Notes under the pieces: generated by a model
Told to the model about the DNA's origin: nothing
The model's input: the letters and a program-made list of their open reading frames with translations, nothing else
Databases searched by the model: none
In this document: positions 1-64,000 of the stretch, one piece after another
Layout of the letters: each line of letters opens with the position of its first letter
Numbering within the stretch: the first letter of the stretch is position 1
Assembly (NCBI GenBank): GCA_039033415.1
Contig: JBCCCR010000011.1
Span: 1 to 64,000, forward strand
Direction: 5' to 3'
DNA length: 64,000 bases
From: Pseudomonadota bacterium
Lineage (GTDB): Bacteria; Pseudomonadota; Gammaproteobacteria; Xanthomonadales; SZUA-38
Made by a program: the position numbers and the translations under genes

Positions 1-1
1 A

Positions 2-115
2 GACACCGAGGGCGTCGAAAACTGGCGTCACGGAATAAAGGACCCCGTCATGGGGCTGGGCGTGGATGGCCCCCCCGCGGTTGGTGCCGCGGGCGCCACC
101 ACCTCCGGGTTCTAG
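2..115 (+). CDS. 3' end of an unidentified upstream gene
   Basis: An open frame enters from the left edge and stops at TAG 113-115, giving 37 residues. Almost every third codon position is G or C, as in the clearly coding genes nearby, which is why I take it as a real gene end. The stop overlaps the AGGAG ribosome site of the RND permease that follows, so the two are probably one operon. The usual neighbour at this place is a periplasmic adaptor (HlyD/AcrA type), but the visible tail, rich in Gly, Ala and Pro, carries no recognisable motif, so the identity is inference from position only. Confidence 0.5.
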   Translation, partial: DTEGVENWRHGIKDPVMGLGVDGPPAVGAAGATTSGF

Positions 116-128
116 GAGACGAAAGACC

Positions 129-3100
129 ATGTGGTTATCCGATACCTCGGTCAAACGACCGGTGTTCGCCACCGTACTGTGCGCGCTGCTCCTGGCGTTC
201 GGCGTCCTGTCATTCCAGCAGCTGCCGCTTCGGGAGTACCCCGACGTGGCGGCCCCGATCGTGTCTGTCTCGACGGGTTATCCCGGCGCCTCAGCAGAAG
301 TGGTTGAAAAACGCGTCACCCAGCTGGTGGAAAGCGAGATCAGCGGCATCGAGGGCATCAAAGCGATCACCTCCCGCTCCCGCGATGAGTTCTCCAACAT
401 CAACATCGAGTTCGACCTGGGTCGGGGGATTGAAGACGCAACAAACGACGTGCGGGACCGCGTTTCGCGGATCCTTCGGCGGTTGCCCGACGACGTTGAT
501 CCGCCTCGGGTCGAGCGGCAAAACTCAGATGCTCGGCCGATCATGTATGTGACGATCAACAGCTCCGAATTTGGCCTGATGGAGCTGACCGACTACGTCG
601 AACGCTACGTCATCGACCGGTTTTCCAGCATCGCTGGCGTTTCCCAGATCAATGTTAACGGCGGTGGACGGCCGTCGATGCGCATCTGGATCGACCGTCA
701 GGCGCTGGCCGCGCGTGGACTGGCGGTCACCGACGTCGAGGAAGCGCTGCAGGCGGAAAACGTGGAGCTGCCGGCCGGGCGTATCGAAACCCGCGATCTG
801 GAATTCACCGTTCGCATGGGTCGCAACTACGTAACGGCAGACGACTTTCGGCGGCTGGTGCTGGCGACTGGGGATGACGGGCACAACATCCGGCTGGGCG
901 AGGTCGCCCGGGTAGAGGTGGGGCCGCGGGAACAGCGCCGCTTCTTCCGCACCAACGGCCAGGACGCCGTGGGGATGGGCATCATCAAGCAGTCCACCGC
1001 CAATACGGTCGAAGTGCTGACGGCGGTCACCGAGATGATGGGGCGGGTCGCCGACGACTTGCCGGACCACATGTCGATCGCACGGAGCCAGGACGATTCG
1101 GTCTTTATCCGCGCCGCCATTCGCGCGGTTTTTCTGACCATTGCGGCCACCGTCGGGTTGGTTGGACTGGTGATTCTGCTCTTCCTTGGGAACGTGCGGG
1201 CCACCCTGATCCCGGTGTTGACCATCCCGGTCTGTCTGATTGCGGCGTGCATTGCGCTGGCCGCGTTTGACCTGTCGGTCAATCTGATCACGCTGCTGGC
1301 GCTGGTGCTGTCCATTGGCCTGGTGGTGGATGACGCCATTGTGGTGCTCGAAAACGTGCATCGGCGTATCGACTCGGGCGAGCCGCCGCTGCTGGCGGCA
1401 TTTCGCGGATCGCGCCAGGTGGGTTTTGCGGTGATTGCCACCACGGCCGTCCTGGTGGCCGTATTTCTTCCGATTATTTTTCTCGACGACAACATCGGGC
1501 GAATCTTTTCCGAGCTGGCGGTGACTATCTCCGCCGCGGTGATTTTCTCCAGCGTGCTGGCGCTGTCGCTGGTGCCGATGCTTTGTTCGAAAATGCTGAA
1601 GCCCACCAACGACGGCAATCCGCTGTCGCGCTGGGTGGACGCGCGCTTCGATCGGATGGCGGCGGGCTACCAGCGCGCCGTAGGGTTTGCGCTTCGCCAG
1701 TCCTGGGCCTTCGTGGCGGGTTTGCTGGGTGTCGGCGTTGGCCTGTTCTGGCTGTTCCAGACCGTGCCTCAGGAGTACGCGCCGCAGGAAGACCAGGGCA
1801 TGTTTTACGTCCCGTTCAAGGCCCCGCAGGGCACCAGCATCGGCAAGATGGCTGGCTACATCCCGGAGCTGGAGGGGCCGATGCTGGAGCTGGTCGAGTC
1901 CGGCGACGTGCTCCGCGGAGTGACCATCATCCCCGGCTTCGGCGGGACCGCAGCCAATCAGGGTGTGCTGGCTGTGGGCATGCATGAGTTCGAGCCGGAC
2001 AAGATGAGCACGCAGGAAGCGATGGGCGAGCTGATGGGTCAGTGGCGCAACATTGCCGACCTGCGGATGTTTACCTTTATGCGGTCCGGCTTGTCCCGCA
2101 GCGGCGGCGGCCAGCCGGTTCAGTTTGTCATCGGCGGCCCCAGTTACGACGAGCTCGCACGCTGGCGGGACCTTATGCTCGACGCCGTGGCGGAAAACCC
2201 GGGCTTCTCGCGGGTTAGCTCTGACCTTGAAGAGACTCAGCCCCAGCTGATGGTGCGGGTCGACAAGGATCGCGCCGCCGCTCTGGGCGTCAGCGTGCGC
2301 AACGTTGGGCGCACGCTGCAGGCGATGATGACCGAGCAGGCCGTCACCACGTACGTGGTCGACGGCGAAGAGTATGACGTGGTGATTCAGGCGGTGGCGT
2401 CGCAGCGCGCAACGCCGTCAGATCTATCCAACATTTATGTGCGGTCCGACACCTCCGGCGAGCTGGTGTCGCTGAATAACCTGATCCAGGTGGAAGCCGT
2501 GGGGGGTGCCAGCAACCTCAACCGCTACAACCGCATTCGAGCATTGACGCTCTCGGCGAGCCTCAAAGAGGGGTATGCCCTGGGCGAGGCGCTCGATTAT
2601 CTGGTGGAGACGGTGCGGCGCGAGCTGCCCGCGGGTGCCCAGATCGACTACAAAGGCCAGTCGCTCGAATACAAGGAAGCCTCGGGAGCCATTTACTTTT
2701 CCCTGGGTATGGCGCTGCTGGTGGTGTTCCTGGTGCTTGCCGCTCAGTTTGAAAGCTTCAGTCAGCCGCTGGTGGTGATGATCACCGTGCCGCTGGCGAT
2801 CATCGGGGGGCTGCTCGGGCTGCTCGCGTCTGGCCTGACCTTCAACATCTTTAGCCAGATCGGCATTATTCTGCTGGTGGGAATCGCCGCCAAGAACGGC
2901 ATCCTAATCGTGGAATTTATCAACCAGCTTCGCGACAGCGGGCGCGACTTTGAGGAATCGATCCTCACCGCAGCGCGAATCAGGCTGCGCCCGGTGCTGA
3001 TGACAACCGTGTCAACCACCATCGGCTCAGTTCCGCTGATCCTGGCCACCGGACCGGGTTCCGAAGGCCGGATTGTCCTGGGGGTTGTGATGTTTTCCGG

Positions 3101-3251
3101 CGTGGCGGTCGCCACCGTGTTTACGCTGTTTATGGTGCCAGTGTTTTACAAGCTGCTGTCCCGCGGCTCAACCTCGCCCGAGGCGCTGTCCAAAGAGCTG
3201 GATGGTCTGCGCGAGGAGATGCCCAACCTCACGGTTGATCGGGGCGCTTAA
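129..3251 (+). CDS. RND-family multidrug efflux permease (AcrB/MexB type)
   Basis: This is the inner-membrane proton-driven pump of a tripartite efflux system, exporting drugs or other hydrophobic compounds together with an adaptor and an outer-membrane channel. The 1040 residues match the family length. It starts with the typical N-terminus SVKRPVFATV, has two halves each with a large periplasmic loop, and keeps the proton-relay residues: the Asp pair at 401-402 (GLVVDDAIVVLEN) and the transmembrane Lys at about 922 (AAKNGILIVEF). I chose ATG 129, 11 bases after AGGAG at 114-118, over ATG 66, which would add 21 Pro/Arg-rich residues not typical of the family. Substrate cannot be told from sequence. 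No outer-membrane factor gene is in view. Confidence 0.95.
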   Translation: MWLSDTSVKRPVFATVLCALLLAFGVLSFQQLPLREYPDVAAPIVSVSTGYPGASAEVVEKRVTQLVESEISGIEGIKAITSRSRDEFSNINIEFDLGRGIEDATNDVRDRVSRILRRLPDDVDPPRVERQNSDARPIMYVTINSSEFGLMELTDYVERYVIDRFSSIAGVSQINVNGGGRPSMRIWIDRQALAARGLAVTDVEEALQAENVELPAGRIETRDLEFTVRMGRNYVTADDFRRLVLATGDDGHNIRLGEVARVEVGPREQRRFFRTNGQDAVGMGIIKQSTANTVEVLTAVTEMMGRVADDLPDHMSIARSQDDSVFIRAAIRAVFLTIAATVGLVGLVILLFLGNVRATLIPVLTIPVCLIAACIALAAFDLSVNLITLLALVLSIGLVVDDAIVVLENVHRRIDSGEPPLLAAFRGSRQVGFAVIATTAVLVAVFLPIIFLDDNIGRIFSELAVTISAAVIFSSVLALSLVPMLCSKMLKPTNDGNPLSRWVDARFDRMAAGYQRAVGFALRQSWAFVAGLLGVGVGLFWLFQTVPQEYAPQEDQGMFYVPFKAPQGTSIGKMAGYIPELEGPMLELVESGDVLRGVTIIPGFGGTAANQGVLAVGMHEFEPDKMSTQEAMGELMGQWRNIADLRMFTFMRSGLSRSGGGQPVQFVIGGPSYDELARWRDLMLDAVAENPGFSRVSSDLEETQPQLMVRVDKDRAAALGVSVRNVGRTLQAMMTEQAVTTYVVDGEEYDVVIQAVASQRATPSDLSNIYVRSDTSGELVSLNNLIQVEAVGGASNLNRYNRIRALTLSASLKEGYALGEALDYLVETVRRELPAGAQIDYKGQSLEYKEASGAIYFSLGMALLVVFLVLAAQFESFSQPLVVMITVPLAIIGGLLGLLASGLTFNIFSQIGIILLVGIAAKNGILIVEFINQLRDSGRDFEESILTAARIRLRPVLMTTVSTTIGSVPLILATGPGSEGRIVLGVVMFSGVAVATVFTLFMVPVFYKLLSRGSTSPEALSKELDGLREEMPNLTVDRGA

Positions 3252-3394
3252 GGCGCTCCGTCTGCGCTGTAAACCTCATCGGGGGAGTGGTTGTGCGGCC
3301 GTTAGCCGGTCGGCTGATGCTCCGCAAGGTCTGGATTCGGCTGTGTGTGGGTGAGCCACCCGCCGGCTTGGCAGGTGGCCGGTAATGCAGTCGG

Positions 3395-4534
3395 TCAGGT
3401 GACCGGGATCGCCGCAACCATGTGCGAGATGCGCTTTCGCTGCATCTTCAGGCTGTACTCGAGCTCCCGCATCCGCGTACTGATAACGGTCTTGCTCCAT
3501 CGCTCCTGAAGATCGGCTCGCTTCTTCTGAACGCGCTGCACCTGCAGCTCCTGCCAGGCTTTGACGGTTGCCAGAAACTGCTCGTATTCGGCGTCCAGCG
3601 TATCGCGGAACGAAGTTTCGCCGGACTCGATACGGCTCAGTCGGGCCTGCGCGCGTTCGAACTGAAGCTTCACCTTAGCGCGCAGGATTTGAATCTTGGG
3701 CGTGCGGCGAAAATTCTTTGCCAGGCCGAACCAGCTGCAGACGTTGATAAACCATTTGTTCAGGTCGATCTGCCACCAGCGTACGCCGTTGCGATAGTCG
3801 CCTTCGAACATGTGGTGGAAGTTGTGGTAACCCTCCCCGCAGGTCACGAGCGCGATGAGCCAGTTATCGCGGGCCGTGTTTTCTTCGGTGTAGGGCTGCT
3901 TGCCCCACATGTGGGCCAGCGAGTTGATCATGAAGGTCACCTGATGATTCAGCACCAGCCGGGCGAAGCCGGCCAGCAGCAGGCAGCCCCAGAGGTCGCC
4001 GGCCATCCAGCCGATCAGGGCGGGGACGCCCAGGTTGGCGGCCCAGGTCAGCAGCCAATAGTTGCGATGCTGCCACATGACAATCGGGTCGCGCTTCAGA
4101 TCGGGCACCTTATCCAAGCCGATTCGCGCCGGTTCATAGTCGCGGATCATCCAGCCCATGTGGGCATACCAGAAGCCGCGTTTGATCGAGTGCGGGTCCT
4201 TTTCTTCCTCGTCGACATGGCGATGATGAACCCGATGCCGGGCCGACCACTGAAGGATGCTGTGCTGCAGGGCAAACGCGCCGCCGATGGCAAAAAACAG
4301 CCTTAGCAGCCAGTGAGCTTCATAGGTGCGGTGAGACCACAGCCGGTGATAGCCGGAGCCGATGGCGATGCCGCAGTAAACCCACAAGAGCAGGGCGCTG
4401 ATCCAGGCGGTGGCGGAGAAGTCGTTGAACCATGCGTAGACGGGCACCGCGGTGACCGTTACCACCGTGGTTACGGCAAACATGATGGTGGTGGCCCACT
4501 CGATGGGCGCCGCTGTTGTTTCTGAAGAACTCAC
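3395..4534 (-). CDS. Acyl-CoA / fatty acid desaturase (delta-9 type)
   Basis: This is a membrane di-iron desaturase that introduces a double bond into saturated acyl chains using oxygen. All three histidine boxes are present: HRLWSH at 63-68, HRVHH at 100-104 and HNFHH at 237-241. Hydrophobic segments flank the boxes as expected. The last ~90 residues are a charged, probably coiled-coil extension also known in gammaproteobacterial desaturases of this length (379 aa). It is transcribed divergently from the GT41-like gene. A TATGAT-like -10 (complement of 4574-4579) lies about 40 bp before the start, and a FNR-like palindrome lies further upstream at 4644-4657. The system is oxygen dependent, so redox regulation would make sense, but this is inference. 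Confidence 0.93.
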   Translation of the reverse strand: MSSSETTAAPIEWATTIMFAVTTVVTVTAVPVYAWFNDFSATAWISALLLWVYCGIAIGSGYHRLWSHRTYEAHWLLRLFFAIGGAFALQHSILQWSARHRVHHRHVDEEEKDPHSIKRGFWYAHMGWMIRDYEPARIGLDKVPDLKRDPIVMWQHRNYWLLTWAANLGVPALIGWMAGDLWGCLLLAGFARLVLNHQVTFMINSLAHMWGKQPYTEENTARDNWLIALVTCGEGYHNFHHMFEGDYRNGVRWWQIDLNKWFINVCSWFGLAKNFRRTPKIQILRAKVKLQFERAQARLSRIESGETSFRDTLDAEYEQFLATVKAWQELQVQRVQKKRADLQERWSKTVISTRMRELEYSLKMQRKRISHMVAAIPVT

Positions 4535-4643
4535 GATAGAAAAGCCTGAATAGTCAGCCGAAAACGACGGGTTATCATAGCATCGGAGATCGGCGGTTAC
4601 GTGTTAAATCGTTACATCAGGTATCGTCAGGCCCGTCGATCTC

Positions 4644-4657
4644 TTGACCTGGGTCAG
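4644..4657. promoter_or_regulatory. Candidate FNR/CRP-superfamily operator
   Basis: TTGACCTGGGTCAG is a 14-bp interrupted palindrome, one base away from TTGAC-N4-GTCAA, a form used by FNR/ANR-type regulators. It lies in the 200-bp divergent region between the desaturase and the TPR/GT41 gene. No biochemical support; a chance match cannot be excluded. Confidence 0.3.
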
Positions 4658-4733
4658 GATTTGCTTTGAACACCCGCCGTAGTCCCGCAAACTATTGATT
4701 AACATAATAATACCTGGCCAGGGTCAGCGTACG

Positions 4734-6851
4734 ATGGCGCCTGAGGATGCGCTGGCGGCGGCGCTGCGCTGGCATCAGGCTGGGCAGACGGCCGCCGCTC
4801 GAGCGGCTTATGACGCCATTTTGGCGGCGTTTCCCGAGCAAACCGAGGTGCTGCGGCTTTCGGCGGTGCTGCACCTCCAGCGAGGTGAACCGGCCGCCGC
4901 CGCGCAGCAGCTGGCAGACGCCCTGCGGCTGCAGCCCCAGCTCTCCGGTGCGCCGGAGGTCGAGCTGAAGCTCTTGCTAGCGCGGGCTCTCCGTGACAGC
5001 GGTAACCTCGTCAGCGCGCTGCAAACGCTGAACGAAACGGCGAGTCGCTATCCGGAAACCGCTCAGGTGTATGAGCAGCTGGGCGCCACTCATCATCTGG
5101 CCGGTCGGCTCGACGAGGCGACAAGCGCGTATCGTCGCGCCGTTGCGTTGGAACCCGGCGCGGCGGCGCTGAACGCCAATCTGGCTGCCGTGCTGGCGCA
5201 GGCGGGGGACGCTGAGGGTTCTCTTAAACACGCGGATGCGGCGCTGACGCTGGATCCGAGCCTCGGCCCGGCCTACAAGGTAAGAGGCACTGCGCTGGCA
5301 ACGCTCGGGCGCCCCGAGGAAGGGCGCGCGGCGCTGCAGCGCGCAGTGGAGCTGGCGCCTGAGCCGGACGGCTGGTACCAGCTCGGCGTGATTCTCGACG
5401 AGCTGGGGCAGTGGGACGATTCGCTGGCGGCCCAGGCCCAGGCGTTAAAACTTCAGCCAAATTTTGGGCCGGCGCTCAGCGAACATCTATTCCTGCAGCG
5501 GAGGCTCTGCCAATGGGCCGGGGCTGAGGCGCTGGCGTTGCGCTTCGAGGACGTCATGGATCAGGGTGCGCCTGGCCTCAAGCCGTTTTCGTACCTTTCT
5601 CAGGTGGATGATCCGCCGCGGCACGCGAGCTGCGCCAGGCTCTGGGCGGCCCAGATCCGAGAACGAGCGGCGTTTCTGCCGCGGCATTCACGGCCCGCTG
5701 AACCGCTGGCCTGGGACGGAACGCGGCCGCTTACGGTGGGCTACCTTTCTTCGGGATTTCATCGACACCCAACGGCCTGCCTGACGGCTGAGTACTTCGA
5801 ACGTACCGATCGTCACCGGTTTCGACAGGTTGCGTTTTCGGTGGGGCCGGACGACGGCAGCGGTCTGCGTTGGCGAATCCGAGACGCGATGGACCGGTTT
5901 CACGATCTCAACGGACAGCCTCTGGCCCGGATTGGTGAGGCCATCGCCAGTGAACAGGTGGATATCTTGGTGGACCTGCGGGGCTATGGCGGTGGTGCGG
6001 TGACCGAGGTGCTCGCGACGCGCCCCGCGCCCCTGCAGGTGAACTGGCTGGCCTATCCGGGAACCATGGGCGCCGATTTCATGGACTATGTGGTGCTGGA
6101 CCCGTTTGTGGCCACCGAGGAAGTCTTGGCTAACGTCGACGAGGCACCGGTGATTCTGCCGGGCAGCTACCAGCCGAGCGACAGCACACGCCGCTTCGAG
6201 GATCGCGTGCCGACCCGCGAAGCGTGCGGGCTGCCGGCGCAGGGAATGGTGTTTGTCAGCTTCAACAACTCGTATAAGTTCTCACCGACCATCTTCGGCG
6301 CATGGATGGCGATCCTCAGAGCGGTACCGGACAGCGTGCTGTGGCTGCTGGCGGGCAAAGCGGGCAGCAGCACCGACGCCAACCTGCGGCGCGAAGCGGT
6401 CCAGCAAGGTGTCGACCCCTCCCGGCTGGTGATGAGTCCCAAGCTACCGCATCTGGACTACCTGGCGCGGCTTTCGGTGGCTGATCTCTTTCTGGACACG
6501 TTGCCGTACAACGCCCACACCACGGCGTCCGATGCGCTGTGGGCCGGCTGTCCGGTGCTGACCTGCGCTGGGCGATCGTTTGCGGCCCGGGTCGCCGGCA
6601 GCCTGCTGACCAGCGCTGGGCTCAGCGAGCTTGTGGTAGAAAACCTGGAGGAGTATCAGCAGCTCGCGATCAGCCTGGGTATCAACCCTCAGCAGCTGGC
6701 AGCAGTGAAAACCCGGTGCGTGGCGGCCCGCGGCAGCCGGCTGTTCGACACCGCGCGCTTCTGTCGTGACCTGGAGCAGGGTTTTGTCGAGATGGCTAGC
6801 CGGGCGGCAGCTGGTCTGACGCCGGGGCCAATTGATCTCCGTCAGCGGTGA
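4734..6851 (+). CDS. TPR-repeat protein with GT41 (O-GlcNAc transferase / SPINDLY-like) catalytic domain
   Basis: Residues 1 to about 270 are tandem tetratricopeptide repeats, recognised by the A-x-Y-x-x-A and E-P-x-x-A patterns. The C-terminal ~430 residues match the bacterial OGT/SPINDLY transferase domain: VGYLSSGFHRHPTA, then a stretch reading DLRGYGGGA...RPAPLQVNWLAYPGTMGADF, and DLFLDTLPYNAHTTASDALWAG. Such enzymes transfer a sugar from a nucleotide sugar to proteins or glycans; the acceptor is unknown. An open frame continues upstream to a TTG at 4695, but I prefer ATG 4734 because the protein then begins at the first TPR-like helix. No strong ribosome site is visible for either. The last 56 bases overlap hemY on the opposite strand. 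Confidence 0.88.
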   Translation: MAPEDALAAALRWHQAGQTAAARAAYDAILAAFPEQTEVLRLSAVLHLQRGEPAAAAQQLADALRLQPQLSGAPEVELKLLLARALRDSGNLVSALQTLNETASRYPETAQVYEQLGATHHLAGRLDEATSAYRRAVALEPGAAALNANLAAVLAQAGDAEGSLKHADAALTLDPSLGPAYKVRGTALATLGRPEEGRAALQRAVELAPEPDGWYQLGVILDELGQWDDSLAAQAQALKLQPNFGPALSEHLFLQRRLCQWAGAEALALRFEDVMDQGAPGLKPFSYLSQVDDPPRHASCARLWAAQIRERAAFLPRHSRPAEPLAWDGTRPLTVGYLSSGFHRHPTACLTAEYFERTDRHRFRQVAFSVGPDDGSGLRWRIRDAMDRFHDLNGQPLARIGEAIASEQVDILVDLRGYGGGAVTEVLATRPAPLQVNWLAYPGTMGADFMDYVVLDPFVATEEVLANVDEAPVILPGSYQPSDSTRRFEDRVPTREACGLPAQGMVFVSFNNSYKFSPTIFGAWMAILRAVPDSVLWLLAGKAGSSTDANLRREAVQQGVDPSRLVMSPKLPHLDYLARLSVADLFLDTLPYNAHTTASDALWAGCPVLTCAGRSFAARVAGSLLTSAGLSELVVENLEEYQQLAISLGINPQQLAAVKTRCVAARGSRLFDTARFCRDLEQGFVEMASRAAAGLTPGPIDLRQR

Positions 6852-8013
6852 GCAGCGCCGGCCCGAGCGGCAGCGCAGATTTCTGGCTGGCCTGGCGGTA
6901 GCACGCTAGCGCGCCCTCGGTATCCCCCTGGTGGGCCTTGAGTTCCGCCAGCTCCGCCCAGGCGTCAGCGCTCGGGCTTAGGTTCACGCTGGTCTCCAGG
7001 TGCTCCTTCGCCTTGGCGTAACGCTCGCCCAAAACCAGCTGACGCCCCAGGTGACGGTGGAGGCCGGCGCTGTCCGGGTGTTTAGCCAGCCACTTTTCGA
7101 GCTGGGTCGTGAGCTTGGGATCCTCGCCGGCGGCGATCACAAAATGATCGAGCAGCTCGTCTGACCACTGTCGACCGAGCGCGGCCCGCAGATCTTTTTC
7201 CGCCATATCGGATGCACCCAGCGCCGCGGCGTTAGCCGCATAGGCTTTTAGGAACACCACCTCCTGACGCTGGCCGCGGCTGAGATTCTTCCACGAAGTG
7301 GTCAGAGCCGCTGAGTCCTGTGCGCCTTCCAGCGCCGCCAGCAGGGCCTTGTGTTCCAGCCGACTCTGCTGCTCGTCGTCGATGATCTTGGCCTTGGTCA
7401 GCGCCGGCGCGATCGCGGCCAGCTCGGTCCAGCGCTCCAGCTGCTCCAGGGCTCTCGCCTTGAGCTCCAGCACCCGCGGGCGGGTTTCTTTGGTTCGGCC
7501 GAGCTCGTTCAGCGTCGCCAGCGCTTCATCCGGGTGGTTGGCCGACAGCTGCAGGGACGCTCGGGTGATGAGGACCGAGTCGTGGGCCTTGCTGGACTGA
7601 TCAGCGTGCTGGAGATATTCGTCGGCGCGTCCCTCGTGTCCGGTCCCGGCGGCCGCCTGGGCGGCGCCGATATAGCTCAGGGCCGACTGGTCGCCTTTGC
7701 GCGCCGCCTTGGACAGCGCCTTTTCGGCTTTCTGCCAGTTGCCTTCCGACAGCGCGAGCATGCCGATCTCCAGCTGGGCTGCGGCTCGTCGCTGGAAAAA
7801 GCCCCGCACGGCGTTGCCGGGCAGGTACCAAAGCCAGATTCCCAGGCGGATCAGGATATACAGCGAAGCCAGCGACGCGAGCAGCACAAACACGTTCATC
7901 TCAATCGCCCAGCCGTCGGCGCGGATCAGAACATACCCCCGCAGTAGCGGCAGGGCCCAAATGGCCAGTAGGGCCAGGCCCACCGCGAGCACCAGCGCCA
8001 GCATAATTTTCAT
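6796..8013 (-). CDS. hemY: HemY-like membrane TPR protein of the haem operon
   Basis: The protein has two N-terminal membrane segments (about residues 1-30 and 40-65) and a long soluble part made of TPR-like helical repeats, the layout of proteobacterial HemY (405 aa here). HemY is encoded with hemX in haem operons; its role in late haem synthesis is not fully established, and it is not the oxygen-dependent protoporphyrinogen oxidase that shares the name in Gram-positives. It starts by a 4-bp ATGA overlap with hemX and is the last gene of the operon. It converges on, and overlaps by 56 bp, the GT41 gene; I see no terminator between them. Confidence 0.88.
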   Translation of the reverse strand: MKIMLALVLAVGLALLAIWALPLLRGYVLIRADGWAIEMNVFVLLASLASLYILIRLGIWLWYLPGNAVRGFFQRRAAAQLEIGMLALSEGNWQKAEKALSKAARKGDQSALSYIGAAQAAAGTGHEGRADEYLQHADQSSKAHDSVLITRASLQLSANHPDEALATLNELGRTKETRPRVLELKARALEQLERWTELAAIAPALTKAKIIDDEQQSRLEHKALLAALEGAQDSAALTTSWKNLSRGQRQEVVFLKAYAANAAALGASDMAEKDLRAALGRQWSDELLDHFVIAAGEDPKLTTQLEKWLAKHPDSAGLHRHLGRQLVLGERYAKAKEHLETSVNLSPSADAWAELAELKAHQGDTEGALACYRQASQKSALPLGPALLTADGDQLAPASDQLPPG

Positions 8014-9512
8014 CGGCCTTCCGCTCCGCCGGCGGGCGCTGACGCCGCGCGATCCGCCAAGTCTTCGGTGGCGCGGATGCTGCGCAGCTGTCGCAGGGCT
8101 CCGGAGATGTCAGGCAGTTCAGGGCTCAGCCGGGTTTCGGCGAGCCTGGCGAGCCTGGTCAGCGCGTCGGCCACCGGTTCAGCGTTGGTCTGGTAATACT
8201 CGGTGATCCAGTCACGGACCGCGGCCACCGAAGATTCAAAGAGTGCCTGCTCCCCTCGAGCGGCCGCAAGCTGCGCCACCTGGAGCTGGAGGCGAATGTT
8301 TTCCCGCAGCAACCGCTCTTCTTCCAGCGTCAGCAGCACGGTCGCGGTTTCCTTTTCTCGGTGCACCACCACAACGTTGGACAGAACCGACTTAAACCGA
8401 GCCCACCAGCCCTCTTCGGTCGTCTCCGGCACCAGCAGATTGGCGCCGCTGGCGTTGAGGCTGCGCCGTGCGTCCAGGGGCCATTCCGCCGAACTCCGGG
8501 CCAGTGCCAGCAGTTCGGTAGAGAGCGCCACCCGATCGGGCAGCTGAAGCTGACCCAAAGCCTGGCGGTGCTCAGCCAGGGCCTGCCGAACGGTGCTGTA
8601 AATCGGGTCGTCGACGCTGCTGAGCTGCTGGGCCGCCAGCGCCAGCGCGCGGCTGGCGCCGTCAGCGTCGCTAAAGAGACTCAGCCGTTCGGTGGCAGCC
8701 CGCAGCAGATATTCGGTTTCCGCCAGCGCGAGCTGGCTCGCCGCATCGCCGCGAGTATCAGCCAGGGCCCCCATGCTGGACTCCACGTGTCCGAGCCGCC
8801 TTTCAAACGCGCTAGCCGTGCGCCGGCTCGACTCCTCGATGCCGGCCAGGGTGGCATCGAGCCCCTCCCGGTCGGCCCGCAGCCGCTGATTCTGGCGTTT
8901 CACCTCGTCCAGATCCTGCTCCAGCGTGCTGCGCGCCTCGCCCAGACTCTTGCGGATCTCTGACAGGGCCGCATCGACCCGGCTTTCGAGCTCATCACCC
9001 TGGCCATCGAGGCGGGTGCCAAGCTGTCGTTCCTGGCTGGCCAGCTGGTTTTCCACCTGCTCGACGCGCGTGGTCAGTCGATTCTCGAGCTCCTGGCTAC
9101 GCTGCGTGATCAGGCCGCTGTAATCCGGCAGCTCGGGCTGCTCCGTCGGTCCTGCCGCGGAGCGTCCCTCGTACCACTGGTAGCCTGACAGGCCAGCGGC
9201 CCCGAGGGCGAGTAGCAGCGCAAGCGAAGCCATGCCGCCGCCTTTCTTGACGACAACCGGCGCCGGTTCGGTGGCGACTTCCCGTGTCGGTTCGCTGTTT
9301 TCCTGGGATTCGGCCGCTGCCTCAGCGAGATGGTCAGGCTCGCGCATGGGCTCGGGCTCCGGTTCTGGTTCGAGCTCTCGTTCGAGCTCTGGCGGGAGTT
9401 CATCGGGCGCTGAGGCTTCGGCGGAGTCCGAAACCTGCGGCAGCTCCTGGGTGTCCTCGCCGGCGGGCGATGCTTCAGCGGCGTCGTCCGCTTGGGGTTT
9501 TTGATCGTCCAT
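8010..9512 (-). CDS. hemX: HemX-like protein (uroporphyrinogen-III C-methyltransferase family, non-catalytic)
   Basis: The first ~90 residues are acidic, with runs of Glu-Pro, followed by one membrane segment (MASLALLLALGAAGLSGYQW, about 94-113), a coiled-coil stretch of about 120 residues and a C-terminal helical domain. This is the HemX architecture. HemX is an inner-membrane protein of haem operons with unproven function; it lacks the SAM methyltransferase domain. The Pro-Glu repeat near residues 40-58 is low complexity and may vary among strains. It lies 51 bp downstream of hemD and overlaps hemY by 4 bp. Confidence 0.88.
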   Translation of the reverse strand: MDDQKPQADDAAEASPAGEDTQELPQVSDSAEASAPDELPPELERELEPEPEPEPMREPDHLAEAAAESQENSEPTREVATEPAPVVVKKGGGMASLALLLALGAAGLSGYQWYEGRSAAGPTEQPELPDYSGLITQRSQELENRLTTRVEQVENQLASQERQLGTRLDGQGDELESRVDAALSEIRKSLGEARSTLEQDLDEVKRQNQRLRADREGLDATLAGIEESSRRTASAFERRLGHVESSMGALADTRGDAASQLALAETEYLLRAATERLSLFSDADGASRALALAAQQLSSVDDPIYSTVRQALAEHRQALGQLQLPDRVALSTELLALARSSAEWPLDARRSLNASGANLLVPETTEEGWWARFKSVLSNVVVVHREKETATVLLTLEEERLLRENIRLQLQVAQLAAARGEQALFESSVAAVRDWITEYYQTNAEPVADALTRLARLAETRLSPELPDISGALRQLRSIRATEDLADRAASAPAGGAEGR

Positions 9513-9563
9513 GGCGCGATTTTAGCGCAGTCTCGTCACTTCGCGCTTGCCACCGACCACGAT

Positions 9564-10322
9564 TTAGAACGCGTTCCGTTCACGGATCAGGCGCGCGGCC
9601 TGGATGATGCTGGGCAAATCCGGGCTCTGGGCGGCGATCACTTCGGCGAACGGAAAGCGCGCCGCCGCCTCGGTGATTCGCGGGCTCAGGCTGATCAGAT
9701 ACTGGTCCTTCAGGGTGTCGCCGAAGAGCGCCAGCAGCCGCTTGAGAATCGCCACGCTGCTGCCGACGACCACAATCGGCGGCTTGGCTTGGGCCAGCGC
9801 CTTCGCGGCGTTCGGGTCCATCGGCGCCGGGGAGCGTCGATAGACGTAGACGTCGATCGCTTCAACGCCACGTCGGGCGAGCGTCTCGGCCAGAATCTTT
9901 CGCCCGCCTTTCGCGGCAAACAGAAAAACGCGCTGAGCCCCCGGGAACGCCGGATCGGCCAGCAGGGCGTCGGCACCAGCACCGTCAGCCGGTGAGTGAA
10001 CCGTGCCGGCACCGGCCTCGACCAGCGCCCTCGCGGTTTGCGTCCCAACCGCCCACGAAACGGTGCGCGCCAGCCGATCGCCCATCGCCGGAAGCCTCAG
10101 CGCGTGTGTCAGCGCGGGCCTGCTGGAAAACACCGAGCAGTCGGTCGGTCTGACGTCGGTCAGCGCAGCCAGCTCGGCCGCGCCTGGCGTCGCCGAATCC
10201 AGCTGCAGCGCGGGCTGATGGATCACTTCCGCACCCAGCTCACGGAAGGCCTGGCACCATGGCTCAGCGAGTTCCGCCGGCCGGCCGAGCAGTAAGGTCA
10301 GCCGGTCCAGACTCCCCGTCAC
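9564..10322 (-). CDS. hemD: Uroporphyrinogen-III synthase
   Basis: HemD closes and inverts ring D of hydroxymethylbilane to give uroporphyrinogen III. The 252-residue length and two-lobe pattern (about residues 5-40 plus the C-terminus, and the middle) fit the poorly conserved family. Recognisable pieces are CSVFSSRPALTHAL near 60, AVGTQTARAL near 90 and VYRRSPAP near 165. Position after hemC (with alr between) and before hemX-hemY strongly supports the call. The start overlaps the alr stop by 4 bp. Confidence 0.9.
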   Translation of the reverse strand: MTGSLDRLTLLLGRPAELAEPWCQAFRELGAEVIHQPALQLDSATPGAAELAALTDVRPTDCSVFSSRPALTHALRLPAMGDRLARTVSWAVGTQTARALVEAGAGTVHSPADGAGADALLADPAFPGAQRVFLFAAKGGRKILAETLARRGVEAIDVYVYRRSPAPMDPNAAKALAQAKPPIVVVGSSVAILKRLLALFGDTLKDQYLISLSPRITEAAARFPFAEVIAAQSPDLPSIIQAARLIRERNAF

Positions 10323-11398
10323 GTCAGGTACCGACGTCGGATGCGCGGCCCCAGTCGGGCCAGAAGCTCGTAGCTGATCGTGTCGGCTTCGCTGGCCAGC
10401 CGGTCCAGCGCTGTCGCGTCGGCAAACAGATCCACCCAGCGAGCGTCTTCGCGTTGGCGTGCCTCCAGGCCGCTCGCGTCCAGCGTCAGGTAGTCCATGC
10501 TCACCCGGCCTACCATGGGTAGCGCCGTACCGTCGAAGGTTGCGCTGCCTCGGTTACCCAGGCGCCGCGGAATTCCGTCGGCGTAGCCCAGCGCGACGGT
10601 CAGAAGATGGCAAGCGTCCTCCGCATGCCACGCTGCACCGTAGCCCACGGGTGAGCCGGCCGGAATCGATCGGTGCTGTAGAACCCGCGCGCGCAGCCGG
10701 ATCGCAGACTTGAGCGTGACCCCGGGTCCTGGATTGCCTGCCGCCGGGTTGACGCCAAACAGACCGATGCCACAGCGGCTGAGGCTGGATCGCCCCGCGG
10801 CGCCGAGCTGGATGCCGGCGGTGTTGCCGAGACTCATCGACACGTCCGGGAACGCCGCGCGGAGCTCTGCGATGTGCTTGAGCTGCTGCGTATGGGCGGG
10901 TTTGTCGATTTCATCGGCGCAGGAAAAATGGGTAAGCAGCAGGTCCGGCGGGCGGTCTTCGCCAGCCAGCGCCTCCGCCTCCGCCTTTGCCATCCCCAAA
11001 CGGTTCATGCCGCTGTCGACCTGCCAAACGGTTGGGCCACCACCGGCGGCCTGCCAGCGCTGGTGCTGCCGCGGGGAATTGAGCACGGGAATCAGGCCGG
11101 CCTCTTTCACGGCGGGTAAGTCGGTATCGCTGAGACCGTCCAGCAGCATGATCTCGGCGTCATGCATCTCCTGACGAAGCGCTAAGCCCTCGCGGGCGTC
11201 AGCCACAAAAAACACTCTGCAGCCTTCCTGACCGAGCGCCCGGGCAACCGAGGCGGCGCCGGCGCCGTAAGCGTCGGCTTTGATTACCGCGGCACAGCGA
11301 CCGGGAGCTGCATGTTCCTTCAGCGCGCGGTAGTTATGTCGGATCGCCGCCAGATCCACCTCCAGCTCGCCCCGGGTGGTCAGCCCGGTCCCGCTCAT
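10319..11398 (-). CDS. alr: Alanine racemase
   Basis: This PLP enzyme interconverts L- and D-alanine for peptidoglycan. The Schiff-base lysine is Lys40 in AAVIKADAYGAGA, and the catalytic tyrosine of the C-terminal domain is in SPVGYGAAW. VGRVSMDYLTLD is also typical. At 359 aa it is full length. It is translationally coupled on both sides: its start overlaps the hemC stop by 4 bp and its stop overlaps the hemD start by 4 bp. This interrupts the usual hemC-hemD adjacency, which is unusual. Confidence 0.95.
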   Translation of the reverse strand: MSGTGLTTRGELEVDLAAIRHNYRALKEHAAPGRCAAVIKADAYGAGAASVARALGQEGCRVFFVADAREGLALRQEMHDAEIMLLDGLSDTDLPAVKEAGLIPVLNSPRQHQRWQAAGGGPTVWQVDSGMNRLGMAKAEAEALAGEDRPPDLLLTHFSCADEIDKPAHTQQLKHIAELRAAFPDVSMSLGNTAGIQLGAAGRSSLSRCGIGLFGVNPAAGNPGPGVTLKSAIRLRARVLQHRSIPAGSPVGYGAAWHAEDACHLLTVALGYADGIPRRLGNRGSATFDGTALPMVGRVSMDYLTLDASGLEARQREDARWVDLFADATALDRLASEADTISYELLARLGPRIRRRYLT

Positions 11399-12309
11399 CT
11401 GGCGGCGTCCAGGATCTCGTCAGCGCCGGCCTTGAGTAGACTCTGGGCCAGTGCGAGGCCCAGCCCCGCCGGATCGGTCATCGGGCCTAGAGTCGTTTCG
11501 CGAAGCAGTCGGCTGCCGTCAGCCGTGGCCACCAGACCGTCGAGGTGCAGCTCATCGCCGCTGGCGGTGGCGTTTGCGGCCATCGGCAGCTGACAGCTGC
11601 CGGCCAGCGCTTCGCTAAAGCTACGCTCGGCCGTGACCAGACGGTGAGTGGGTGCATGATGCAGGCGCCGCATCACCGCGATGCAGGCGTCGTCATCTTC
11701 CCGGCACTCGATCGCCACCACCCCCTGGCCTACTGCGGGAAGCGAGACCTCCACGTTGATCCGCTGGGTGATGCGGTCGGCCATAGCCAGCCGCTCAAGG
11801 CCGGCGGTCGCCAGCACAATGGCGTCGTAGTCACCGTCATCGAGTTTTCTGAGCCGGGTGTTCACGTTGCCCCGGAGGCTGCGCACCGTCAGATCGGACC
11901 GACGGTTGAGCAGCTGTGCCTGCCGCCGGAGGCTGGAGGTGCCGACCACCGCGCCGGCGGGCAATTCGTCGAGACTGGCGTAGCGTGGGCTGACCAGCGC
12001 ATCTCTCGGGTCGTGCCGGTCCAGTACCGCAGCCAGCGTAAACCCGTCCGGCAGCTCGTAGGGCACATCCTTGAGCGAGTGCACCGCAAAATCGGCACGA
12101 CCGTCCGCCATGGCCTGCTCCAGTTCCTTGAGAAACAGGCCTTTGCCGCCGATGGCCGCCAGCGGCTGATTGAGCTGCTGATCACCCTGGGTGGTCATCG
12201 GTACCAGTTCGACTTCCACATCCCCGCCGCTTTGTTCGAGCAGCGAGGCGACGTGTCGGGCCTGCCAGAGAGCCAGCGGGCTTTCCCGCGTTGCCAGTCG
12301 TAGTTTCAC
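11395..12309 (-). CDS. hemC: Hydroxymethylbilane synthase (porphobilinogen deaminase)
   Basis: HemC joins four porphobilinogen molecules into hydroxymethylbilane in the cytoplasm. Clear family signatures are LRLATRESPLALWQA at the N-terminus, the VHSLKDVP motif at about 77-84, GTSSLRRQAQL at 123-133 and the dipyrromethane-binding Cys239 in LAGSCQLP. Length 304 aa is normal. It follows algR by 49 bp, as in the pseudomonad algZ-algR-hemC order. Confidence 0.97.
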   Translation of the reverse strand: MKLRLATRESPLALWQARHVASLLEQSGGDVEVELVPMTTQGDQQLNQPLAAIGGKGLFLKELEQAMADGRADFAVHSLKDVPYELPDGFTLAAVLDRHDPRDALVSPRYASLDELPAGAVVGTSSLRRQAQLLNRRSDLTVRSLRGNVNTRLRKLDDGDYDAIVLATAGLERLAMADRITQRINVEVSLPAVGQGVVAIECREDDDACIAVMRRLHHAPTHRLVTAERSFSEALAGSCQLPMAANATASGDELHLDGLVATADGSRLLRETTLGPMTDPAGLGLALAQSLLKAGADEILDAAR

Positions 12310-12358
12310 TACAGCTCCTTTCGATTACTTTGTGACCGGACTCGGTCCTTTGAAGACC

Positions 12359-13078
12359 CTAAAGCCCTTTGATGATTTTCCGCACCTGGGGGAGGTTGCG
12401 CCGGCTGACCTCGAGCCGTCGCTCGGTGCCGTGCAGCCGTACCACAATCTGGCCTTCGATCTTCTCCAGGCCGGCGACGGCGGTGAGCGCGACCAGGGCG
12501 TTGCGATGAACCCGCATGAAACGATCACCGAATTCATCCTCGAGCGCTTTGAGCGGCTCTTCGATCAGCACCTCACCACCCTGGTAAATCACAGAGACGT
12601 ACTTGTGCTCCGCATGCAGGCAGATCACGTCGTCCAGCGCGATCAGCTCCAGATTGCCGCGTACCCGAGCACACAGATGGCTGCGGCGCTCCGCCAGGGG
12701 CGGGGTGTTGAGGTCTTCGGCCCTGACCTGGCGCGCTTTGGTCAGGGCTTCGGTCAGGCGGTCGGCCCGCACGGGCTTAACGAGGTAGTCGATGGCGTTG
12801 GCGTCGAACGCTTCCAGCGCGTGCTGGTCGTACGCGGTGCAAAAGATCAGTCGGGGCGGGGGCTCCAGCATCCGCAGATGATGGGCCGCCTCCAGACCGT
12901 CCATCACCGGCATCCGGATATCCATGAACACCAGCTCTGGTGGCGTTTCCCGGATCTTTTCGATGGCTTCACGGCCGTTGCCCGCGGTGGCCATGACTTC
13001 GACCCCCTCAGCTTCCTCGAGCAGTGAGGTCAGGCGCTCCCGGGCCAGGGGCTCATCGTCCACCACAATTACTTTCAT
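12359..13078 (-). CDS. algR: LytTR-family response regulator (AlgR-like)
   Basis: An N-terminal receiver domain with the acidic pair Asp7-Asp8, phosphoacceptor Asp53 (FMDIRMPVMDG) and Lys in DYLVKPV near 103 is followed by a LytTR DNA-binding domain (about 135-239; IVCLHAEHKY-like core and the RVHRNALV motif). It partners the histidine kinase immediately upstream, with a 4-bp overlap. In Pseudomonas the orthologous pair controls exopolysaccharide, type IV pili and virulence; the regulon here is unknown. The symbol follows synteny with hemC as well as sequence. Confidence 0.88.
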   Translation of the reverse strand: MKVIVVDDEPLARERLTSLLEEAEGVEVMATAGNGREAIEKIRETPPELVFMDIRMPVMDGLEAAHHLRMLEPPPRLIFCTAYDQHALEAFDANAIDYLVKPVRADRLTEALTKARQVRAEDLNTPPLAERRSHLCARVRGNLELIALDDVICLHAEHKYVSVIYQGGEVLIEEPLKALEDEFGDRFMRVHRNALVALTAVAGLEKIEGQIVVRLHGTERRLEVSRRNLPQVRKIIKGL

Positions 13079-14142
13079 GACGCGTCTCCCATCGGCACAG
13101 CCACCGTGACCCGGAAGCTGTCTGCGTTTTTTTCGATCGCCAGTGTAGCCTCACCGGCGTAGCGGTGCTCCAGTCGCTGCCGGATATTGTTCAGTGCTAT
13201 CTGATTTCCCTCGGGGCTGCGGTCGGCCGCCGGCCCTCTCGGGTTGGTCACGCTCACCGACCAGCGCCTGCCGTCGCGACTACCGCTGATCGTGACCTCA
13301 CCACCCTCGGGCAGCGGCTGGATCCCGTGATAGACGGCGTTTTCCACCAGCGGCTGAAGGATCAAGGAGGGGAGCGGCTCGCGCTGAGGCAATTCGTCGA
13401 TCTGCCAGCTCACCCTTAGGCGATCGCCCAGGCGCAGCTGCTCGATCTCCATGTACCGCTGGCACAGCTTCAGCTCCTGGCCCAGCGTGCTGTCGTCAGC
13501 GGCGTCCGATAGTGCCGCGCGGAAAAGATCGCAGAGATTAAGGACGGCCTCCTCGGCAACCTGCGGGCGGCTGCGAATCAGGCTGGCGATGGTATTCATG
13601 CTGTTGAACAGGAAATGGGGTCGGATGCGAGCCTGAAGCGCTCGGATCTGGGCCTCCGACTGGGCCTGCACGCCCGCGCGCCACTGCTGCTGGATGTAGT
13701 AGTACCGCAGCGCTGCCGCCGCCACCAGCGCGGCGATCAGCACGTTGTTAACGGTGTACTGGCGGATCGCGGGCCCGCCGGTGGTGAGTCCGAAGCTGGC
13801 GAATCGATCAGCGCCAACCGCGCTGATGGTCGCCAGGGCCACCAGGGCCAGCACCAGCAGGTAGGCCAGGCTCAGCCCGGTGATCACGGAGCACCGGCCG
13901 AGCAGGCTCCGCAGCTTGCAGAGCGATACGGCGCACAGCAGCATGACCCACTGGCCGAAGAGGCTCGCGACCGCAAGCGCCCCCAGTGAATCGTTGGGTC
14001 GACCCGGCGCCAGCCACATGACCATCACCACCAGCTGTGCCAGCACCATGAGGCTGAACACCACCGTCGGGCGGCAAAAGTTGGGAAACCAGCGAGCGGC
14101 CGTTCGTTCGTTGCCGGACGCGATTGCCGGGCTCAAACTCAA
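13075..14142 (-). CDS. algZ: LytS-type sensor histidine kinase (AlgZ/FimS-like)
   Basis: Four to five N-terminal membrane segments precede a His_kinase (LytS) domain: the phospho-accepting His lies in IRPHFLFNSMNTIASL, and the ATP-binding part contains LILQPLVENAVYHGIQ. Downstream overlap with algR marks a two-component operon. The start is uncertain. I place it at TTG 14142, overlapping the stop of the carboxylesterase gene. The frame stays open to ATG 14247, but that would add a Gly/Arg-rich stretch lying wholly inside the esterase gene. Confidence 0.85.
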   Translation of the reverse strand: MSLSPAIASGNERTAARWFPNFCRPTVVFSLMVLAQLVVMVMWLAPGRPNDSLGALAVASLFGQWVMLLCAVSLCKLRSLLGRCSVITGLSLAYLLVLALVALATISAVGADRFASFGLTTGGPAIRQYTVNNVLIAALVAAAALRYYYIQQQWRAGVQAQSEAQIRALQARIRPHFLFNSMNTIASLIRSRPQVAEEAVLNLCDLFRAALSDAADDSTLGQELKLCQRYMEIEQLRLGDRLRVSWQIDELPQREPLPSLILQPLVENAVYHGIQPLPEGGEVTISGSRDGRRWSVSVTNPRGPAADRSPEGNQIALNNIRQRLEHRYAGEATLAIEKNADSFRVTVAVPMGDAS

Positions 14143-14807
14143 GGGCGGTCCAGGCAGCTTTTCAGCCAGTCGCGCAGGTCGGCAATTTCCTGCGGATGCA
14201 CGCCGTGGGCCACGGGATAGTCGTGCCAGCCGACCGAGTAGCCCCATTGGCGAAGCCTCGCGGCCGACATTTCGCCCAGGCCATAGGCAACCACCGGGTC
14301 GACTCGGCCGTGGCCCCAGAAAATGGGTGTGTTGGCGTTTTCGGTGCTGCGCTCGTCTTCGAGCTGCTCGGTCAGCGGCAGATAAGTCGATAGCGCGATG
14401 ATGCCCGCTAGCGGTTTGACATAGGTCAGCCCGAGCATCAACGCTACCGCGCCACCCTGCGAGAAGCCCGCAAGCACAATGCGATCGCTGCGGATGCCTT
14501 TCTCGATCTGCTCATCGAGGATCGCCTGGACCTGGCCCGCTGACGCCCGAATGCCGCCCTCGTCGACCCGCGACTCCAGATCCAGTCCGAGAATGTCGTA
14601 CCAGGCTCGCATCTGCATGCCGCCATTGATCGTGACCGGCTGAATGGGCGCGTGTGGAAAGATGTAACGCACGTCCGGCGCCTCCGCCCACTTCAGCTGC
14701 GGCACAACCGGTTCGAAATCATGTCCATCGGCGCCGAGGCCGTGGAGCCAGATGACGCAGCAGCTGGGTGCTGCGCCGGTTTCTAGGGTGACGGTTTCTA
14801 GTTTCAT
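14139..14807 (-). CDS. Alpha/beta-hydrolase carboxylesterase (phospholipase/carboxylesterase family)
   Basis: The 222-residue protein carries the family signatures WLHGLGADGHDF near the N-terminus, the nucleophile elbow GFSQGGAVAL (Ser within G-x-S-x-G), and late WGHGRVDPVV and YPVAHGVHPQEI supplying the catalytic Asp and His. The family hydrolyses short-chain esters and, in some members, lysophospholipids or protein acyl groups. I chose ATG 14807, preceded by GGAAAA at suitable spacing. The frame runs much further upstream to 15158, but that part is antisense to lptM and dapF. Confidence 0.92.
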   Translation of the reverse strand: MKLETVTLETGAAPSCCVIWLHGLGADGHDFEPVVPQLKWAEAPDVRYIFPHAPIQPVTINGGMQMRAWYDILGLDLESRVDEGGIRASAGQVQAILDEQIEKGIRSDRIVLAGFSQGGAVALMLGLTYVKPLAGIIALSTYLPLTEQLEDERSTENANTPIFWGHGRVDPVVAYGLGEMSAARLRQWGYSVGWHDYPVAHGVHPQEIADLRDWLKSCLDRP

Positions 14808-14860
14808 GATCACATTTTCCGGCATCACCCGGGATGGCGTCCAGCGTGGTGGCGTGAGGC

Positions 14861-14866
14861 TATAAT
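14861..14866 (+). promoter_or_regulatory. Perfect -10 hexamer upstream of lptM-dapF
   Basis: TATAAT lies 34 bp before the lptM start in the short divergent region with the esterase gene. No good -35 hexamer is visible at 16-18 bp, so this is a -10-only call. Transcription would begin near 14873. Confidence 0.45.
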
Positions 14867-14900
14867 GTGGGGTGCTCACCAAAGCTCGAGAACGGGTGCC

Positions 14901-15134
14901 ATGACGCTTTTGCGGAACCACTTCAAACCCAGGGTCCAGACCTTCCAATCGAAAGCCCGGCTTGTCCTTAACACGACGCTGGCTGCCGTATTTCTTGCAG
15001 CACTGGCGGGCTGCGGCAACAAGGGTGAGCTGTTCCGTCCGGAGGCCAGCGACACCGAGGCCGAAGCTGCGCAGCAAAGCTCCGGCGACAGCGAAGACCT
15101 CGAGGATGGAAACGACGGAGACAGCTCGATCTAA
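14901..15134 (+). CDS. lptM: LptM-like lipoprotein (YifL family, LPS translocon assembly)
   Basis: A short lipoprotein: a basic N-terminus and hydrophobic segment end in the lipobox LAALAGCGNKGELFRP, close to the L-x-GCG-x-KG-x-L-x-x-P signature of YifL/LptM. LptM assists disulfide maturation of the LptD-LptE translocon in E. coli. The acidic tail (about 30 residues rich in Glu, Asp, Ser) is low complexity. Its location directly before dapF matches E. coli and pseudomonad gene order. I prefer ATG 14901 over the earlier in-frame start at 14865, which overlaps the promoter region. Confidence 0.8.
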   Translation: MTLLRNHFKPRVQTFQSKARLVLNTTLAAVFLAALAGCGNKGELFRPEASDTEAEAAQQSSGDSEDLEDGNDGDSSI

Positions 15135-15976
15135 TGACGGCGCTATCGGATTTGCCATTCACCAAAATGCATGGTCTGGGCAACGACTTTGTGGTGCTGG
15201 ATGGTCGGGAGGAGACGCTGTCGCTCGATCCGGCGCAGCTGAGGTGGTTGGCCGATCGCCGCATCGGGATCGGCTGCGACCAGGTGCTGGTGCTAGAGAA
15301 GTCGCCGGCGCCCGATGCCGCGCGCTATCGAATCTTTAATCCTGACGGTGGTGAGGTCGAACAGTGCGGCAATGGCGTGCGGTGCGTCGCGCGCTGGCTG
15401 TATGATCGCGGCGAGCTCGGCGAGCAAAGCTCGCTGCTCAGCGCCGCCGGCCGGATGCAGGTGACGATTCTCGGGTCCGGCCAGGTGACCGTCGGCATGG
15501 GTGTGCCCGCGACTGATCCGGCCCTGGTGCCGGTGATCAGCGATGAGCCGGGGCCTGAACATGAGCTGACGGTGGCCGGCGCCGCGCACCGTTTTGTGGT
15601 GCTCTCCATGGGCAACCCTCACGCTGTCCTGGAGGTACCCGACGTCGACTCTGCGCCGGTGCTGGAGCTCGGCCAGGCACTGCAACAGCACCCCGCCTTT
15701 CCTAGACAGATCAACGTCGGCTTTGTCCAGGTGCTGGACAGCAGCCGGGTGCGGCTGCGAGTGTTCGAACGCGGCGCCGGCGAGACTCAGGCCTGCGGCA
15801 GCGGCGCGTGCGCCGCGGCGGCGGCGATGATTTTGCGGGAACGGGTCACAAGCCCGGTAAAGGTCGAGCTGCCCGGCGGCGCGCTGGGGATCGAATGGTC
15901 CGGCCCCGGGGCACAGGTTATGATGACGGGGCCCGCTGAGTACGCGTTCAGCGGCAAGATCGATCTCCACAGCTGA
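15134..15976 (+). CDS. dapF: Diaminopimelate epimerase
   Basis: DapF converts LL- to meso-diaminopimelate for lysine and peptidoglycan synthesis. The N-terminal KMHGLGNDFVVLD, the first catalytic cysteine in QCGNGVRCVARW and the second in ACGSGACAAAAAM are all present. Length 280 aa is standard. The start shares one base with the lptM stop (TAATG), indicating coupled translation. Confidence 0.97.
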   Translation: MTALSDLPFTKMHGLGNDFVVLDGREETLSLDPAQLRWLADRRIGIGCDQVLVLEKSPAPDAARYRIFNPDGGEVEQCGNGVRCVARWLYDRGELGEQSSLLSAAGRMQVTILGSGQVTVGMGVPATDPALVPVISDEPGPEHELTVAGAAHRFVVLSMGNPHAVLEVPDVDSAPVLELGQALQQHPAFPRQINVGFVQVLDSSRVRLRVFERGAGETQACGSGACAAAAAMILRERVTSPVKVELPGGALGIEWSGPGAQVMMTGPAEYAFSGKIDLHS

Positions 15977-15998
15977 CGACAACAGGGGCGGCTTACGC

Positions 15999-16679
15999 AT
16001 GGCCATAGACGACAGCCAGGTTGCGCAATACCTGGCCGACAACCCAGATTTTTTGACGCGCCATTCGGAGCTGCTTGAGGTGCTTACGGTGCCGCACGAC
16101 ACCAGCGGATCGTCGCTGATCGAACGGCAGGTCGCCATGCTTCAGCAGGAGATCAGGCAGCAGCGGGGTCTGCTGGAGGAATACCGGACGGTTGCGAGCG
16201 AAAACCAGCAGATCCTCGAGCGGATGCATCGGGTGCAGCTCGAGATGGTTCAGAGTGAGTCACTGCAGGAGCTGCTGGACCGGGTCAGCCAACGACTCAG
16301 CGAGCAGTTTGGCTGTCGCCAGGTTTCGCTGGTGTTGGTCGACGGTGAGGGGTTGCCGGACCATCCGGTGCTGCGGACGCCGCGGGATGAACAGGCCCGC
16401 GCCGAACTGGCGGCGCTGACCGCGATCAGCGAGCCGCTTTGCGGACGTTTGAACCGCCGCCGCCGGGAGCTGCTGTTTGGCGATGCGGCGCCCGAGGTTC
16501 AGTCGGCCGTCTGCACGCCGCTCGATACTCAGGTAGCCATGGGCGTACTCGCGCTGGGGAGCGACAGCGAGGATCAGTTTCACCCGGGTATGGGAACGCT
16601 GTTTCTTAGTCTGATGGCCCAGACGCTCGGGCACTGTCTGGCTCAGCAGATGCCCGAAGCGCTGCAGCAGCAGGCCTGA
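15999..16679 (+). CDS. DUF484 (GAF-like) family protein
   Basis: The 226-residue protein begins with the usual DUF484 pattern (VAQYLADNPDFLTRHSELL), then a coiled-coil segment (about 45-90) and a GAF-like domain (about 95-220). DUF484 proteins sit between dapF and xerC in many gammaproteobacteria; their function is unknown. The stop overlaps the xerC start (TGATG). Confidence 0.9.
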   Translation: MAIDDSQVAQYLADNPDFLTRHSELLEVLTVPHDTSGSSLIERQVAMLQQEIRQQRGLLEEYRTVASENQQILERMHRVQLEMVQSESLQELLDRVSQRLSEQFGCRQVSLVLVDGEGLPDHPVLRTPRDEQARAELAALTAISEPLCGRLNRRRRELLFGDAAPEVQSAVCTPLDTQVAMGVLALGSDSEDQFHPGMGTLFLSLMAQTLGHCLAQQMPEALQQQA

Positions 16680-17599
16680 TGGCCACGCCGGCAGACCCTG
16701 CCGACAATGCGATCAGCCGTCAGGCGGCGCAGTTTCTGCAGCATCTCACCGACGAGCGTCAACTGTCTCCGCGCACCTGTCAGGCGTACCAGCGCGACCT
16801 AACGCGCCTCGCCGCCTTTGCCGACAAGGCGGGCTACGAAGAACCGAGTGAACTCGGTCCGGAGGAGATTCGCCGCTTCGCCGCCGGCATGCGGCGTGAG
16901 GGGCTGTCCGGCCGCAGCATCGCTCGCACGCTGTCAGCGCTTCGCAGCTGGTTCGAGTGGCTCATCCGGGAAGATCAGCTGAGCCTCAATCCGGCGCGAG
17001 GGGTCCGCGCACCCAAAGCGGCCAAACGGCTCCCCCGATCGCTCGACCCCGACGAAATCGAGCGCCTGCTGAGCTTTCCCGGTGATGATCTCCTGGCGCT
17101 TCGTGACCGCGCGCTGCTCGAACTGTTTTATTCCTCCGGCCTGCGTCTGGCGGAACTCGCCGCCCTTCGTTGGTCCAGCTTCACCGCAGACCTGTCGACC
17201 GTCAAGGTCACCGGCAAAGGCCGGAAGCAGCGGGTGCTACCGGTGGGCAGCAAGGCCCGCGAGGCGCTGATACGTTGGCGCAATGCTCGCCCGGCGACGG
17301 CCACTGACGCCGTGTTTGTCAGCGCGCGGGGCGCTGCGCTCAGCCACCGTGCCATCCAGAGCCGGGTCGCCCTTCGGGCTCGTCAGATGGGGCTGTGGCA
17401 GCGCGTTCACCCGCACATGCTGAGGCATTCTTTTGCCTCCCATCTGCTTGAATCGAGCGGTCAGCTGCGGGCGATTCAGGAGCTTCTCGGTCACAGCGAT
17501 ATCAGCACCACGCAGGTGTATACGCACCTGGATTTCCAGCACCTGGCCAAGGTCTACGACGCCGCCCACCCGCGCGCCAGAAGTAAGCCCGAAGGTTAG
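16679..17599 (+). CDS. xerC: Tyrosine recombinase XerC
   Basis: XerC, with XerD, resolves chromosome dimers at dif. An N-terminal SAM-like domain (about 15-105) is followed by the catalytic domain with Arg in [14 protein letters not shown], then [28 protein letters not shown]: the Arg-His-Arg-His-Tyr set is complete. The dapF-DUF484-xerC order supports XerC over XerD. Length 306 aa is normal. Confidence 0.95.
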
Positions 17600-17642
17600 C
17601 GTCGCGCAGGTCGCCGCGGCAGCCAGCCGGCGGCGGCGCGAT

Positions 17643-17670
17643 GTTGAAGCCGCCGCTTTCGGCCCCATCT
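17643..17670 (+). promoter_or_regulatory. Sigma-32 (heat-shock) promoter of hslVU
   Basis: GTTGAA (17643-17648) and CCCCATCT (17663-17670) are separated by 14 bases, very close to the sigma-32 consensus CTTGAA-N13-15-CCCCATnT. It lies about 140 bp before hslV, a classical heat-shock operon. Transcription would begin near 17677. Confidence 0.75.
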
Positions 17671-17758
17671 CTCTCGTGTCACTACATTTCTTCGGGGCTT
17701 ACACCCCACCCGGTTGTCGTTCTCTTCCACGCTTGCGTTCTTTTCCGACGGTCTGGAA

Positions 17759-17784
17759 GGGCTCATGGCCCGGGCGGCGAGCCC
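17759..17784 (+). other. 5'-UTR hairpin ahead of hslV
   Basis: GGGCTC (17759-17764) can pair with GAGCCC (17779-17784) across a 14-base GC-rich loop that may pair further. It lies in the leader predicted from the sigma-32 promoter, 27 bp before the hslV start. E. coli hslVU also has a leader stem-loop that stabilises the message; equivalence is inference. Confidence 0.35.
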
Positions 17785-17811
17785 ATAAGTCGAGCGAGGC
17801 CAAAAATAACC

Positions 17812-18348
17812 ATGAATACGCGAGGAACAACGATCTGTTCGGTTCGCCGCGGCAATCACGTCGTGATCGGCGGTGACGGCCAGGTCACGCTGGGCAATAC
17901 GGTGATGAAAGCCAACGCCCGCAAAGTGCGGCGGCTTTACAAAGACCAGGTGCTGGCGGGCTTTGCCGGAGCGACCGCAGACGCCTTTACGCTGTTCGAA
18001 CGCTTCGAGGGCAAGCTGGAGAAACACTCCGGGCATATGGTGCGCGCGGCGGTGGAGATGGCCAAAGACTGGCGCACCGACCGTATGCTGCGCCGGCTGG
18101 AGGCGCTGCTGGCCGTGGCGGACGAGAACACGTCGCTCATCATCAGCGGCACCGGGGACGTCATCGAACCGGAAGACGGCCTGATTGCGATCGGCTCCGG
18201 CGGACCGTTCGCGCAGGCTGCGTGCCGCGCTCTGCTGGACGAAACCGAGCTGGCGCCGCGGGAAATTGTCGAGAAAGGCCTGCATATTGCTGCCAACATC
18301 TGCATCTACACCAACACCAACCTCACCATCGAGGAGCTGCAGTCATGA
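17812..18348 (+). CDS. hslV: ATP-dependent protease subunit HslV
   Basis: HslV is the threonine-type peptidase core of the HslUV protease. A short propeptide (MNTRG) precedes [19 protein letters not shown], so the catalytic Thr is residue 6 after processing. [11 protein letters not shown] and the C-terminal [13 protein letters not shown] are typical. I chose ATG 17812 because upstream in-frame starts lie in the leader and promoter. It overlaps hslU by 4 bp. Confidence 0.97.
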
Positions 18349-19682
18349 GCGCCATGACGCCACGTGAAATTGTCCAGGAACTGGACAAACACATCATTGG
18401 CCAGAACGACGCCAAGCGGGCGGTGGCCATTGCGCTGCGCAACCGCTGGCGGCGCATGCAGGTGTCCAAAGACCTGCGCGAAGAAATCACGCCCAAGAAC
18501 ATCCTGATGATCGGCCCCACCGGCGTTGGCAAAACCGAAATTGCCCGACGCCTGGCCGCGCTGGCGGGTTCCCCGTTCGTGAAGGTTGAGGCCACCAAAT
18601 TCACCGAGGTGGGCTACGTCGGTAAAGACGTCGAATCCATCATCCGCGAGCTCGCGGACGTGGCCTTCAACCTGACCCGGGAGCAGGCCATGGCGAGGGT
18701 CCAGAGTCGGGCGGAAGACGCGGCGGAAGACCGCATCCTGGACGCGCTGCTGCCCCGGCGTCAGACGATGGGATTTGCGAACTCACCGACCGAGCCGGTC
18801 GGCGACAACGAGACCCGCCAGAAGCTCCGCCGCAAGCTGCGCGACGGCGAGCTGGACGACCGGGAAATCGAGCTGGAGATCGCCGCCAACGTCGGGGTGG
18901 AGATCATGGCGCCGCCGGGCATGGAAGAGATGACCAGCCAGCTCAGCGATATGTTCAAAAACATCGGCAACATGCGTACCCAGAGCCGCAAGATGACGGT
19001 TAAGGCCGCCCGCCCGGTGCTGATCGAAGAAGAGGCCGGCAAGCTGATCAATCAGGACGAGATCAAGCAGCAGGCGCTCGAGGCGGCGCAGGAAAACGGC
19101 ATCGTATTCATCGACGAGATGGACAAGGTCTGTAAGCGCTCCGAGTACGGTGACGGCGGCAGCATCTCCCGCGAGGGGGTGCAGCGCGACCTGCTGCCGC
19201 TGGTGGAAGGGTCTACCGTCACCACCAAGTACGGCATGCTGCGCACCGACCACATTTTGTTTATCGCCTCGGGCGCTTTTCATCTGGCGCGGCCATCGGA
19301 TCTCATTCCGGAGCTGCAGGGCCGACTGCCGATTCGGGTAGAGCTGTCGGCTCTGGCGGCTGAGGACTTCGAACGGATTCTGACGGAGCCAGACGCGTCG
19401 CTGACGCAGCAGTATGAGGCGCTGCTTGAGACCGAAGGCGTGAATCTCAAGTTTGAGAAAAGTGGGGTCAAGCGGCTGGCTGAGGTGGCGTTCCAGGTCA
19501 ACGAGCGGACCGAAAACATCGGTGCCCGAAGGCTGCACACCATCATGGAGCGGCTGCTGGACAAGATCTCGTTTGAGGCGCCCGACCGCAGCGGCGACAC
19601 CTTTTCGGTCAATGCTGGCTACGTCGACGAGCACCTGACCGAGCTGGTCAAAGACGAAGACCTCAGCAGATACATATTGTAA
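18345..19682 (+). CDS. hslU: HslUV ATPase subunit HslU
   Basis: HslU unfolds substrates and feeds them to HslV. The 445-residue protein begins [20 protein letters not shown] and has Walker [16 protein letters not shown] (about 57-71), the pore motif GYVGKDV, Walker [10 protein letters not shown], and the conserved C-terminal end LSRYIL that inserts into HslV. The start overlaps the hslV stop (ATGA). Upstream in-frame starts are within hslV and are not used. Confidence 0.98.
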
Positions 19683-19691
19683 AGTAGGCCC

Positions 19692-20900
19692 ATGAGCGCA
19701 ATTCCCAAAGACGTGGTCAGCCCACAGCAGGACCAGAAGTTTGACTGGCGCGACCCGCTCGCGCTGGCAGGCCAGCTGGATGAAGAAGAAAACCAGATCG
19801 CTGAGGCGGCGCGGCAGTACTGCCAGGCGCGGCTCCAGACTCGGGTCCTGGACGGTTTCCGTAACGAGACCTTCGACCGGGACATCATGACCGAGATGGG
19901 CGAGCTGGGGCTGCTCGGCGTCACCGTGGCGCCGGAATACGGCGGTTCGGGCATGAGTCACGTGGCGTACGGTCTGATCGCACGGGAAGTGGAGCGGGTC
20001 GACAGCGGCTATCGCTCCGCCATGTCGGTGCAGTCGTCGCTGGTCATGTATCCGATCGAAACGTTTGCCACCGAAGCGATCAAGCAGCGGTGGCTGCCGA
20101 AGCTGGCGACCGGCGAAGCGGTTGGGTGTTTTGGTCTCAGCGAGGCAGACGGCGGGTCCGACCCGGGCGCCATGCGCACCAATGCCAAAAAGGTTGACGG
20201 CGGCTATCTGCTGAACGGCAGCAAGATGTGGATCACCAACTCACCGATCGCCGACGTGGCGGTGGTGTGGGCCAAGCTGGACGGCAAGATCCGCGGCTTT
20301 GTCGTTGAGCGCGGCATGGACGGTTTCACCACGCCGAAGATCGAAGGCAAGGTGTCGCTGCGGGCGTCGGTCACCGGCGAAATTGCCCTCAACGACGTGC
20401 TGGTGCCGGAAGAAAATCTGTTTCCTGAAGTCACCGGTCTGCGCGGCCCCTTCTCCTGTCTGAACAAGGCGCGCTACGGCATCTCCTGGGGCGCCATGGG
20501 CGCGGCGGAGTTCTGCTGGCAGGCTGCCCGTGACTACGCCATGGACCGGATTGTGTTCGGCAAACCCATCGCTGCAACCCAGCTGGTGCAGAAGAAGCTG
20601 GCCGACATGCAGACCGAAATTGCGCTTGGCCTGCAGGGGGCGCTGCAGCTGGGTCGGCTGATCGACAGCGGCGCCTTTGTGCCCGAGGCGATCTCGCTGA
20701 TGAAGCGCAACAACTGCGGCAAGGCCCTGGCCATCGCTCGAGAGGCTCGCGATATTCACGGTGGCAACGGCATCACCGACGAGTATCACGTGATTCGCCA
20801 CATGGTGAACCTCGAAACGGTCAATACCTACGAAGGCACCCACGACGTGCACGCACTCATCCTGGGTCGCGCGCAAACGGGCATTCAGGCCTTTTCTTAG
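19692..20900 (+). CDS. gcdH: Glutaryl-CoA dehydrogenase (acyl-CoA dehydrogenase family)
   Basis: This flavoenzyme oxidises and decarboxylates glutaryl-CoA to crotonyl-CoA in lysine/tryptophan catabolism. GcdH-specific stretches include [33 protein letters not shown] and [20 protein letters not shown], with the catalytic Glu in YEGTHD. Length 402 aa fits. It follows hslU by 9 bp, without a visible terminator. Confidence 0.93.
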
Positions 20901-20903
20901 CCT

Positions 20904-21173
20904 TTGGCCAAGAAGCAAAAGCTCAAAAACGAAGCGGAACTGTTTAAGGCGGCCCTGGCCGCCGGCGTGAAATACGCTGAAGACCGCAAGGTTGTGGAGT
21001 TTGAGCCCGGCGACTCCATGGCCGACAAAGCCCTCTACGTCTACCGACTCCTGGTGCACGACAAGCTGCTCGCGCCGCTGCCGGAAACCCAGGTTTCCCA
21101 GAAAGCCATCCGCCACCGCCTCGCGCTGTGGCATGCGCGCAACCTCCCCAAAGACGACCCTCTGCTGAAGTAG
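20904..21173 (+). CDS. DUF5062-like small protein
   Basis: An 89-residue, Lys-rich protein, starting at TTG 20904 three bases after the gcdH stop; the only in-frame ATG is well inside. It reads KLKNEAELFKAALAAGVKYAE followed by YRLLVHDKLLAPLPE, which I recognise as the DUF5062 pattern of gammaproteobacteria. No function is known. Close spacing suggests co-transcription with gcdH. Confidence 0.7.
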   Translation: MAKKQKLKNEAELFKAALAAGVKYAEDRKVVEFEPGDSMADKALYVYRLLVHDKLLAPLPETQVSQKAIRHRLALWHARNLPKDDPLLK

Positions 21174-21277
21174 CGGCCGCATCGCTGCGGTCCCGGTAGC
21201 GAGGAGATTTCCTTCGACAATGAAGAAAGCCGCCTGTGGTGGGTACTATCCAGCACAACCACACAGGAATTTCTATC

Positions 21278-21961
21278 ATGTCTATTCGAACTGTTGTGCT
21301 GCTGGCAGCCGTGCTGCTCGTTGGCGGCTGCGAAGCTGAACAACCGATTTCCACCGACGGCGGTCAACCGCTGTCGGTGATCCAGACTTATGAGGTGGAG
21401 GCCGGTACGGCCCGCGAAATCGCCACGGTGCTGCAGGAGCTGATCCACGATTTGGACGCCCGGGCTCGGGCTCTTGGCGACAATCTGGTGGTGGTCAGCG
21501 CGCCGGCGTCGCTTCAGCAGGGTGTTAGCAGCCTGATTAAGGAGTTTGAGCGCACGCCAGAAGCCGCGCCGGTGCGGGTGAGGCTGCACTACTGGCTGGT
21601 CGGTGGAAAGGCCTCGGATCAAGTTCAGGTTCCCGATACGCTGGGCTCGATCGCGGACGCGTTGACCACGCTCACCGACGCTGCCGGTCCGCTGGCATTT
21701 CGGCGGATCGACTATCTACAGCAGGTGCTCGCCAGCGGTCGCGGTGCTGGGTCTGTGCACGGCGCCGTAATGAACGCCGAGAGTCGAGTTGCGGTGTCTG
21801 ACGGCAACATCGGCGTCGATCTGAATCTGCGGAAAAAGCAGCATCACGTGGGTGCCTACGTCGAGCTGGCCGACGGTGAGACAGTGCTGCTGGCGCAGAT
21901 GGGCGCAGACGGGGAGGAGGATGAGACCCTGCTGTTTGTGGTGCGCGCGGAAACCTTCTGA
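21278..21961 (+). CDS. Lipoprotein with secretin-N-domain-like region, ECF sigma operon
   Basis: A signal peptide ends in the lipobox LLVGGC. The rest (about 210 residues) reads YEVEAGTAREIATVLQELI, then NLVVVSAPASLQQGVSSLIKEFE, a pattern like the short N-domains of secretins. The C-terminal half is beta-rich with no recognised motif. ATG 21278 has AGGAA 8 bp upstream. It is followed after 12 bp by an ECF sigma factor and an anti-sigma-like protein, so it could be a target or sensor of that pair. Family not identified. Confidence 0.75.
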   Translation: MSIRTVVLLAAVLLVGGCEAEQPISTDGGQPLSVIQTYEVEAGTAREIATVLQELIHDLDARARALGDNLVVVSAPASLQQGVSSLIKEFERTPEAAPVRVRLHYWLVGGKASDQVQVPDTLGSIADALTTLTDAAGPLAFRRIDYLQQVLASGRGAGSVHGAVMNAESRVAVSDGNIGVDLNLRKKQHHVGAYVELADGETVLLAQMGADGEEDETLLFVVRAETF

Positions 21962-21973
21962 ACGGACCTTCCG

Positions 21974-22459
21974 TTGCTCCGGCAAGAGGATCTCGAGGCG
22001 CTGTTTGTGAAGCGGGAACGCTCGCTGTTCAACATCGCCCTGCGCTGGACCTTCAACGAAGCCCAGGCTGACGAGCTGGTGCAGGAGGCGTTTCTACGGG
22101 TCTGGCAGCAGCGTCGTCGCGTGGTGCCGGAAACCGCCAACGCCTACCTGTACCAGACGCTCAATCGCCTGGCGATGAAACTCGCCCGACGGCGCACCGT
22201 ATGGCGGCGGGTAAAGACGCTTCTCGGTTCTGGAGACGCCAGCCAGGATTGGCTTTTGCCCGCTGACCAGTACGACCGAATCGAGGTGCAAGAAGCGATT
22301 CAGGCGCTGCCGGACGGTCAACGTGCCGTGCTGCTTATGGCGGAGTTTTCTGGGCTGTCTCAGAAGGAAATTGGCCAGGCGCTCAACTTACCGACCGGCA
22401 CGGTGGGGTCACGCCGCCACGCTGCGCTTGCAAAACTCAAGGAGTTGCTCGATGGATGA
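21974..22459 (+). CDS. ECF-type RNA polymerase sigma factor
   Basis: A 161-residue sigma factor with region 2 (LFNIALRWTFNEAQADELVQEAF, helix binding the -10) and region 4 (ALPDGQRAVLLMAEFSGLSQKEIGQALNLPTGTV, the -35-binding helix-turn-helix). No ATG is available at the N-terminus; I use TTG 21974, with GTG 22007 as an alternative. It lies between a lipoprotein and a membrane-anchored small protein, with 8 bp overlap to the latter. Confidence 0.88.
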   Translation: MLRQEDLEALFVKRERSLFNIALRWTFNEAQADELVQEAFLRVWQQRRRVVPETANAYLYQTLNRLAMKLARRRTVWRRVKTLLGSGDASQDWLLPADQYDRIEVQEAIQALPDGQRAVLLMAEFSGLSQKEIGQALNLPTGTVGSRRHAALAKLKELLDG

Positions 22460-22799
22460 CAGGTTCGGTCTGAAAAACGTCGCGCCGCCGCCCGGTGGGC
22501 TTTCTCGGCTACAGCGCCGGCTAAGCCGCGAAAACCGCGAGCCGGCCAGGCTTGGTTGGATTGGGGTCGCTGCCGCCACGCTGCTCGCCGTATCCCGGGT
22601 GCTTCAGCCGCCGGCTTCCGAGGTCCCCGCATGGGCCCGGGATCATCCCAGGCTGAGGATCACCGACGGCGTCCAGTCGTCGCTGACGCTCAAGCAGGGG
22701 TCAGCGAAGCGCCTGGCCGCGTCGTCCGGCGTGACGGTCTATCTGGTAGACGTGACCGAACCCCGAGAGCTTGCCTCTACGGCCGGACCACCGGACTAA
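22452..22799 (+). CDS. Membrane-anchored anti-sigma-like small protein
   Basis: A 115-residue protein begins MDDRFGLKNVAPPPGGLSRL, a Pro-Gly-rich start seen in proteins encoded beside ECF sigma factors. One membrane segment (about 37-54, WIGVAAATLLAVSRVL) follows, then a short periplasmic part. It has no zinc-binding His-x3-Cys-x2-Cys motif. The 8-bp overlap with the sigma gene indicates translational coupling and supports an anti-sigma role, but that role is inference. Confidence 0.65.
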   Translation: MDDRFGLKNVAPPPGGLSRLQRRLSRENREPARLGWIGVAAATLLAVSRVLQPPASEVPAWARDHPRLRITDGVQSSLTLKQGSAKRLAASSGVTVYLVDVTEPRELASTAGPPD

Positions 22800-23085
22800 G
22801 CGTGCGTCAGTGTTCCGGCGTATCCCTGCTGCGGGCGTCAGAAATGAGGTGACTGATGATTCGCCAACCGTCGGGCCGCTATTCGAAGAAGCTAGCGAAC
22901 AGCAGAATCCTGCGTGGGGCCATTGGGTAATCTACGGGTTGCTCTAAGAACTGAACGCGCCTGCTAGACAGACACACTCACGGGATTTTTGCCACATGGC
23001 AAGCGGGGCGGAGTTCCTGGCGCCCGGTCGACAACCGATTCAGGCTGAGCAACGTCAACCGCGGTTCCGCCGGCGGCGCTGGGGC
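22800..23085. other. 286-bp stretch without a supported gene
   Basis: Short open frames exist on both strands but none has a ribosome site, family motif or convincing codon use. No hairpin followed by a T-run is visible after the anti-sigma-like gene. Confidence 0.5.
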
Positions 23086-23286
23086 TCAGGGCGTTTGGGC
23101 TTCGAACCCATCCGACAGAATTTCTTCGGGCAGACATTCGACCTGAACCGCCGCCAGTTCGGTGTCATAGGTGATGGCGGTGTAGCGACAGATCTGCTGG
23201 CCGCAGCTGGCAATGCGGCTAAAGGGGTTGACGGTCAGGGCGGGACAGCTCGCTGTGAGCGTGCCGAAAAGAAAAATCACGGTCAT
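23086..23286 (-). CDS. Possible small secreted protein with C-terminal DGFE tag
   Basis: A 66-residue frame opens with a hydrophobic, signal-peptide-like segment (MTVIFLFGTLTASCPA), contains four further cysteines and ends EEILSDGFEAQTP. The DGFE ending matches that of three larger exported proteins in this window, which is the main reason to believe it. The ribosome site is weak, and the protein is short enough to be spurious. Confidence 0.45.
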   Translation of the reverse strand: MTVIFLFGTLTASCPALTVNPFSRIASCGQQICRYTAITYDTELAAVQVECLPEEILSDGFEAQTP

Positions 23287-23329
23287 GAATGTTGGCCTCA
23301 GACAACTTGAGGCAGTCTAGTCAGCGAAC

Positions 23330-23346
23330 CTTAACTTGCCGTTAAG
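23330..23346. promoter_or_regulatory. Inverted repeat CTTAAC-N5-GTTAAG
   Basis: A perfect 6-bp inverted repeat lies 44 bp upstream of the small minus-strand ORF, followed by a further GTTAAC at 23352-23357. It could be an operator, but there is no assigned regulator. Confidence 0.2.
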
Positions 23347-23546
23347 TCGCAGTTAACCGACAAGAAGCGATCCCGAGGATCATTTCCAGATCAGTTCGGC
23401 GCTACCCCATGCCACCAGCCAACGTGCTCTCGGAAATGGTGTCGCAAAGTGTGCGGCAATTCGGATCGGCAACGATCGCTTTTTCCTCGCGCCGCAGGGA
23501 ATCCCTGCCGTCGAACTGAACCGATGGTTGGCTTTTCGGCTGAACG

Positions 23547-24224
23547 CTACGGACGTTTGCTCGCCAGATGCGTGGCCACCAGCATGGCTAGGAGCACGGC
23601 GAGGTACAGCTGACCGATGATCGCCTCAACCGCGGCCAGCATGCGCGCACCGCTGCTGACCGGCGTGATGTCGCCGTAACCCAGGGTCGTTAGGGTGACG
23701 AAGCTGAAGTAAAAGGCGTGGTCTACGGACGCGTTGGGCGCGAGACCGTCGATGGCGTCGGGCGCCATGGTCACCAGCGCCCGATAGAGCAGAGCGAACG
23801 CCAGTCCAATCGTGAGATAAATGTTGATACCGCCGTAGATCACGTCTTTGCTGATATGTCTCCGCCGCCCAAATACATCTCGCGCCAGGACAAGAGACAC
23901 AACGGCGAAGCAAGCGGCTCCAGAGAGTTGGGTCAGGGCTGCCGGAAGTCCCGTCAGTTGGAACCACACACCCGCCAGCGTTATCACGGAAAGCGCCCCG
24001 ACGCTCGCGACCTGAACCAGGCTGTGGCTGACGCTCCAGACGGCTGCCAATATGACGGCGGTGAAGAGCCCTGGCAGCAGTGATCCGAGCTGGACAAACT
24101 CGGAGATCAACGGGCCGATCAACAGCATCCCCGCTATCGTTAGCGTGAGGGCCTGATAGCCGCCCTCACCAGGCTGCAAGCGCTTCGCGCTCACGGGTAC
24201 GATGTCGGCCTGTCGGCGACCCAA
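23547..24224 (-). CDS. Potassium-channel-like ion channel (Ion_trans_2 pore)
   Basis: The protein has about six hydrophobic segments and a pore loop with the selectivity signature TLTTLGYGDITPVS before the last helix. There is no voltage-sensor Arg/Lys ladder and no RCK/TrkA domain. The start is uncertain: TTG 24224 and GTG 24194 are both possible, and a hydrophobic stretch (FLLSLLLIARHI) lies just upstream in another frame, which may mean a frameshift or sequencing error. Function is probably a K+ leak or osmotic response; inference from the pore only. Confidence 0.8.
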   Translation of the reverse strand: MGRRQADIVPVSAKRLQPGEGGYQALTLTIAGMLLIGPLISEFVQLGSLLPGLFTAVILAAVWSVSHSLVQVASVGALSVITLAGVWFQLTGLPAALTQLSGAACFAVVSLVLARDVFGRRRHISKDVIYGGINIYLTIGLAFALLYRALVTMAPDAIDGLAPNASVDHAFYFSFVTLTTLGYGDITPVSSGARMLAAVEAIIGQLYLAVLLAMLVATHLASKRP

Positions 24225-24713
24225 TGTGCCGCGCGATCAGCAGCAGGCTGAGCAGGAAGCCCGCTGGGTGCGTACCCGCACGCCGCCGAAGAGCTCAGAT
24301 TCTTGTCGGTGTATTGATTCATGTTCTACTCGTCCTGTGCTGCCGGCGTGCCCGCAGCGGCAGTGTACCTTTTGTGTCATTTTTCCGATTGCGGGATGTT
24401 AGGCCCACCGGCGCTATTCGAGACTTCGGCGAGGTCTGCAAGCCGCTTGCGGCCCCCGCCGGTGTAGACGAGGTGGTTATGAGGAGAGGAATCGTTGACC
24501 CGTCTTAGGCCTTACCCGACTCGCTAGCGATCAATTGCCGCAGCCGCGCTTTTCTTAGTGCTGTGCTCGGGGCCATCGGGGGCGGAGGACTACAGTCGCC
24601 AGAAAAGATAGCCACAGAGAAGGCTGAGCGCGACGGCTGGCTCCGGCAGATGAGCATGGCGTCGAGCGAACTGACACTCGGCATTTTTTGGGTCCTGCAC
24701 AAACCTGTAGCTG
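24225..24713. other. 489-bp intergenic stretch
   Basis: No gene is supported here. A 43-codon minus-strand frame at 24191-24322 (starting MNQYTDKNL) and a hydrophobic piece in a second frame hint at a frameshifted 5' end of the channel gene. The rest shows no motif, terminator or promoter I can defend. Confidence 0.4.
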
Positions 24714-26249
24714 CTAGAGCTGGTTCTCGATCGGCAGCAGAGAGAGGAAAAAGCTGCTGAGGCGGCGTCCAACGCCAGCTTCCGGCTCGCTGCCGCGATG
24801 CTCACTGTTCCAGCTCAACCGATCGCGCTCGTCCAGAGTCAGCCGCCAGCTCCGCTCGGCCGCAAGCTGTTCTTCAATGGCGTCCGCAAGCTGGCCGGCG
24901 AGCGCCGGACTCTCAATGATGAGAGCCATTTCCGTGTTCAGCGCCGCTGACCGGGGGTCGAGATTGAACGTCCCGACAAAGGCAGTCCGGCGGTCAAAGA
25001 CCGCCACCTTGCTGTGGATACCCCAGGTGCCGGGTCTTTTTGGCTGGGAGGGCTTCAGCTCATAAAGCTCAAGGCCGTTGCGGAGCAGCGGCTTGCGGTA
25101 TTTGCCGTAGCCCGAGTGGGCAATCGCATGGTTGTTGGAGGCGAGCGAGTTGGTTGAAATTGTGACCTTCGTGCCGCTTTCGACCAGCTGTCCGAGCCCC
25201 TCGACGCCCGCCTTACCGGGAATGAAATAGGCGGACTGAAGAATCACGCTGTCGCTGGTGTCCCGAATCAGATCGCGCAGGGCCGGCAGCACGTTGGACT
25301 GGTAGCGCTTCGGATTGTCCACCTTGCCCGGGTCATCGACCACCAGCCTGGCCGGCGCCCAGTGAAACAGCGGCAGCGACTCGGACAGAATTTCTCTCGG
25401 GTCATCTTCGGTGACGGCGGCAAAATAGCCCTGGCTGAGCAGATCCTCGTAGCTGGTGACGGCCCTGGACCCTGCCAGTGCGGCGACCGGGTAGGCCGAG
25501 GAGCTGTTCCAGTACGCGTCGAAGCTGGCCGACACCTCGGGGACAATGGGGCCCACCGCCACAACCTCGCTGTCAAAAAAGTTGAAGTCCTCATCCTGGT
25601 CAAAGTATTCGTCGCCGATATTGCGTCCGCCCAGAATGGCCATCTGATTGTCGACCGCAAAAATCTTGTTGTGCATGCGGCGGTTAATCTGCCCGAAGCG
25701 AAACGCCAGCTCGGTCAGCTGGCGAAGCGGCGCAAACCTTTTTCGGGTTTTCTTCGGATTGAAATAACGCACTTCGATGTTGGGGTGCGACGAAAATCGT
25801 GCTACCTCGATGTCGCGCCCGGCCTCAAAGATATCGTCGAGCAGGATGCGCACCCGGACGCCCCGGTCGGCCGCGCGTACCAGCTCGGCGGCGAGCTCCC
25901 GCCCGGCGCGGTCCCGGTTCCAGAGGTAATACTGGAGGTCGATCGACCGTTCAGCGACACGGCAGAGCTGGATCCGGGCGTCCAGTGCATTCCCACCGTC
26001 GAGCAGCAGCAGGAACCCGGACAGGCCGGGATGGGCCGACTGCTGGGGCGCCAGAATTTCAGCTAGCGGCGTGTCTTGTGTGTTCTCCGGGGCATAGCTG
26101 GCAGGCCGCTGTGATTCGTCGATTCGCAGCGACGCACAGCCGGTCAACAGCAGCGAAAGTAAGACCAGGGCCAGTGGCCAGGGGGCCCGGTGCTGGTGTC
26201 CTGGTGTGGGGTCGCCGAAGGCGTTGAAAGGACGCGTTGCGCTGATCAC
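24714..26249 (-). CDS. Phospholipase D superfamily lipoprotein (cardiolipin-synthase-like)
   Basis: An N-terminal hydrophobic segment ends in a lipobox (LSLLLTGC, Cys38). Two HKD motifs follow: MHNKIFAVDNQMAILGGRN and IHSKVAVFDRRTAFVGTFN, the paired catalytic sites of PLD-type phosphatidyltransferases. YYLWNRDRAGRELAAEL is another family feature. Length 511 aa with the lipobox resembles outer-membrane or periplasmic ClsC/YmdC-like members rather than classic inner-membrane cardiolipin synthase. GTG 26249 is the only start ahead of the lipobox. Substrate is unproven. Confidence 0.88.
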   Translation of the reverse strand: MISATRPFNAFGDPTPGHQHRAPWPLALVLLSLLLTGCASLRIDESQRPASYAPENTQDTPLAEILAPQQSAHPGLSGFLLLLDGGNALDARIQLCRVAERSIDLQYYLWNRDRAGRELAAELVRAADRGVRVRILLDDIFEAGRDIEVARFSSHPNIEVRYFNPKKTRKRFAPLRQLTELAFRFGQINRRMHNKIFAVDNQMAILGGRNIGDEYFDQDEDFNFFDSEVVAVGPIVPEVSASFDAYWNSSSAYPVAALAGSRAVTSYEDLLSQGYFAAVTEDDPREILSESLPLFHWAPARLVVDDPGKVDNPKRYQSNVLPALRDLIRDTSDSVILQSAYFIPGKAGVEGLGQLVESGTKVTISTNSLASNNHAIAHSGYGKYRKPLLRNGLELYELKPSQPKRPGTWGIHSKVAVFDRRTAFVGTFNLDPRSAALNTEMALIIESPALAGQLADAIEEQLAAERSWRLTLDERDRLSWNSEHRGSEPEAGVGRRLSSFFLSLLPIENQL

Positions 26250-26372
26250 AGCGCGAGTGTCTCACGCCTATCGGCTGACCTGAAGGCAAGGCCGGCCAGG
26301 TTGGGGCCTAGCGAGGTCAAACGATCTTGTGCGCCGCGTCCGGCCGCCTGGCTTTTCCGGCATAATGCGCCA

Positions 26373-27110
26373 ATGGTCCAGCCCCTGCGCGATACAGCGC
26401 TGTTTCTCGACGTTGACGGCACGCTGCTGGAAATCCAGGATCAGCCCGATGCGGTGATCAGCAACCCCTCATTGACCGACCTGCTGCTAGCTCTGGCGCA
26501 ACGTCTCGGCGGCGCACTCGCCCTGGTGAGCGGCCGTCCTATCGACGAAATCGATCGGATTTTTGCACCGCAGGTTTTCTGCGCGGCCGGCGGACACGGC
26601 GTTCAGGTAAGGCTACCGGATGGATCGCTCGAAACCCATCCGACCCGTCTTCCGGCTTCGACCGTCCAGCTTCTGCAGGACGGGTTAAAGGGGCATTCCG
26701 GTACGTTCCTGGAGCGCAAAAGCCACGGGCTGGCGCTGCATTATCGCGCCAATCCGCAAGCCGGCGAGGCGGTTCGGCGACTCGCTGACGGGGCGCTGGA
26801 AGACCTGAGCCGGCGAGGTGAGCAATTTGAACTGCTGTCGGGCAAAATGGTGGTTGAGCTGGTTCCGCATGACGTCAATAAAGGAGGCGCCATCAATCGC
26901 CTGATGCAGCACCCCATTTTTGCCGGCAGAGCGCCGGTTTTTGTCGGTGACGACGTCACCGATGAGTATGGATTCAGCGCCGTGAACTCGCTGGGTGGTC
27001 AATCGCTCAAAGTCGGGCCGGCGGATACCCCTACAGCGGCGCGCGAACAGCTCGAAGACGTCGCGGCGGTGCACCGCTGGCTGAGCAGCCTGCTGGAGTC
27101 GGCCGCATGA
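26373..27110 (+). CDS. otsB: Trehalose-6-phosphate phosphatase
   Basis: A HAD-superfamily phosphatase of 245 aa: the nucleophile motif LFLDVDGTLLEI places the catalytic Asp at 13 and the acid/base Asp at 15; LVSGRPIDEID, ERKSHGLALHYR and FVGDDVTDEYGF are OtsB features. It dephosphorylates trehalose-6-phosphate. I chose ATG 26373; the upstream extension is antisense to the PLD gene start. The stop overlaps the next gene by 4 bp. Confidence 0.95.
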   Translation: MVQPLRDTALFLDVDGTLLEIQDQPDAVISNPSLTDLLLALAQRLGGALALVSGRPIDEIDRIFAPQVFCAAGGHGVQVRLPDGSLETHPTRLPASTVQLLQDGLKGHSGTFLERKSHGLALHYRANPQAGEAVRRLADGALEDLSRRGEQFELLSGKMVVELVPHDVNKGGAINRLMQHPIFAGRAPVFVGDDVTDEYGFSAVNSLGGQSLKVGPADTPTAAREQLEDVAAVHRWLSSLLESAA

Positions 27111-28891
27111 GTCATCTGAAGGTTGGAGTCATCGGTAACTGCCAGATCGCCGCGCTGCTCGACGAGACCGGTGACATGGTCTGGTGCTGTATGCCACAGC
27201 TCGATGGTGACCCGGTGTTTTGCCGCTTGCTGCGATCCGACGAGCAGGGAGAGCTGCCGGGTTTCTTCCGCGTCGAGCTGATCGACTTCAGCCACAGCGA
27301 GCAGGATTACCTGAGCAACACGGCGATCCTGCGCACGACGCTTTACGACACCCACGGAAACGGTGTTGAGCTGACCGACTTCGCGCCCCGGTACGGCTAT
27401 CTGGGCCGAACCTTTCGGCCGGTGATGCTGCTGCGCCGTTTGCGGCCGCTCGGCCGACCCCGCATCCGGGTGCAGCTTCGGCCGGCCACGAGTTACGGCG
27501 CTGCTGCCTGCAAAACCACTCACGGCAGCAACCACATTCGCTATGTGGGAGAGGACCAGGTTTTGCGGCTGACCACCGATCTGTCGCTGACCCACGTGCT
27601 GGAAGAAACCCCTTTTGTGCTCGATAAGGCCCAGCACATGGTGCTTGGCCCCGACGAGTCGATTCCGGAGTCCGCGGGCGATACGTTCCACAACCACTAC
27701 CGGGGCACACGCGACTATTGGCAAACCTGGAGCCGCGGCCTGTCGATACCGTACGAGTGGCAGCAGGCGGTGATCCGCGCGGCGATCAGCCTCAAGCTGT
27801 GTACATTCGAGGATACGGGTGCGGTGATCGCGGCGATCACAACCTCGGTTCCGGAGGCGGCCGACAGCGGTCGCAACTGGGACTATCGATTCTGTTGGCT
27901 CCGTGACAGCTATTTTGTGGTGCAGGCGCTGAACCGGCTGGGCGCCACCGGCACGATGGAGAGCTACCTGCGCTACATCTTGAACGTGGTTGCCGAAGCG
28001 GGGGAAGAGGAGCTGAAGCCGCTGTACGGGATTCGCGGTCACTCCAACACGGACGAACGGATTGTCGAGTCGCTTGACGGCTATCGCGGCATGGGCCCGG
28101 TGCGCATCGGAAACCAGGCTTATGAGCAGGTTCAGCACGACGTTTACGGAGCTGCGGTACTTGCAGCGACGCAGTATTTTGTTGACAGCCGGCTGATTAA
28201 TCCGGGCGGCGAAGAGGAGTTCCGGCGGCTCGAGGCGCTGGGACACTGGGCGGAAAAGAAGTTTGATCAGCCGGACGCAGGCCTCTGGGAGTACCGGGGG
28301 CGGCAGCGCGTTCATACCTTTTCCTCCATGATGTGCTGGGCCGCCTGCGACCGGCTGGCCAAGATCGCGAAGCACCTGCAGCTGCCCGATCGTGCCGCTC
28401 ACTGGCGCCGGTCAGCCGACCACATCCATGACGTGATCCTGACCATGGCCTGGGATGAAAATCAGCAGGCTTTTACCGAAAGCTTTGGGCGCCCGGAGAT
28501 GGACGCCAGTTTGCTCACGATGCACGATCTGGGATTCCTGGCGGCTGATGACCCGCGTTTTGTGAGCACCGTTGAGCGGATTGGCGAGACGCTCAAACAG
28601 GGCAAGCATCTGTTTCGCTATCGCGCGGCTGATGATTTTGGTGAGCCGGAAAACGCTTTCAATATCTGCACCTTCTGGTACATCGACGCGTTGGCGGCCA
28701 TCGGGCGCCGGGATGAGGCGCGAGAGCTGTTTAAGAACATGCTGGCGTCGCGCAACCCGCTGGGCCTGCTGTCCGAAGATATCGACCCGGTTTCCAACGA
28801 ACTCTGGGGCAACTTCCCCCAAACCTACAGCATGGCCGGGGTGATCAACGTCGCCGTGAGGCTGAGTAAACCCTGGGACGAGGCCTTGTGA
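27107..28891 (+). CDS. Glycoside hydrolase family 15 protein (glucoamylase/trehalase-like)
   Basis: The 594-residue protein has an N-terminal beta-sandwich part and an (alpha/alpha)6 barrel with GH15 signatures: SGRNWDYRFCWLRDSYF, EEELKPLYGIRG, GNQAYEQVQHDVYG and a late NPLGLLSEDIDP. GH15 proteins commonly sit between otsB and otsA in proteobacteria. Some relatives cleave trehalose or alpha-glucans, but specificity is not fixed by sequence. Four-base overlap with otsB and 1-bp gap to otsA indicate one operon. Confidence 0.93.
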   Translation: MSHLKVGVIGNCQIAALLDETGDMVWCCMPQLDGDPVFCRLLRSDEQGELPGFFRVELIDFSHSEQDYLSNTAILRTTLYDTHGNGVELTDFAPRYGYLGRTFRPVMLLRRLRPLGRPRIRVQLRPATSYGAAACKTTHGSNHIRYVGEDQVLRLTTDLSLTHVLEETPFVLDKAQHMVLGPDESIPESAGDTFHNHYRGTRDYWQTWSRGLSIPYEWQQAVIRAAISLKLCTFEDTGAVIAAITTSVPEAADSGRNWDYRFCWLRDSYFVVQALNRLGATGTMESYLRYILNVVAEAGEEELKPLYGIRGHSNTDERIVESLDGYRGMGPVRIGNQAYEQVQHDVYGAAVLAATQYFVDSRLINPGGEEEFRRLEALGHWAEKKFDQPDAGLWEYRGRQRVHTFSSMMCWAACDRLAKIAKHLQLPDRAAHWRRSADHIHDVILTMAWDENQQAFTESFGRPEMDASLLTMHDLGFLAADDPRFVSTVERIGETLKQGKHLFRYRAADDFGEPENAFNICTFWYIDALAAIGRRDEARELFKNMLASRNPLGLLSEDIDPVSNELWGNFPQTYSMAGVINVAVRLSKPWDEAL

Positions 28892-28892
28892 G

Positions 28893-30275
28893 ATGAGTCG
28901 ACCCGGACGGCTGATCATCGTGTCCAATCGGGTCGCCAAGCCAAAGCGGCGCGGTGCGGCTGCCGGCGGTCTCGCGGTGGGCATCCTCGGCGCGCTCAAG
29001 GAAGCTGGCGGCATGTGGTTCGGCTGGAGCGGCAAACTCACCGACCGGGAAACCCGCGACCCGGTCATCAGCCGCAGCGGCAACATCGAGTACGCGACCG
29101 TTGATCTCAACGACCGCGACTACGAGCAGTACTACAACGGATTCTCCAACCGGGTGCTCTGGCCGGTCTGCCACTACCTGCTGTCGTTTGTGAAATATGA
29201 ATCGGCCGACTTCGATGGCTACCGTCGGGTCAACACGGTGCTGGCCCGCAAGCTGGCGGCGCTGGTCCAGCCTGATGACGTGATCTGGGTGCACGACTAT
29301 CACTTGATACCGCTGGCGGCGGAACTGCGCGCGGCCGGCATCAGCAACCCCATCGGGTTTTTTCTGCACGTGCCTTTTCCGAGCTACGAGGCGTTTCGAG
29401 CCGTACCCAACCACGAGTATCTGCTGCGCAGCCTGTGTGCCTACGACGTAGTGGGCTTCCAGACCCAGCGCGACCTGGCCTGCTTCCAGCAGTCGGTGAC
29501 CCAGCCTGACATCGGCGGCGCGTTGCTGCCCAGCGGCGACATCGAGATCGGGGGCGGCCGACTCAAGGCCGACGTTTTTCCGATCGGCATCGACGTCGAC
29601 GAACTGCAGGACCTCTCACTCGCTGCGCAGTCAATGAGCCAGGTCCGGAGCCTCGTGCGAAGCCTCGCCGGACGGGACCTGATGATCGGCGTCGACCGGC
29701 TGGATTACAGCAAGGCGCTGACCCAGCGCCTGCGGTCTTATGAGCGGCTGCTGGAAAAGTACCCCAACACCCAGTCCAACCTGACCTACCTGCAGATCGC
29801 TCCGCCGACTCGCACCGGAGTTCGGGCCTACGAAGAAATTCGGGCTGAGCTGGAGCAGGCTTCGGGCCGCATCAACGGCCGCTTCGCTGAAGCCGACTGG
29901 GTGCCGATCCGCTATCTGAACAAAGGCGTGGACCGCAAACGGCTGATGGGCTACTTCCGCAACGCGGCCATCGGCCTGGTGACGCCGATTCGTGACGGCA
30001 TGAATCTGGTCGCGAAGGAGTACCTTGCGGCTCAGGACCCGGAAGATCCCGGCGTACTGGTGTTGTCAAGTCTGGCCGGGGCCGCCCAGGAGCTCCCCGA
30101 AGCGGTATTGATCAATCCATACGACCGCGATGCGGTGGCCGACGGCATAGGGACAGCGCTGAATATGTCGCTTGAGGAGCGCTGCGAACGGCATGACGTC
30201 ATGCTGCGGACCCTGAGGCGCAATGACATCGTGGCCTGGCGATCACGTTTCGTTGAGGCGCTCCACGGTCGTTAG
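28893..30275 (+). CDS. otsA: Trehalose-6-phosphate synthase
   Basis: A GT20 enzyme making trehalose-6-phosphate from UDP-glucose and glucose-6-phosphate. Signatures include LIIVSNRVA, AGGLAVGI, WPVCHYL, VWVHDYHL-like IWVHDYHLIPLA, GFFLHVPFPSYE, VDRLDYSKAL and VTPIRDGMNLVAKEYLA. At 460 aa it is full length. With otsB and GH15 it forms a compatible-solute operon, likely osmotic or desiccation induced. Confidence 0.96.
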   Translation: MSRPGRLIIVSNRVAKPKRRGAAAGGLAVGILGALKEAGGMWFGWSGKLTDRETRDPVISRSGNIEYATVDLNDRDYEQYYNGFSNRVLWPVCHYLLSFVKYESADFDGYRRVNTVLARKLAALVQPDDVIWVHDYHLIPLAAELRAAGISNPIGFFLHVPFPSYEAFRAVPNHEYLLRSLCAYDVVGFQTQRDLACFQQSVTQPDIGGALLPSGDIEIGGGRLKADVFPIGIDVDELQDLSLAAQSMSQVRSLVRSLAGRDLMIGVDRLDYSKALTQRLRSYERLLEKYPNTQSNLTYLQIAPPTRTGVRAYEEIRAELEQASGRINGRFAEADWVPIRYLNKGVDRKRLMGYFRNAAIGLVTPIRDGMNLVAKEYLAAQDPEDPGVLVLSSLAGAAQELPEAVLINPYDRDAVADGIGTALNMSLEERCERHDVMLRTLRRNDIVAWRSRFVEALHGR

Positions 30276-30388
30276 CGCCTCACCGGCTCCCAGGCCGGAA
30301 ATCCGCCCCGTCCGGCGTCGGATCGCGCTAGACTTGGCGGATTGGCGGCCCGCAGGCCCACATCACATCTCAGGAGGCTGTTACACCC

Positions 30389-31099
30389 ATGAAACGTATG
30401 ATCATGATCTGGCTGATCGCGGCCACATGGCTGGGCGGGTATTGCCTGTCCGCTAACGCCGAAGACAACGCGGTGCTCGTGTTTGGCGCCACCGGCGGCA
30501 CCGGACTGGCGACCGTAGAACGGCTGCGTGAGCGCGGTATTCCGGTGACGGCTTTTGTCCGGCCGACCTCCAATCGCGAGAAACTGACGCCGATGGGCGT
30601 TTCCTTTGCCGTCGGCGACGCGTTGTCTGCCGAGGACGTGGAAAAGGCGGTTGCGGACGGCAGCTTTATGGCGATCGTCAGCGCGATCGGGGGCCGACCC
30701 GACCAGCCTCGTCCAGATTTCACCGGCGTTCAAAACATGGTGGACGCGGCCAAGAAGCACGGCGTTAAACGAATGGTCCTGGTCAGCTCGATCGGCGCGG
30801 GGGATGACGCGCGGGAAAAACCGGCTCCGGACGCCGGCTTCTTCAAGACGATCCTGCACGAAAAAACGTTGGGTGAAGACTATCTGATCGCCAGCGGCAT
30901 GGATTACACCATCATCCGGCCAGGCGGGCTTCGAAGCGAGCCGGCCACTGGTAACGGGCAGCTCAGCGAAGCACCGACGATGGGCATGATTCACCGCGAA
31001 GACGTTGGCGCCCTCATTGTGCAGACGCTGATGGACCCGGCCGCCAATGGCAAGGTTTATCACGCGATCGACCCAAACCTGAAGCGCGAGGAGCGCTAG
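30389..31099 (+). CDS. NmrA/SDR-type NAD(P)-binding protein with signal peptide
   Basis: A predicted Sec signal (about 1-24, ending SANA) precedes a Rossmann fold with GATGGTG at about residues 32-38 (VLVFGATGGTGLATVERL), VLVSSIGAG and TIIRPGGLRSEP. It therefore belongs to the atypical SDR family. A strong AGGAGG lies 13 bp before the ATG. Export of a dinucleotide-binding protein is unusual; the N-terminus could instead be a membrane anchor. Substrate unknown. Confidence 0.85.
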   Translation: MKRMIMIWLIAATWLGGYCLSANAEDNAVLVFGATGGTGLATVERLRERGIPVTAFVRPTSNREKLTPMGVSFAVGDALSAEDVEKAVADGSFMAIVSAIGGRPDQPRPDFTGVQNMVDAAKKHGVKRMVLVSSIGAGDDAREKPAPDAGFFKTILHEKTLGEDYLIASGMDYTIIRPGGLRSEPATGNGQLSEAPTMGMIHREDVGALIVQTLMDPAANGKVYHAIDPNLKREER

Positions 31100-31158
31100 G
31101 CTACCGGGAGACCAGGCGCCAACGCGCGGTCCGGGTGGCCCGGCTCTGAAGGGCGCGG

Positions 31159-32346
31159 ATGCAGTCTTATGACGTAGTCGTTTTGGGGGGCGGCGCGGCT
31201 GGATTGATGTGTGCCGTCACCGCCGGCTGTCGCGGCCGCCGGGTGCTGGTGCTGGAGGGGTCTAACCGCATCGGCAAAAAGATTCTGATGTCCGGGGGCG
31301 GACGCTGCAACTTTACCAATCTCAATACCCGCCCGGCCCATTTTCTGTCGGCCAATCCACACTTCTGTAAATCGGCCCTGAGCCGCTACAGCCCGGAAGA
31401 GTTTGTTGACCTCGTGGAGGCCCATCAGATTGCTTACCATGAGAAAACGGCTGGCCAGCTTTTTTGCGACGAGAGCTCGAAGCAGATTGTGGCGATGCTC
31501 AAGGCTGAATGTGACGCCGCTGGCGTCCAGATCGAGACCCAAAGCGCTATTACCGACGTTACGTCGCAAGCGGACGGCTATCAGGTGAGCTGCCGACTTG
31601 GGGAGATTCGCTGTGAATCGCTGGTGGTTGCGACCGGAGGGCTTTCCATTCCGCGAATGGGCGCCAGTGATTTTGGGTTCAGGCTGGCGCGTCAGTTTGG
31701 TCTCAAAGTCCGGCCAACCCGGGCGGGCCTCGTCCCTTTTACGTTTTCCGGAAAGGTGGGCGAGATGGTGGCCCGGCTGTCGGGCGTTTCCATCGCCAGT
31801 TCGCTGTCCTGCGGCCCGGCGGTGTTCGACGAAAACCTGCTGTTTACGCACCGGGGGCTTAGCGGCCCGGCTGCGCTTCAGCTCTCCAGCTATTGGCGGG
31901 AAGGACAGCAGGTCTCGGTAAACCTGCTGCCGGACCTCGCACTGCCGGAGGTATTCTTGACGCGTAAGGGTGATGAGCCCAGGCAGCGCTTGCGAACGCT
32001 GCTCGGCCGCTGGCTGCCCAAAGCCCTGGTGAACGAGCTGCAGCGCGACTTCTGGCCAGCGCTCGCGGAGTCGCCGCTAGCTGAAATTGCCGACCAGAAG
32101 CTTCGAGAGCTTGCTCGAAGGCTCAGTGATTGGCAGCTGCTGCCCTCAGGTACCGAAGGCTACCGAACCGCGGAGGTGACCCTGGGCGGCGTGGATACCG
32201 ATGAGCTGTCTTCCACCACGATGGAATGCCGGCACCACGCCGGTCTTTTTTTCATCGGTGAAGTGGTCGACGTCACCGGGCATCTCGGGGGATTCAACTT
32301 TCAGTGGGCCTGGGCATCAGCCGTCGCAGCGGGCCGGGTTGTTTAG
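31159..32346 (+). CDS. FAD-dependent oxidoreductase, HI0933/YhiN family
   Basis: The N-terminus has the dinucleotide-binding motif VVVLGGGAAGLMCAV, then GKKILMSGGGRCNFTN, the family hallmark. GGLSIPRMGASDFG and the C-terminal GEVVDVTGHLGGFNFQWAWASA close the FAD domain. Length 395 aa fits. The reaction of this widespread family is not established. Confidence 0.93.
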   Translation: MQSYDVVVLGGGAAGLMCAVTAGCRGRRVLVLEGSNRIGKKILMSGGGRCNFTNLNTRPAHFLSANPHFCKSALSRYSPEEFVDLVEAHQIAYHEKTAGQLFCDESSKQIVAMLKAECDAAGVQIETQSAITDVTSQADGYQVSCRLGEIRCESLVVATGGLSIPRMGASDFGFRLARQFGLKVRPTRAGLVPFTFSGKVGEMVARLSGVSIASSLSCGPAVFDENLLFTHRGLSGPAALQLSSYWREGQQVSVNLLPDLALPEVFLTRKGDEPRQRLRTLLGRWLPKALVNELQRDFWPALAESPLAEIADQKLRELARRLSDWQLLPSGTEGYRTAEVTLGGVDTDELSSTTMECRHHAGLFFIGEVVDVTGHLGGFNFQWAWASAVAAGRVV

Positions 32347-32381
32347 CTAATGTGACAGGGCACTAAACGATTGGGCAGGCC

Positions 32382-32411
32382 AAAAAAAAAGCAGGGCCGA
32401 TTGGCCCTGCT
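32382..32411 (-). terminator. Rho-independent terminator of the cold-shock gene
   Basis: On the minus strand, GCAGGGCC-AATC-GGCCCTGC forms a perfect 8-bp stem with a 4-base loop, followed by nine U residues (A-run at 32382-32390). It lies about 60 bp downstream of the csp stop. Read on the plus strand the hairpin is not followed by a U-run, so it mainly serves csp. Confidence 0.9.
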
Positions 32412-32440
32412 TTGCTTAAGCTCTTTCGAGCCGCCCATTA

Positions 32441-32460
32441 CCGCTGCCATGAGGCAGCGG
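32441..32460 (-). other. 3'-UTR hairpin of the cold-shock gene
   Basis: CCGCTGCC-N4-GGCAGCGG, a perfect 8-bp stem with a 4-base loop, lies 10 bases after the csp stop and before the terminator hairpin. It may protect the message from 3' exonucleases; it is not itself followed by a U-run. Confidence 0.5.
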
Positions 32461-32470
32461 ACGGACCGCA

Positions 32471-32677
32471 TTAGATGACGGTGATGTTGTCCGCCTGCAG
32501 GCCCTTCTGGCCCTGAGTTACGGTGAACTGCACCTTCTGACCTTCGATCAGGGTGCGATGGCCGTCGCCATTGATCGCTTTGAAGTGGGCAAACACGTCA
32601 GGACCGGACTCCTGCTCGATGAAACCATAACCTTTAGCGTCGTTGAACCATTTAACGGTGCCGGTGGTAGTAGACAT
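32471..32677 (-). CDS. Cold-shock domain protein (CspA family)
   Basis: A 68-residue single OB-fold protein with RNP1 KGYGFIEQ and RNP2 DVFAHF, i.e. a single-stranded nucleic acid binder/RNA chaperone. AGGAAG precedes the ATG. A ~150-nt leader separates the ATG from a sigma-70-like promoter, the usual arrangement for thermoregulated csp messages. Which paralogue this is cannot be told. Confidence 0.96.
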
Positions 32678-32836
32678 AAAACTTCCTATTTGGGATTAAT
32701 CAATAACATGGCCGCCAAAGCGGCCGGAAAACGGCTGGATCTTTTGCTTTTACTTATGACAAACAGGACGAGGTACTACAGAGGTGCCATCGAAATGGAA
32801 TACATAAATATCGGGCTAAATCTACGAGCCGAGAGC

Positions 32837-32864
32837 AAAATACACTGCTGCGGGTGAAAGTCAA
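32837..32864 (-). promoter_or_regulatory. Sigma-70-like promoter of the cold-shock gene
   Basis: On the minus strand, TTGACT (32864-32859) and TATTTT (32842-32837) are 16 bases apart. Transcription would begin near 32830, giving a leader of about 150 nt, close in length to that of E. coli cspA. Confidence 0.6.
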
Positions 32865-32871
32865 TGAATAT

Positions 32872-32887
32872 CTTCACATTTGTGAAG
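32872..32887. promoter_or_regulatory. Palindrome CTTCAC-ATTT-GTGAAG upstream of csp promoter
   Basis: A perfect 6-bp inverted repeat with a 4-bp centre lies immediately upstream of the csp -35 and about 95 bp before the DUF971 gene on the other strand. Candidate operator for either; regulator unknown. Confidence 0.3.
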
Positions 32888-32980
32888 CCCGAATTGACAT
32901 TTTGAGCGCGGGCCGAAATTGCGAACTCGCCGTCGCCGGTCAATCTGGCGGCAGGCCCCGCCAGGCCTTATCCTTGCGCC

Positions 32981-33340
32981 ATGGACCAGCCCGTACCGAC
33001 CGATATCACGCTGCACCAGAGTTCGCGAATGCTGGAGGTGGCGTTTGATGATGGTCAGTGCTTTGAGCTGCCGTGTGAGTATCTGCGCGTGCATTCGCCG
33101 TCAGCCGAAGTTCAGGGACATGGACCCGGCCAGCGAGTGCTGCAGACCGGCAAGCGGGATGTCAATATTATGAACGTGGTTCCGGTGGGCAATTACGCGG
33201 TGGGTTTACACTTTTCCGACGGCCACTCGACCGGGCTCTACTCCTGGAAAACCCTATACGATCTCGGCACAAACCATGAGCGATACTGGCAGGCCTATCT
33301 CGATGAGCTGGCGGCTGCTGGCGCGAGCCGCGAATCCTGA
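32981..33340 (+). CDS. DUF971 (GBBH-like N-terminal domain) protein
   Basis: A 119-residue protein matching the DUF971 fold: ITLHQSSRMLEVAFDDGQCFELPCEYLRVHSPSAEV near the start and VGNYAVGLHFSDGHSTGLYSWKTLYDLG. The related domain in gamma-butyrobetaine hydroxylase binds zinc. Genes of this kind often sit by hslVU or ubi genes. Function unknown. It precedes ubiE by 23 bp. Confidence 0.9.
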   Translation: MDQPVPTDITLHQSSRMLEVAFDDGQCFELPCEYLRVHSPSAEVQGHGPGQRVLQTGKRDVNIMNVVPVGNYAVGLHFSDGHSTGLYSWKTLYDLGTNHERYWQAYLDELAAAGASRES

Positions 33341-33363
33341 CCCAAGGCCCAAAACGCACCCCG

Positions 33364-34137
33364 ATGAATAAACCTCTAGAGCCGTCCGGCGCCGGAACCG
33401 AAACCACACACTTCGGTTTCCGCGACGTGCCGGTGGCGGAAAAACAAGCGCTGGTCGGTGAGGTGTTTACCTCTGTTGCATCCCGCTACGACCTCATGAA
33501 CGATTTGATGTCCCTCGGCATTCATCGTCTGTGGAAGCGCCATTTTGCGACGACGGCTCGGGTGCGGGCTGGCGCCAAGGTGCTCGACCTGGCGGGCGGG
33601 ACCGGGGATATCGCTTCGCTGCTGTATCCCAAGCTGGGAGAGTCCGGTTCGGTGGTCGTCGCCGACATCAACGCTGCCATGCTCGACTGCGGGCGCGACC
33701 GGCTGCTGGACGAAGGCAAGCATCGCCGAAGCCACTTCATCCAGGCGAATGCGCAGGCGCTGCCGTTTGCCGACAAATCGTTTGACCTGGTGACCATGGC
33801 GTTCGGGCTGCGTAACGTCACTGACAAGGACGCGGCCCTGCGCAGTATCTATCGGGTCCTCAAACCCGGCGGTCGGATCATGGTGCTGGAGTTTTCGCAG
33901 CTGCGCCCGGCGCTGCTGCGGCCCGCCTACGACTGGTACTCTTTTAACGTGCTGCCGGCACTGGGCTCTCGGGTTGCTGGTGACGCGGACAGCTATCGCT
34001 ATCTGGCTGAGTCGATCCGCAAACACCCCGATCAGGCGACCCTAGACGACATGATTGCGGAGGCAGGATTTGTGCTCGGCGGACACCGCAATCTGAGCGC
34101 CGGACTCGTCGCGATTCACCACGGTGTCAGACCATGA
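33364..34137 (+). CDS. ubiE: Ubiquinone/menaquinone C-methyltransferase UbiE
   Basis: A class I SAM methyltransferase for the C-methylation step of ubiquinone (and menaquinone) synthesis. Signatures: VFTSVASRYDLMNDLMSLGIHRLWKR, motif I LDLAGGTGDIAS, VTMAFGLRNVTD and MVLEFSQ. Length 257 aa is normal. It overlaps ubiJ by 4 bp. Confidence 0.97.
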   Translation: MNKPLEPSGAGTETTHFGFRDVPVAEKQALVGEVFTSVASRYDLMNDLMSLGIHRLWKRHFATTARVRAGAKVLDLAGGTGDIASLLYPKLGESGSVVVADINAAMLDCGRDRLLDEGKHRRSHFIQANAQALPFADKSFDLVTMAFGLRNVTDKDAALRSIYRVLKPGGRIMVLEFSQLRPALLRPAYDWYSFNVLPALGSRVAGDADSYRYLAESIRKHPDQATLDDMIAEAGFVLGGHRNLSAGLVAIHHGVRP

Positions 34138-34763
34138 GCGAGCTCCGCGAAGCAGCTGCCAGCGATCGCTCACAACGCCTGGCTGATGGCATCAACCGCC
34201 TGCTGGCTCGTTTTCTGAAGCTGGACCCGGAAGTGAGCCGAAAGCTACGCTCGCTGGAAGGCCGGTCGCTGGCGGTGACCCTGGACGGACCGGACCTGTC
34301 GTTTTACCTGCGCTGCGATGACCGCCAGCTCAGGGCGGTGCCGGGTCTGCCCGATGCGCCGGGCGCGGTGCTGAAGGCGACCCCGGGGGCGTTTATGGCG
34401 CTGGCCGCTAGCGGCGGGACCGGGGCCGTCGGCAAGGTTTCGGTTGAGGGAGACGCGGAAACCGCGCGCCGTTTTCAACAGTTTTTCACGGACCTGAGCC
34501 CGGATTGGGAGGAGGCGCTGACCTCGCTGTTTGGCGACGTGATGGGCTTCCAGGTTTCCCAGTTTATGGAGCGCGGCTTGTCCTGGCTCAAGTCCGCCGG
34601 TCGGGGACTTTCCGAAACGGGCAGTGAGTACCTGCGCGAAGAAAGCCGACAGCTGGTCACCCGGCCTGAGATGGAGCTGTTTTTGGATGCGGTGGACGAC
34701 CTGCGGGAAGACGTCGACCGACTGGAGGCCAGGATTCGGGCCCGGCGTCGCCGGGCGGACTGA
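34134..34763 (+). CDS. ubiJ: Ubiquinone biosynthesis accessory factor UbiJ (SCP2 domain)
   Basis: A 209-residue protein with an SCP2-like lipid-binding domain (about 20-125, including DGPDLSFYLRC and VEGDAETARRFQQFF) and a C-terminal coiled coil. UbiJ is part of the Ubi metabolon, holding lipid intermediates. Location between ubiE and ubiB is the standard order. Confidence 0.92.
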   Translation: MSELREAAASDRSQRLADGINRLLARFLKLDPEVSRKLRSLEGRSLAVTLDGPDLSFYLRCDDRQLRAVPGLPDAPGAVLKATPGAFMALAASGGTGAVGKVSVEGDAETARRFQQFFTDLSPDWEEALTSLFGDVMGFQVSQFMERGLSWLKSAGRGLSETGSEYLREESRQLVTRPEMELFLDAVDDLREDVDRLEARIRARRRRAD

Positions 34764-34765
34764 AC

Positions 34766-36421
34766 GTGATTCGCTTCAGGCAGATTCGTCGGCTGGCCGG
34801 CATAGCGTCGGTGCTGGCAAAGTACCGGCTGGAAGACGTGCTGGCGAAAACGAGTCTCGCCCGGCTGGCGAGACTTATCGCCTTGGTACAGCCGTGGCGC
34901 GCCAAGGCCACCGATGAGCCGCTCTGGCGCCGGCTGCGGATGGCGCTGGACGACCTGGGCCCGATCTTCGTCAAGCTTGGGCAGATGCTCTCCACGCGCC
35001 GCGACCTCCTCCCGAAAGACATCGCCGACGAGCTGGCTCTCCTGCAGGACCGCGTCGCCCCGTTTCCCGGTGACCAAGCCCGAGCCGCGGTGGAAAAGGC
35101 CCTGGGCCAGCCAATCAGTGAAGTGTTTTCCGAATTCCAGGACGAGGCGCTGGCTTCAGCATCCGTGGCCCAGGTGCACGCCGCGGTGCTGGCCAATGGC
35201 GACGAAGTTGTCGTTAAGGTGCTTCGGCCGGGCATCGCCGCGCGGGTCCGGCGAGATCTTGAGCTGATCAATATCCTCGCCATGATGGTGGATCGTTTCT
35301 GGACCGGGGCGGCCAACGTTCGTCCCGTGGAGCTGGTGGCGGAACTGGCCGGAACCCTGCACAACGAGCTGGATCTGCAGCGTGAGGCAGCCAACGCGTC
35401 GCAGCTGAAGCGCAACTTCACCGGCGACCGGGAACTCTACGTCCCATCCATTTACTGGGACTATACGTTTCGTCAGGCGATGGTGATGGAGCGGGTCTAC
35501 GGTATTCCTATCGACAACGTTGAGGCCCTGCGCGAGGCCGGCGTCAATATGAAGCTCCTGGCTGAACGGGGCAACCGCATTTTTTACACCCAGGTCTTCC
35601 GGGATAACTTTTTTCACGCTGATATGCACCCCGGGAATATCCTGGTGGACGCAACCGACCCGGCGGATCCGACCTACATCGCCCTCGACTTTGGGATCGT
35701 CGGCAGCATGCCGTCCGAACACCTCTACTACCTTGCGGAAAACTTTCTGGCGTTTTTCAACCAGGACTATCGCCGTGTCGCCGTGCTCCACATGGAGGCG
35801 GGCTGGATTCCAGCCGATTCACGCATCGACCAGGTCGAGTCGGCGGTGCGCGCGGTGTGCGAGCCGCAGCTCTCTAAGCCGCTGGCCGAAATCTCCATAG
35901 CGCAGGTGCTGTTCCAGCTCTTCGACGTGGCGCGGCAATTCCAGCTGACCGCACAGCCGGAGCTGATCCTGCTGCAAAAGACGCTGCTCAACATCGAAGG
36001 CGTCGGGCGCCAGGTCTACCCCGAGCTGGATATCTGGACCACGTCGAAGCCGGTGTTGGAAAAGATCATGGCCGACCGGTTGGGCGTTGATGCGGCCACC
36101 AAGGATCTGCAGGAACACCTGCCCGCCTGGCTGGCGCGGGCCCCTAGGGTCCCCGGCATGCTGTTTGATTCGCTGGAGAAGATCAGTGCCGGCAAGCTCG
36201 AGACGCGGCTCAAAAGTGACGATCTCAAGGCCATCAGCAACCTGATTCAGCAGCGGAGCAACAACACGGCGTGGGCGGTGTTTGCGGCGGGCTTTGCCAT
36301 GATCGCGACCCTTCTGGGGCTGTTTGGGCAGCCGCACACCCAGGTCCTGGGCATGTCGCTTTGGCCGACGCTGTCCGGCCTGGCGGCCGTTTGGTGCGGC
36401 TGGCGCGCGATCCGCAGCTAG
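34766..36421 (+). CDS. ubiB: Ubiquinone biosynthesis kinase-like protein UbiB
   Basis: An atypical ABC1/ADCK protein kinase-like ATPase. Present are the family KxGQ motif (FVKLGQMLSTR), the A-rich loop ALASASVAQVHAAVL, the Lys in VVVKVLRPGI, HADMHPGNILVD and DFGIVG. Two C-terminal membrane segments (about 500-548) anchor it. Translation starts at GTG 34766, two bases after the ubiJ stop. Length 551 aa is typical. Confidence 0.96.
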   Translation: MIRFRQIRRLAGIASVLAKYRLEDVLAKTSLARLARLIALVQPWRAKATDEPLWRRLRMALDDLGPIFVKLGQMLSTRRDLLPKDIADELALLQDRVAPFPGDQARAAVEKALGQPISEVFSEFQDEALASASVAQVHAAVLANGDEVVVKVLRPGIAARVRRDLELINILAMMVDRFWTGAANVRPVELVAELAGTLHNELDLQREAANASQLKRNFTGDRELYVPSIYWDYTFRQAMVMERVYGIPIDNVEALREAGVNMKLLAERGNRIFYTQVFRDNFFHADMHPGNILVDATDPADPTYIALDFGIVGSMPSEHLYYLAENFLAFFNQDYRRVAVLHMEAGWIPADSRIDQVESAVRAVCEPQLSKPLAEISIAQVLFQLFDVARQFQLTAQPELILLQKTLLNIEGVGRQVYPELDIWTTSKPVLEKIMADRLGVDAATKDLQEHLPAWLARAPRVPGMLFDSLEKISAGKLETRLKSDDLKAISNLIQQRSNNTAWAVFAAGFAMIATLLGLFGQPHTQVLGMSLWPTLSGLAAVWCGWRAIRS

Positions 36422-36428
36422 CCTTCCG

Positions 36429-36914
36429 CTACTCCAGATTTTGGATAACGGTGAGCACCGCTTGACGACAACGGTTCAGCGTTTCGTTCAGCGCCTGATC
36501 GGCCTGCTCCGCCGCCGTTCGGTTTTCACCGCGCAACGTGTCGACCGACGTTGACCAATCATCCAACAGGGCTTGCATCGTCTGCGGCACCGGCTCAGGC
36601 AGCAGCATGCTCAGCGTATGGCCTGCCTTCAGCTCACCCCAGCCGTCCACCCACAGCTCGGTGCGCCTGTCGGTGGGATAGACCATCGCGTTGACCACCG
36701 ACTGGAACTGCTCGAGATGGTTGATGACCTCGAAGGCCGCATGTCGCAGGTTGCGCTGCTGCTCGGTGGTCTCGTTGCGCCAGGTGTTGTAGCTGAGGCT
36801 GCAAACGGCAATCGCCAGGCTGATCAGCGCCACGGCGTTGCGCTGGAGCTGGGCGGCGAAGGACGACCGCGGCGCCGCGTCCGCGTCCGTCGGCGTCTCT
36901 CCGGCGCTGCTCAT
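36429..36914 (-). CDS. Small membrane protein of unknown function
   Basis: A 161-residue protein with a short polar N-terminus, one membrane segment (about 27-44, AVALISLAIAVCSLSYN) and a soluble helical C-terminal part. I recognise no family. It begins with a 4-bp overlap with the AhpD-like gene upstream, so the two are probably co-transcribed. It converges on ubiB with a 7-bp gap and no terminator. Confidence 0.7.
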   Translation of the reverse strand: MSSAGETPTDADAAPRSSFAAQLQRNAVALISLAIAVCSLSYNTWRNETTEQQRNLRHAAFEVINHLEQFQSVVNAMVYPTDRRTELWVDGWGELKAGHTLSMLLPEPVPQTMQALLDDWSTSVDTLRGENRTAAEQADQALNETLNRCRQAVLTVIQNLE

Positions 36915-37504
36915 GGCCGGTGTTTGCCGCCGTCCCAGCCGCCGGACGCGAGCACGCGATCGCCCATGCGGGTTGGCGACTCTTCGATTTCGGTTGCCAT
37001 GGAGTCATTCCAGCGATTGAGAAATCCATAGAGGCAAACGGCGCCCAGAATTTCGCAGATCTGATTGTCGGTCCAGTGCTCGCGCATGCGCTCCATCAGA
37101 GGCTCGTCGACCGCGTTGGGCACAGAACCCGCCGCCAGCGCGTAGTCCAGCGCAACCCGCTCAGCCTCGGTGTAATGATCGCTGGTCTGGTAGTCCCAGA
37201 TTGCGTCGATTTTGGCCTGACTGATCCCGTGGATTTCAGCCGCCACCAGCGAGTGAGCTTCGCAATACTGACAGCCCGCCGCCCGGCTGGCGAAGTGAGC
37301 GATCAGCCGCATGAAGCCCAGATCGACCTCACCGTCAGGGTCCATCACGGCGTTGGTCAGCGCCCCGAATCCTTCGACCATCTTCGGCTTCCGCTGCATG
37401 GTCTTAAGGCTGTTGGGCACAAATCCCAGAATGCGTTCAAAGGTCTCAAAGGTGTCGGCAAGCTCCGGCGTGGTCGACGTCGGCAGAGGGGTCATATGAG
37501 CCAT
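36911..37504 (-). CDS. Carboxymuconolactone decarboxylase / AhpD-like protein
   Basis: The 197-residue protein carries the AhpD-type motif GCQYCEAHS (Cys-x-x-Cys-x-x-x-His, about residues 78-86), which gives alkylhydroperoxidase activity in characterised members. I chose ATG 37504, which has GGAGAA 8 bp upstream; the frame extends to 37786 but that part is antisense to the sulfotransferase gene. Likely a peroxide-detoxifying enzyme; partner reductase unknown. Confidence 0.9.
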   Translation of the reverse strand: MAHMTPLPTSTTPELADTFETFERILGFVPNSLKTMQRKPKMVEGFGALTNAVMDPDGEVDLGFMRLIAHFASRAAGCQYCEAHSLVAAEIHGISQAKIDAIWDYQTSDHYTEAERVALDYALAAGSVPNAVDEPLMERMREHWTDNQICEILGAVCLYGFLNRWNDSMATEIEESPTRMGDRVLASGGWDGGKHRP

Positions 37505-37548
37505 GGGAAGGGTTCTCCAGTTGAACAGATTGGGGGTTTTCGGGGCCC

Positions 37549-37577
37549 TTGGCGCGAGTTCGGCAGGCCGATATGAT
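37549..37577 (+). promoter_or_regulatory. Sigma-70-like promoter of sulfotransferase/aminotransferase pair
   Basis: TTGGCG (37549-37554) and TATGAT (37572-37577) are separated by 17 bases. Transcription would begin near 37584, a short leader before ATG 37598. Confidence 0.5.
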
Positions 37578-37597
37578 GCGCCAATTTGGGGGCAGCG

Positions 37598-38338
37598 ATG
37601 AACAGCGGGCATTGTAAGCGAATCTGTTTGTGGTCGGGGCCCCGCAACGTGTCGACGGCTGTGCTTTACGCCTTTGACCAGCGCCAGGACACGGTGGCGG
37701 TGGATGAGCCGCTTTACGGCCACTACCTGAGCACCTCCGGGGCCGATCACCCCGGGGCGGAGAAGATTCTGCCGCTGCTTGAGCACGATGGGGAAAAGGT
37801 GATTCGGGAAACGGTGCTGGGTCCCTGCGAGAAGCCGGTCCTATTTCTTAAGCTGATGGCTCACCACCTGCCGGGCCTGGACCGCGCCTTTATGGATCAC
37901 ACCAGCAACGTGATCTTGACGCGAAACCCGCGAGAGGTGCTGGCGACGCTTCGCTTCCAGGTGAAACATCCCACCATGGCCGACGCGGGCTATGACCAGC
38001 AGGTGGCGCTGCTGGAGCGCTATCCCGGGATGCCGGTGCTGGACGCCAAGCAGCTGCTGCTCAATCCGGCAGCGGTGCTTCGCGAGCTGTGCGACCGGCT
38101 GAGCCTGCGCTTTAATGAGGCCATGCTGAGCTGGCCCGAGGGCCCCAAAGCCTGCGACGGACCCTGGGCACCGTATTGGTATCACAACGTCCACAAGTCC
38201 CGGGGCTTTGCGCCCTTCCAGCCGTCCGCCAAGATTATGCCGGCTGAGCTGGAACCGCTGCTCAAGGAATGCCAGCCGCTATACGAAACGCTGCTCGAGC
38301 GGGCGATCCGCGCCCCCGATCTGGAGTCCACGAAATGA
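37598..38338 (+). CDS. Sulfotransferase-like protein
   Basis: A 246-residue protein with a P-loop-like PAPS-binding start (ICLWSGPRNVSTAVLYAF) and a later ILTRNPREVLATL that fits the 3'-phosphate-binding motif. This is the family of short sulfotransferase-like proteins found next to, or fused with, branched-chain aminotransferase-like enzymes. Its stop overlaps the aminotransferase start (ATGA), so the two probably act in one pathway. Substrate unknown. Confidence 0.82.
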   Translation: MNSGHCKRICLWSGPRNVSTAVLYAFDQRQDTVAVDEPLYGHYLSTSGADHPGAEKILPLLEHDGEKVIRETVLGPCEKPVLFLKLMAHHLPGLDRAFMDHTSNVILTRNPREVLATLRFQVKHPTMADAGYDQQVALLERYPGMPVLDAKQLLLNPAAVLRELCDRLSLRFNEAMLSWPEGPKACDGPWAPYWYHNVHKSRGFAPFQPSAKIMPAELEPLLKECQPLYETLLERAIRAPDLESTK

Positions 38339-39261
38339 TTGAAAGAGAACAGCTTCTACCCGAGCTGAGCGACCCGCGCAACGCCGATATCCTGGTTCAC
38401 GTGGCGGGCCGGCTGCTGTCCAGGCAGGAGGCCCGCGTATCGGTTTTCGATTCGGTGGTGCAGGGCGGGGATGCGGTTTGGGAAGGCCTGCGGGTCTATG
38501 ACGGCCGGATCTTCATGCTCGATCCGCACCTCGATCGCCTGATCGATTCGGCGAAAGCGCTCGCCTTCGCGGGTGTGCCCGGTCGGGACGAGATCAAGCA
38601 GGCCATCTTCGAGACGCTCGAGGCCAACGGCATGCGCGACGGGGCGCATATCCGGCTGACGCTGACTCGGGGGGAGAAGATCACCTCCGGCATGAGTCCC
38701 GCCTTCAACCGCTTTGGCCCAACGCTGATCGTTCTGGCGGAGTGGAAGCCGCCGGTCTACGACAACGCGGCGGGTATTCGCCTGATCACCTCAGCGATCC
38801 GGCGCAACACCAGCCAGTGCCTGGACTCCAAGATTCACCACAACAACCTGCTCAATAACATCCTGGCCAAAATTCAGGCCAACGTGGCTGGCGTCGACGA
38901 TGCGCTGATGCTGGACGTGGCGGGATTTCTGTCTGAGACCAATGCCACCAACGTGTTTGTGGTGCACGGGGACAAGCTGCTGACACCGCACGCAGACTCC
39001 TGTGTTCCCGGTGTAACCCGGGCGACTGTGCTCGAGCTAGCCGGCGAACTGGGAATCCCGACCGAGGAGCGCAACGTGTCGCTCACCGAAGCGCATGCCG
39101 CTCAGGAGATGTTCACCACCGGCACCATGGGCGAGCTGTCGCCGGTGATCGAGCTCGACGGTCGGCAAATCGGCGACGGCGGCTGCGGGGCCGTTACGCG
39201 CCAGCTGCAGGACGAATACGCAAGCCGGACCCGTTCGCTGGGCGAACCACTCCCGTTCTGA
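38335..39261 (+). CDS. Class IV aminotransferase (branched-chain aminotransferase-like)
   Basis: A PLP fold type IV enzyme of 308 aa: SVQGGDAVWEGLRVYDG-like N-terminus (SVVQGGDAVWEGLRV), the PLP lysine in LDSKIHHNNLLNNI and the cofactor-binding FLSETNATNVFVV. It could be a branched-chain, D-amino-acid or aminodeoxychorismate-lyase-type enzyme. Pairing with a sulfotransferase rather than ilv genes argues against housekeeping IlvE. Upstream in-frame extension lies in the preceding gene. Confidence 0.88.
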   Translation: MIEREQLLPELSDPRNADILVHVAGRLLSRQEARVSVFDSVVQGGDAVWEGLRVYDGRIFMLDPHLDRLIDSAKALAFAGVPGRDEIKQAIFETLEANGMRDGAHIRLTLTRGEKITSGMSPAFNRFGPTLIVLAEWKPPVYDNAAGIRLITSAIRRNTSQCLDSKIHHNNLLNNILAKIQANVAGVDDALMLDVAGFLSETNATNVFVVHGDKLLTPHADSCVPGVTRATVLELAGELGIPTEERNVSLTEAHAAQEMFTTGTMGELSPVIELDGRQIGDGGCGAVTRQLQDEYASRTRSLGEPLPF

Positions 39262-39348
39262 TGGGTCCGGCAAAAACCAGGACCTGGCGCACCGATTGAG
39301 CGGATGCCGTGGGCTATACTCGACGCTGACTTGAACGAGGCACAGGTC

Positions 39349-39585
39349 ATGAAAAGAACCCTGACGCGCGCCGCGGTACTGCTGGTCCCGATGGTGCTGG
39401 TTGCGGGCTGCTTTAAGCAGCCGACCAAAGAAGAGCTGTGGGAGGCCGACACGGCGCGGCGCGAGCAGTGTGACGAGATGTTAAAGGAACTGCAGAACGC
39501 CAAAGATCGACCGCTGATCCGGCTGACGCTCCAGGAAAACTACAACCAAACCTGCGTTAACAACTACCCGGATCCACCAGGCTGA
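39349..39585 (+). CDS. Small lipoprotein of unknown function
   Basis: A 78-residue protein with signal peptide and lipobox (VLVAGC, about residue 21), then a charged helical segment and a short C-terminus with two cysteines. ATG 39349 is preferred; the upstream extension has no signal-peptide character. TATACT at 39315-39320 is a good -10 hexamer 29 bp upstream. No family recognised. Confidence 0.8.
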   Translation: MKRTLTRAAVLLVPMVLVAGCFKQPTKEELWEADTARREQCDEMLKELQNAKDRPLIRLTLQENYNQTCVNNYPDPPG

Positions 39586-39593
39586 CGACCCCC

Positions 39594-40199
39594 TTGGAGC
39601 TGCCTTTTGCCCCAGCCTGCGAGCGAAACCAGGAGCCAATCCGGCAGGCGTTGAGCAAGGTCTTTCCCCGGACGGCGCACATCCTGGAGCTGGCGTCCGG
39701 CACGGGTCAGCACGGGGTCTACTTCGCTCGCCACCTTGCCCATCTCACCTGGCAGTGCACAGATCTTCAGTCCGTGCTGCCCGGCCTTGGCGCCCGGATT
39801 AAGCAGGCGGGGCTGCCCAACCTGCCGCCGCCGCTGGCGGTCGACGTGAGTTGCCCGGACTGGCCTCAGACCTCGCCTGAGCTGGCGGCGGACGGGATCT
39901 TCGCCTGCAATATCCTGCATATCGCTAGCTGGCAGGCAGCGGTAACCCTGTTTGCGGGGTGCGCACGGCTGCTGGACGCCGGGTCCACCCTGGCCATCTA
40001 CGGGCCTTTCAATGAGAACGGTTTCACCTCTGAGGGCAACGCCTCGCTGGATGCGTGGGCCCGCGAATCATTTCCCGGCGGCGGGCTGCGGGAACTGGCA
40101 GATGTTGCCCGTCTGGCGACGGACAGCGGCTTTTCTGAACCCGAGGTGACGCAGATGCCCGCCAACAACCTCGTGCTGACGCTGGTGCGCGCCGCTTGA
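39594..40199 (+). CDS. DUF938 SAM-dependent methyltransferase-like protein
   Basis: A 201-residue protein starting at TTG 39594 (no ATG is available). It reads FAPACERNQEPIRQAL, then ILELASGTGQHGVYFARHL (SAM-binding motif I) and FACNILHIASWQA, all DUF938 hallmarks. Substrate not known. Its stop overlaps the TTG start of the following exported beta-propeller (TTGA). Confidence 0.9.
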   Translation: MELPFAPACERNQEPIRQALSKVFPRTAHILELASGTGQHGVYFARHLAHLTWQCTDLQSVLPGLGARIKQAGLPNLPPPLAVDVSCPDWPQTSPELAADGIFACNILHIASWQAAVTLFAGCARLLDAGSTLAIYGPFNENGFTSEGNASLDAWARESFPGGGLRELADVARLATDSGFSEPEVTQMPANNLVLTLVRAA

Positions 40200-42484
40200 T
40201 CACCCAGACCGCCCTGGCGCTGTTGCTGCTGCCGGGACAAAGCATCTGGCAGCCGCAGGGGCCCGCACCGATCAGCGGCGGTCAGATCGAAAACGTGGCC
40301 GGCTCGCCGGTGGCCGGTGCGGTCAACGCGCTGGCACCGCACCCCGAAAACCCGGACGTGCTGCTTATCGGGAGCGTCAATGGCGGCATCTGGCGCACGA
40401 CGAGCGCCACCGCTTTAGTTCCGCAGTGGGAGCCATTGACGGACGACCAGCCTTCCCAGTCCATCGGGGCGATCAGGTTCGACCCCACCGACAGCACGCG
40501 TCAAACCCTGGTGGCAAGCTTTGCCCGTACGTCGGCCTTCAACACCGAAGGCGGCAGCCGCAGCGGCGCGCTGCGCACCACCGACGGCGGCGATACCTGG
40601 GTTTTGCTGGACGGTTTGGCGGGACGCAACCTGGTGGCGGTGGAGGCTAGCGGTGACGTGCTGCTGGCCGCCAGCGACGGCGGGGATAGCGGCACCTGTG
40701 AGGATCTGGGGCTCTTCCGCAGCGTTGATGCGGGGCTTAGCTGGGACGTGGTCGACAATGGCCTGCCCGTCGCGGTGATCGAAGCGCTCGGTCGTGACCC
40801 GGTCAACCCGGACGTGCTTTACGCCGCGGTCCTGCTGGCATCACTCTGCCAGCCTGAGGGCCAAAACGGCCTTTACCGGAGCGAAGACTTTGGCCAGAGC
40901 TGGGTCAAGGTCAGTCCACCAGCGGCCGTATCAGCGATCGATACGCTGCTTGAAGACGTGCCGGGCAGCCACGCGGAGCTGGCCGTCGGCCAGGCAGGCA
41001 ACGTGTTTGTGGCGCTGGTCCCCGGCAGCACGCGCCGCCTGGAAGGCGTGTTCTTCAGCGGTGACGGAGGCGACACCTGGCTAACGCTCGACCTGCCGGG
41101 AAGCTTTGAGCCCAGCTTCCGAGGCGTTAACCCGGGTCGTCAGGGTTTCATTCACCTGTCGCTAACGGCAGATCCGCAAAGTGCCAACATCGTCTATATC
41201 GGTGGCGACCGTCAGCCGCAGAGTGATGCCGGCGAGTTTCCCAACTCGATTGGCGCCACCGATTTCTCCGGGCGCCTGTTTCGAGGGGACGTCAGTCAGC
41301 CGGCCGGCTTTCAGTGGACCGCGCTGACCCATGCGGGGACGTTTGCCGGCTCTTCGCCGCACGCCGACTCACGGGAGATGGCGTTTGACGCCGCCGGCTC
41401 GCTGCTGCAGGTCGATGACGGAGGCGTTTACCGCCAGTCGGCGCCTCGAGGATTTTTTGGCGACTGGTTCTCGCTGAACGGTAACCTGCAGATCACCGAG
41501 ACACATGACGGCGCGCTCGACGTCCTGGCCAACGTTGCGCTGGGCGGCAATCAGGACAACGGCTCCACGCAGCAGGTGATGGCGGGGCAGCTCGAGTGGG
41601 AAACGGTCAATGCGGGAGACGGCGGTGATGTGGCTGTAGCCGTGATGGGTCCGGAGTCAATCCGTTTTCACAGCTTTGCCTTTTTCGGCAGGCCAACTCG
41701 CAGCGTCTACCTCGCCGACAATTCGCTCCAGTCCCGGACCGAACTGGCCCTGGTGCCGGTCAGTAAGAGTCCGGCATTGGTAGGGCAGTTCAACACCCCG
41801 GTGGCGGTAAATCGCGATAATCCGATGGCCCTTCTGATCGGTGCCGATAACGGCCTGTTTGAATCGCTGGATCAAGGTGACACGGTCCGCCAGCTGGTGG
41901 AGGAGGTAGTTCCGACCGGACTGCTGGGCAATCCGCTGATCTTCGGCGCGCCGGGTGCTCCTGACCTGATCTACGCCGCGGGCTGCAATGGACCTTGCGG
42001 GGCGAGCCAGCTCGGCCAGCTGTGGCTGCGCCGGCCCGGCGACGAGGAGTTCCACAGCATATACACGGGGCAGGACGCGGGCGGGATCACCGCAATTGCC
42101 GCGGGGCCAGATGCCGAGACTGTCTTTGTGATGGAACGCAGCCGCATCGTTCAGCTGCGGGCGTTCGGCGACACCGCCTTTGACGTGAGCGGCGATTTAG
42201 CCAACCTCGACCCGGGCCGGTTTCGCAGCCTGCTCTGGGTACCGGGTGACGCGGACGCCGCCCTGCTGGCGGGTACCGATCGCGGCGTCTACGTGGCGTT
42301 TGACTCCGGCGATTACGAGGCCTGGTCCCGGGTTGGCGATGGGTTTCCCCAGACGCTGGTCTTCGATCTGGACGTGGATGCAGCGCGCGATCGCGTGCTC
42401 GCATCAACGATGGGCCGGGGGAGCTATTCGCTGGACGGTCTGCTCCAGCGGCTGCCGCGGGTTTTTGCCAGCGGCTTCGAATAG
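40196..42484 (+). CDS. Exported BNR/sortilin-type beta-propeller with C-terminal GFE tag
   Basis: A short signal peptide (ITQTALALLLLPGQS) starts at TTG 40196. The 762 residues contain repeated Asp-box-like units: TTDGGDTWVLLD, SVDAGLSWDVVD, SEDFGQSWVKV, SGDGGDTWLTLD, which build sialidase/Vps10-type propellers. No sialidase catalytic residues are evident, so a binding or structural role is more likely. It ends RVFASGFE, the tag shared with two metalloproteases nearby. Coupled by a 4-bp overlap to the DUF938 gene, which may be incidental. Confidence 0.85.
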   Translation: MITQTALALLLLPGQSIWQPQGPAPISGGQIENVAGSPVAGAVNALAPHPENPDVLLIGSVNGGIWRTTSATALVPQWEPLTDDQPSQSIGAIRFDPTDSTRQTLVASFARTSAFNTEGGSRSGALRTTDGGDTWVLLDGLAGRNLVAVEASGDVLLAASDGGDSGTCEDLGLFRSVDAGLSWDVVDNGLPVAVIEALGRDPVNPDVLYAAVLLASLCQPEGQNGLYRSEDFGQSWVKVSPPAAVSAIDTLLEDVPGSHAELAVGQAGNVFVALVPGSTRRLEGVFFSGDGGDTWLTLDLPGSFEPSFRGVNPGRQGFIHLSLTADPQSANIVYIGGDRQPQSDAGEFPNSIGATDFSGRLFRGDVSQPAGFQWTALTHAGTFAGSSPHADSREMAFDAAGSLLQVDDGGVYRQSAPRGFFGDWFSLNGNLQITETHDGALDVLANVALGGNQDNGSTQQVMAGQLEWETVNAGDGGDVAVAVMGPESIRFHSFAFFGRPTRSVYLADNSLQSRTELALVPVSKSPALVGQFNTPVAVNRDNPMALLIGADNGLFESLDQGDTVRQLVEEVVPTGLLGNPLIFGAPGAPDLIYAAGCNGPCGASQLGQLWLRRPGDEEFHSIYTGQDAGGITAIAAGPDAETVFVMERSRIVQLRAFGDTAFDVSGDLANLDPGRFRSLLWVPGDADAALLAGTDRGVYVAFDSGDYEAWSRVGDGFPQTLVFDLDVDAARDRVLASTMGRGSYSLDGLLQRLPRVFASGFE

Positions 42485-42608
42485 TGGCGTACTCAGGCCA
42501 TAGATCTCGCATTATTTAGTGGGTCTTGCGGAATTTTCTGTCCCGCCAGCGAGCATGACAGGCTCACCACACGGCCCACCAGACCAATGAGAGAAAGGAG
42601 AATCTGTC

Positions 42609-43016
42609 ATGAAAACCTGTCGATGCATGGTGCCGGGGGCGCCAGCCAACGCTGACCGAAAGATTGGAGACTCAGCGAAGCTGCTGGCGACGCTACTGAC
42701 GGCAGGCGCACTGTGGGCTGGCCGGCCCGCTGCGGCGCAGGACGTTGGGCCCACCCAGCATGTCAATGACAAATCGAAGGCGTTCGAACCGTTTGTCCCC
42801 GACGCCAAAACGCTCGCGCTGCTCGATCGCTCGAGCACCTACCTGAGCCAGCCCGGCTTCGACGGGCGGCGGCGCCTCGTGACCAATGGCGGTCACCAGC
42901 ACGTGCTGATGGCGCGCGTGGGGCCGGACGGCAAAATTGAAATGTTCTGCGCGGCCAGTGCTCACGCCGCCCAGACCTGGGGGTCCGCTCCACGGCTGCC
43001 GGAGCAGGAGCGATGA
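42609..43016 (+). CDS. Small exported protein coupled to a metalloprotease
   Basis: A 135-residue protein with a long N-terminus and an export signal (LLATLLTAGALWAGRPAAAQ). The mature part ends in GHQHVLMARVGPDGKIEMFCAASAHAAQTW, a pattern seen in small secreted proteins beside surface-sorted proteins; I cannot name the family with certainty. AAGGAG lies well placed before the ATG. It overlaps the leishmanolysin-like gene by 4 bp, so it could be an inhibitor or partner of that protease (inference). Confidence 0.75.
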   Translation: MKTCRCMVPGAPANADRKIGDSAKLLATLLTAGALWAGRPAAAQDVGPTQHVNDKSKAFEPFVPDAKTLALLDRSSTYLSQPGFDGRRRLVTNGGHQHVLMARVGPDGKIEMFCAASAHAAQTWGSAPRLPEQER

Positions 43017-44017
43017 GTATCCGCAACACGTGGGTCAGCGTGCTGCTGCTGGCTGGGATATTGAGCAGCCTGCCTTCGTGGGGCGCAGATATTCAGTTCC
43101 AGTTCAACGCCGGGTTCAGCGATCCTCGACCCGCGACGCCGCAGCCCGGCAATCCCGGGACTACCCTGGGGGAGCAGCGCCGAAATCTCTTTGAAGCCGC
43201 AGGACAGGTGTGGGGCGGCATCATCAACAGCCAGGTGACCATCGTTGTTGAGGCGGAGTTTGCGGACCTACAGTGTGGTCCGGGTGGCGCGGTCCTCGGC
43301 TCAGCGGGGAGCGGCTTTTCCAGCAATTCCAATCTAATGGGCGGCCTGGTGCTGTATCCGCCTGCGCTGGAGAACGCTTTGCTCGGCTCGGATCAGGACC
43401 CCGGCCAGGCTGATATCCAGGCGCGCTTTAACGAAAACCTCGACGACGGTAATTGCCCTGGCTTTGGCGGTTTCTATTACGGCCTGGACAACAACGCCGG
43501 GCCCGGTGAGTCGGCGCTTTTCTCAACGGTACTGCATGAAATCGCCCACGGCCTCGGCTTCAGCTCGCTGATCGGATCCGACGGGACGCTCCCGATGTCC
43601 GGGGCAACGGAATTCCCGGGGATCTTTGACCTGTTTCTTTTCGACGCCAATGACGGTCCGAACGGCACGCTGCTGGTCGATCTGAGCGTGGTCGATCGTG
43701 CGGCATCGGTTCTCGATGATCCAAACCTGGTCTGGGACGGCCCCAACGTGAATGGGGCGCTGGCCGGACAGATCACCGGCGGTATCAACGGCGGGCGGCT
43801 GCGTATGTATGCGCCGGCAGCATTCCAGGGCGGGTCGTCGGTTTCTCACTTCAGCACGGACGTGACGCCAAACCTCCTGATGGAGCCGTTTCTAACGCCG
43901 GATCTGACCCCAGGCGCAACCGACCTGACGCCTCTGTTGTTTCGGGATCTGGGCTATACCGTTTCGGTGCCCGCAGCGGACCTGGTTTTTGCTTCGGGCT
44001 TTGAAGGCGGGCCCTGA
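43013..44017 (+). CDS. Exported leishmanolysin-like zinc metalloprotease with GFE tag
   Basis: A signal peptide (about 1-24, ending SWGA) precedes a 310-residue domain with HEIAHGLGF (His175, Glu176, His179). The metzincin third ligand is not at the usual +6 spacing. Instead SVSHFSTDVTPNLLMEP some 100 residues later offers a distant His plus a Met-turn, the arrangement of M8 leishmanolysins. The C-terminus is LVFASGFEGGP. It follows, and overlaps, a small exported protein. Substrate unknown; family assignment is inferred from the motif layout. Confidence 0.82.
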   Translation: MSIRNTWVSVLLLAGILSSLPSWGADIQFQFNAGFSDPRPATPQPGNPGTTLGEQRRNLFEAAGQVWGGIINSQVTIVVEAEFADLQCGPGGAVLGSAGSGFSSNSNLMGGLVLYPPALENALLGSDQDPGQADIQARFNENLDDGNCPGFGGFYYGLDNNAGPGESALFSTVLHEIAHGLGFSSLIGSDGTLPMSGATEFPGIFDLFLFDANDGPNGTLLVDLSVVDRAASVLDDPNLVWDGPNVNGALAGQITGGINGGRLRMYAPAAFQGGSSVSHFSTDVTPNLLMEPFLTPDLTPGATDLTPLLFRDLGYTVSVPAADLVFASGFEGGP

Positions 44018-44165
44018 GACTCAGGGCTCTTCACCGATAAGCCGCTTCGAGTGTGACAGGGTACTCACTTCTCGTCATCGATTTGTAAGGCAGTGCGAAG
44101 CTGAGGCGTAAGTCACGGTTTCTACAGGTTTTCTATAGCAGCTTCACCCCATTGTCGGCCGCAGG

Positions 44166-45653
44166 ATGCGCCCCATGGGGAAACCAACAGGGAAATACCG
44201 TTTTAGACGAGAGCGGGGGGGCTTCGCCGGCTTCGCGCTGCTCCTTTCTCTGTCGTCATTGCCGGCGTTCGGCCAGGATCAGGCGTTTGGCCATCAGCCA
44301 AAGTTTCTGGAGGCGTTGCAGGCTCCGGAAAGTCCGACCATCTCGCAGACCGTCTCGCTGAGCCGCGCGGACGTTGCGAAGCTGACGTCCGCGGTGATCG
44401 GCGATCCGGTGTCCGTCGCTGCGCTCAGCCTCGGACTTGCCAAAGGCGCCGCCATGGAGTTCAAGCGGATTGCGATCCGCGCTCCCGGCGCCAGGGTTGT
44501 GGTGGATGATGGCGTCAGCGCCCGGGAGCTTCCGCCGACGCGGCGCCGGTTTTTTCTCGCCCACAGCGCAACCGGCGGGGCGAGTTTCTCGCTGGATCCT
44601 GAGAGCGGCCGGGTTCACGGCCTGCTGGTGGATGGCGGCCACAGCTATCAAATCGACGGGGGCGCTGACGGCAGCGGCGGCCTGACGATGAATCTCAAGA
44701 GCCTGCGCGAAGGACGCAGCCGGGCAGGCTTCTCGTGCGGCCAGAACCACACACATAAGGCCGAGTATCGAGCGCCCGCGATCGGTCGAGCCCTGGCGGC
44801 GGGCCGAACGCCCGGCGTAAGGCCGATGGCTCCGAGCATGCGGCTGGGCCTCAAGGGCAGCGGTCAGGTGCTGTATCAGGCGGTGATTGCTGTAGACACG
44901 GACAACGAGTTTCTCTTTGATAAGTTTGCCAACAACACCGGCAACGCCCAGGACTGGGTTGAAGATGTTTTTGTTGCCATGAACGCCTTTTATGAGCCCG
45001 ACCTGGGGCTGCGGCTGCTGCTGGGTGACCTGATTCTCCGCATCGACAACACGCCGGCCAACGACCCGGACTACAACGCTGATCCCGAAGACTTCAACAC
45101 CGGTCTGTCCCAGTTTCGCAGCTATTTCCAGAACAATGAGAACGGTCGGGCACGGAGCTTTACGGCACTGTTTTCGGGCCGAGATATTTCTTCCCGATCG
45201 TTCAGCGGCGTGGCGTATGTGGGGGCCTACTGCAACAGCTTCAGCTATTCGCTCAACCGCATCGGCAGCCGCTCGAGTCCAGCATTTATCGCTGGTGGCG
45301 TCGGTCACGAGATTGGCCACAACCTCGGCTCATCGCATACCCACTGTGAGGCGCTGCGTCCGAACGGCGGTTTTGTCGACCAGTGCTACTCCCGCCAGCG
45401 CAACGGCTGCTACGAAGGCCCAACCTCATGCCCGTCCGGCGTCGATGGCAGCCTGATGAGCTACTGTCACGCCGGCGCGTCCGGCTTTGACGGGAGCGGC
45501 CCGGCTGAGGGCACCAGCGAGCGCTGCAGCGTCAGCGACTACTTTCACCCGTTGATTATCGGCAAGCTCGATAGCCGCATCGCCAGCAACAACCCCTCGT
45601 GCATCGCCGATTTCGATGATCTGGACCTGCTTCTCCGCGACGGGTTCGAGTAG
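44166..45653 (+). CDS. Exported reprolysin-like (M12) metalloprotease with DGFE tag
   Basis: A signal segment (FAGFALLLSLSSLPAFG) is followed by a ~190-residue pro-region containing an isolated cysteine (FSCGQNH, possible cysteine switch), then the catalytic domain with the full zinc motif HEIGHNLGSSH (His381, Glu382, His385, His391) and Met-turn SLMSYCH. Several cysteines form likely disulfides around the active site. It ends LLLRDGFE. Probably secreted to the surface or medium and autocatalytically activated. No inhibitor gene is adjacent. Confidence 0.92.
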   Translation: MRPMGKPTGKYRFRRERGGFAGFALLLSLSSLPAFGQDQAFGHQPKFLEALQAPESPTISQTVSLSRADVAKLTSAVIGDPVSVAALSLGLAKGAAMEFKRIAIRAPGARVVVDDGVSARELPPTRRRFFLAHSATGGASFSLDPESGRVHGLLVDGGHSYQIDGGADGSGGLTMNLKSLREGRSRAGFSCGQNHTHKAEYRAPAIGRALAAGRTPGVRPMAPSMRLGLKGSGQVLYQAVIAVDTDNEFLFDKFANNTGNAQDWVEDVFVAMNAFYEPDLGLRLLLGDLILRIDNTPANDPDYNADPEDFNTGLSQFRSYFQNNENGRARSFTALFSGRDISSRSFSGVAYVGAYCNSFSYSLNRIGSRSSPAFIAGGVGHEIGHNLGSSHTHCEALRPNGGFVDQCYSRQRNGCYEGPTSCPSGVDGSLMSYCHAGASGFDGSGPAEGTSERCSVSDYFHPLIIGKLDSRIASNNPSCIADFDDLDLLLRDGFE

Positions 45654-45725
45654 CCTCTTAGGCGTTGCGTTAATCGGCATTGCTGAGCTGCTAGCATAGG
45701 CGCCCGCCTAAGCTGTTGCCCCGCT

Positions 45726-46211
45726 ATGACCTTTGCGTTTGCGATCGACCCCAAGCTCCCTTCAGAACAATTCTATGAGGCGCTGCTCAGCGCTGCCGAA
45801 AGCCTGCTGCGTGGTGAGCCGGATCGGGTGGCCAATGCCGCCAACCTGAGTGCGCTGATTTACTCGCAGCTGTCCGACCTCAACTGGGCGGGATTTTATC
45901 TGTTTGACGGCCGCGAGCTTGTGGTGGGTCCGTTTCAGGGGTTGCCGGCCTGCGTGCGTATCCCGCTGGGCAAAGGCGTCTGCGGGACCGCCGCGGCCGA
46001 ACGACGCACGCTACGGGTTGACGACGTGGATCAGTTTCCCGGACACATCGCCTGCGACAGCGCGAGTCGGTCCGAGTTGGTCATTCCCCTGATCAAAGAT
46101 GACGAGCTGCTCGGCGTGCTGGATCTCGACAGCCCAAAGCGTTCCCGCTTCATGGACGAGGACGCGCGGGGGCTCGGCAGACTGGCCGAGCTTTGGGTTG
46201 CCGCCAGCTGA
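45726..46211 (+). CDS. msrC: Free methionine-(R)-sulfoxide reductase (GAF domain)
   Basis: A 161-residue GAF-domain enzyme that reduces free Met-R-sulfoxide. The redox cysteines lie in GLPACVRIPLGKGVCGTAA and PGHIACDSASRSELV, matching the characterised fRMsr/YebR family, and LNWAGFYLF is also typical. It stands alone between exported-protein genes. Confidence 0.92.
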   Translation: MTFAFAIDPKLPSEQFYEALLSAAESLLRGEPDRVANAANLSALIYSQLSDLNWAGFYLFDGRELVVGPFQGLPACVRIPLGKGVCGTAAAERRTLRVDDVDQFPGHIACDSASRSELVIPLIKDDELLGVLDLDSPKRSRFMDEDARGLGRLAELWVAAS

Positions 46212-46297
46212 CGGTCGAACAAAGGTCATAAAATTGTAATAATTTGGTTAAGAGGCCGGTCCTGTTGGATGTGGGACCGAACCTAAGGGGGCCGACT

Positions 46298-46999
46298 ATG
46301 ACAACATGCAAAACGCCCAGCGCTGCTTTAATCCCGCAACGCCAAAGCCGGAAAGGCTGGTGGATGGGCATCCGACTGACCACCTATTTTATCCTGCTGG
46401 GCCTGCTGGCGCTGGTGCCGGTGCTGGATCTGGATCGGCCCAATCTACTGCTGGAGAATCAGCTGTTCACCGAATCTTCGTTTGTTGAGCTGACGCAGCT
46501 GGTATTGCTGGCAGCGTCGCTGATCGCCGTCAGTTCTCTGTGGCGCTGTGCGCAATATGGCCCTTTTGGAGCCTTTCTGGGGTTCCTGCTCGCCGGCGCC
46601 ATGGTCCGGGAAATGGACTTTTTTCTCGATCGATGGTTCTTTGACGGCGCGTGGCAGGTGCTGCTGTCCGTGCTGCTCGGCGCTACCGTGGTTTACCTGT
46701 GGCCTCGGCGTAGCGTTCTGTGGCAGCGCTTGGGTGAGTTTACCCAGACGGTTGGGTTCGGCATGATGTTCAGCGGTTTTGCCGTCGTCATGGCCTTTTC
46801 CCGCCTGTTTGGTCGCGACAGCTTTTGGCGGCAGGTGATGGGCAGTGGCTACGACCGGTCGGTTAAAAACCTGGCGGAAGAAAGCGTGGAGCTGTTGGGC
46901 TACGCCATTCTTACGGTCGGCGTTGTCGAGTGCGTGCTGGCGCTTCGCGCCGCTGCGCAGCGAGAAGCGCTCTGTGGCCAAGCCAGCAGTCCGAGCTAA
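46298..46999 (+). CDS. Multi-pass membrane protein of unknown function
   Basis: A 233-residue protein with five to six membrane segments and a short polar N-terminus. ATG 46298 has AAGGGGG upstream and removes a stretch containing an inverted repeat (CGGTCC 46257-46262 and GGACCG 46274-46279). A conserved-looking FLDRWFFDGAWQVL and EESVELLGY are present but I recognise no family. It ends with a 4-bp overlap with sixA on the opposite strand. Confidence 0.7.
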   Translation: MTTCKTPSAALIPQRQSRKGWWMGIRLTTYFILLGLLALVPVLDLDRPNLLLENQLFTESSFVELTQLVLLAASLIAVSSLWRCAQYGPFGAFLGFLLAGAMVREMDFFLDRWFFDGAWQVLLSVLLGATVVYLWPRRSVLWQRLGEFTQTVGFGMMFSGFAVVMAFSRLFGRDSFWRQVMGSGYDRSVKNLAEESVELLGYAILTVGVVECVLALRAAAQREALCGQASSPS

Positions 47000-47526
47000 A
47001 TTTCGACCAGTCTTTCCAAAACGGCGGCGCTGGATGGCTGCAGCGGCCCCGCGTCAGGGTCCGTCACGCTGAGAATCAACGCGTCACCCGGCGCCAGCGA
47101 TTCGCGCTGACCGGTGAGAACGCTGGCGAGGTCGGAGAGCCCGGGATTGTGCCCCACAAGCATGGTGCAGCCAGCGCCTGATGCCTCAAGGACGCGGATC
47201 AGGTCACCCGCACTCGCCTCGTAGATACCCTCCAGAAAAGTTGGATCCGGCCCGTCCGGCATGGCCATCGCGGCCGTCTGGCGTGTCCTGACGGCCGGGG
47301 AAACCAGCAGCCGATCGACGGCGGTCAACGCTTGCCCCAGCTGACGACCTCGGGCCAGCGCCGTGTGTTCCCCGTCCAGCGTCAGCGGCCGCTCTCGGTC
47401 AGGCCCGTCGAAATGATAGTCAGCCGCGGCATGGCGCAGGACCACAAGCCGGTGGATCGGACTCGCCGTTCCATCGGGCATCGAGTCTGGCGCAGCCGCC
47501 GTCACCGCCGAACTCTCGGGCGCCAA
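46996..47526 (-). CDS. sixA: SixA-like phosphohistidine phosphatase
   Basis: A histidine-phosphatase superfamily protein with the catalytic VLRHAAAD (RHG variant) and a second His in LVGHNPGLSDLA. SixA acts on phosphohistidine in signal relays such as the nitrogen PTS. The 5' end is uncertain: TTG 47526 abuts the upstream protease stop, while ATG 47481 removes 15 residues. Directly downstream of the secreted protease gene, probably by chance of close packing. Confidence 0.88.
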   Translation of the reverse strand: MAPESSAVTAAAPDSMPDGTASPIHRLVVLRHAAADYHFDGPDRERPLTLDGEHTALARGRQLGQALTAVDRLLVSPAVRTRQTAAMAMPDGPDPTFLEGIYEASAGDLIRVLEASGAGCTMLVGHNPGLSDLASVLTGQRESLAPGDALILSVTDPDAGPLQPSSAAVLERLVEI

Positions 47527-50500
47527 TCAGTTTGGCGGCGTGATCTGCTGGAGCGGGAGATTGCTTCGCTGCCACTGGATCTCGACGTCACCGCCAACCT
47601 GCACATCCATGCTGTCGAGCTGCTGGCTGCTGTCGCCGTTGATCGTACGCTCCATGGTCCCGCCGGTGAGAATACTTGGCGTGGTCCAGGTGCAGCCTGG
47701 ACAGTGGGCCTTGAAGCTCGCGAGATCCGCTGATCCCTGGCTGTTGAGCACGGTGCCGTCGGAGGCCACCACAACCCAGCGCGGCTGTCCCTGCGTGTCG
47801 TAGAAATAGACCGCGCTGAACTCCTGATCGCCCTGGCGATGGGTTCCGATCCCCCAGCCGCCTTCATCACCGTTAAAGTACTGATCGGTGGTTACCGGAT
47901 CGACGTCAGCGGTTGAGCTCAGGTCGAAGAAACTCAGCAGCTCACCGCTGGATTCGCCGTCGATCTCGAACGTCATCACCGCTTCAGACTCGTTCAGAAA
48001 GCTGATGCGCGCCTGGCCGACCACCTGACCCACCGGGGTATTCTGGCGGATGTCGCCGCTGAGCTGGAAGCGGAAGATGTCGGCGGTCACCGTATCGTTG
48101 ACCAGCGACTGGTCGCCGATGGACTGCACGTAGTACCAAAGCGGCAGGCGGTTTTTCTCCGCGGTGTACCACGCGGAATAGAGCTGATCGCCGGCAAAAT
48201 GCACCTCGATACCGTTGCCGGGCCGCAGGGCGTTGAACCAGAAGCCCTGTCTCGGCGCCACCGTCGGGCCGCTGTCACCCTGACAGCTGGTGATCACGTC
48301 ACAGTTCTGGGCCACCTGGCCGGAAATGACGGACGCTGAGCCGGTGCTCGAAAAGCCGCCGGCGTGCACGCTGCCAAGGTAGTCGACGGAAAAGCTGTCG
48401 CCGCAGGCAAACGATTCGTTGAGCTGCACCGTCACGTCCACCTGGGAGGAACCGCCGCTGCCCACGGCGCCGACGGCCAGGGCGCTCCTCTCCAGTTGAA
48501 TATCGCCGGACAGGCCGGGGCTGTCGGCGCTCGGGTGGAAGATACATACGGCGCTGTTGTCCGGGACGGAATTGGGCTCATTGCAGGCGTAGGTCAAGCC
48601 GTCGAACGGCGGGTTAGCCTGACTCTGGATGCCGATCGTCTGTGAATCACCCTGGCGGCCGTTGCCGGGGCCGTACTGATAGACGATCTGGTTCGTGCCG
48701 TCGTAAAGAATCGCCTGGAAGTCGAAATTGGGAGAGCTGGGGCCGCCGAAAAAGCCATCGACATTCCATTGGAAGATGTTGCAGCCGGCGGAACCTGCAG
48801 ATTCGCCGGGTCTTGGGCAGTTCTCAAAGTACTGGTGGTAGGCCGTTTGGATCACCACGTCGTCGTGCAGCGGATAGATGCGACCGCCGGTGCCCGAGCT
48901 GACCGCCGTCGGCAAGGGGCAGTCGTTACTGACATCGCCGCCGATGTCCTGCTGACTGGTGGAGATGTAGCCGTTGGTCGACACGGTTACACCGGTCAGA
49001 TTGGTGCCGTAGAAGTCAAAGCCGGTGCCACCCAGCGTGACGTCAGCCCAGCCGTCGTCTTCAGCCGCTGCCTGATTACCGTCGGTGGCGGTGAAATTAA
49101 GCTGGGTGCCGGTGCCTGCGATGTCCTGAAAGCTGAAGCTGCATGAGGGCTCCTGGCTGTCGGCAAACGTGTACCCAAAGCTGTCGGGGCCGCCAAAGCG
49201 CTTTGCCGCGCCGCTGGCGCCGCCGGCCGGCGCAAACGCGGCGAAGGTGTCCACCGCGGACGCGCTGCCGCTGTTGCGGAGTGTAACCGGATAGGACCAG
49301 GACTCGCCCGGTTCAATTTGGCTGTCGCCGTCGCCGCACACTTCAGCCGGTTGGCCCACCTGGGAGAGGTCCAGCGCCGGCGCTTCCACCACAGCCCCGA
49401 GACTGGCGCTGCTGCGGCAGCCGGCGCCGTCGATGATCCCGACTGTGACAGTGCCGGAAAACGGCTCGTGATAGATCGCCGAGACGTTGGCGTCCGTGGA
49501 ATCGGTCAGGCCGTCACCGTCGACATCCCAGCTGAAGGTGTAGGGAGCCTGGCCACCGCTGACCGCAGCGCTGAAGTCCGCCGATTCGCCGACCGAGAAA
49601 ACGCCGCCCTTGGTGCTGGACATCTGGACCTGAGGCGCGTCACAGCCGGAGCGCCCGTTGAAGGTCATGGCGCCGGTGTTGGTCGGATCAAGCCAGTCGG
49701 ACATCCGGCCGCTGGGGGTGCCGTTACCGGTCCACGATACGTCCATCCGCCCGTACCAGTCGGGCTGATCGTTGTCCTGCGCGGTGCCGCCGCTGCACGC
49801 GGCAAAGCCGCCTTCCAGCTGGCCGACAAACAGGCCGTTGTTGTTCCAGATGCCTGAACCCGACGAGCCGCCTTCGGTGGTGCCCGTATCCCAGGCCGCG
49901 ATCCGCCAGTGGGTGCTGGAGCCGTCGCAGCCGCCGAGATACGGTGACTTGCAGAGTTCGTCGAAGTCGAAGCTGATACGCTTGGCGTGGCCCGCCGGAT
50001 GGTGGATGCCGGCGACGCCGGCCACACCATTGCCGGTGTGATCCCAGCCCGAATAGAACACGTTGTAGGACGCCGGTGGCGTCTGGTTCAGGCGCAGCAG
50101 CGTGAAGTCAGACGGTGCGTAGGTCGACAGCAGCGAGGTGCCTTCGATAGTGTCGGTGAAGCCGCCGCGTGAGATGGCCTGGCCGCTGCTGACGCTGCCC
50201 GGCGCCCGGCACTGGTCGCTTTCGTAGTTGAAATACACAACAACCGAGTTCGCTTCTGCCTCCGTAGACAAGCAGTGGTTGGCAGAGCTGAAAATGCGGT
50301 CGTCATTGCTGGTCGTGTTGAGCATCTGGCCGCTGCAGACAAACGAGCTGCCCCCGCTCTGGAAGGTGAAGTGCCCGACCGATGCAATCTGATCCTCCCA
50401 GGTACTGCGATCAGGGCAAGCCACATCCACGTTACAGGCGCCGGATTTCTGCAGCTCCCCGGGCTTCCAAAATTCCCGGTAACCTGATGAGACCTGACCG

Positions 50501-51027
50501 ACTTTGAGCTTCGCGTGGGCCAACGCTGCGGGGTCTCCCGTGACCTCGATCGTGAGCGAGTCGCCGGGTACAAACGGCATCGGTAGAACGTTCTGTGCGT
50601 TGTTGTGCTGATCCGTGTAGGGTCCTCGAACCCATTCCCGAGAGCTGTCGTAAACGTAGACCGACACGCCGCGGGGAAGCCAGAAGTGGCTGAAAACCAG
50701 GTCGAGCGACGTAGCGCCTGGCGAACTGATATTCCAGGCGAAGCTGCCGGCGCTGTCGCCAGCGGCCGCCGGCTCCAGCCACTGCTGCACGGGCTGGCTC
50801 AGCGCGTAGCGTACTCGGCCGCTGACATAACCCCCGTCAGCAAATTTTTGGGCGTCGTCAGCCCGTTCGGCGGCGGCGTCAACGCCGGCCACTTTGAGTT
50901 CGCCAAGCACGCGAGCTGCGCCAAATTTGGGCTCCGGCGCGCTGGGGCCTGGGACGGCAGTCTGGGCGTACGCCTGACCTGCGCCAACTAGAAAAAAGAA
51001 AGCTGTGGCAACTAGGGTGTGCTTCAT
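47527..51027 (-). CDS. Large exported lysyl-endopeptidase-like serine protease with PKD domain
   Basis: The precursor has a signal peptide, a ~170-residue propeptide and a mature start at SGACNVDVACPD that matches Achromobacter lysyl endopeptidase. The catalytic triad is in place: His in FSSANHCLS, Asp in PSDFTLLRL, Ser in EGGSSGSGIWN (His251, Asp307, Ser389 counted from ATG 51027). A PKD-like domain (SWDVDGDGLTDS), a beta-sandwich region and a ~250-residue C-terminal part rich in WYY/FDS patterns follow. I prefer ATG 51027 because the signal peptide then starts at once; ATG 51051 is also in frame. No GFE tag. Confidence 0.88.
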   Translation of the reverse strand: MKHTLVATAFFFLVGAGQAYAQTAVPGPSAPEPKFGAARVLGELKVAGVDAAAERADDAQKFADGGYVSGRVRYALSQPVQQWLEPAAAGDSAGSFAWNISSPGATSLDLVFSHFWLPRGVSVYVYDSSREWVRGPYTDQHNNAQNVLPMPFVPGDSLTIEVTGDPAALAHAKLKVGQVSSGYREFWKPGELQKSGACNVDVACPDRSTWEDQIASVGHFTFQSGGSSFVCSGQMLNTTSNDDRIFSSANHCLSTEAEANSVVVYFNYESDQCRAPGSVSSGQAISRGGFTDTIEGTSLLSTYAPSDFTLLRLNQTPPASYNVFYSGWDHTGNGVAGVAGIHHPAGHAKRISFDFDELCKSPYLGGCDGSSTHWRIAAWDTGTTEGGSSGSGIWNNNGLFVGQLEGGFAACSGGTAQDNDQPDWYGRMDVSWTGNGTPSGRMSDWLDPTNTGAMTFNGRSGCDAPQVQMSSTKGGVFSVGESADFSAAVSGGQAPYTFSWDVDGDGLTDSTDANVSAIYHEPFSGTVTVGIIDGAGCRSSASLGAVVEAPALDLSQVGQPAEVCGDGDSQIEPGESWSYPVTLRNSGSASAVDTFAAFAPAGGASGAAKRFGGPDSFGYTFADSQEPSCSFSFQDIAGTGTQLNFTATDGNQAAAEDDGWADVTLGGTGFDFYGTNLTGVTVSTNGYISTSQQDIGGDVSNDCPLPTAVSSGTGGRIYPLHDDVVIQTAYHQYFENCPRPGESAGSAGCNIFQWNVDGFFGGPSSPNFDFQAILYDGTNQIVYQYGPGNGRQGDSQTIGIQSQANPPFDGLTYACNEPNSVPDNSAVCIFHPSADSPGLSGDIQLERSALAVGAVGSGGSSQVDVTVQLNESFACGDSFSVDYLGSVHAGGFSSTGSASVISGQVAQNCDVITSCQGDSGPTVAPRQGFWFNALRPGNGIEVHFAGDQLYSAWYTAEKNRLPLWYYVQSIGDQSLVNDTVTADIFRFQLSGDIRQNTPVGQVVGQARISFLNESEAVMTFEIDGESSGELLSFFDLSSTADVDPVTTDQYFNGDEGGWGIGTHRQGDQEFSAVYFYDTQGQPRWVVVASDGTVLNSQGSADLASFKAHCPGCTWTTPSILTGGTMERTINGDSSQQLDSMDVQVGGDVEIQWQRSNLPLQQITPPN

Positions 51028-51115
51028 CGATTTTACATCCAAATCGGTCATGCCTGAATGATATACCGTCTACATCAAAAAACCGTTGTTCGATTTGGAG
51101 CTCAATCGGTGATCT

Positions 51116-52855
51116 TCATCGCACTTTGGCGAACCGATAGCCCGCAAACTGAAATTCCTGGCTTTTGGGGTCAAAAACCAGCCTTTCCCCGAGCCCTGTG
51201 CCCAGACCTGGAATAAAAAACTGATTGGGGCCCGGGCCCGGGACGAAAGGGACTTTGGGCTTTAGGGAGATAAACACCGGGAGCTTGTACTCGCCGAACA
51301 GGCGGCCGTTCTCGACCTCCAGCTGCACCGTTTTGAGCTTGAGGCGGTCGCTGAAAAAGTCTGGGTTGACGATCTCGTATCGTCCGGAGGGCGGCAGGTA
51401 CGCCCCGGAGGTGGTTTTGACCTCGGGCGGCAAAGCCGTGCCCAGCAGGAAACTCTGGCCCTGATAGCGGGCCAGCAGCGCCTCACGGCCCGCCAGCTGC
51501 ACCGGCCTCACCAAAATCTCCTCCATGATGCTGAACTGGATATCCATCACGCCCAGAAGCCGATAGGCCAGCTCGTACCAGCCGTCGTCGCGCGCTGTGG
51601 CGCGAAAATTGCGGCCCATCATGGTCATCTTGTAGCGCTCCGGCTTGCCGTCGAATTCCAGCAGGCCCACCGGACTTACGTAGCCCAAGGCCATCGTCGA
51701 AGGCAGCGCATTGCCGGGCAGCGGTATCCGATCGGGCAGCGCCTTCTGTTCCCGGTCCGGCGGCGCAATGCCGGCGCTCTCCTCGAGCCAGCGGTCCAGA
51801 ATATTCCGGGATTCGTCCACAATAAAATCGATGCCGTTGGCTGAGTTGGCCACCAGGGCTAGGCCCAGCCCCTGGTCCGGCAGGAGAATAATGTTCTCGC
51901 GGAAGTTCAGCGTATTGGCGTTGACCCGCCAAACGTTGTCGACCGCAAACCCTTCGGTGTTGGTCAGCTGCCAGCCGAGGCCTGACCGATTGTCCAGGTC
52001 CAGCGGCACGTCGAGATTCTGCGGGGTGCCCATCTGTTTGCGCGCCGCCAGTGAGAGCACCGACGACTCACGCTCATTCAGGAAGAAGGTCAGCAGCCGG
52101 CCGACGTCGACAATCGAGCCCCGCAGACCCAGGGCCGCAAGGTTGCTGGCATAGACGTCCGGCTCAACCCGACGCCGCTTGTCGTGGCCGCGCGAGTCGT
52201 CCGGGTGGGGTGCAAAGCCGGTCTGATTCATTTCCAGGGGCATCAGGATCCGCTGCTGAACGTAGTCCTGGTAAGCGAGCCCGCTGCGTTGCTGCACCAC
52301 GTGCCCCAGTACCCCGTAGGCGAGATTGGAGTAGCCGTAGATCTGCCCGGGTGGGCTCGCCAGGTACAGCTCCGGCAGGGGCGCGAGCGCTGCCGGCGGC
52401 TCTGCCTGGTAGTAGCCGGCCAGCACGTTGCTCGGCAGGCCGCTGTGATGGCTGAGCAGCTGCTGCAGCTTGGGGATAGCGCCCGATTCGAAGCGACTGG
52501 AAAAGCGGGCTTCTGGCAAGACCTCGGTCAGCGGGTCGGTCAGGGCCACGCGGTCGTCTTCGACCAGCTGCATCGTCGCCACTGCGGTGACGAGATGGGT
52601 CAGATTAGCGAAGGGGAAACGGGTTGACCGGGTAAAAGGCCTCTTGGCCTTGCGGTCAGCGTAGCCCATGGTCAGCGTCAGCACCGGACCGTTCCGATCC
52701 ACCAGGACCAGCGCAGCGCCGGCAATTTTTTCCTTGCGGGCCGCTTGCTGAAGGTCCTGTTTGAGCTCCTCCAGCCAGACGCCTTCCTGGGCTATGACGC
52801 TTTCCGCGGGAGGCAGTCCAAGCCACAGCGCTCCCAGCAAGATCAACCTCCGCAT
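51116..52855 (-). CDS. Beta-lactamase-fold serine hydrolase homologue lacking catalytic Ser and Lys
   Basis: A signal peptide (RRLILLGALWLGLP...ESVIAQ) precedes a class C beta-lactamase/esterase-like domain. At the place of the usual S-x-x-K the protein reads RFPFANLTHLVTAVATMQLVE: the Ser is Asn84 and the Lys is His87. The Y-x-N element is kept (YSNLAYGVLGHVV), but no H-x-G is seen where LNFRENIILLPDQG occurs. The C-terminal ~170 residues are beta-rich. It is an uninterrupted gene, so it is a probable pseudoenzyme, not a broken gene. Divergent from an intact homologue. Confidence 0.85.
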   Translation of the reverse strand: MRRLILLGALWLGLPPAESVIAQEGVWLEELKQDLQQAARKEKIAGAALVLVDRNGPVLTLTMGYADRKAKRPFTRSTRFPFANLTHLVTAVATMQLVEDDRVALTDPLTEVLPEARFSSRFESGAIPKLQQLLSHHSGLPSNVLAGYYQAEPPAALAPLPELYLASPPGQIYGYSNLAYGVLGHVVQQRSGLAYQDYVQQRILMPLEMNQTGFAPHPDDSRGHDKRRRVEPDVYASNLAALGLRGSIVDVGRLLTFFLNERESSVLSLAARKQMGTPQNLDVPLDLDNRSGLGWQLTNTEGFAVDNVWRVNANTLNFRENIILLPDQGLGLALVANSANGIDFIVDESRNILDRWLEESAGIAPPDREQKALPDRIPLPGNALPSTMALGYVSPVGLLEFDGKPERYKMTMMGRNFRATARDDGWYELAYRLLGVMDIQFSIMEEILVRPVQLAGREALLARYQGQSFLLGTALPPEVKTTSGAYLPPSGRYEIVNPDFFSDRLKLKTVQLEVENGRLFGEYKLPVFISLKPKVPFVPGPGPNQFFIPGLGTGLGERLVFDPKSQEFQFAGYRFAKVR

Positions 52856-53008
52856 GGCTTCATCATAGTGCAAGCGGGGTAGGAGGTCTCCCCGGGCATC
52901 ATTCACGGGATCTTAGGCCTGGATCGATGCCATGCCGTCCAGCAGATGTCGCTGGTGCGCGATAGCCGATACACTGCTGCCCGGTTCGGATCGGGAGAAA
53001 ACACGCTG

Positions 53009-54616
53009 ATGTTGACGCACATCATGGCCTTTGGAATGGGCATCTGGACAGCTGCCGTACCGCCGACCTTAGACAGCGTGACCGCTGGCATCGAAAAACG
53101 CATCGAGCGCGAGGAAATCCGCGGTGCGGTGCTCGGGGTGCAGCAGGGGGCGGATAATCGGATCACCGGTTTTGGTCGCACGGGCCCGCAAAACCCGGAC
53201 TCGCCGGGTCCGGCGACGCTGTTTGAGATCGGCTCGATCAGCAAAGTGTTTACGGCACTGCTGGCGCAGCGGCAGGTCCAGGCCGGCCGTGCCTCCTGGG
53301 ATGAACCGATCAGCCAGCGAATCAGCGGCACATTTGCCGACCCACGGGTCGGCGCCATCACCTGGCGTGAGCTGGCAAGCCATAGCTCCGGACTGCCCCG
53401 GCTGCCCGACAATATGCCGATGGAAAACGCGCTCGATCCCTATGCCGGCTTTGACCGTGCGCTGCTGGACGCTTATCTGCTGAGCTACCGCCCAGCGTCG
53501 CTGGAGAAGCAATACGCCTACTCCAACCTGGGGATGGGGCTCCTAGGGGAGCTCGCGGCCAACGCCGCAGGCCTGCCGTACGCTGAGGCGCTGCAGCGCG
53601 ACGTGTTCGAGCCACTCGGCATGAACGATACGGCCGTGGCGCCGGCACCGCAGAAGCTAAAGCGGATGGCGACCGGCTTTAGTCAGGGGGCGGACATGCC
53701 GCGCTGGGGCGGGTTTGACGCGCTGGCAGGCGCTGGCGCGATCGTCTCAACCGCCTCGGACCTCCTCCGGTTTGCGCACCTGAATGCCAATCCCGCCGAA
53801 GCCGGGGCGATGGCGGCATCACTGGCGGCAATTCGTGAGGTTCAGGGTTCGGGTGAAACCGCGCTTGGGTGGCACATTGAGAAAAGCGCTGGTGACAGCC
53901 CAGTGTTCTGGCACAACGGAGGCACCGGGGGCTTTGCGAGTGCGCTGGCTGTGGACCCTTCGAAGGGGCTTTCGGTGGTGCTGCTCGCGGCGTCAACCGA
54001 CTACAACGGCATCACCGAACTGGCGCTGGCACAGCTTGCCGGCGAGGTTGAGGCGCCGGCAGACGGTCCGGATCTGTCGCCTTACGTGGGGACCTTCCAG
54101 GTGTCGCCGGCGATGGTACTGACGTTTTTCCTCGACGACGGCCAGCTCTTTGGCCAGGCCACCGGTCAGGGCGCTTTTCCGCTCGCGGTAGCGGGAGAGC
54201 ACGCGTTTTCCTTTGAGCCCGCAGGCATCACGCTGAGCTTTGAAGATTTTGCGGACAGTCGAGCACAGACCATGGTGATGGTGCAGGCGGGCCGGACGAC
54301 GCGAGCGCCTCGCGTAGCCGACGATAAAGGTATCCAGCGCATGACCGAGATCGAGATCGATGCGGCGTCGCTGGCGCCGCTGGCCGGTGTCTACGCATTG
54401 ACCCCCGCGGTGAAAATTACGGTTGAAGCGCGCGATGGCCAGCTCTTTGCCCAGCTGACGGGCCAGCCGGCGTTTCCGGTGTTCCCGTTCGAGCCTGATA
54501 AATTCTTTTACAAGGTGGTAGACGCGCAGCTCCACTTTGAGCGCGACGATTCAGGTGCCGTGAGTGGCTTGACGCTCGTCCAGGGAGGGCGACAATACGC
54601 GCCAAAACAGCCATAG
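53009..54616 (+). CDS. Exported class C beta-lactamase-family serine hydrolase
   Basis: The N-terminal hydrophobic segment is short. The active-site set is complete: SISK in FEIGSISKVFTALL, YSN in KQYAYSNLGMGLLGELA and the H-x-G element in VFWHNGGTGGFASAL. Two C-terminal DUF3471-like beta domains follow (each LAPLAGVYALTPA / LSPYVGTFQVSPA plus GQLFAQ-type strands), to 535 aa. ATG 53009 has GGAG upstream at about 12 bp. Likely a peptidase or esterase acting on the cell wall or small esters; not a proven beta-lactamase. Confidence 0.88.
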   Translation: MLTHIMAFGMGIWTAAVPPTLDSVTAGIEKRIEREEIRGAVLGVQQGADNRITGFGRTGPQNPDSPGPATLFEIGSISKVFTALLAQRQVQAGRASWDEPISQRISGTFADPRVGAITWRELASHSSGLPRLPDNMPMENALDPYAGFDRALLDAYLLSYRPASLEKQYAYSNLGMGLLGELAANAAGLPYAEALQRDVFEPLGMNDTAVAPAPQKLKRMATGFSQGADMPRWGGFDALAGAGAIVSTASDLLRFAHLNANPAEAGAMAASLAAIREVQGSGETALGWHIEKSAGDSPVFWHNGGTGGFASALAVDPSKGLSVVLLAASTDYNGITELALAQLAGEVEAPADGPDLSPYVGTFQVSPAMVLTFFLDDGQLFGQATGQGAFPLAVAGEHAFSFEPAGITLSFEDFADSRAQTMVMVQAGRTTRAPRVADDKGIQRMTEIEIDAASLAPLAGVYALTPAVKITVEARDGQLFAQLTGQPAFPVFPFEPDKFFYKVVDAQLHFERDDSGAVSGLTLVQGGRQYAPKQP

Positions 54617-54688
54617 CCGGGGGCGTGACCATGGAATTCATCGACGTAAGGCCAGGCGCGGTTTCACACCATTGGTTGGGCGTGTAGC

Positions 54689-56104
54689 GTGAGTATGCTG
54701 GCCGGCTCCTGGCTGCTTGGGGCGCTCCTGGCGGGTCCGTCAGTGGACGGCAATTTTGCCGATTGGCGTGACGAACCCGTGCTGGATGAGCGGTTTGGCG
54801 ATGCGGCGGACCCCGTGGACCTGGGCCCGCTGCAGTGGCGGCTGGATGATCACGGCTTATGGCTGCGCATCCGCGCGGCGGTGCCGGCGAACATCGCTCA
54901 GTCGGAGCGTACGCTCACGCTTGCGATCGATCACCAGGCCGGCGGCGGCGTCTATCGCGGCAGCGCAGGGGTCGATCGGGTCATCGAATACTCACCCCCG
55001 CAGGAAGATGATCGCTACGGTTTTCGTATGCTGGTGCCAACCGCCAATACCTGGCGGCCGCTGGAGACCACGGAGGACTACCTTCGCAGCGCGCCAACGG
55101 TCACCTCTGACAGCTACGAGATTCTGCTGCGGTCCGACGACGTGGCTGCCGGCACCCGCGTTCAGGTGATGCTCTGGAACGACCAGGCGCAGGACGCGAC
55201 CGACTGGATCACCCTGTCGGATCAGCCGACGGAGCCTGTCATGCGGCCGTCGCTCAATCGACATCCGGAGGCGGATCTGCGGGTGATGGTCTGGAATACC
55301 GGCGGGGAACGCACCGCCCGCCAGCTCAAGCGTTTTGCCCGGCTTATCGAGGCGATTGATCCGGACGTTGCGCTCCTCGATGAGGTGGCGCCAAACCAAC
55401 GCTCCGACCATCTAAAACAGCTGAAGCATCAGAGTCTCGGAGGCAGCGGTGGTCGCCAGCGGGGTCTGATCCTTTCTCGCTGGCCGCTGACGCGCGTCGA
55501 GTCGTTCCGATTTCTTGACTATCCCCCGACGGTTGCAGAGCTCGTCCGCGCCGAGGGTTCAGATTTTATGCGTCGGGATCTCAAAAACGCAGCGTCGGAC
55601 GGCGTCCCGGCTAACGGGGCGCTGGTCACACATGCGGGCCGGCGAATCCTGCTCGTGGCGCTCGATCTCCAGTGCTGCGGCGACGGCGACGACAGCGTAC
55701 AGGATCGGCTCAGGGTCATTCAGGCAACGCGGATTGCCGCGGCGATTGACCAGGCGCGCGAGGATCATGGTTTTGACGAGCTGATCGTCGGGGGCGACTT
55801 CAACCTCGTTGGCTCTGCTCAACCGCTGACGATTCTGCGCGGATCGGGCGCCACCGATCTGAACATCGCGAACGCGCTCCAGCCCGACGGTTTGTCCAAC
55901 GTGACCTGGATTCGTCGGGGCGATCTGTTTCCGCCGGGGCGGCTAGATTACGCGCTGCACAGCCCAACGCTGCGGCAACTCGCCGGCGTGGTTTTCAATC
56001 CGGGGGTGATGGATGAACGGCAGCTCTCGGCAACCGGCCTTGCGCCGGATACCACCGACCGCATGTCCGGGCATCAGCCGCTGGTGATCGATCTGGCCTA
56101 CTGA
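54689..56104 (+). CDS. Endonuclease/exonuclease/phosphatase-family protein with N-terminal CBM9/DOMON-like domain
   Basis: The first ~180 residues (PSVDGNFADWRDEPVLDERFGD, then LTLAIDHQAG) resemble the beta-sandwich of CBM9-like domains. The C-terminal ~270 residues are an EEP fold: LRVMVWNTGG, DPDVALLDEVA, LIVGGDFNLVG and a final SGHQPLVIDL replacing the usual S-D-H-x-P. The starting Asp of that last motif is changed to Gly, so activity may be altered. A weak signal segment lies at the N-terminus; starts GTG 54689 and ATG 54695 are both possible. Exported location is inferred. Confidence 0.8.
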   Translation: MSMLAGSWLLGALLAGPSVDGNFADWRDEPVLDERFGDAADPVDLGPLQWRLDDHGLWLRIRAAVPANIAQSERTLTLAIDHQAGGGVYRGSAGVDRVIEYSPPQEDDRYGFRMLVPTANTWRPLETTEDYLRSAPTVTSDSYEILLRSDDVAAGTRVQVMLWNDQAQDATDWITLSDQPTEPVMRPSLNRHPEADLRVMVWNTGGERTARQLKRFARLIEAIDPDVALLDEVAPNQRSDHLKQLKHQSLGGSGGRQRGLILSRWPLTRVESFRFLDYPPTVAELVRAEGSDFMRRDLKNAASDGVPANGALVTHAGRRILLVALDLQCCGDGDDSVQDRLRVIQATRIAAAIDQAREDHGFDELIVGGDFNLVGSAQPLTILRGSGATDLNIANALQPDGLSNVTWIRRGDLFPPGRLDYALHSPTLRQLAGVVFNPGVMDERQLSATGLAPDTTDRMSGHQPLVIDLAY

Positions 56105-57108
56105 TTAACGGCGCGCTTCAATGGATCCGGAATGCCGCCGCTGGCCCAGGGGAGCAGGTCCAGGTCCACATTCCCGCCGCTGAGCACGACCCCGACGCGT
56201 TTGTCGGCAAACTTGTCAGGATTACCTAGCACCGCGGCCAGCCCGATTCCGCAGGACGGCTCAACCATCTGCTTGAGCGTCTGCATCACCAGGCGCATCG
56301 CGTCGATCGAGCTTTGGTCTGCCACCCGTAAGATGCCCTTAACGTGGCGCCGGATCAGGGCGAACGGCAGCACGCCGACCTTCGCCCGCAGCCCGTCGCA
56401 GATGGTGTTTGGGTGGTGATCATCGACGATGCGGCCTTCGGCCAGCGATCGGTACGTATCGTCAGCGCCCAGAGGCTCCGCGCCGTAGATCTCGATGCCG
56501 GGCTTTTTGTGTGTCGCCCAAAGCGCGCAGCCGGAAAGCATGCCCCCGCCGCCCACCGGAATCACGATGGCGTCGAGTTCGGGCACCTGCTCGAGCAGCT
56601 CAAGCGCGATCGTGCCCTGGCCGGCGATGACCCGGGGATCGTCGTAGGGCGGTACCGGCGTTGCGCCGGTTTGGCTGACCACTTCAGCCAGCGCTTCTTC
56701 CCGCGCCGTCTGGTTGGGTTCGCATTCCACCAGCTGGCCGCCATAGCGCCGGATATTCTCCAGCTTGCTGCTCACGGCGCCGGTGGGCACCACCACATGG
56801 CAGTTGATGCCCCGCGAAGCGGCGGCACAGGACAGGGCTGCACCGTGGTTGCCTGAGGAGTGGGTTGCCACGCCGAGCGGCGCTTTGCTGACGGGTAGCG
56901 TGGCCACCGCATTGGCGGCGCCGCGAATCTTAAAGGCGCCGGTCTGCTGCAGGTGTTCGCACTTGAAGTAGAGCTTTACGCCGGAGAGATTGTTTAGCAC
57001 CGTGCTGGTCATCACCGGCGTCCGGCGCGCAAGTCGAGTAATTCGGCCCGCGGCCCTGGCGACTGCCATTGCGTCCAGCCCAAATTCGGTTCCGCCCTGA
57101 TCAGTCAT
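56098..57108 (-). CDS. PLP-dependent threonine/serine dehydratase-family enzyme
   Basis: A fold type II PLP enzyme of 336 aa with the cofactor Lys in GAFKIRGAANAVATL, ATHSSGNHGAAL and the Gly-rich phosphate loop PVGGGGMLSGCAL. No ACT-like regulatory domain is present, unlike the IlvA gene 5 kb away. It could be a catabolic threonine dehydratase, serine racemase or hydroxyaspartate ammonia-lyase. ATG 57108 is chosen; the frame extends to 57255 into the divergent promoter. It overlaps the convergent EEP gene by 7 bp. Confidence 0.87.
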   Translation of the reverse strand: MTDQGGTEFGLDAMAVARAAGRITRLARRTPVMTSTVLNNLSGVKLYFKCEHLQQTGAFKIRGAANAVATLPVSKAPLGVATHSSGNHGAALSCAAASRGINCHVVVPTGAVSSKLENIRRYGGQLVECEPNQTAREEALAEVVSQTGATPVPPYDDPRVIAGQGTIALELLEQVPELDAIVIPVGGGGMLSGCALWATHKKPGIEIYGAEPLGADDTYRSLAEGRIVDDHHPNTICDGLRAKVGVLPFALIRRHVKGILRVADQSSIDAMRLVMQTLKQMVEPSCGIGLAAVLGNPDKFADKRVGVVLSGGNVDLDLLPWASGGIPDPLKRAVNQ

Positions 57109-57243
57109 GGCAGGACCATAACCCGCTTTGGCTGGGGACTCAAAACCGTGGTCAGAGAAATGATTGCCTGGCACTGCCGGCGGCCAAATGAGGGTAGAAT
57201 AGCGGCCGTAAAAGACGTCACCTGCCGACCGGAATTCCTTGTT

Positions 57244-59850
57244 ATGCCGCAGCAAAACGCTATCTATCGCGTGGACTACACGCCGCCCGCCTATCTGATT
57301 GAGTCGGTTGACCTGACGATCAGCATCGACGCTGAACGCACCCGGGTGCGGACCACGTTGACGTTACGCCGCAACGGTGCCGGAACCACGCTGGAGCTGT
57401 TCGGCGTGGATTTGGAGACCCTGGGTATTTGGTTAAACCAGCGTGAGCTGCCCCCGTCCGCTTATCGCATCGAAGGCGAACGCCTGGTCCTGGGGCAGGT
57501 GCCCGAACGCTGTGAGCTGACCACCGAGGTACTCATCGCGCCGGCGGCGAACACGGCGCTGGAGGGGTTCTATCAGTCGGGGGAGTTTCTGCTGACCCAG
57601 TGTGAGGCGGAAGGGTTTCGCAAAATCACCTGGTTTCTCGACCGCCCTGACGTCATGGCCCGCTTCCGGGTTCGCATGGAGGCTGACGCCGCCCGTTATC
57701 CCGTCCTGCTCAGCAACGGTAATCTGACCGCCGCGGGCAAGCTCCCGGACGGCCGTCACTTTGCGGTCTGGGACGATCCGTTTCCCAAGCCCAGCTATCT
57801 TTTTGCGATGGTGGCTGGAGATCTTGCGTGTCGTGAGGCGAGCTACCAAACCGCCGGCGGTCGCCAGGTGACCCTCAAGCTTTACACCGAAGCCCCGTTT
57901 CTGGATCAGGTGGACTACGCGCTTGAGTCGCTGAAGCGGGCCATGGCCTGGGACGAGAAGCGCTTTGGCTTGGAGTACGACCTCGACGTCTATCACGTGG
58001 TCGCCACCAGCGACTTCAACATGGGCGCGATGGAGAACAAGTCGCTCAATATCTTCAACACCAAGTTTGTGCTGGCGGCCCCGGAGACCGCCACCGACCA
58101 CGACTTCCAGGACGTGGAGAGCGTGATCGGCCACGAGTACTTTCACAACTGGAGCGGCAACCGGGTCACCTGCCGGGACTGGTTTCAGCTGAGCCTGAAA
58201 GAGGGCCTCACGGTTTTTCGTGATCAGGAGTTCAGCGCTGATCTCAACTCGCGAGCGTTGAAGCGGATCGAGGATGTTCGTCTGCTGCGCTCTATGCAGT
58301 TCGCCGAGGATGCCGGCCCCATGTCTCACCCGGTGCGTCCCGACAGCTATATCGAGATCAACAACTTCTACACCATGACCGTCTACCAAAAAGGGGCGGA
58401 GGTTGTGCGCATGTACCACACGCTGCTCGGTGAGGAAGGCTTTCAGCGGGGTATGAAAACCTATTTCGAGCGTCACGATGGACAGGCCGTAACCTGCGAT
58501 GATTTTCGCAGCGCCATGGCGGACGCCAACGAGCGCAGCCTGGAGCAATTTGAGCGGTGGTACTCGCAGGCCGGCACCCCGATCGTGACGGCCAGCGGCC
58601 ACTTTGACGGGGCGCACTACACCCTGACGCTGTCCCAGCACACGCCGCCGACGGCGGGTCAGCCCGACAAGCAGCCGTTCCATATGCCGATCCGGTTTGG
58701 GCTGCTGGGCCGCGATGGGTCAGAACTCCAGCCGCGGCTGATCAGCGGCGAATGCGCCGGGGCGGTCCTGGAGCTACGGGAGCCACAGCAGACCTGGGTG
58801 TTTGGTGGCCTGGACCAGGCGCCCCAGCCGTCGCTGCTGCGGGATTTTTCCGCGCCGGTGACGCTCCGGTGGGAGAGTGGGCGACCGGATCCGGCGTTTC
58901 TGATGGCGCACGACAGCGACCCGTTCAATCGCTGGGACGCGTCCCAGACGCTGGCCAGCGAGGTGATCTTCGCGGCTATCGACGGCGATTCCGGTCCGCT
59001 CGAAGGCTATCTCGCCGCCGCGGGCCGCCTCCTGGCAGACCACACGCTCGATCCGGCGCTGACCGCGGAGGCGCTCCGTCTGCCGGATCTATCCTACCTG
59101 GCGGAAAGCCTCAAGCCGCTGCCCGTGGAGGCGCTTCAGCAAACCTGGAATTCGCTGAAGCAAACCGTCGGCGCCCGCTACGCGCAGGAGCTGAGGCATC
59201 GCTATGATGACGAGGTACCCCGGCTGACCTATCAGCCCAGCGCTGAGATGGCGGCCCGGCGGGCGCTCAACGGTCGGTGTCTGGATCTGATGGTCGCCAG
59301 CGGCGACTGTGAGCTGGCGCTGGCCCAGTATCAGGCCGCCGGCAACATGACGGACCGCCTGTCAGCGCTGACCCCCCTGGTGCTGCAGAGCACCGAGCAG
59401 GCTGACGCGCTGCTGGAAGACTTCTTTGCTCGCTTCAGCCACCATCCGCTGGTGATGGATAAGTGGCTTGCCCTGCAGGCGTCGGTGCCGGATGGCGCCA
59501 CTACGGAGCGCGTGAAAGGGCTGTTAAACAATCCGGTCTTTTCCCTGCGAAACCCCAATAAGGTCCGAGCCCTGCTCGGATCCTTTTCGCGCAATCTCTC
59601 GGCATTCAATCAGGCCGGCGGCGCCGGCTATGAGTTTGTCGCTGACCAGGTGCTGAAGCTCGACCGGATCAACCCCCAGGTGACCGCTCGGCTGGTCAGT
59701 GCTTTCAACGGCTGGCGCCGGCTGGACGCGGAACGCGCGGCGCAGGCTCAGGCGCAGCTGGAGCGGATTGTGAGTGCATCAGAGCTGAGCCCCGACGTCT
59801 ATGAGATCGTCTCCAAAGCGTTGGCAGCTCCCGTGGAGGAAGCGGCATGA
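57244..59850 (+). CDS. pepN: Aminopeptidase N
   Basis: An M1-family zinc aminopeptidase of 868 aa. The exopeptidase motif GAMEN (DFNMGAMENKSLNIFN) and the zinc site HEYFHN...KEG (His297, His301, Glu320, the same numbers as E. coli PepN) are present. Catalytic Tyr lies in FYTMTVYQKGAEVVRM. The C-terminal armadillo-like part is complete. ATG 57244 gives the family N-terminus; TAGAAT at 57195-57200 is a plausible -10. Four-base overlap with the GNAT gene. Confidence 0.96.
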   Translation: MPQQNAIYRVDYTPPAYLIESVDLTISIDAERTRVRTTLTLRRNGAGTTLELFGVDLETLGIWLNQRELPPSAYRIEGERLVLGQVPERCELTTEVLIAPAANTALEGFYQSGEFLLTQCEAEGFRKITWFLDRPDVMARFRVRMEADAARYPVLLSNGNLTAAGKLPDGRHFAVWDDPFPKPSYLFAMVAGDLACREASYQTAGGRQVTLKLYTEAPFLDQVDYALESLKRAMAWDEKRFGLEYDLDVYHVVATSDFNMGAMENKSLNIFNTKFVLAAPETATDHDFQDVESVIGHEYFHNWSGNRVTCRDWFQLSLKEGLTVFRDQEFSADLNSRALKRIEDVRLLRSMQFAEDAGPMSHPVRPDSYIEINNFYTMTVYQKGAEVVRMYHTLLGEEGFQRGMKTYFERHDGQAVTCDDFRSAMADANERSLEQFERWYSQAGTPIVTASGHFDGAHYTLTLSQHTPPTAGQPDKQPFHMPIRFGLLGRDGSELQPRLISGECAGAVLELREPQQTWVFGGLDQAPQPSLLRDFSAPVTLRWESGRPDPAFLMAHDSDPFNRWDASQTLASEVIFAAIDGDSGPLEGYLAAAGRLLADHTLDPALTAEALRLPDLSYLAESLKPLPVEALQQTWNSLKQTVGARYAQELRHRYDDEVPRLTYQPSAEMAARRALNGRCLDLMVASGDCELALAQYQAAGNMTDRLSALTPLVLQSTEQADALLEDFFARFSHHPLVMDKWLALQASVPDGATTERVKGLLNNPVFSLRNPNKVRALLGSFSRNLSAFNQAGGAGYEFVADQVLKLDRINPQVTARLVSAFNGWRRLDAERAAQAQAQLERIVSASELSPDVYEIVSKALAAPVEEAA

Positions 59851-60305
59851 AGGTTAAGGTTCGGGAAGCGGTTCCGGAAGATACCGGTACCATCGCGGAA
59901 TACAATCTGGCCATGGCTCGGGAAACCGAGGACAAGGAGCTGGACAGCGATACGCTGTTTGAGGGGGTTGCCGCCGGGATCGCCGACCCGGCTCGGGGTA
60001 CTTACTACGTGGCGGAAGTCGACGGCAAGCTGGCCGCCTGCCTCCTGGTCACCCACGAATGGAGCGACTGGCGCAACGGCTGGTTCTGGTGGATTCAGAG
60101 CGTCTATGTGACGCCCGACTACCGCCGCCGGGGCCTCTACTCACGGATGTACAAAGCGGTCAAAAGCTACGCCAAGGAAGCCGATCGAGTGGTCGGATTC
60201 CGGCTGTACGTGGAGCGTGAGAACCGCCGCGCCCAGCAGACCTACGAGAGCCTAGGCATGAGTGAATCCGGTTACCTGATGTTCGAGGAGTTCGTTTCGA
60301 GTTAG
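59847..60305 (+). CDS. GNAT-family N-acetyltransferase
   Basis: A 152-residue acetyltransferase with the motif A region VYVTPDYRRRGLYSRMYKAV (acetyl-CoA binding) and motif B ENRRAQQTYESLGMSESGYLMFEE. The substrate is unknown. It overlaps pepN by 4 bp. Its stop codon TAG (60303-60305) is formed by a target TA plus the first G of the MITE-like element that follows. Confidence 0.9.
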   Translation: MKVKVREAVPEDTGTIAEYNLAMARETEDKELDSDTLFEGVAAGIADPARGTYYVAEVDGKLAACLLVTHEWSDWRNGWFWWIQSVYVTPDYRRRGLYSRMYKAVKSYAKEADRVVGFRLYVERENRRAQQTYESLGMSESGYLMFEEFVSS

Positions 60306-60570
60306 TGTCCTGTTGGAAAAGTTCGTTGTATTTCAGCGCGTGTCCACAAGGCCCTGGAGTTAGGCGCGAGCCGCCGGCCAGGGTGGTTCCCTGGCCAAGG
60401 CTCGCAACGCCGCTCCAGGCCTTGTGGTGCGCGCCCGAAGGGAGCCTCCTTGGGCGCCAATAACGGCGTTGCATCGCTTGCCAAGGGCTACGGCCATGGT
60501 TGGCGCGATGCGCCTTGTTCTTGGCGCCCAACGGGGCTCTGAAACGCAACGAACTTTTCCAACAGGACAC
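60305..60570. mobile_element. MITE-like element with 24-bp perfect terminal inverted repeats, TA target duplication
   Basis: The ends 60305-60328 and 60547-60570 are perfect 24-bp inverted repeats (GTGTCCTGTTGG at each end), with matches continuing to about 32 bp. TA flanks both sides (60303-60304 and 60571-60572), the 2-bp duplication typical of IS630/mariner-type transposition. Inside are two long hairpins: 60344-60427, with GGCCAGGG-N5-CCCTGGCC at its tip, and 60450-60531, closed by TTGGGCGCCAA and its complement. No transposase frame exists, so it is non-autonomous. It sits exactly between two convergent stop codons and may act as a bidirectional terminator. Confidence 0.8.
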
Positions 60571-62231
60571 TAGGGCTGTTCGACGACCGCGAGCCAGTGG
60601 ACCAGCTCAGCGGCGGCCGATTCAAGCCGGTAGTCAAAGCCGCTGGCGCTGGCGTTGAGCACGCGCGCCCAGGTTGGCCCGCTGTTGTCCACGTCGTTGA
60701 TCTGCAGCAGCACTGTGGGCGTGCCGGAAAGATCCGAGCCAAACGTCACGCTGCACGGATTGGTGCAGCCGCCGGGAACGTGGGTGCCGGCGCGCCAGGT
60801 ATAGCGACCGTGGTTGTAGTCTCCCGCCTCCATCGCCACCCAGTTAACGCCGTCTGCCGCCGCGTCGAGCCAGATTTGGAAGCCGCCGGTACCCACGTTG
60901 CCGATCACGCGGCTGCGAAACGCGCCCGAATCATCGACCGATTCGTCGACCGTCAGAAATACGACCGGTGGCGCGTCGAATAGCTGAGAGAAAAAGATCG
61001 TCTGATTGTTTGCCGCCGGCGACGCTTTGCCAGCCTGCACCAGCTTCTCATCGACGGTGAACACGCCTTCATCCATGGCAAACCAATGGAGGCCGTCCAC
61101 CGTGGCCTCCGCCCGAACGCCGGCCCGCCGCCGTGCCTCGCGGCGAAGGCGAACCCAGGTGGCGCCGTTGTCGTTGAGGCTTTCATCGATCGTTAGCAGC
61201 GTAATCGGCCGGCTGGAGAACCCGGTTAAAAACGGCACCCAGCCGTAGTTGCCGCCGCTGTCAGCGGCCAGGCGAACGTTGGCGAAGCCGCTCTGTACCA
61301 GCGGGTCTCGCCGCAGCGAGGTGTCCGCCGCGGCGCAAACCACGGTTCCATCTTCGTTGACGGCGGTGATAAAACTGCCGGCGCTGCACGTGCCGGTCAC
61401 CCGCGTCTGTGCAACGGTGGGGTCCACGGCAAACTGATCGTCGCTGAGCGTGAGGCCCGTACCCGCTGTGTATTGGGTATCGGTATCTGTGTCCGTGTCA
61501 GCCTGGCACACCACGCTGCCGTCATCCGCTATCGTGCGGATGGACGAGCCTTCCGGACACACGCCCGCGACCCGCAGCTGCGTCTCCAGCGGGTTGATCG
61601 CAAACTCGCCGGCGCTCAGCTGAAGCCCCGAGCCGGCGGTGTACTGGGTGTCGGTATCGGTGTCGATATCCGGCTGGCAGAACACGCTGCCGTCGCCGCC
61701 GATCTGGCGAACGTAGGACCCCGGTGGGCAGCTGGCGGTGACCCGCAGCTGAATCTGGCTGGCGTCGACGTCGGCGGCCGCAACGCCAGCGTCAGCCAGC
61801 TCGCGGGTGCCGACTGCGCCCGCCACCAGCTGGGCGGAATCCACGACGCCCGCCTCCACGCCGGCCGCCTGCTGGGCTAGCGGCACCGTAGCAACCAGCG
61901 GCCGCGGCAGCAGCGTCTGCAGGTTATTGCCCGCGCTGGCCACGCGGATCTCCAGCCACTGGTCAAAACCCCCGAACGCGCCCGCCCCGAAGTCGAGCTC
62001 AACCGAGAAGATGCCATTGCGGACCGGCACCTGAAGAATCGAGAGCGGCCCGGCTGTCAGCAGGCCAGTACTCGGATCCGGCGAGTCAAACAGAGCAAAC
62101 TCAAAATCAAAGCTGCCGTTGGCCAGCTCGCCTTCGAGCTCGAGCTGTCCCTGATAGGAGAAGGTCGAAGTCACCTGGCCATAGGCTAGCGCCGGCAGGA
62201 TCAGCGCGAGGGCCAAAACGAGGCGGATCAC
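60570..62231 (-). CDS. Exported repeat protein with H-type-lectin-like C-terminal domains
   Basis: Starting at GTG 62231 with a clear signal peptide (IRLVLALALILPALAYG), the 553-residue protein has an N-terminal beta domain, then three tandem ~60-residue units (RVTASCPPGSYVRQIGGDG, RVAGVCPEGSSIRTIADDG, RVTGTCSAGSFITAVNEDG) joined by acidic DTDTDTQYTAG linkers. The C-terminal half has two or three copies of an H-type-lectin-like motif (PPVVFLTVDESVDDSG, PITLLTIDESLNDNG, PTVLLQINDVDNSGPTWARV). Likely a surface adhesin or carbohydrate binder. Its start shares one base with the ilvA stop. Its TAG stop lies at the MITE edge. Confidence 0.8.
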   Translation of the reverse strand: MIRLVLALALILPALAYGQVTSTFSYQGQLELEGELANGSFDFEFALFDSPDPSTGLLTAGPLSILQVPVRNGIFSVELDFGAGAFGGFDQWLEIRVASAGNNLQTLLPRPLVATVPLAQQAAGVEAGVVDSAQLVAGAVGTRELADAGVAAADVDASQIQLRVTASCPPGSYVRQIGGDGSVFCQPDIDTDTDTQYTAGSGLQLSAGEFAINPLETQLRVAGVCPEGSSIRTIADDGSVVCQADTDTDTDTQYTAGTGLTLSDDQFAVDPTVAQTRVTGTCSAGSFITAVNEDGTVVCAAADTSLRRDPLVQSGFANVRLAADSGGNYGWVPFLTGFSSRPITLLTIDESLNDNGATWVRLRREARRRAGVRAEATVDGLHWFAMDEGVFTVDEKLVQAGKASPAANNQTIFFSQLFDAPPVVFLTVDESVDDSGAFRSRVIGNVGTGGFQIWLDAAADGVNWVAMEAGDYNHGRYTWRAGTHVPGGCTNPCSVTFGSDLSGTPTVLLQINDVDNSGPTWARVLNASASGFDYRLESAAAELVHWLAVVEQP

Positions 62232-63925
62232 TAGTGTCCAGTCGCTCGAAGGTCGGTGGCGGACACGGCAAGAGGGGTGTCCGCGGCGACGGTCTTGCTG
62301 CTGCGGTCCGCGATCGCGGGCGCGAGAAACTCGCGGTACGCCGGATTGTCCGTTTCGTCCGTAAAGCCGTAGCCGGTAGCAACGAGGAACTCGCCGAAAG
62401 CGTCCTGCTCCCGTTCTTCGACAAAAAAACCGGCCAAGACCCGGCCGTAAGCGGCACCGTGATTACGATAGTGGAACAGGCTGATCGACCAGCGGCCCGC
62501 GAGCTTGCCCAGGAAATCGAGCAGGGCGCCGGGTCGTTCGGGAAACTCAAAGCGAACGACTCGCTCGCTGGCGACCCGGCGTTCCAGCGGCGGTTCAGAC
62601 GACGAGTTATCGGCAGCGTCATGATCGGCAGCGGAGGGGGGTCTACCGCCCACCATGTGGCGGAGGTGCAAGCGGGCCAGCTCGTTGTGGCTCAGGTCTC
62701 TTACCGGATAGCCCGCCTCGCTAAGCCGCTGCACGGTGCCGTCGGGTTCATCGCGGGTGCCGTCCAGCGACAGCCCAATAAAGACTCGCGCTTGCTCCGG
62801 GTCGCTGTAGCGGTAGTTGAATTCGGTCACCGCCGGTGAACCGAGTACCTTCAAAAACGCCAGGTAGCTGCCGCGTTCCTCCGGGATCATCACGGAGAGA
62901 AGCGCCTCCTCGCCGCGCCCCATGGCCGCTCGCTCGACGACGTGACCCATCCGCGAGAAGTTGATGTTGGCGCCGCTGTTAATCGCGATGGTATCGCCGG
63001 TCAGCTCACCGCCGTCTTCCAGGTAGCGTTTGATGCCGGCCACCGCCATGGCGCCGGCGGGCTCCACCAGTGAGCGGGTATCCTCGAAAATGTCCCGCAT
63101 GGCCGCACAGATCTCGTCGGAGCCCACGGTCACCAGCTCGTCGACCAGGCCTTGCGCTACCGCAAACGTGTTGTCGCCCACCCGTCGCACCGCGGCACCG
63201 TCCGCGAAGATGCCGACCCGGTCCAGCGTCACCGGGTGCCCTGCAGCCAGCGCTGCCTTGAGGCAGGCGGCGTCCTCGGGTTCCACGGCAATGATCCGCG
63301 TTTCCGGGCTCAGTGCGCGAATAACCGCCCCCGCGCCGGCGAGCAGCCCGCCGCCGCCGACCGGCATAAACACGGCTCCGGGCGGGCCCGCGGACTGGTT
63401 GAGAAGCTCCAGCCCGATGGTGCCCTGGCCGGCGATGACGTCGGGGTTGTCGAAGGGGTGGACAAAAGGCCGGCCACGTTCTTCGGATAGCGTCTGTGCA
63501 TGGCTGCACGCCTCGTCGTAGTTGTCTCCGACGAGATGAACCCGGGCGCCCAGCTGGCGGACCGCTTCGACCTTGATACTCGGGGTGGTCCGAGGCATGA
63601 CAATGTCCGCCTCGAGGTCGAGGCGAGCGGCGGCGCGAGCGACGCCCTGCGCGTGGTTGCCGGCCGACGCGGCGATGACGCCGCTGCGCAGGCCCTGCTC
63701 GCTGACCAGTCGATGAATGCACGTATAGGCGCCGCGAACCTTAAACGAGAAGCTGGGCTGCAGGTCCTCCCGTTTCAGCCAGATGGCTTTACCGAGGCGC
63801 CGGGTGAGGTTTTCGGCGGGCTCGAGGGGTGTTCGTTTGGCGATGTCATAGACGGGCGCTGAGACCGATCGGCGGAGGTAGTCCAGCAGCGGGTCGGTCT
63901 CCGGAAGGGGCCCGTTGTCAGCCAC
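62231..63925 (-). CDS. ilvA: Threonine dehydratase, biosynthetic (IlvA)
   Basis: A 564-residue PLP enzyme giving 2-oxobutyrate for isoleucine. The catalytic domain has the Lys in QPSFSFKVRGAY, AASAGNHAQGVA and PVGGGGLLAG. Two ACT-like regulatory subdomains follow (ERGSYLAFLKVLG and FPERPGALLDFLGKLAGRW), separated by an unusual ~30-residue polar insert (about 440-470), making it longer than E. coli IlvA (514 aa). I start it at GTG 63925, overlapping the leuB stop by 8 bp, with MAA... at 63988 as a less likely alternative. Confidence 0.94.
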   Translation of the reverse strand: MADNGPLPETDPLLDYLRRSVSAPVYDIAKRTPLEPAENLTRRLGKAIWLKREDLQPSFSFKVRGAYTCIHRLVSEQGLRSGVIAASAGNHAQGVARAAARLDLEADIVMPRTTPSIKVEAVRQLGARVHLVGDNYDEACSHAQTLSEERGRPFVHPFDNPDVIAGQGTIGLELLNQSAGPPGAVFMPVGGGGLLAGAGAVIRALSPETRIIAVEPEDAACLKAALAAGHPVTLDRVGIFADGAAVRRVGDNTFAVAQGLVDELVTVGSDEICAAMRDIFEDTRSLVEPAGAMAVAGIKRYLEDGGELTGDTIAINSGANINFSRMGHVVERAAMGRGEEALLSVMIPEERGSYLAFLKVLGSPAVTEFNYRYSDPEQARVFIGLSLDGTRDEPDGTVQRLSEAGYPVRDLSHNELARLHLRHMVGGRPPSAADHDAADNSSSEPPLERRVASERVVRFEFPERPGALLDFLGKLAGRWSISLFHYRNHGAAYGRVLAGFFVEEREQDAFGEFLVATGYGFTDETDNPAYREFLAPAIADRSSKTVAADTPLAVSATDLRATGH

Positions 63926-64000
63926 CGGACTGACCAAGCTGCTGGCGGACTGCGCTCGCGACCTCGCTGGTGCTGAGCGTGCCGCCAACGTCCGCGGTGG
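63918..64000 (-). CDS. leuB: 3' end of 3-isopropylmalate dehydrogenase (LeuB), partial
   Basis: The 26 visible C-terminal residues include TADVGGTLSTSEVASAV, which fits the conserved end of isopropylmalate/isocitrate dehydrogenases (D-x-G-G-x-x-S-T-x-E). Location just before ilvA matches branched-chain amino-acid operons. Too short for a firm call. Confidence 0.55.
   Translation of the reverse strand, partial: TADVGGTLSTSEVASAVRQQLGQSGG

Follow-up and report, generated by a model that had tools for sequence, protein, structure and literature searches.

A Serine Hydrolase Homologue with an Apparently Lost Ser-Lys-His Apparatus: A Probable Pseudoenzyme under Purifying Selection

Introduction

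A paper citing Zhang et al. 2026 (PMC13188892) reports that the DL-peptidase Lip3 of Paenibacillus (PDB ID: 9sn1) is induced by lipopeptides and cleaves syringafactin. The protein described here has the two-domain architecture of Lip3 at only 17% identity. Lip3 has peptidase activity and cleaves DL-amide bonds; our protein lacks the catalytic Ser, Lys, and His. In Pab87, a CubicO peptidase (PDB ID: 2qmi), a PF00144 domain is likewise joined to a lipocalin-like domain at the C-terminus, which drives octamerization (PMC2651629). Pab87 differs in being active, and its C-terminal domain is approximately half as long. Alignment with class C and esterase structures, as proposed in the original prediction on this DNA, indicated that the modeled N domain has the fold of the class VIII esterases and class C β-lactamases such as EstB (Z about 34) and AmpC. 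Unlike these, our protein has neither S-x-x-K nor K/H-x-G, and it carries an extra C-terminal domain.

A search of the open-access literature returned no account of a pseudoenzyme lineage conserved within the PF00144 superfamily. Pseudoenzymes and the PF00144 fold are both known; the element for which the search found no precedent is such a lineage with a traceable enzyme-to-non-enzyme series. Complete, partly eroded, and fully lost sites are found in one architecture and form a natural series for following the change from enzyme to presumed binding protein. Routine annotation as a β-lactamase or serine hydrolase would mislead for the members that have lost the site. The analysis concerns a divergent gene pair in a 64,000-nucleotide stretch of a Pseudomonadota genome (contig JBCCCR010000011.1; called the window here).

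Results and Discussion

The gene pair and its products

The pseudo-serine-hydrolase gene (called the dead gene here) lies on the minus strand at 51116..52855 and encodes 579 amino acids from an ATG at 52855. The longest minus-strand open reading frame spans 51116–52906 and opens at a GTG at 52906; the ATG at 52855 is the probable start. The frame is open throughout, as had been reported. Judged by eye, the segment encoded at 52784..52855 on the same strand (MRRLILLGALWLGLPPAESVIAQ) is a probable Sec signal peptide, and the N-termini of the orthologs are likewise hydrophobic. The dead protein is presumably exported.

On the plus strand, a catalytically complete PF00144 serine hydrolase with a C-terminal DUF3471 is encoded at 53009..54616. 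Its open reading frame runs from 52946 to 54616, with the start probably at 53009. The motifs S-I-S-K (53234..53245), Y-S-N (53519..53527), and H-N-G (53912..53920) are all present, in agreement with the full active site originally assigned to this protein from its letters. The divergent intergenic region between the two probable starts, 52855 and 53009, measures 153 bp (52856..53008), exactly the distance first given. No sigma-70-like promoter was detected in the scanned part of this region. Both proteins had been predicted to be exported. The prediction is supported only in part: by visual inspection the dead protein has an ordinary signal peptide, and the signal of the plus-strand enzyme is weak.

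The catalytic site

Both proteins match PF00144, with 158.5 bits for the minus-strand protein and 192 bits for the plus-strand protein (cut-off 27). The PF00144 domain of the dead protein (class C β-lactamase/PBP-like) is encoded at 51797..52756 on the minus strand, and it is supported by the Pfam match, the AlphaFold2 model, and the fold match. Alignment with relatives and paralogs places N-L-T-H (N84 and H87; 52595..52606) at the S-x-x-K position and V-N-A (V311; 51917..51925) at the H-x-G position. The Y-S-N motif is retained (Y175–N177; 52325..52333). The alignment thus reproduces the ANLTH, the missing H-x-G, and the preserved Y-x-N of the original prediction. Considered as an SxxK acyltransferase, that is, a serine β-lactamase/PBP enzyme, the dead protein has Y-x-N and lacks both S-x-x-K and K/H-x-G. 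Its score against the class C β-lactamase family NF033085 (NCBIfam) is 48.2 bits, under the cut-off of 415. A search for S-x-x-K along the whole minus-strand protein found none, which excludes, at the level of the sequence, the displaced Ser/Lys pair that had been named as the counter-evidence to look for.

The absence of S-x-x-K goes beyond chance, because 43 of the genome's 45 PF00144 places keep the aligned motif and because an ortholog with 87% identity shows the same ANLTH, YSN, and VNA. On this alignment the Ser-Lys-His apparatus has been lost from an intact gene, and the loss is common to the lineage. The minus-strand protein is very probably a pseudoenzyme.

The 45 PF00144 matches in this 6.4-Mb genome (G000) represent a large set of β-lactamase-fold serine hydrolases. 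The one other place without the motif (L120, G000:C15:76759-77619) is a second degenerate paralog, with R-A-M-T-R replacing S-x-x-K, and is possibly another pseudoenzyme. A single 901-residue open frame (L114, G000:C1:80445-82124) contains two PF00144 domains with S-x-x-K in each.

Predicted structure

The AlphaFold2 model obtained from the family alignment (pLDDT 84, pTM 0.87) suggests that the PBP/class C fold is kept. The best solved relative of the model is Lip3, with a Z score of 38 over 514 residues that include both domains. The C-terminal domain comprises residues 370–579 (51119..51748, minus strand). This segment of approximately 200 residues has no Pfam match, and of the two halves of the protein it is under the stronger constraint. 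Folded alone, it gave no Foldseek match with E under 0.001. When the modeled domain was aligned by itself in VIA-align, it matched the C-terminal domain of Lip3 (Z 8.4 over 179 residues), and its last approximately 95 residues matched the C-terminal domains of Pab87 (Z 9.5), Ulm16, D-aminopeptidase, and IS11. A possible eight-stranded calycin barrel in the C-terminal half is hinted at by Z scores of 6–7 against lipocalins and FABPs over approximately 95 residues. The match to Lip3 leaves the idea of a new fold unsupported. The dead protein is predicted to have the Lip3-like architecture, in which the PF00144 fold is combined with this same C-terminal fold.

Relatives and loss of the site

The contig scan yielded only one close relative, the 87% identical ortholog, which is in a Lysobacterales metagenome-assembled genome. 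Of 398 genomes from the order, 14 carry the dead gene; this patchy distribution suggests that it is dispensable for most relatives. Among the members from the order with a readable site, Ser is absent in all, with N, G, D, E, or R at position 84, and Lys is absent in most, with H, K, R, or E at position 87.

Relatives across the class were found by searching with the C-terminal domain (residues 370–579), and they fall into two groups. The first consists of seven gammaproteobacterial proteins (L066 and L069–L074), which match the dead protein with E values of 1e-68 to 1e-122. They belong to the same full-length family and share its C-terminal domain, but they keep S-x-x-K, Y-x-N, and H-x-G intact, whereas the dead protein has lost the first and the last of these. 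Since seven relatives in the class with the same C-terminal domain retain a complete site, the family probably descends from an active enzyme. The second group is dead and comes from other orders (L067, plus L068 and others from the order of G349). In its nine full-length proteins Lys is replaced by T, S, M, or G and the His of H-x-G is missing; Ser survives in only some of them.

We built a full-length tree without the catalytic columns. A branch with 100/100 support divides the complete-site proteins from all dead members, and the tree requires one change for the loss of His, three for Lys, and four for Ser. In the N-domain tree rooted with paralogs, the best topology has two separate losses, but the AU test does not reject a single dead clade (p 0.118). 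The data therefore support a claim of at least one ancient loss, without fixing the number at one. In the f63 group, Lys and His may have been lost before Ser. This order is suggestive only, because Lys survives without Ser in three members from the order of the window (L035, L038, and L088).

Families of this order share the loss of the site, as do at least two others in the class, and the protein has been kept intact by selection in five or more bacterial families. The orthologs share the loss of catalytic residues and are under purifying selection, as is the mark of a pseudoenzyme. The original assignment as a probable pseudoenzyme is thereby strongly supported, with conservation that reaches far outside this genome.

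G769 has a dead-site copy (L104) together with a partial second copy (L105), a fragment with H-N-G still at the third motif; dead and possibly active forms may coexist there. In G047 the C-terminal domain is found in a 226-residue open frame at a contig end, with the remainder cut off (L087).

Selection

Comparison of the window with the 87% identical relative gives the dead gene a dN/dS of 0.109 and its intact plus-strand neighbor one of 0.096. The dead gene is under purifying selection. Its PF00144 domain has a dN/dS of 0.131, and its C-terminal domain one of 0.053. Mean pairwise identities of the N and C domains are 0.43 and 0.34 in the complete-site members, 0.34 and 0.34 in the dead group from other orders, and 0.34 and 0.39 in the dead group from the order of the window. 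Constraint has therefore moved from the catalytic to the C-terminal domain. In the latter clade H224, R319, D354, and P380 have become invariant or nearly so, and R319 is common in the dead group from other orders as well.

Function and neighboring genes

Taken as a whole, it is reasonably probable that the dead protein is a hydrolase without catalytic activity that is exported and has been retained for binding or as a scaffold. It would act in the periplasm or extracellularly and without acyl-enzyme chemistry. The principal conserved interaction may lie with the C-terminal domain, which is Lip3-like and partly lipocalin-like, and the former substrate cleft could serve as a non-hydrolytic binding surface or a structural platform. 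A more specific proposal is that Lip3-like DL-peptidases became non-catalytic binders in Gammaproteobacteria, perhaps twice, with the cleft and the lipocalin-like domain receiving or carrying lipopeptides or peptidoglycan fragments and possibly coupled to the adjacent protease. We regard this as speculative and unlikely.

Two alternatives concern the protein itself. The gene could be recently broken and on its way out, as the missing catalytic residues and the patchy occurrence might suggest. The frame is nevertheless open in the members seen whole, and the low dN/dS and the loss shared by families of this order and of the class contradict pseudogene status, so that this explanation is extremely improbable. 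Alternatively, the active site may have been rebuilt for a different reaction that does not proceed through an acyl-enzyme. The newly invariant H224, R319, and D354 and the D or E found at the Ser position in several members would fit such a change, but residues 84 and 87 vary within the clade and the N domain is now under less constraint than the C domain. A rebuilt site is accordingly improbable. Retention as a binding or scaffold protein is the reading we prefer to both.

The other two alternatives concern the neighbors on either side. The original prediction was of a functional pair whose dead member would sense or bind the substrate of its active neighbor. The two proteins belong to one superfamily and are probably both exported, and the divergent layout with its short intergenic region is kept in the 87% identical relative, which is of the same genus. 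The arrangement has been seen only within this genus, however, and is missing from the next relative. A local duplication giving rise to both window genes is rejected, as the proteins are not sisters (AU p 9.5e-5). Each gene also occurs without the other. In G002 the dead gene is present, the divergent side holds an indolepyruvate-oxidoreductase-like gene (judged from its translation), and the search for an ortholog of the plus-strand enzyme found only a 28% identical paralog as the best match. G003 has a homologue of the plus-strand enzyme at 38% identity, and the dead protein was unmatched there at the threshold applied. In a genome with so many PF00144 matches (45), two adjoining PF00144 genes are unremarkable. 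The pair model fails on these grounds and is very unlikely. A somewhat better candidate, though still rather unlikely, is that the dead protein acts as a partner, chaperone, or inhibitor of a lysyl endopeptidase and, in the periplasm, binds this enzyme or its propeptide. A secreted homologue of this enzyme (Achromobacter protease I) is encoded at 47527..51051 on the same strand, 64 bp downstream of the dead gene. It matches PDB entry 4nsy with an E value of 2e-51, and the triad is visible in its sequence. The dead gene is directly upstream of the protease in six genomes from two families (f1 and f4), and protease homologues are found in 11 of 13 carriers as against 53 of 286 non-carriers (Fisher p 1e-6, a statistic that ignores phylogeny). 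On the other hand, carriers in f5, f11, and f12 have the protease elsewhere or not at all, and most protease-bearing genomes are without the pseudoenzyme.

For a binding or scaffold protein, the likeliest cellular context would be the downstream group of envelope or secreted-protease genes, not the divergent hydrolase. A SixA-like phosphohistidine phosphatase (PF00300; 46999..47526, minus strand) comes next after the protease and is a conserved neighbor. It follows the protease in the window, L045, L046, and L051, directly follows the dead gene in L049 and L088, and is also among the neighbors in f12. The gene for a YceI protein is next in L049, L051, and L088 and lies near in L087. In G061 (L055), two consecutive frames after the dead gene, 629–2590 and 2594–6145, both match the lysyl-endopeptidase cluster; they are either tandem copies or the result of a frameshift.
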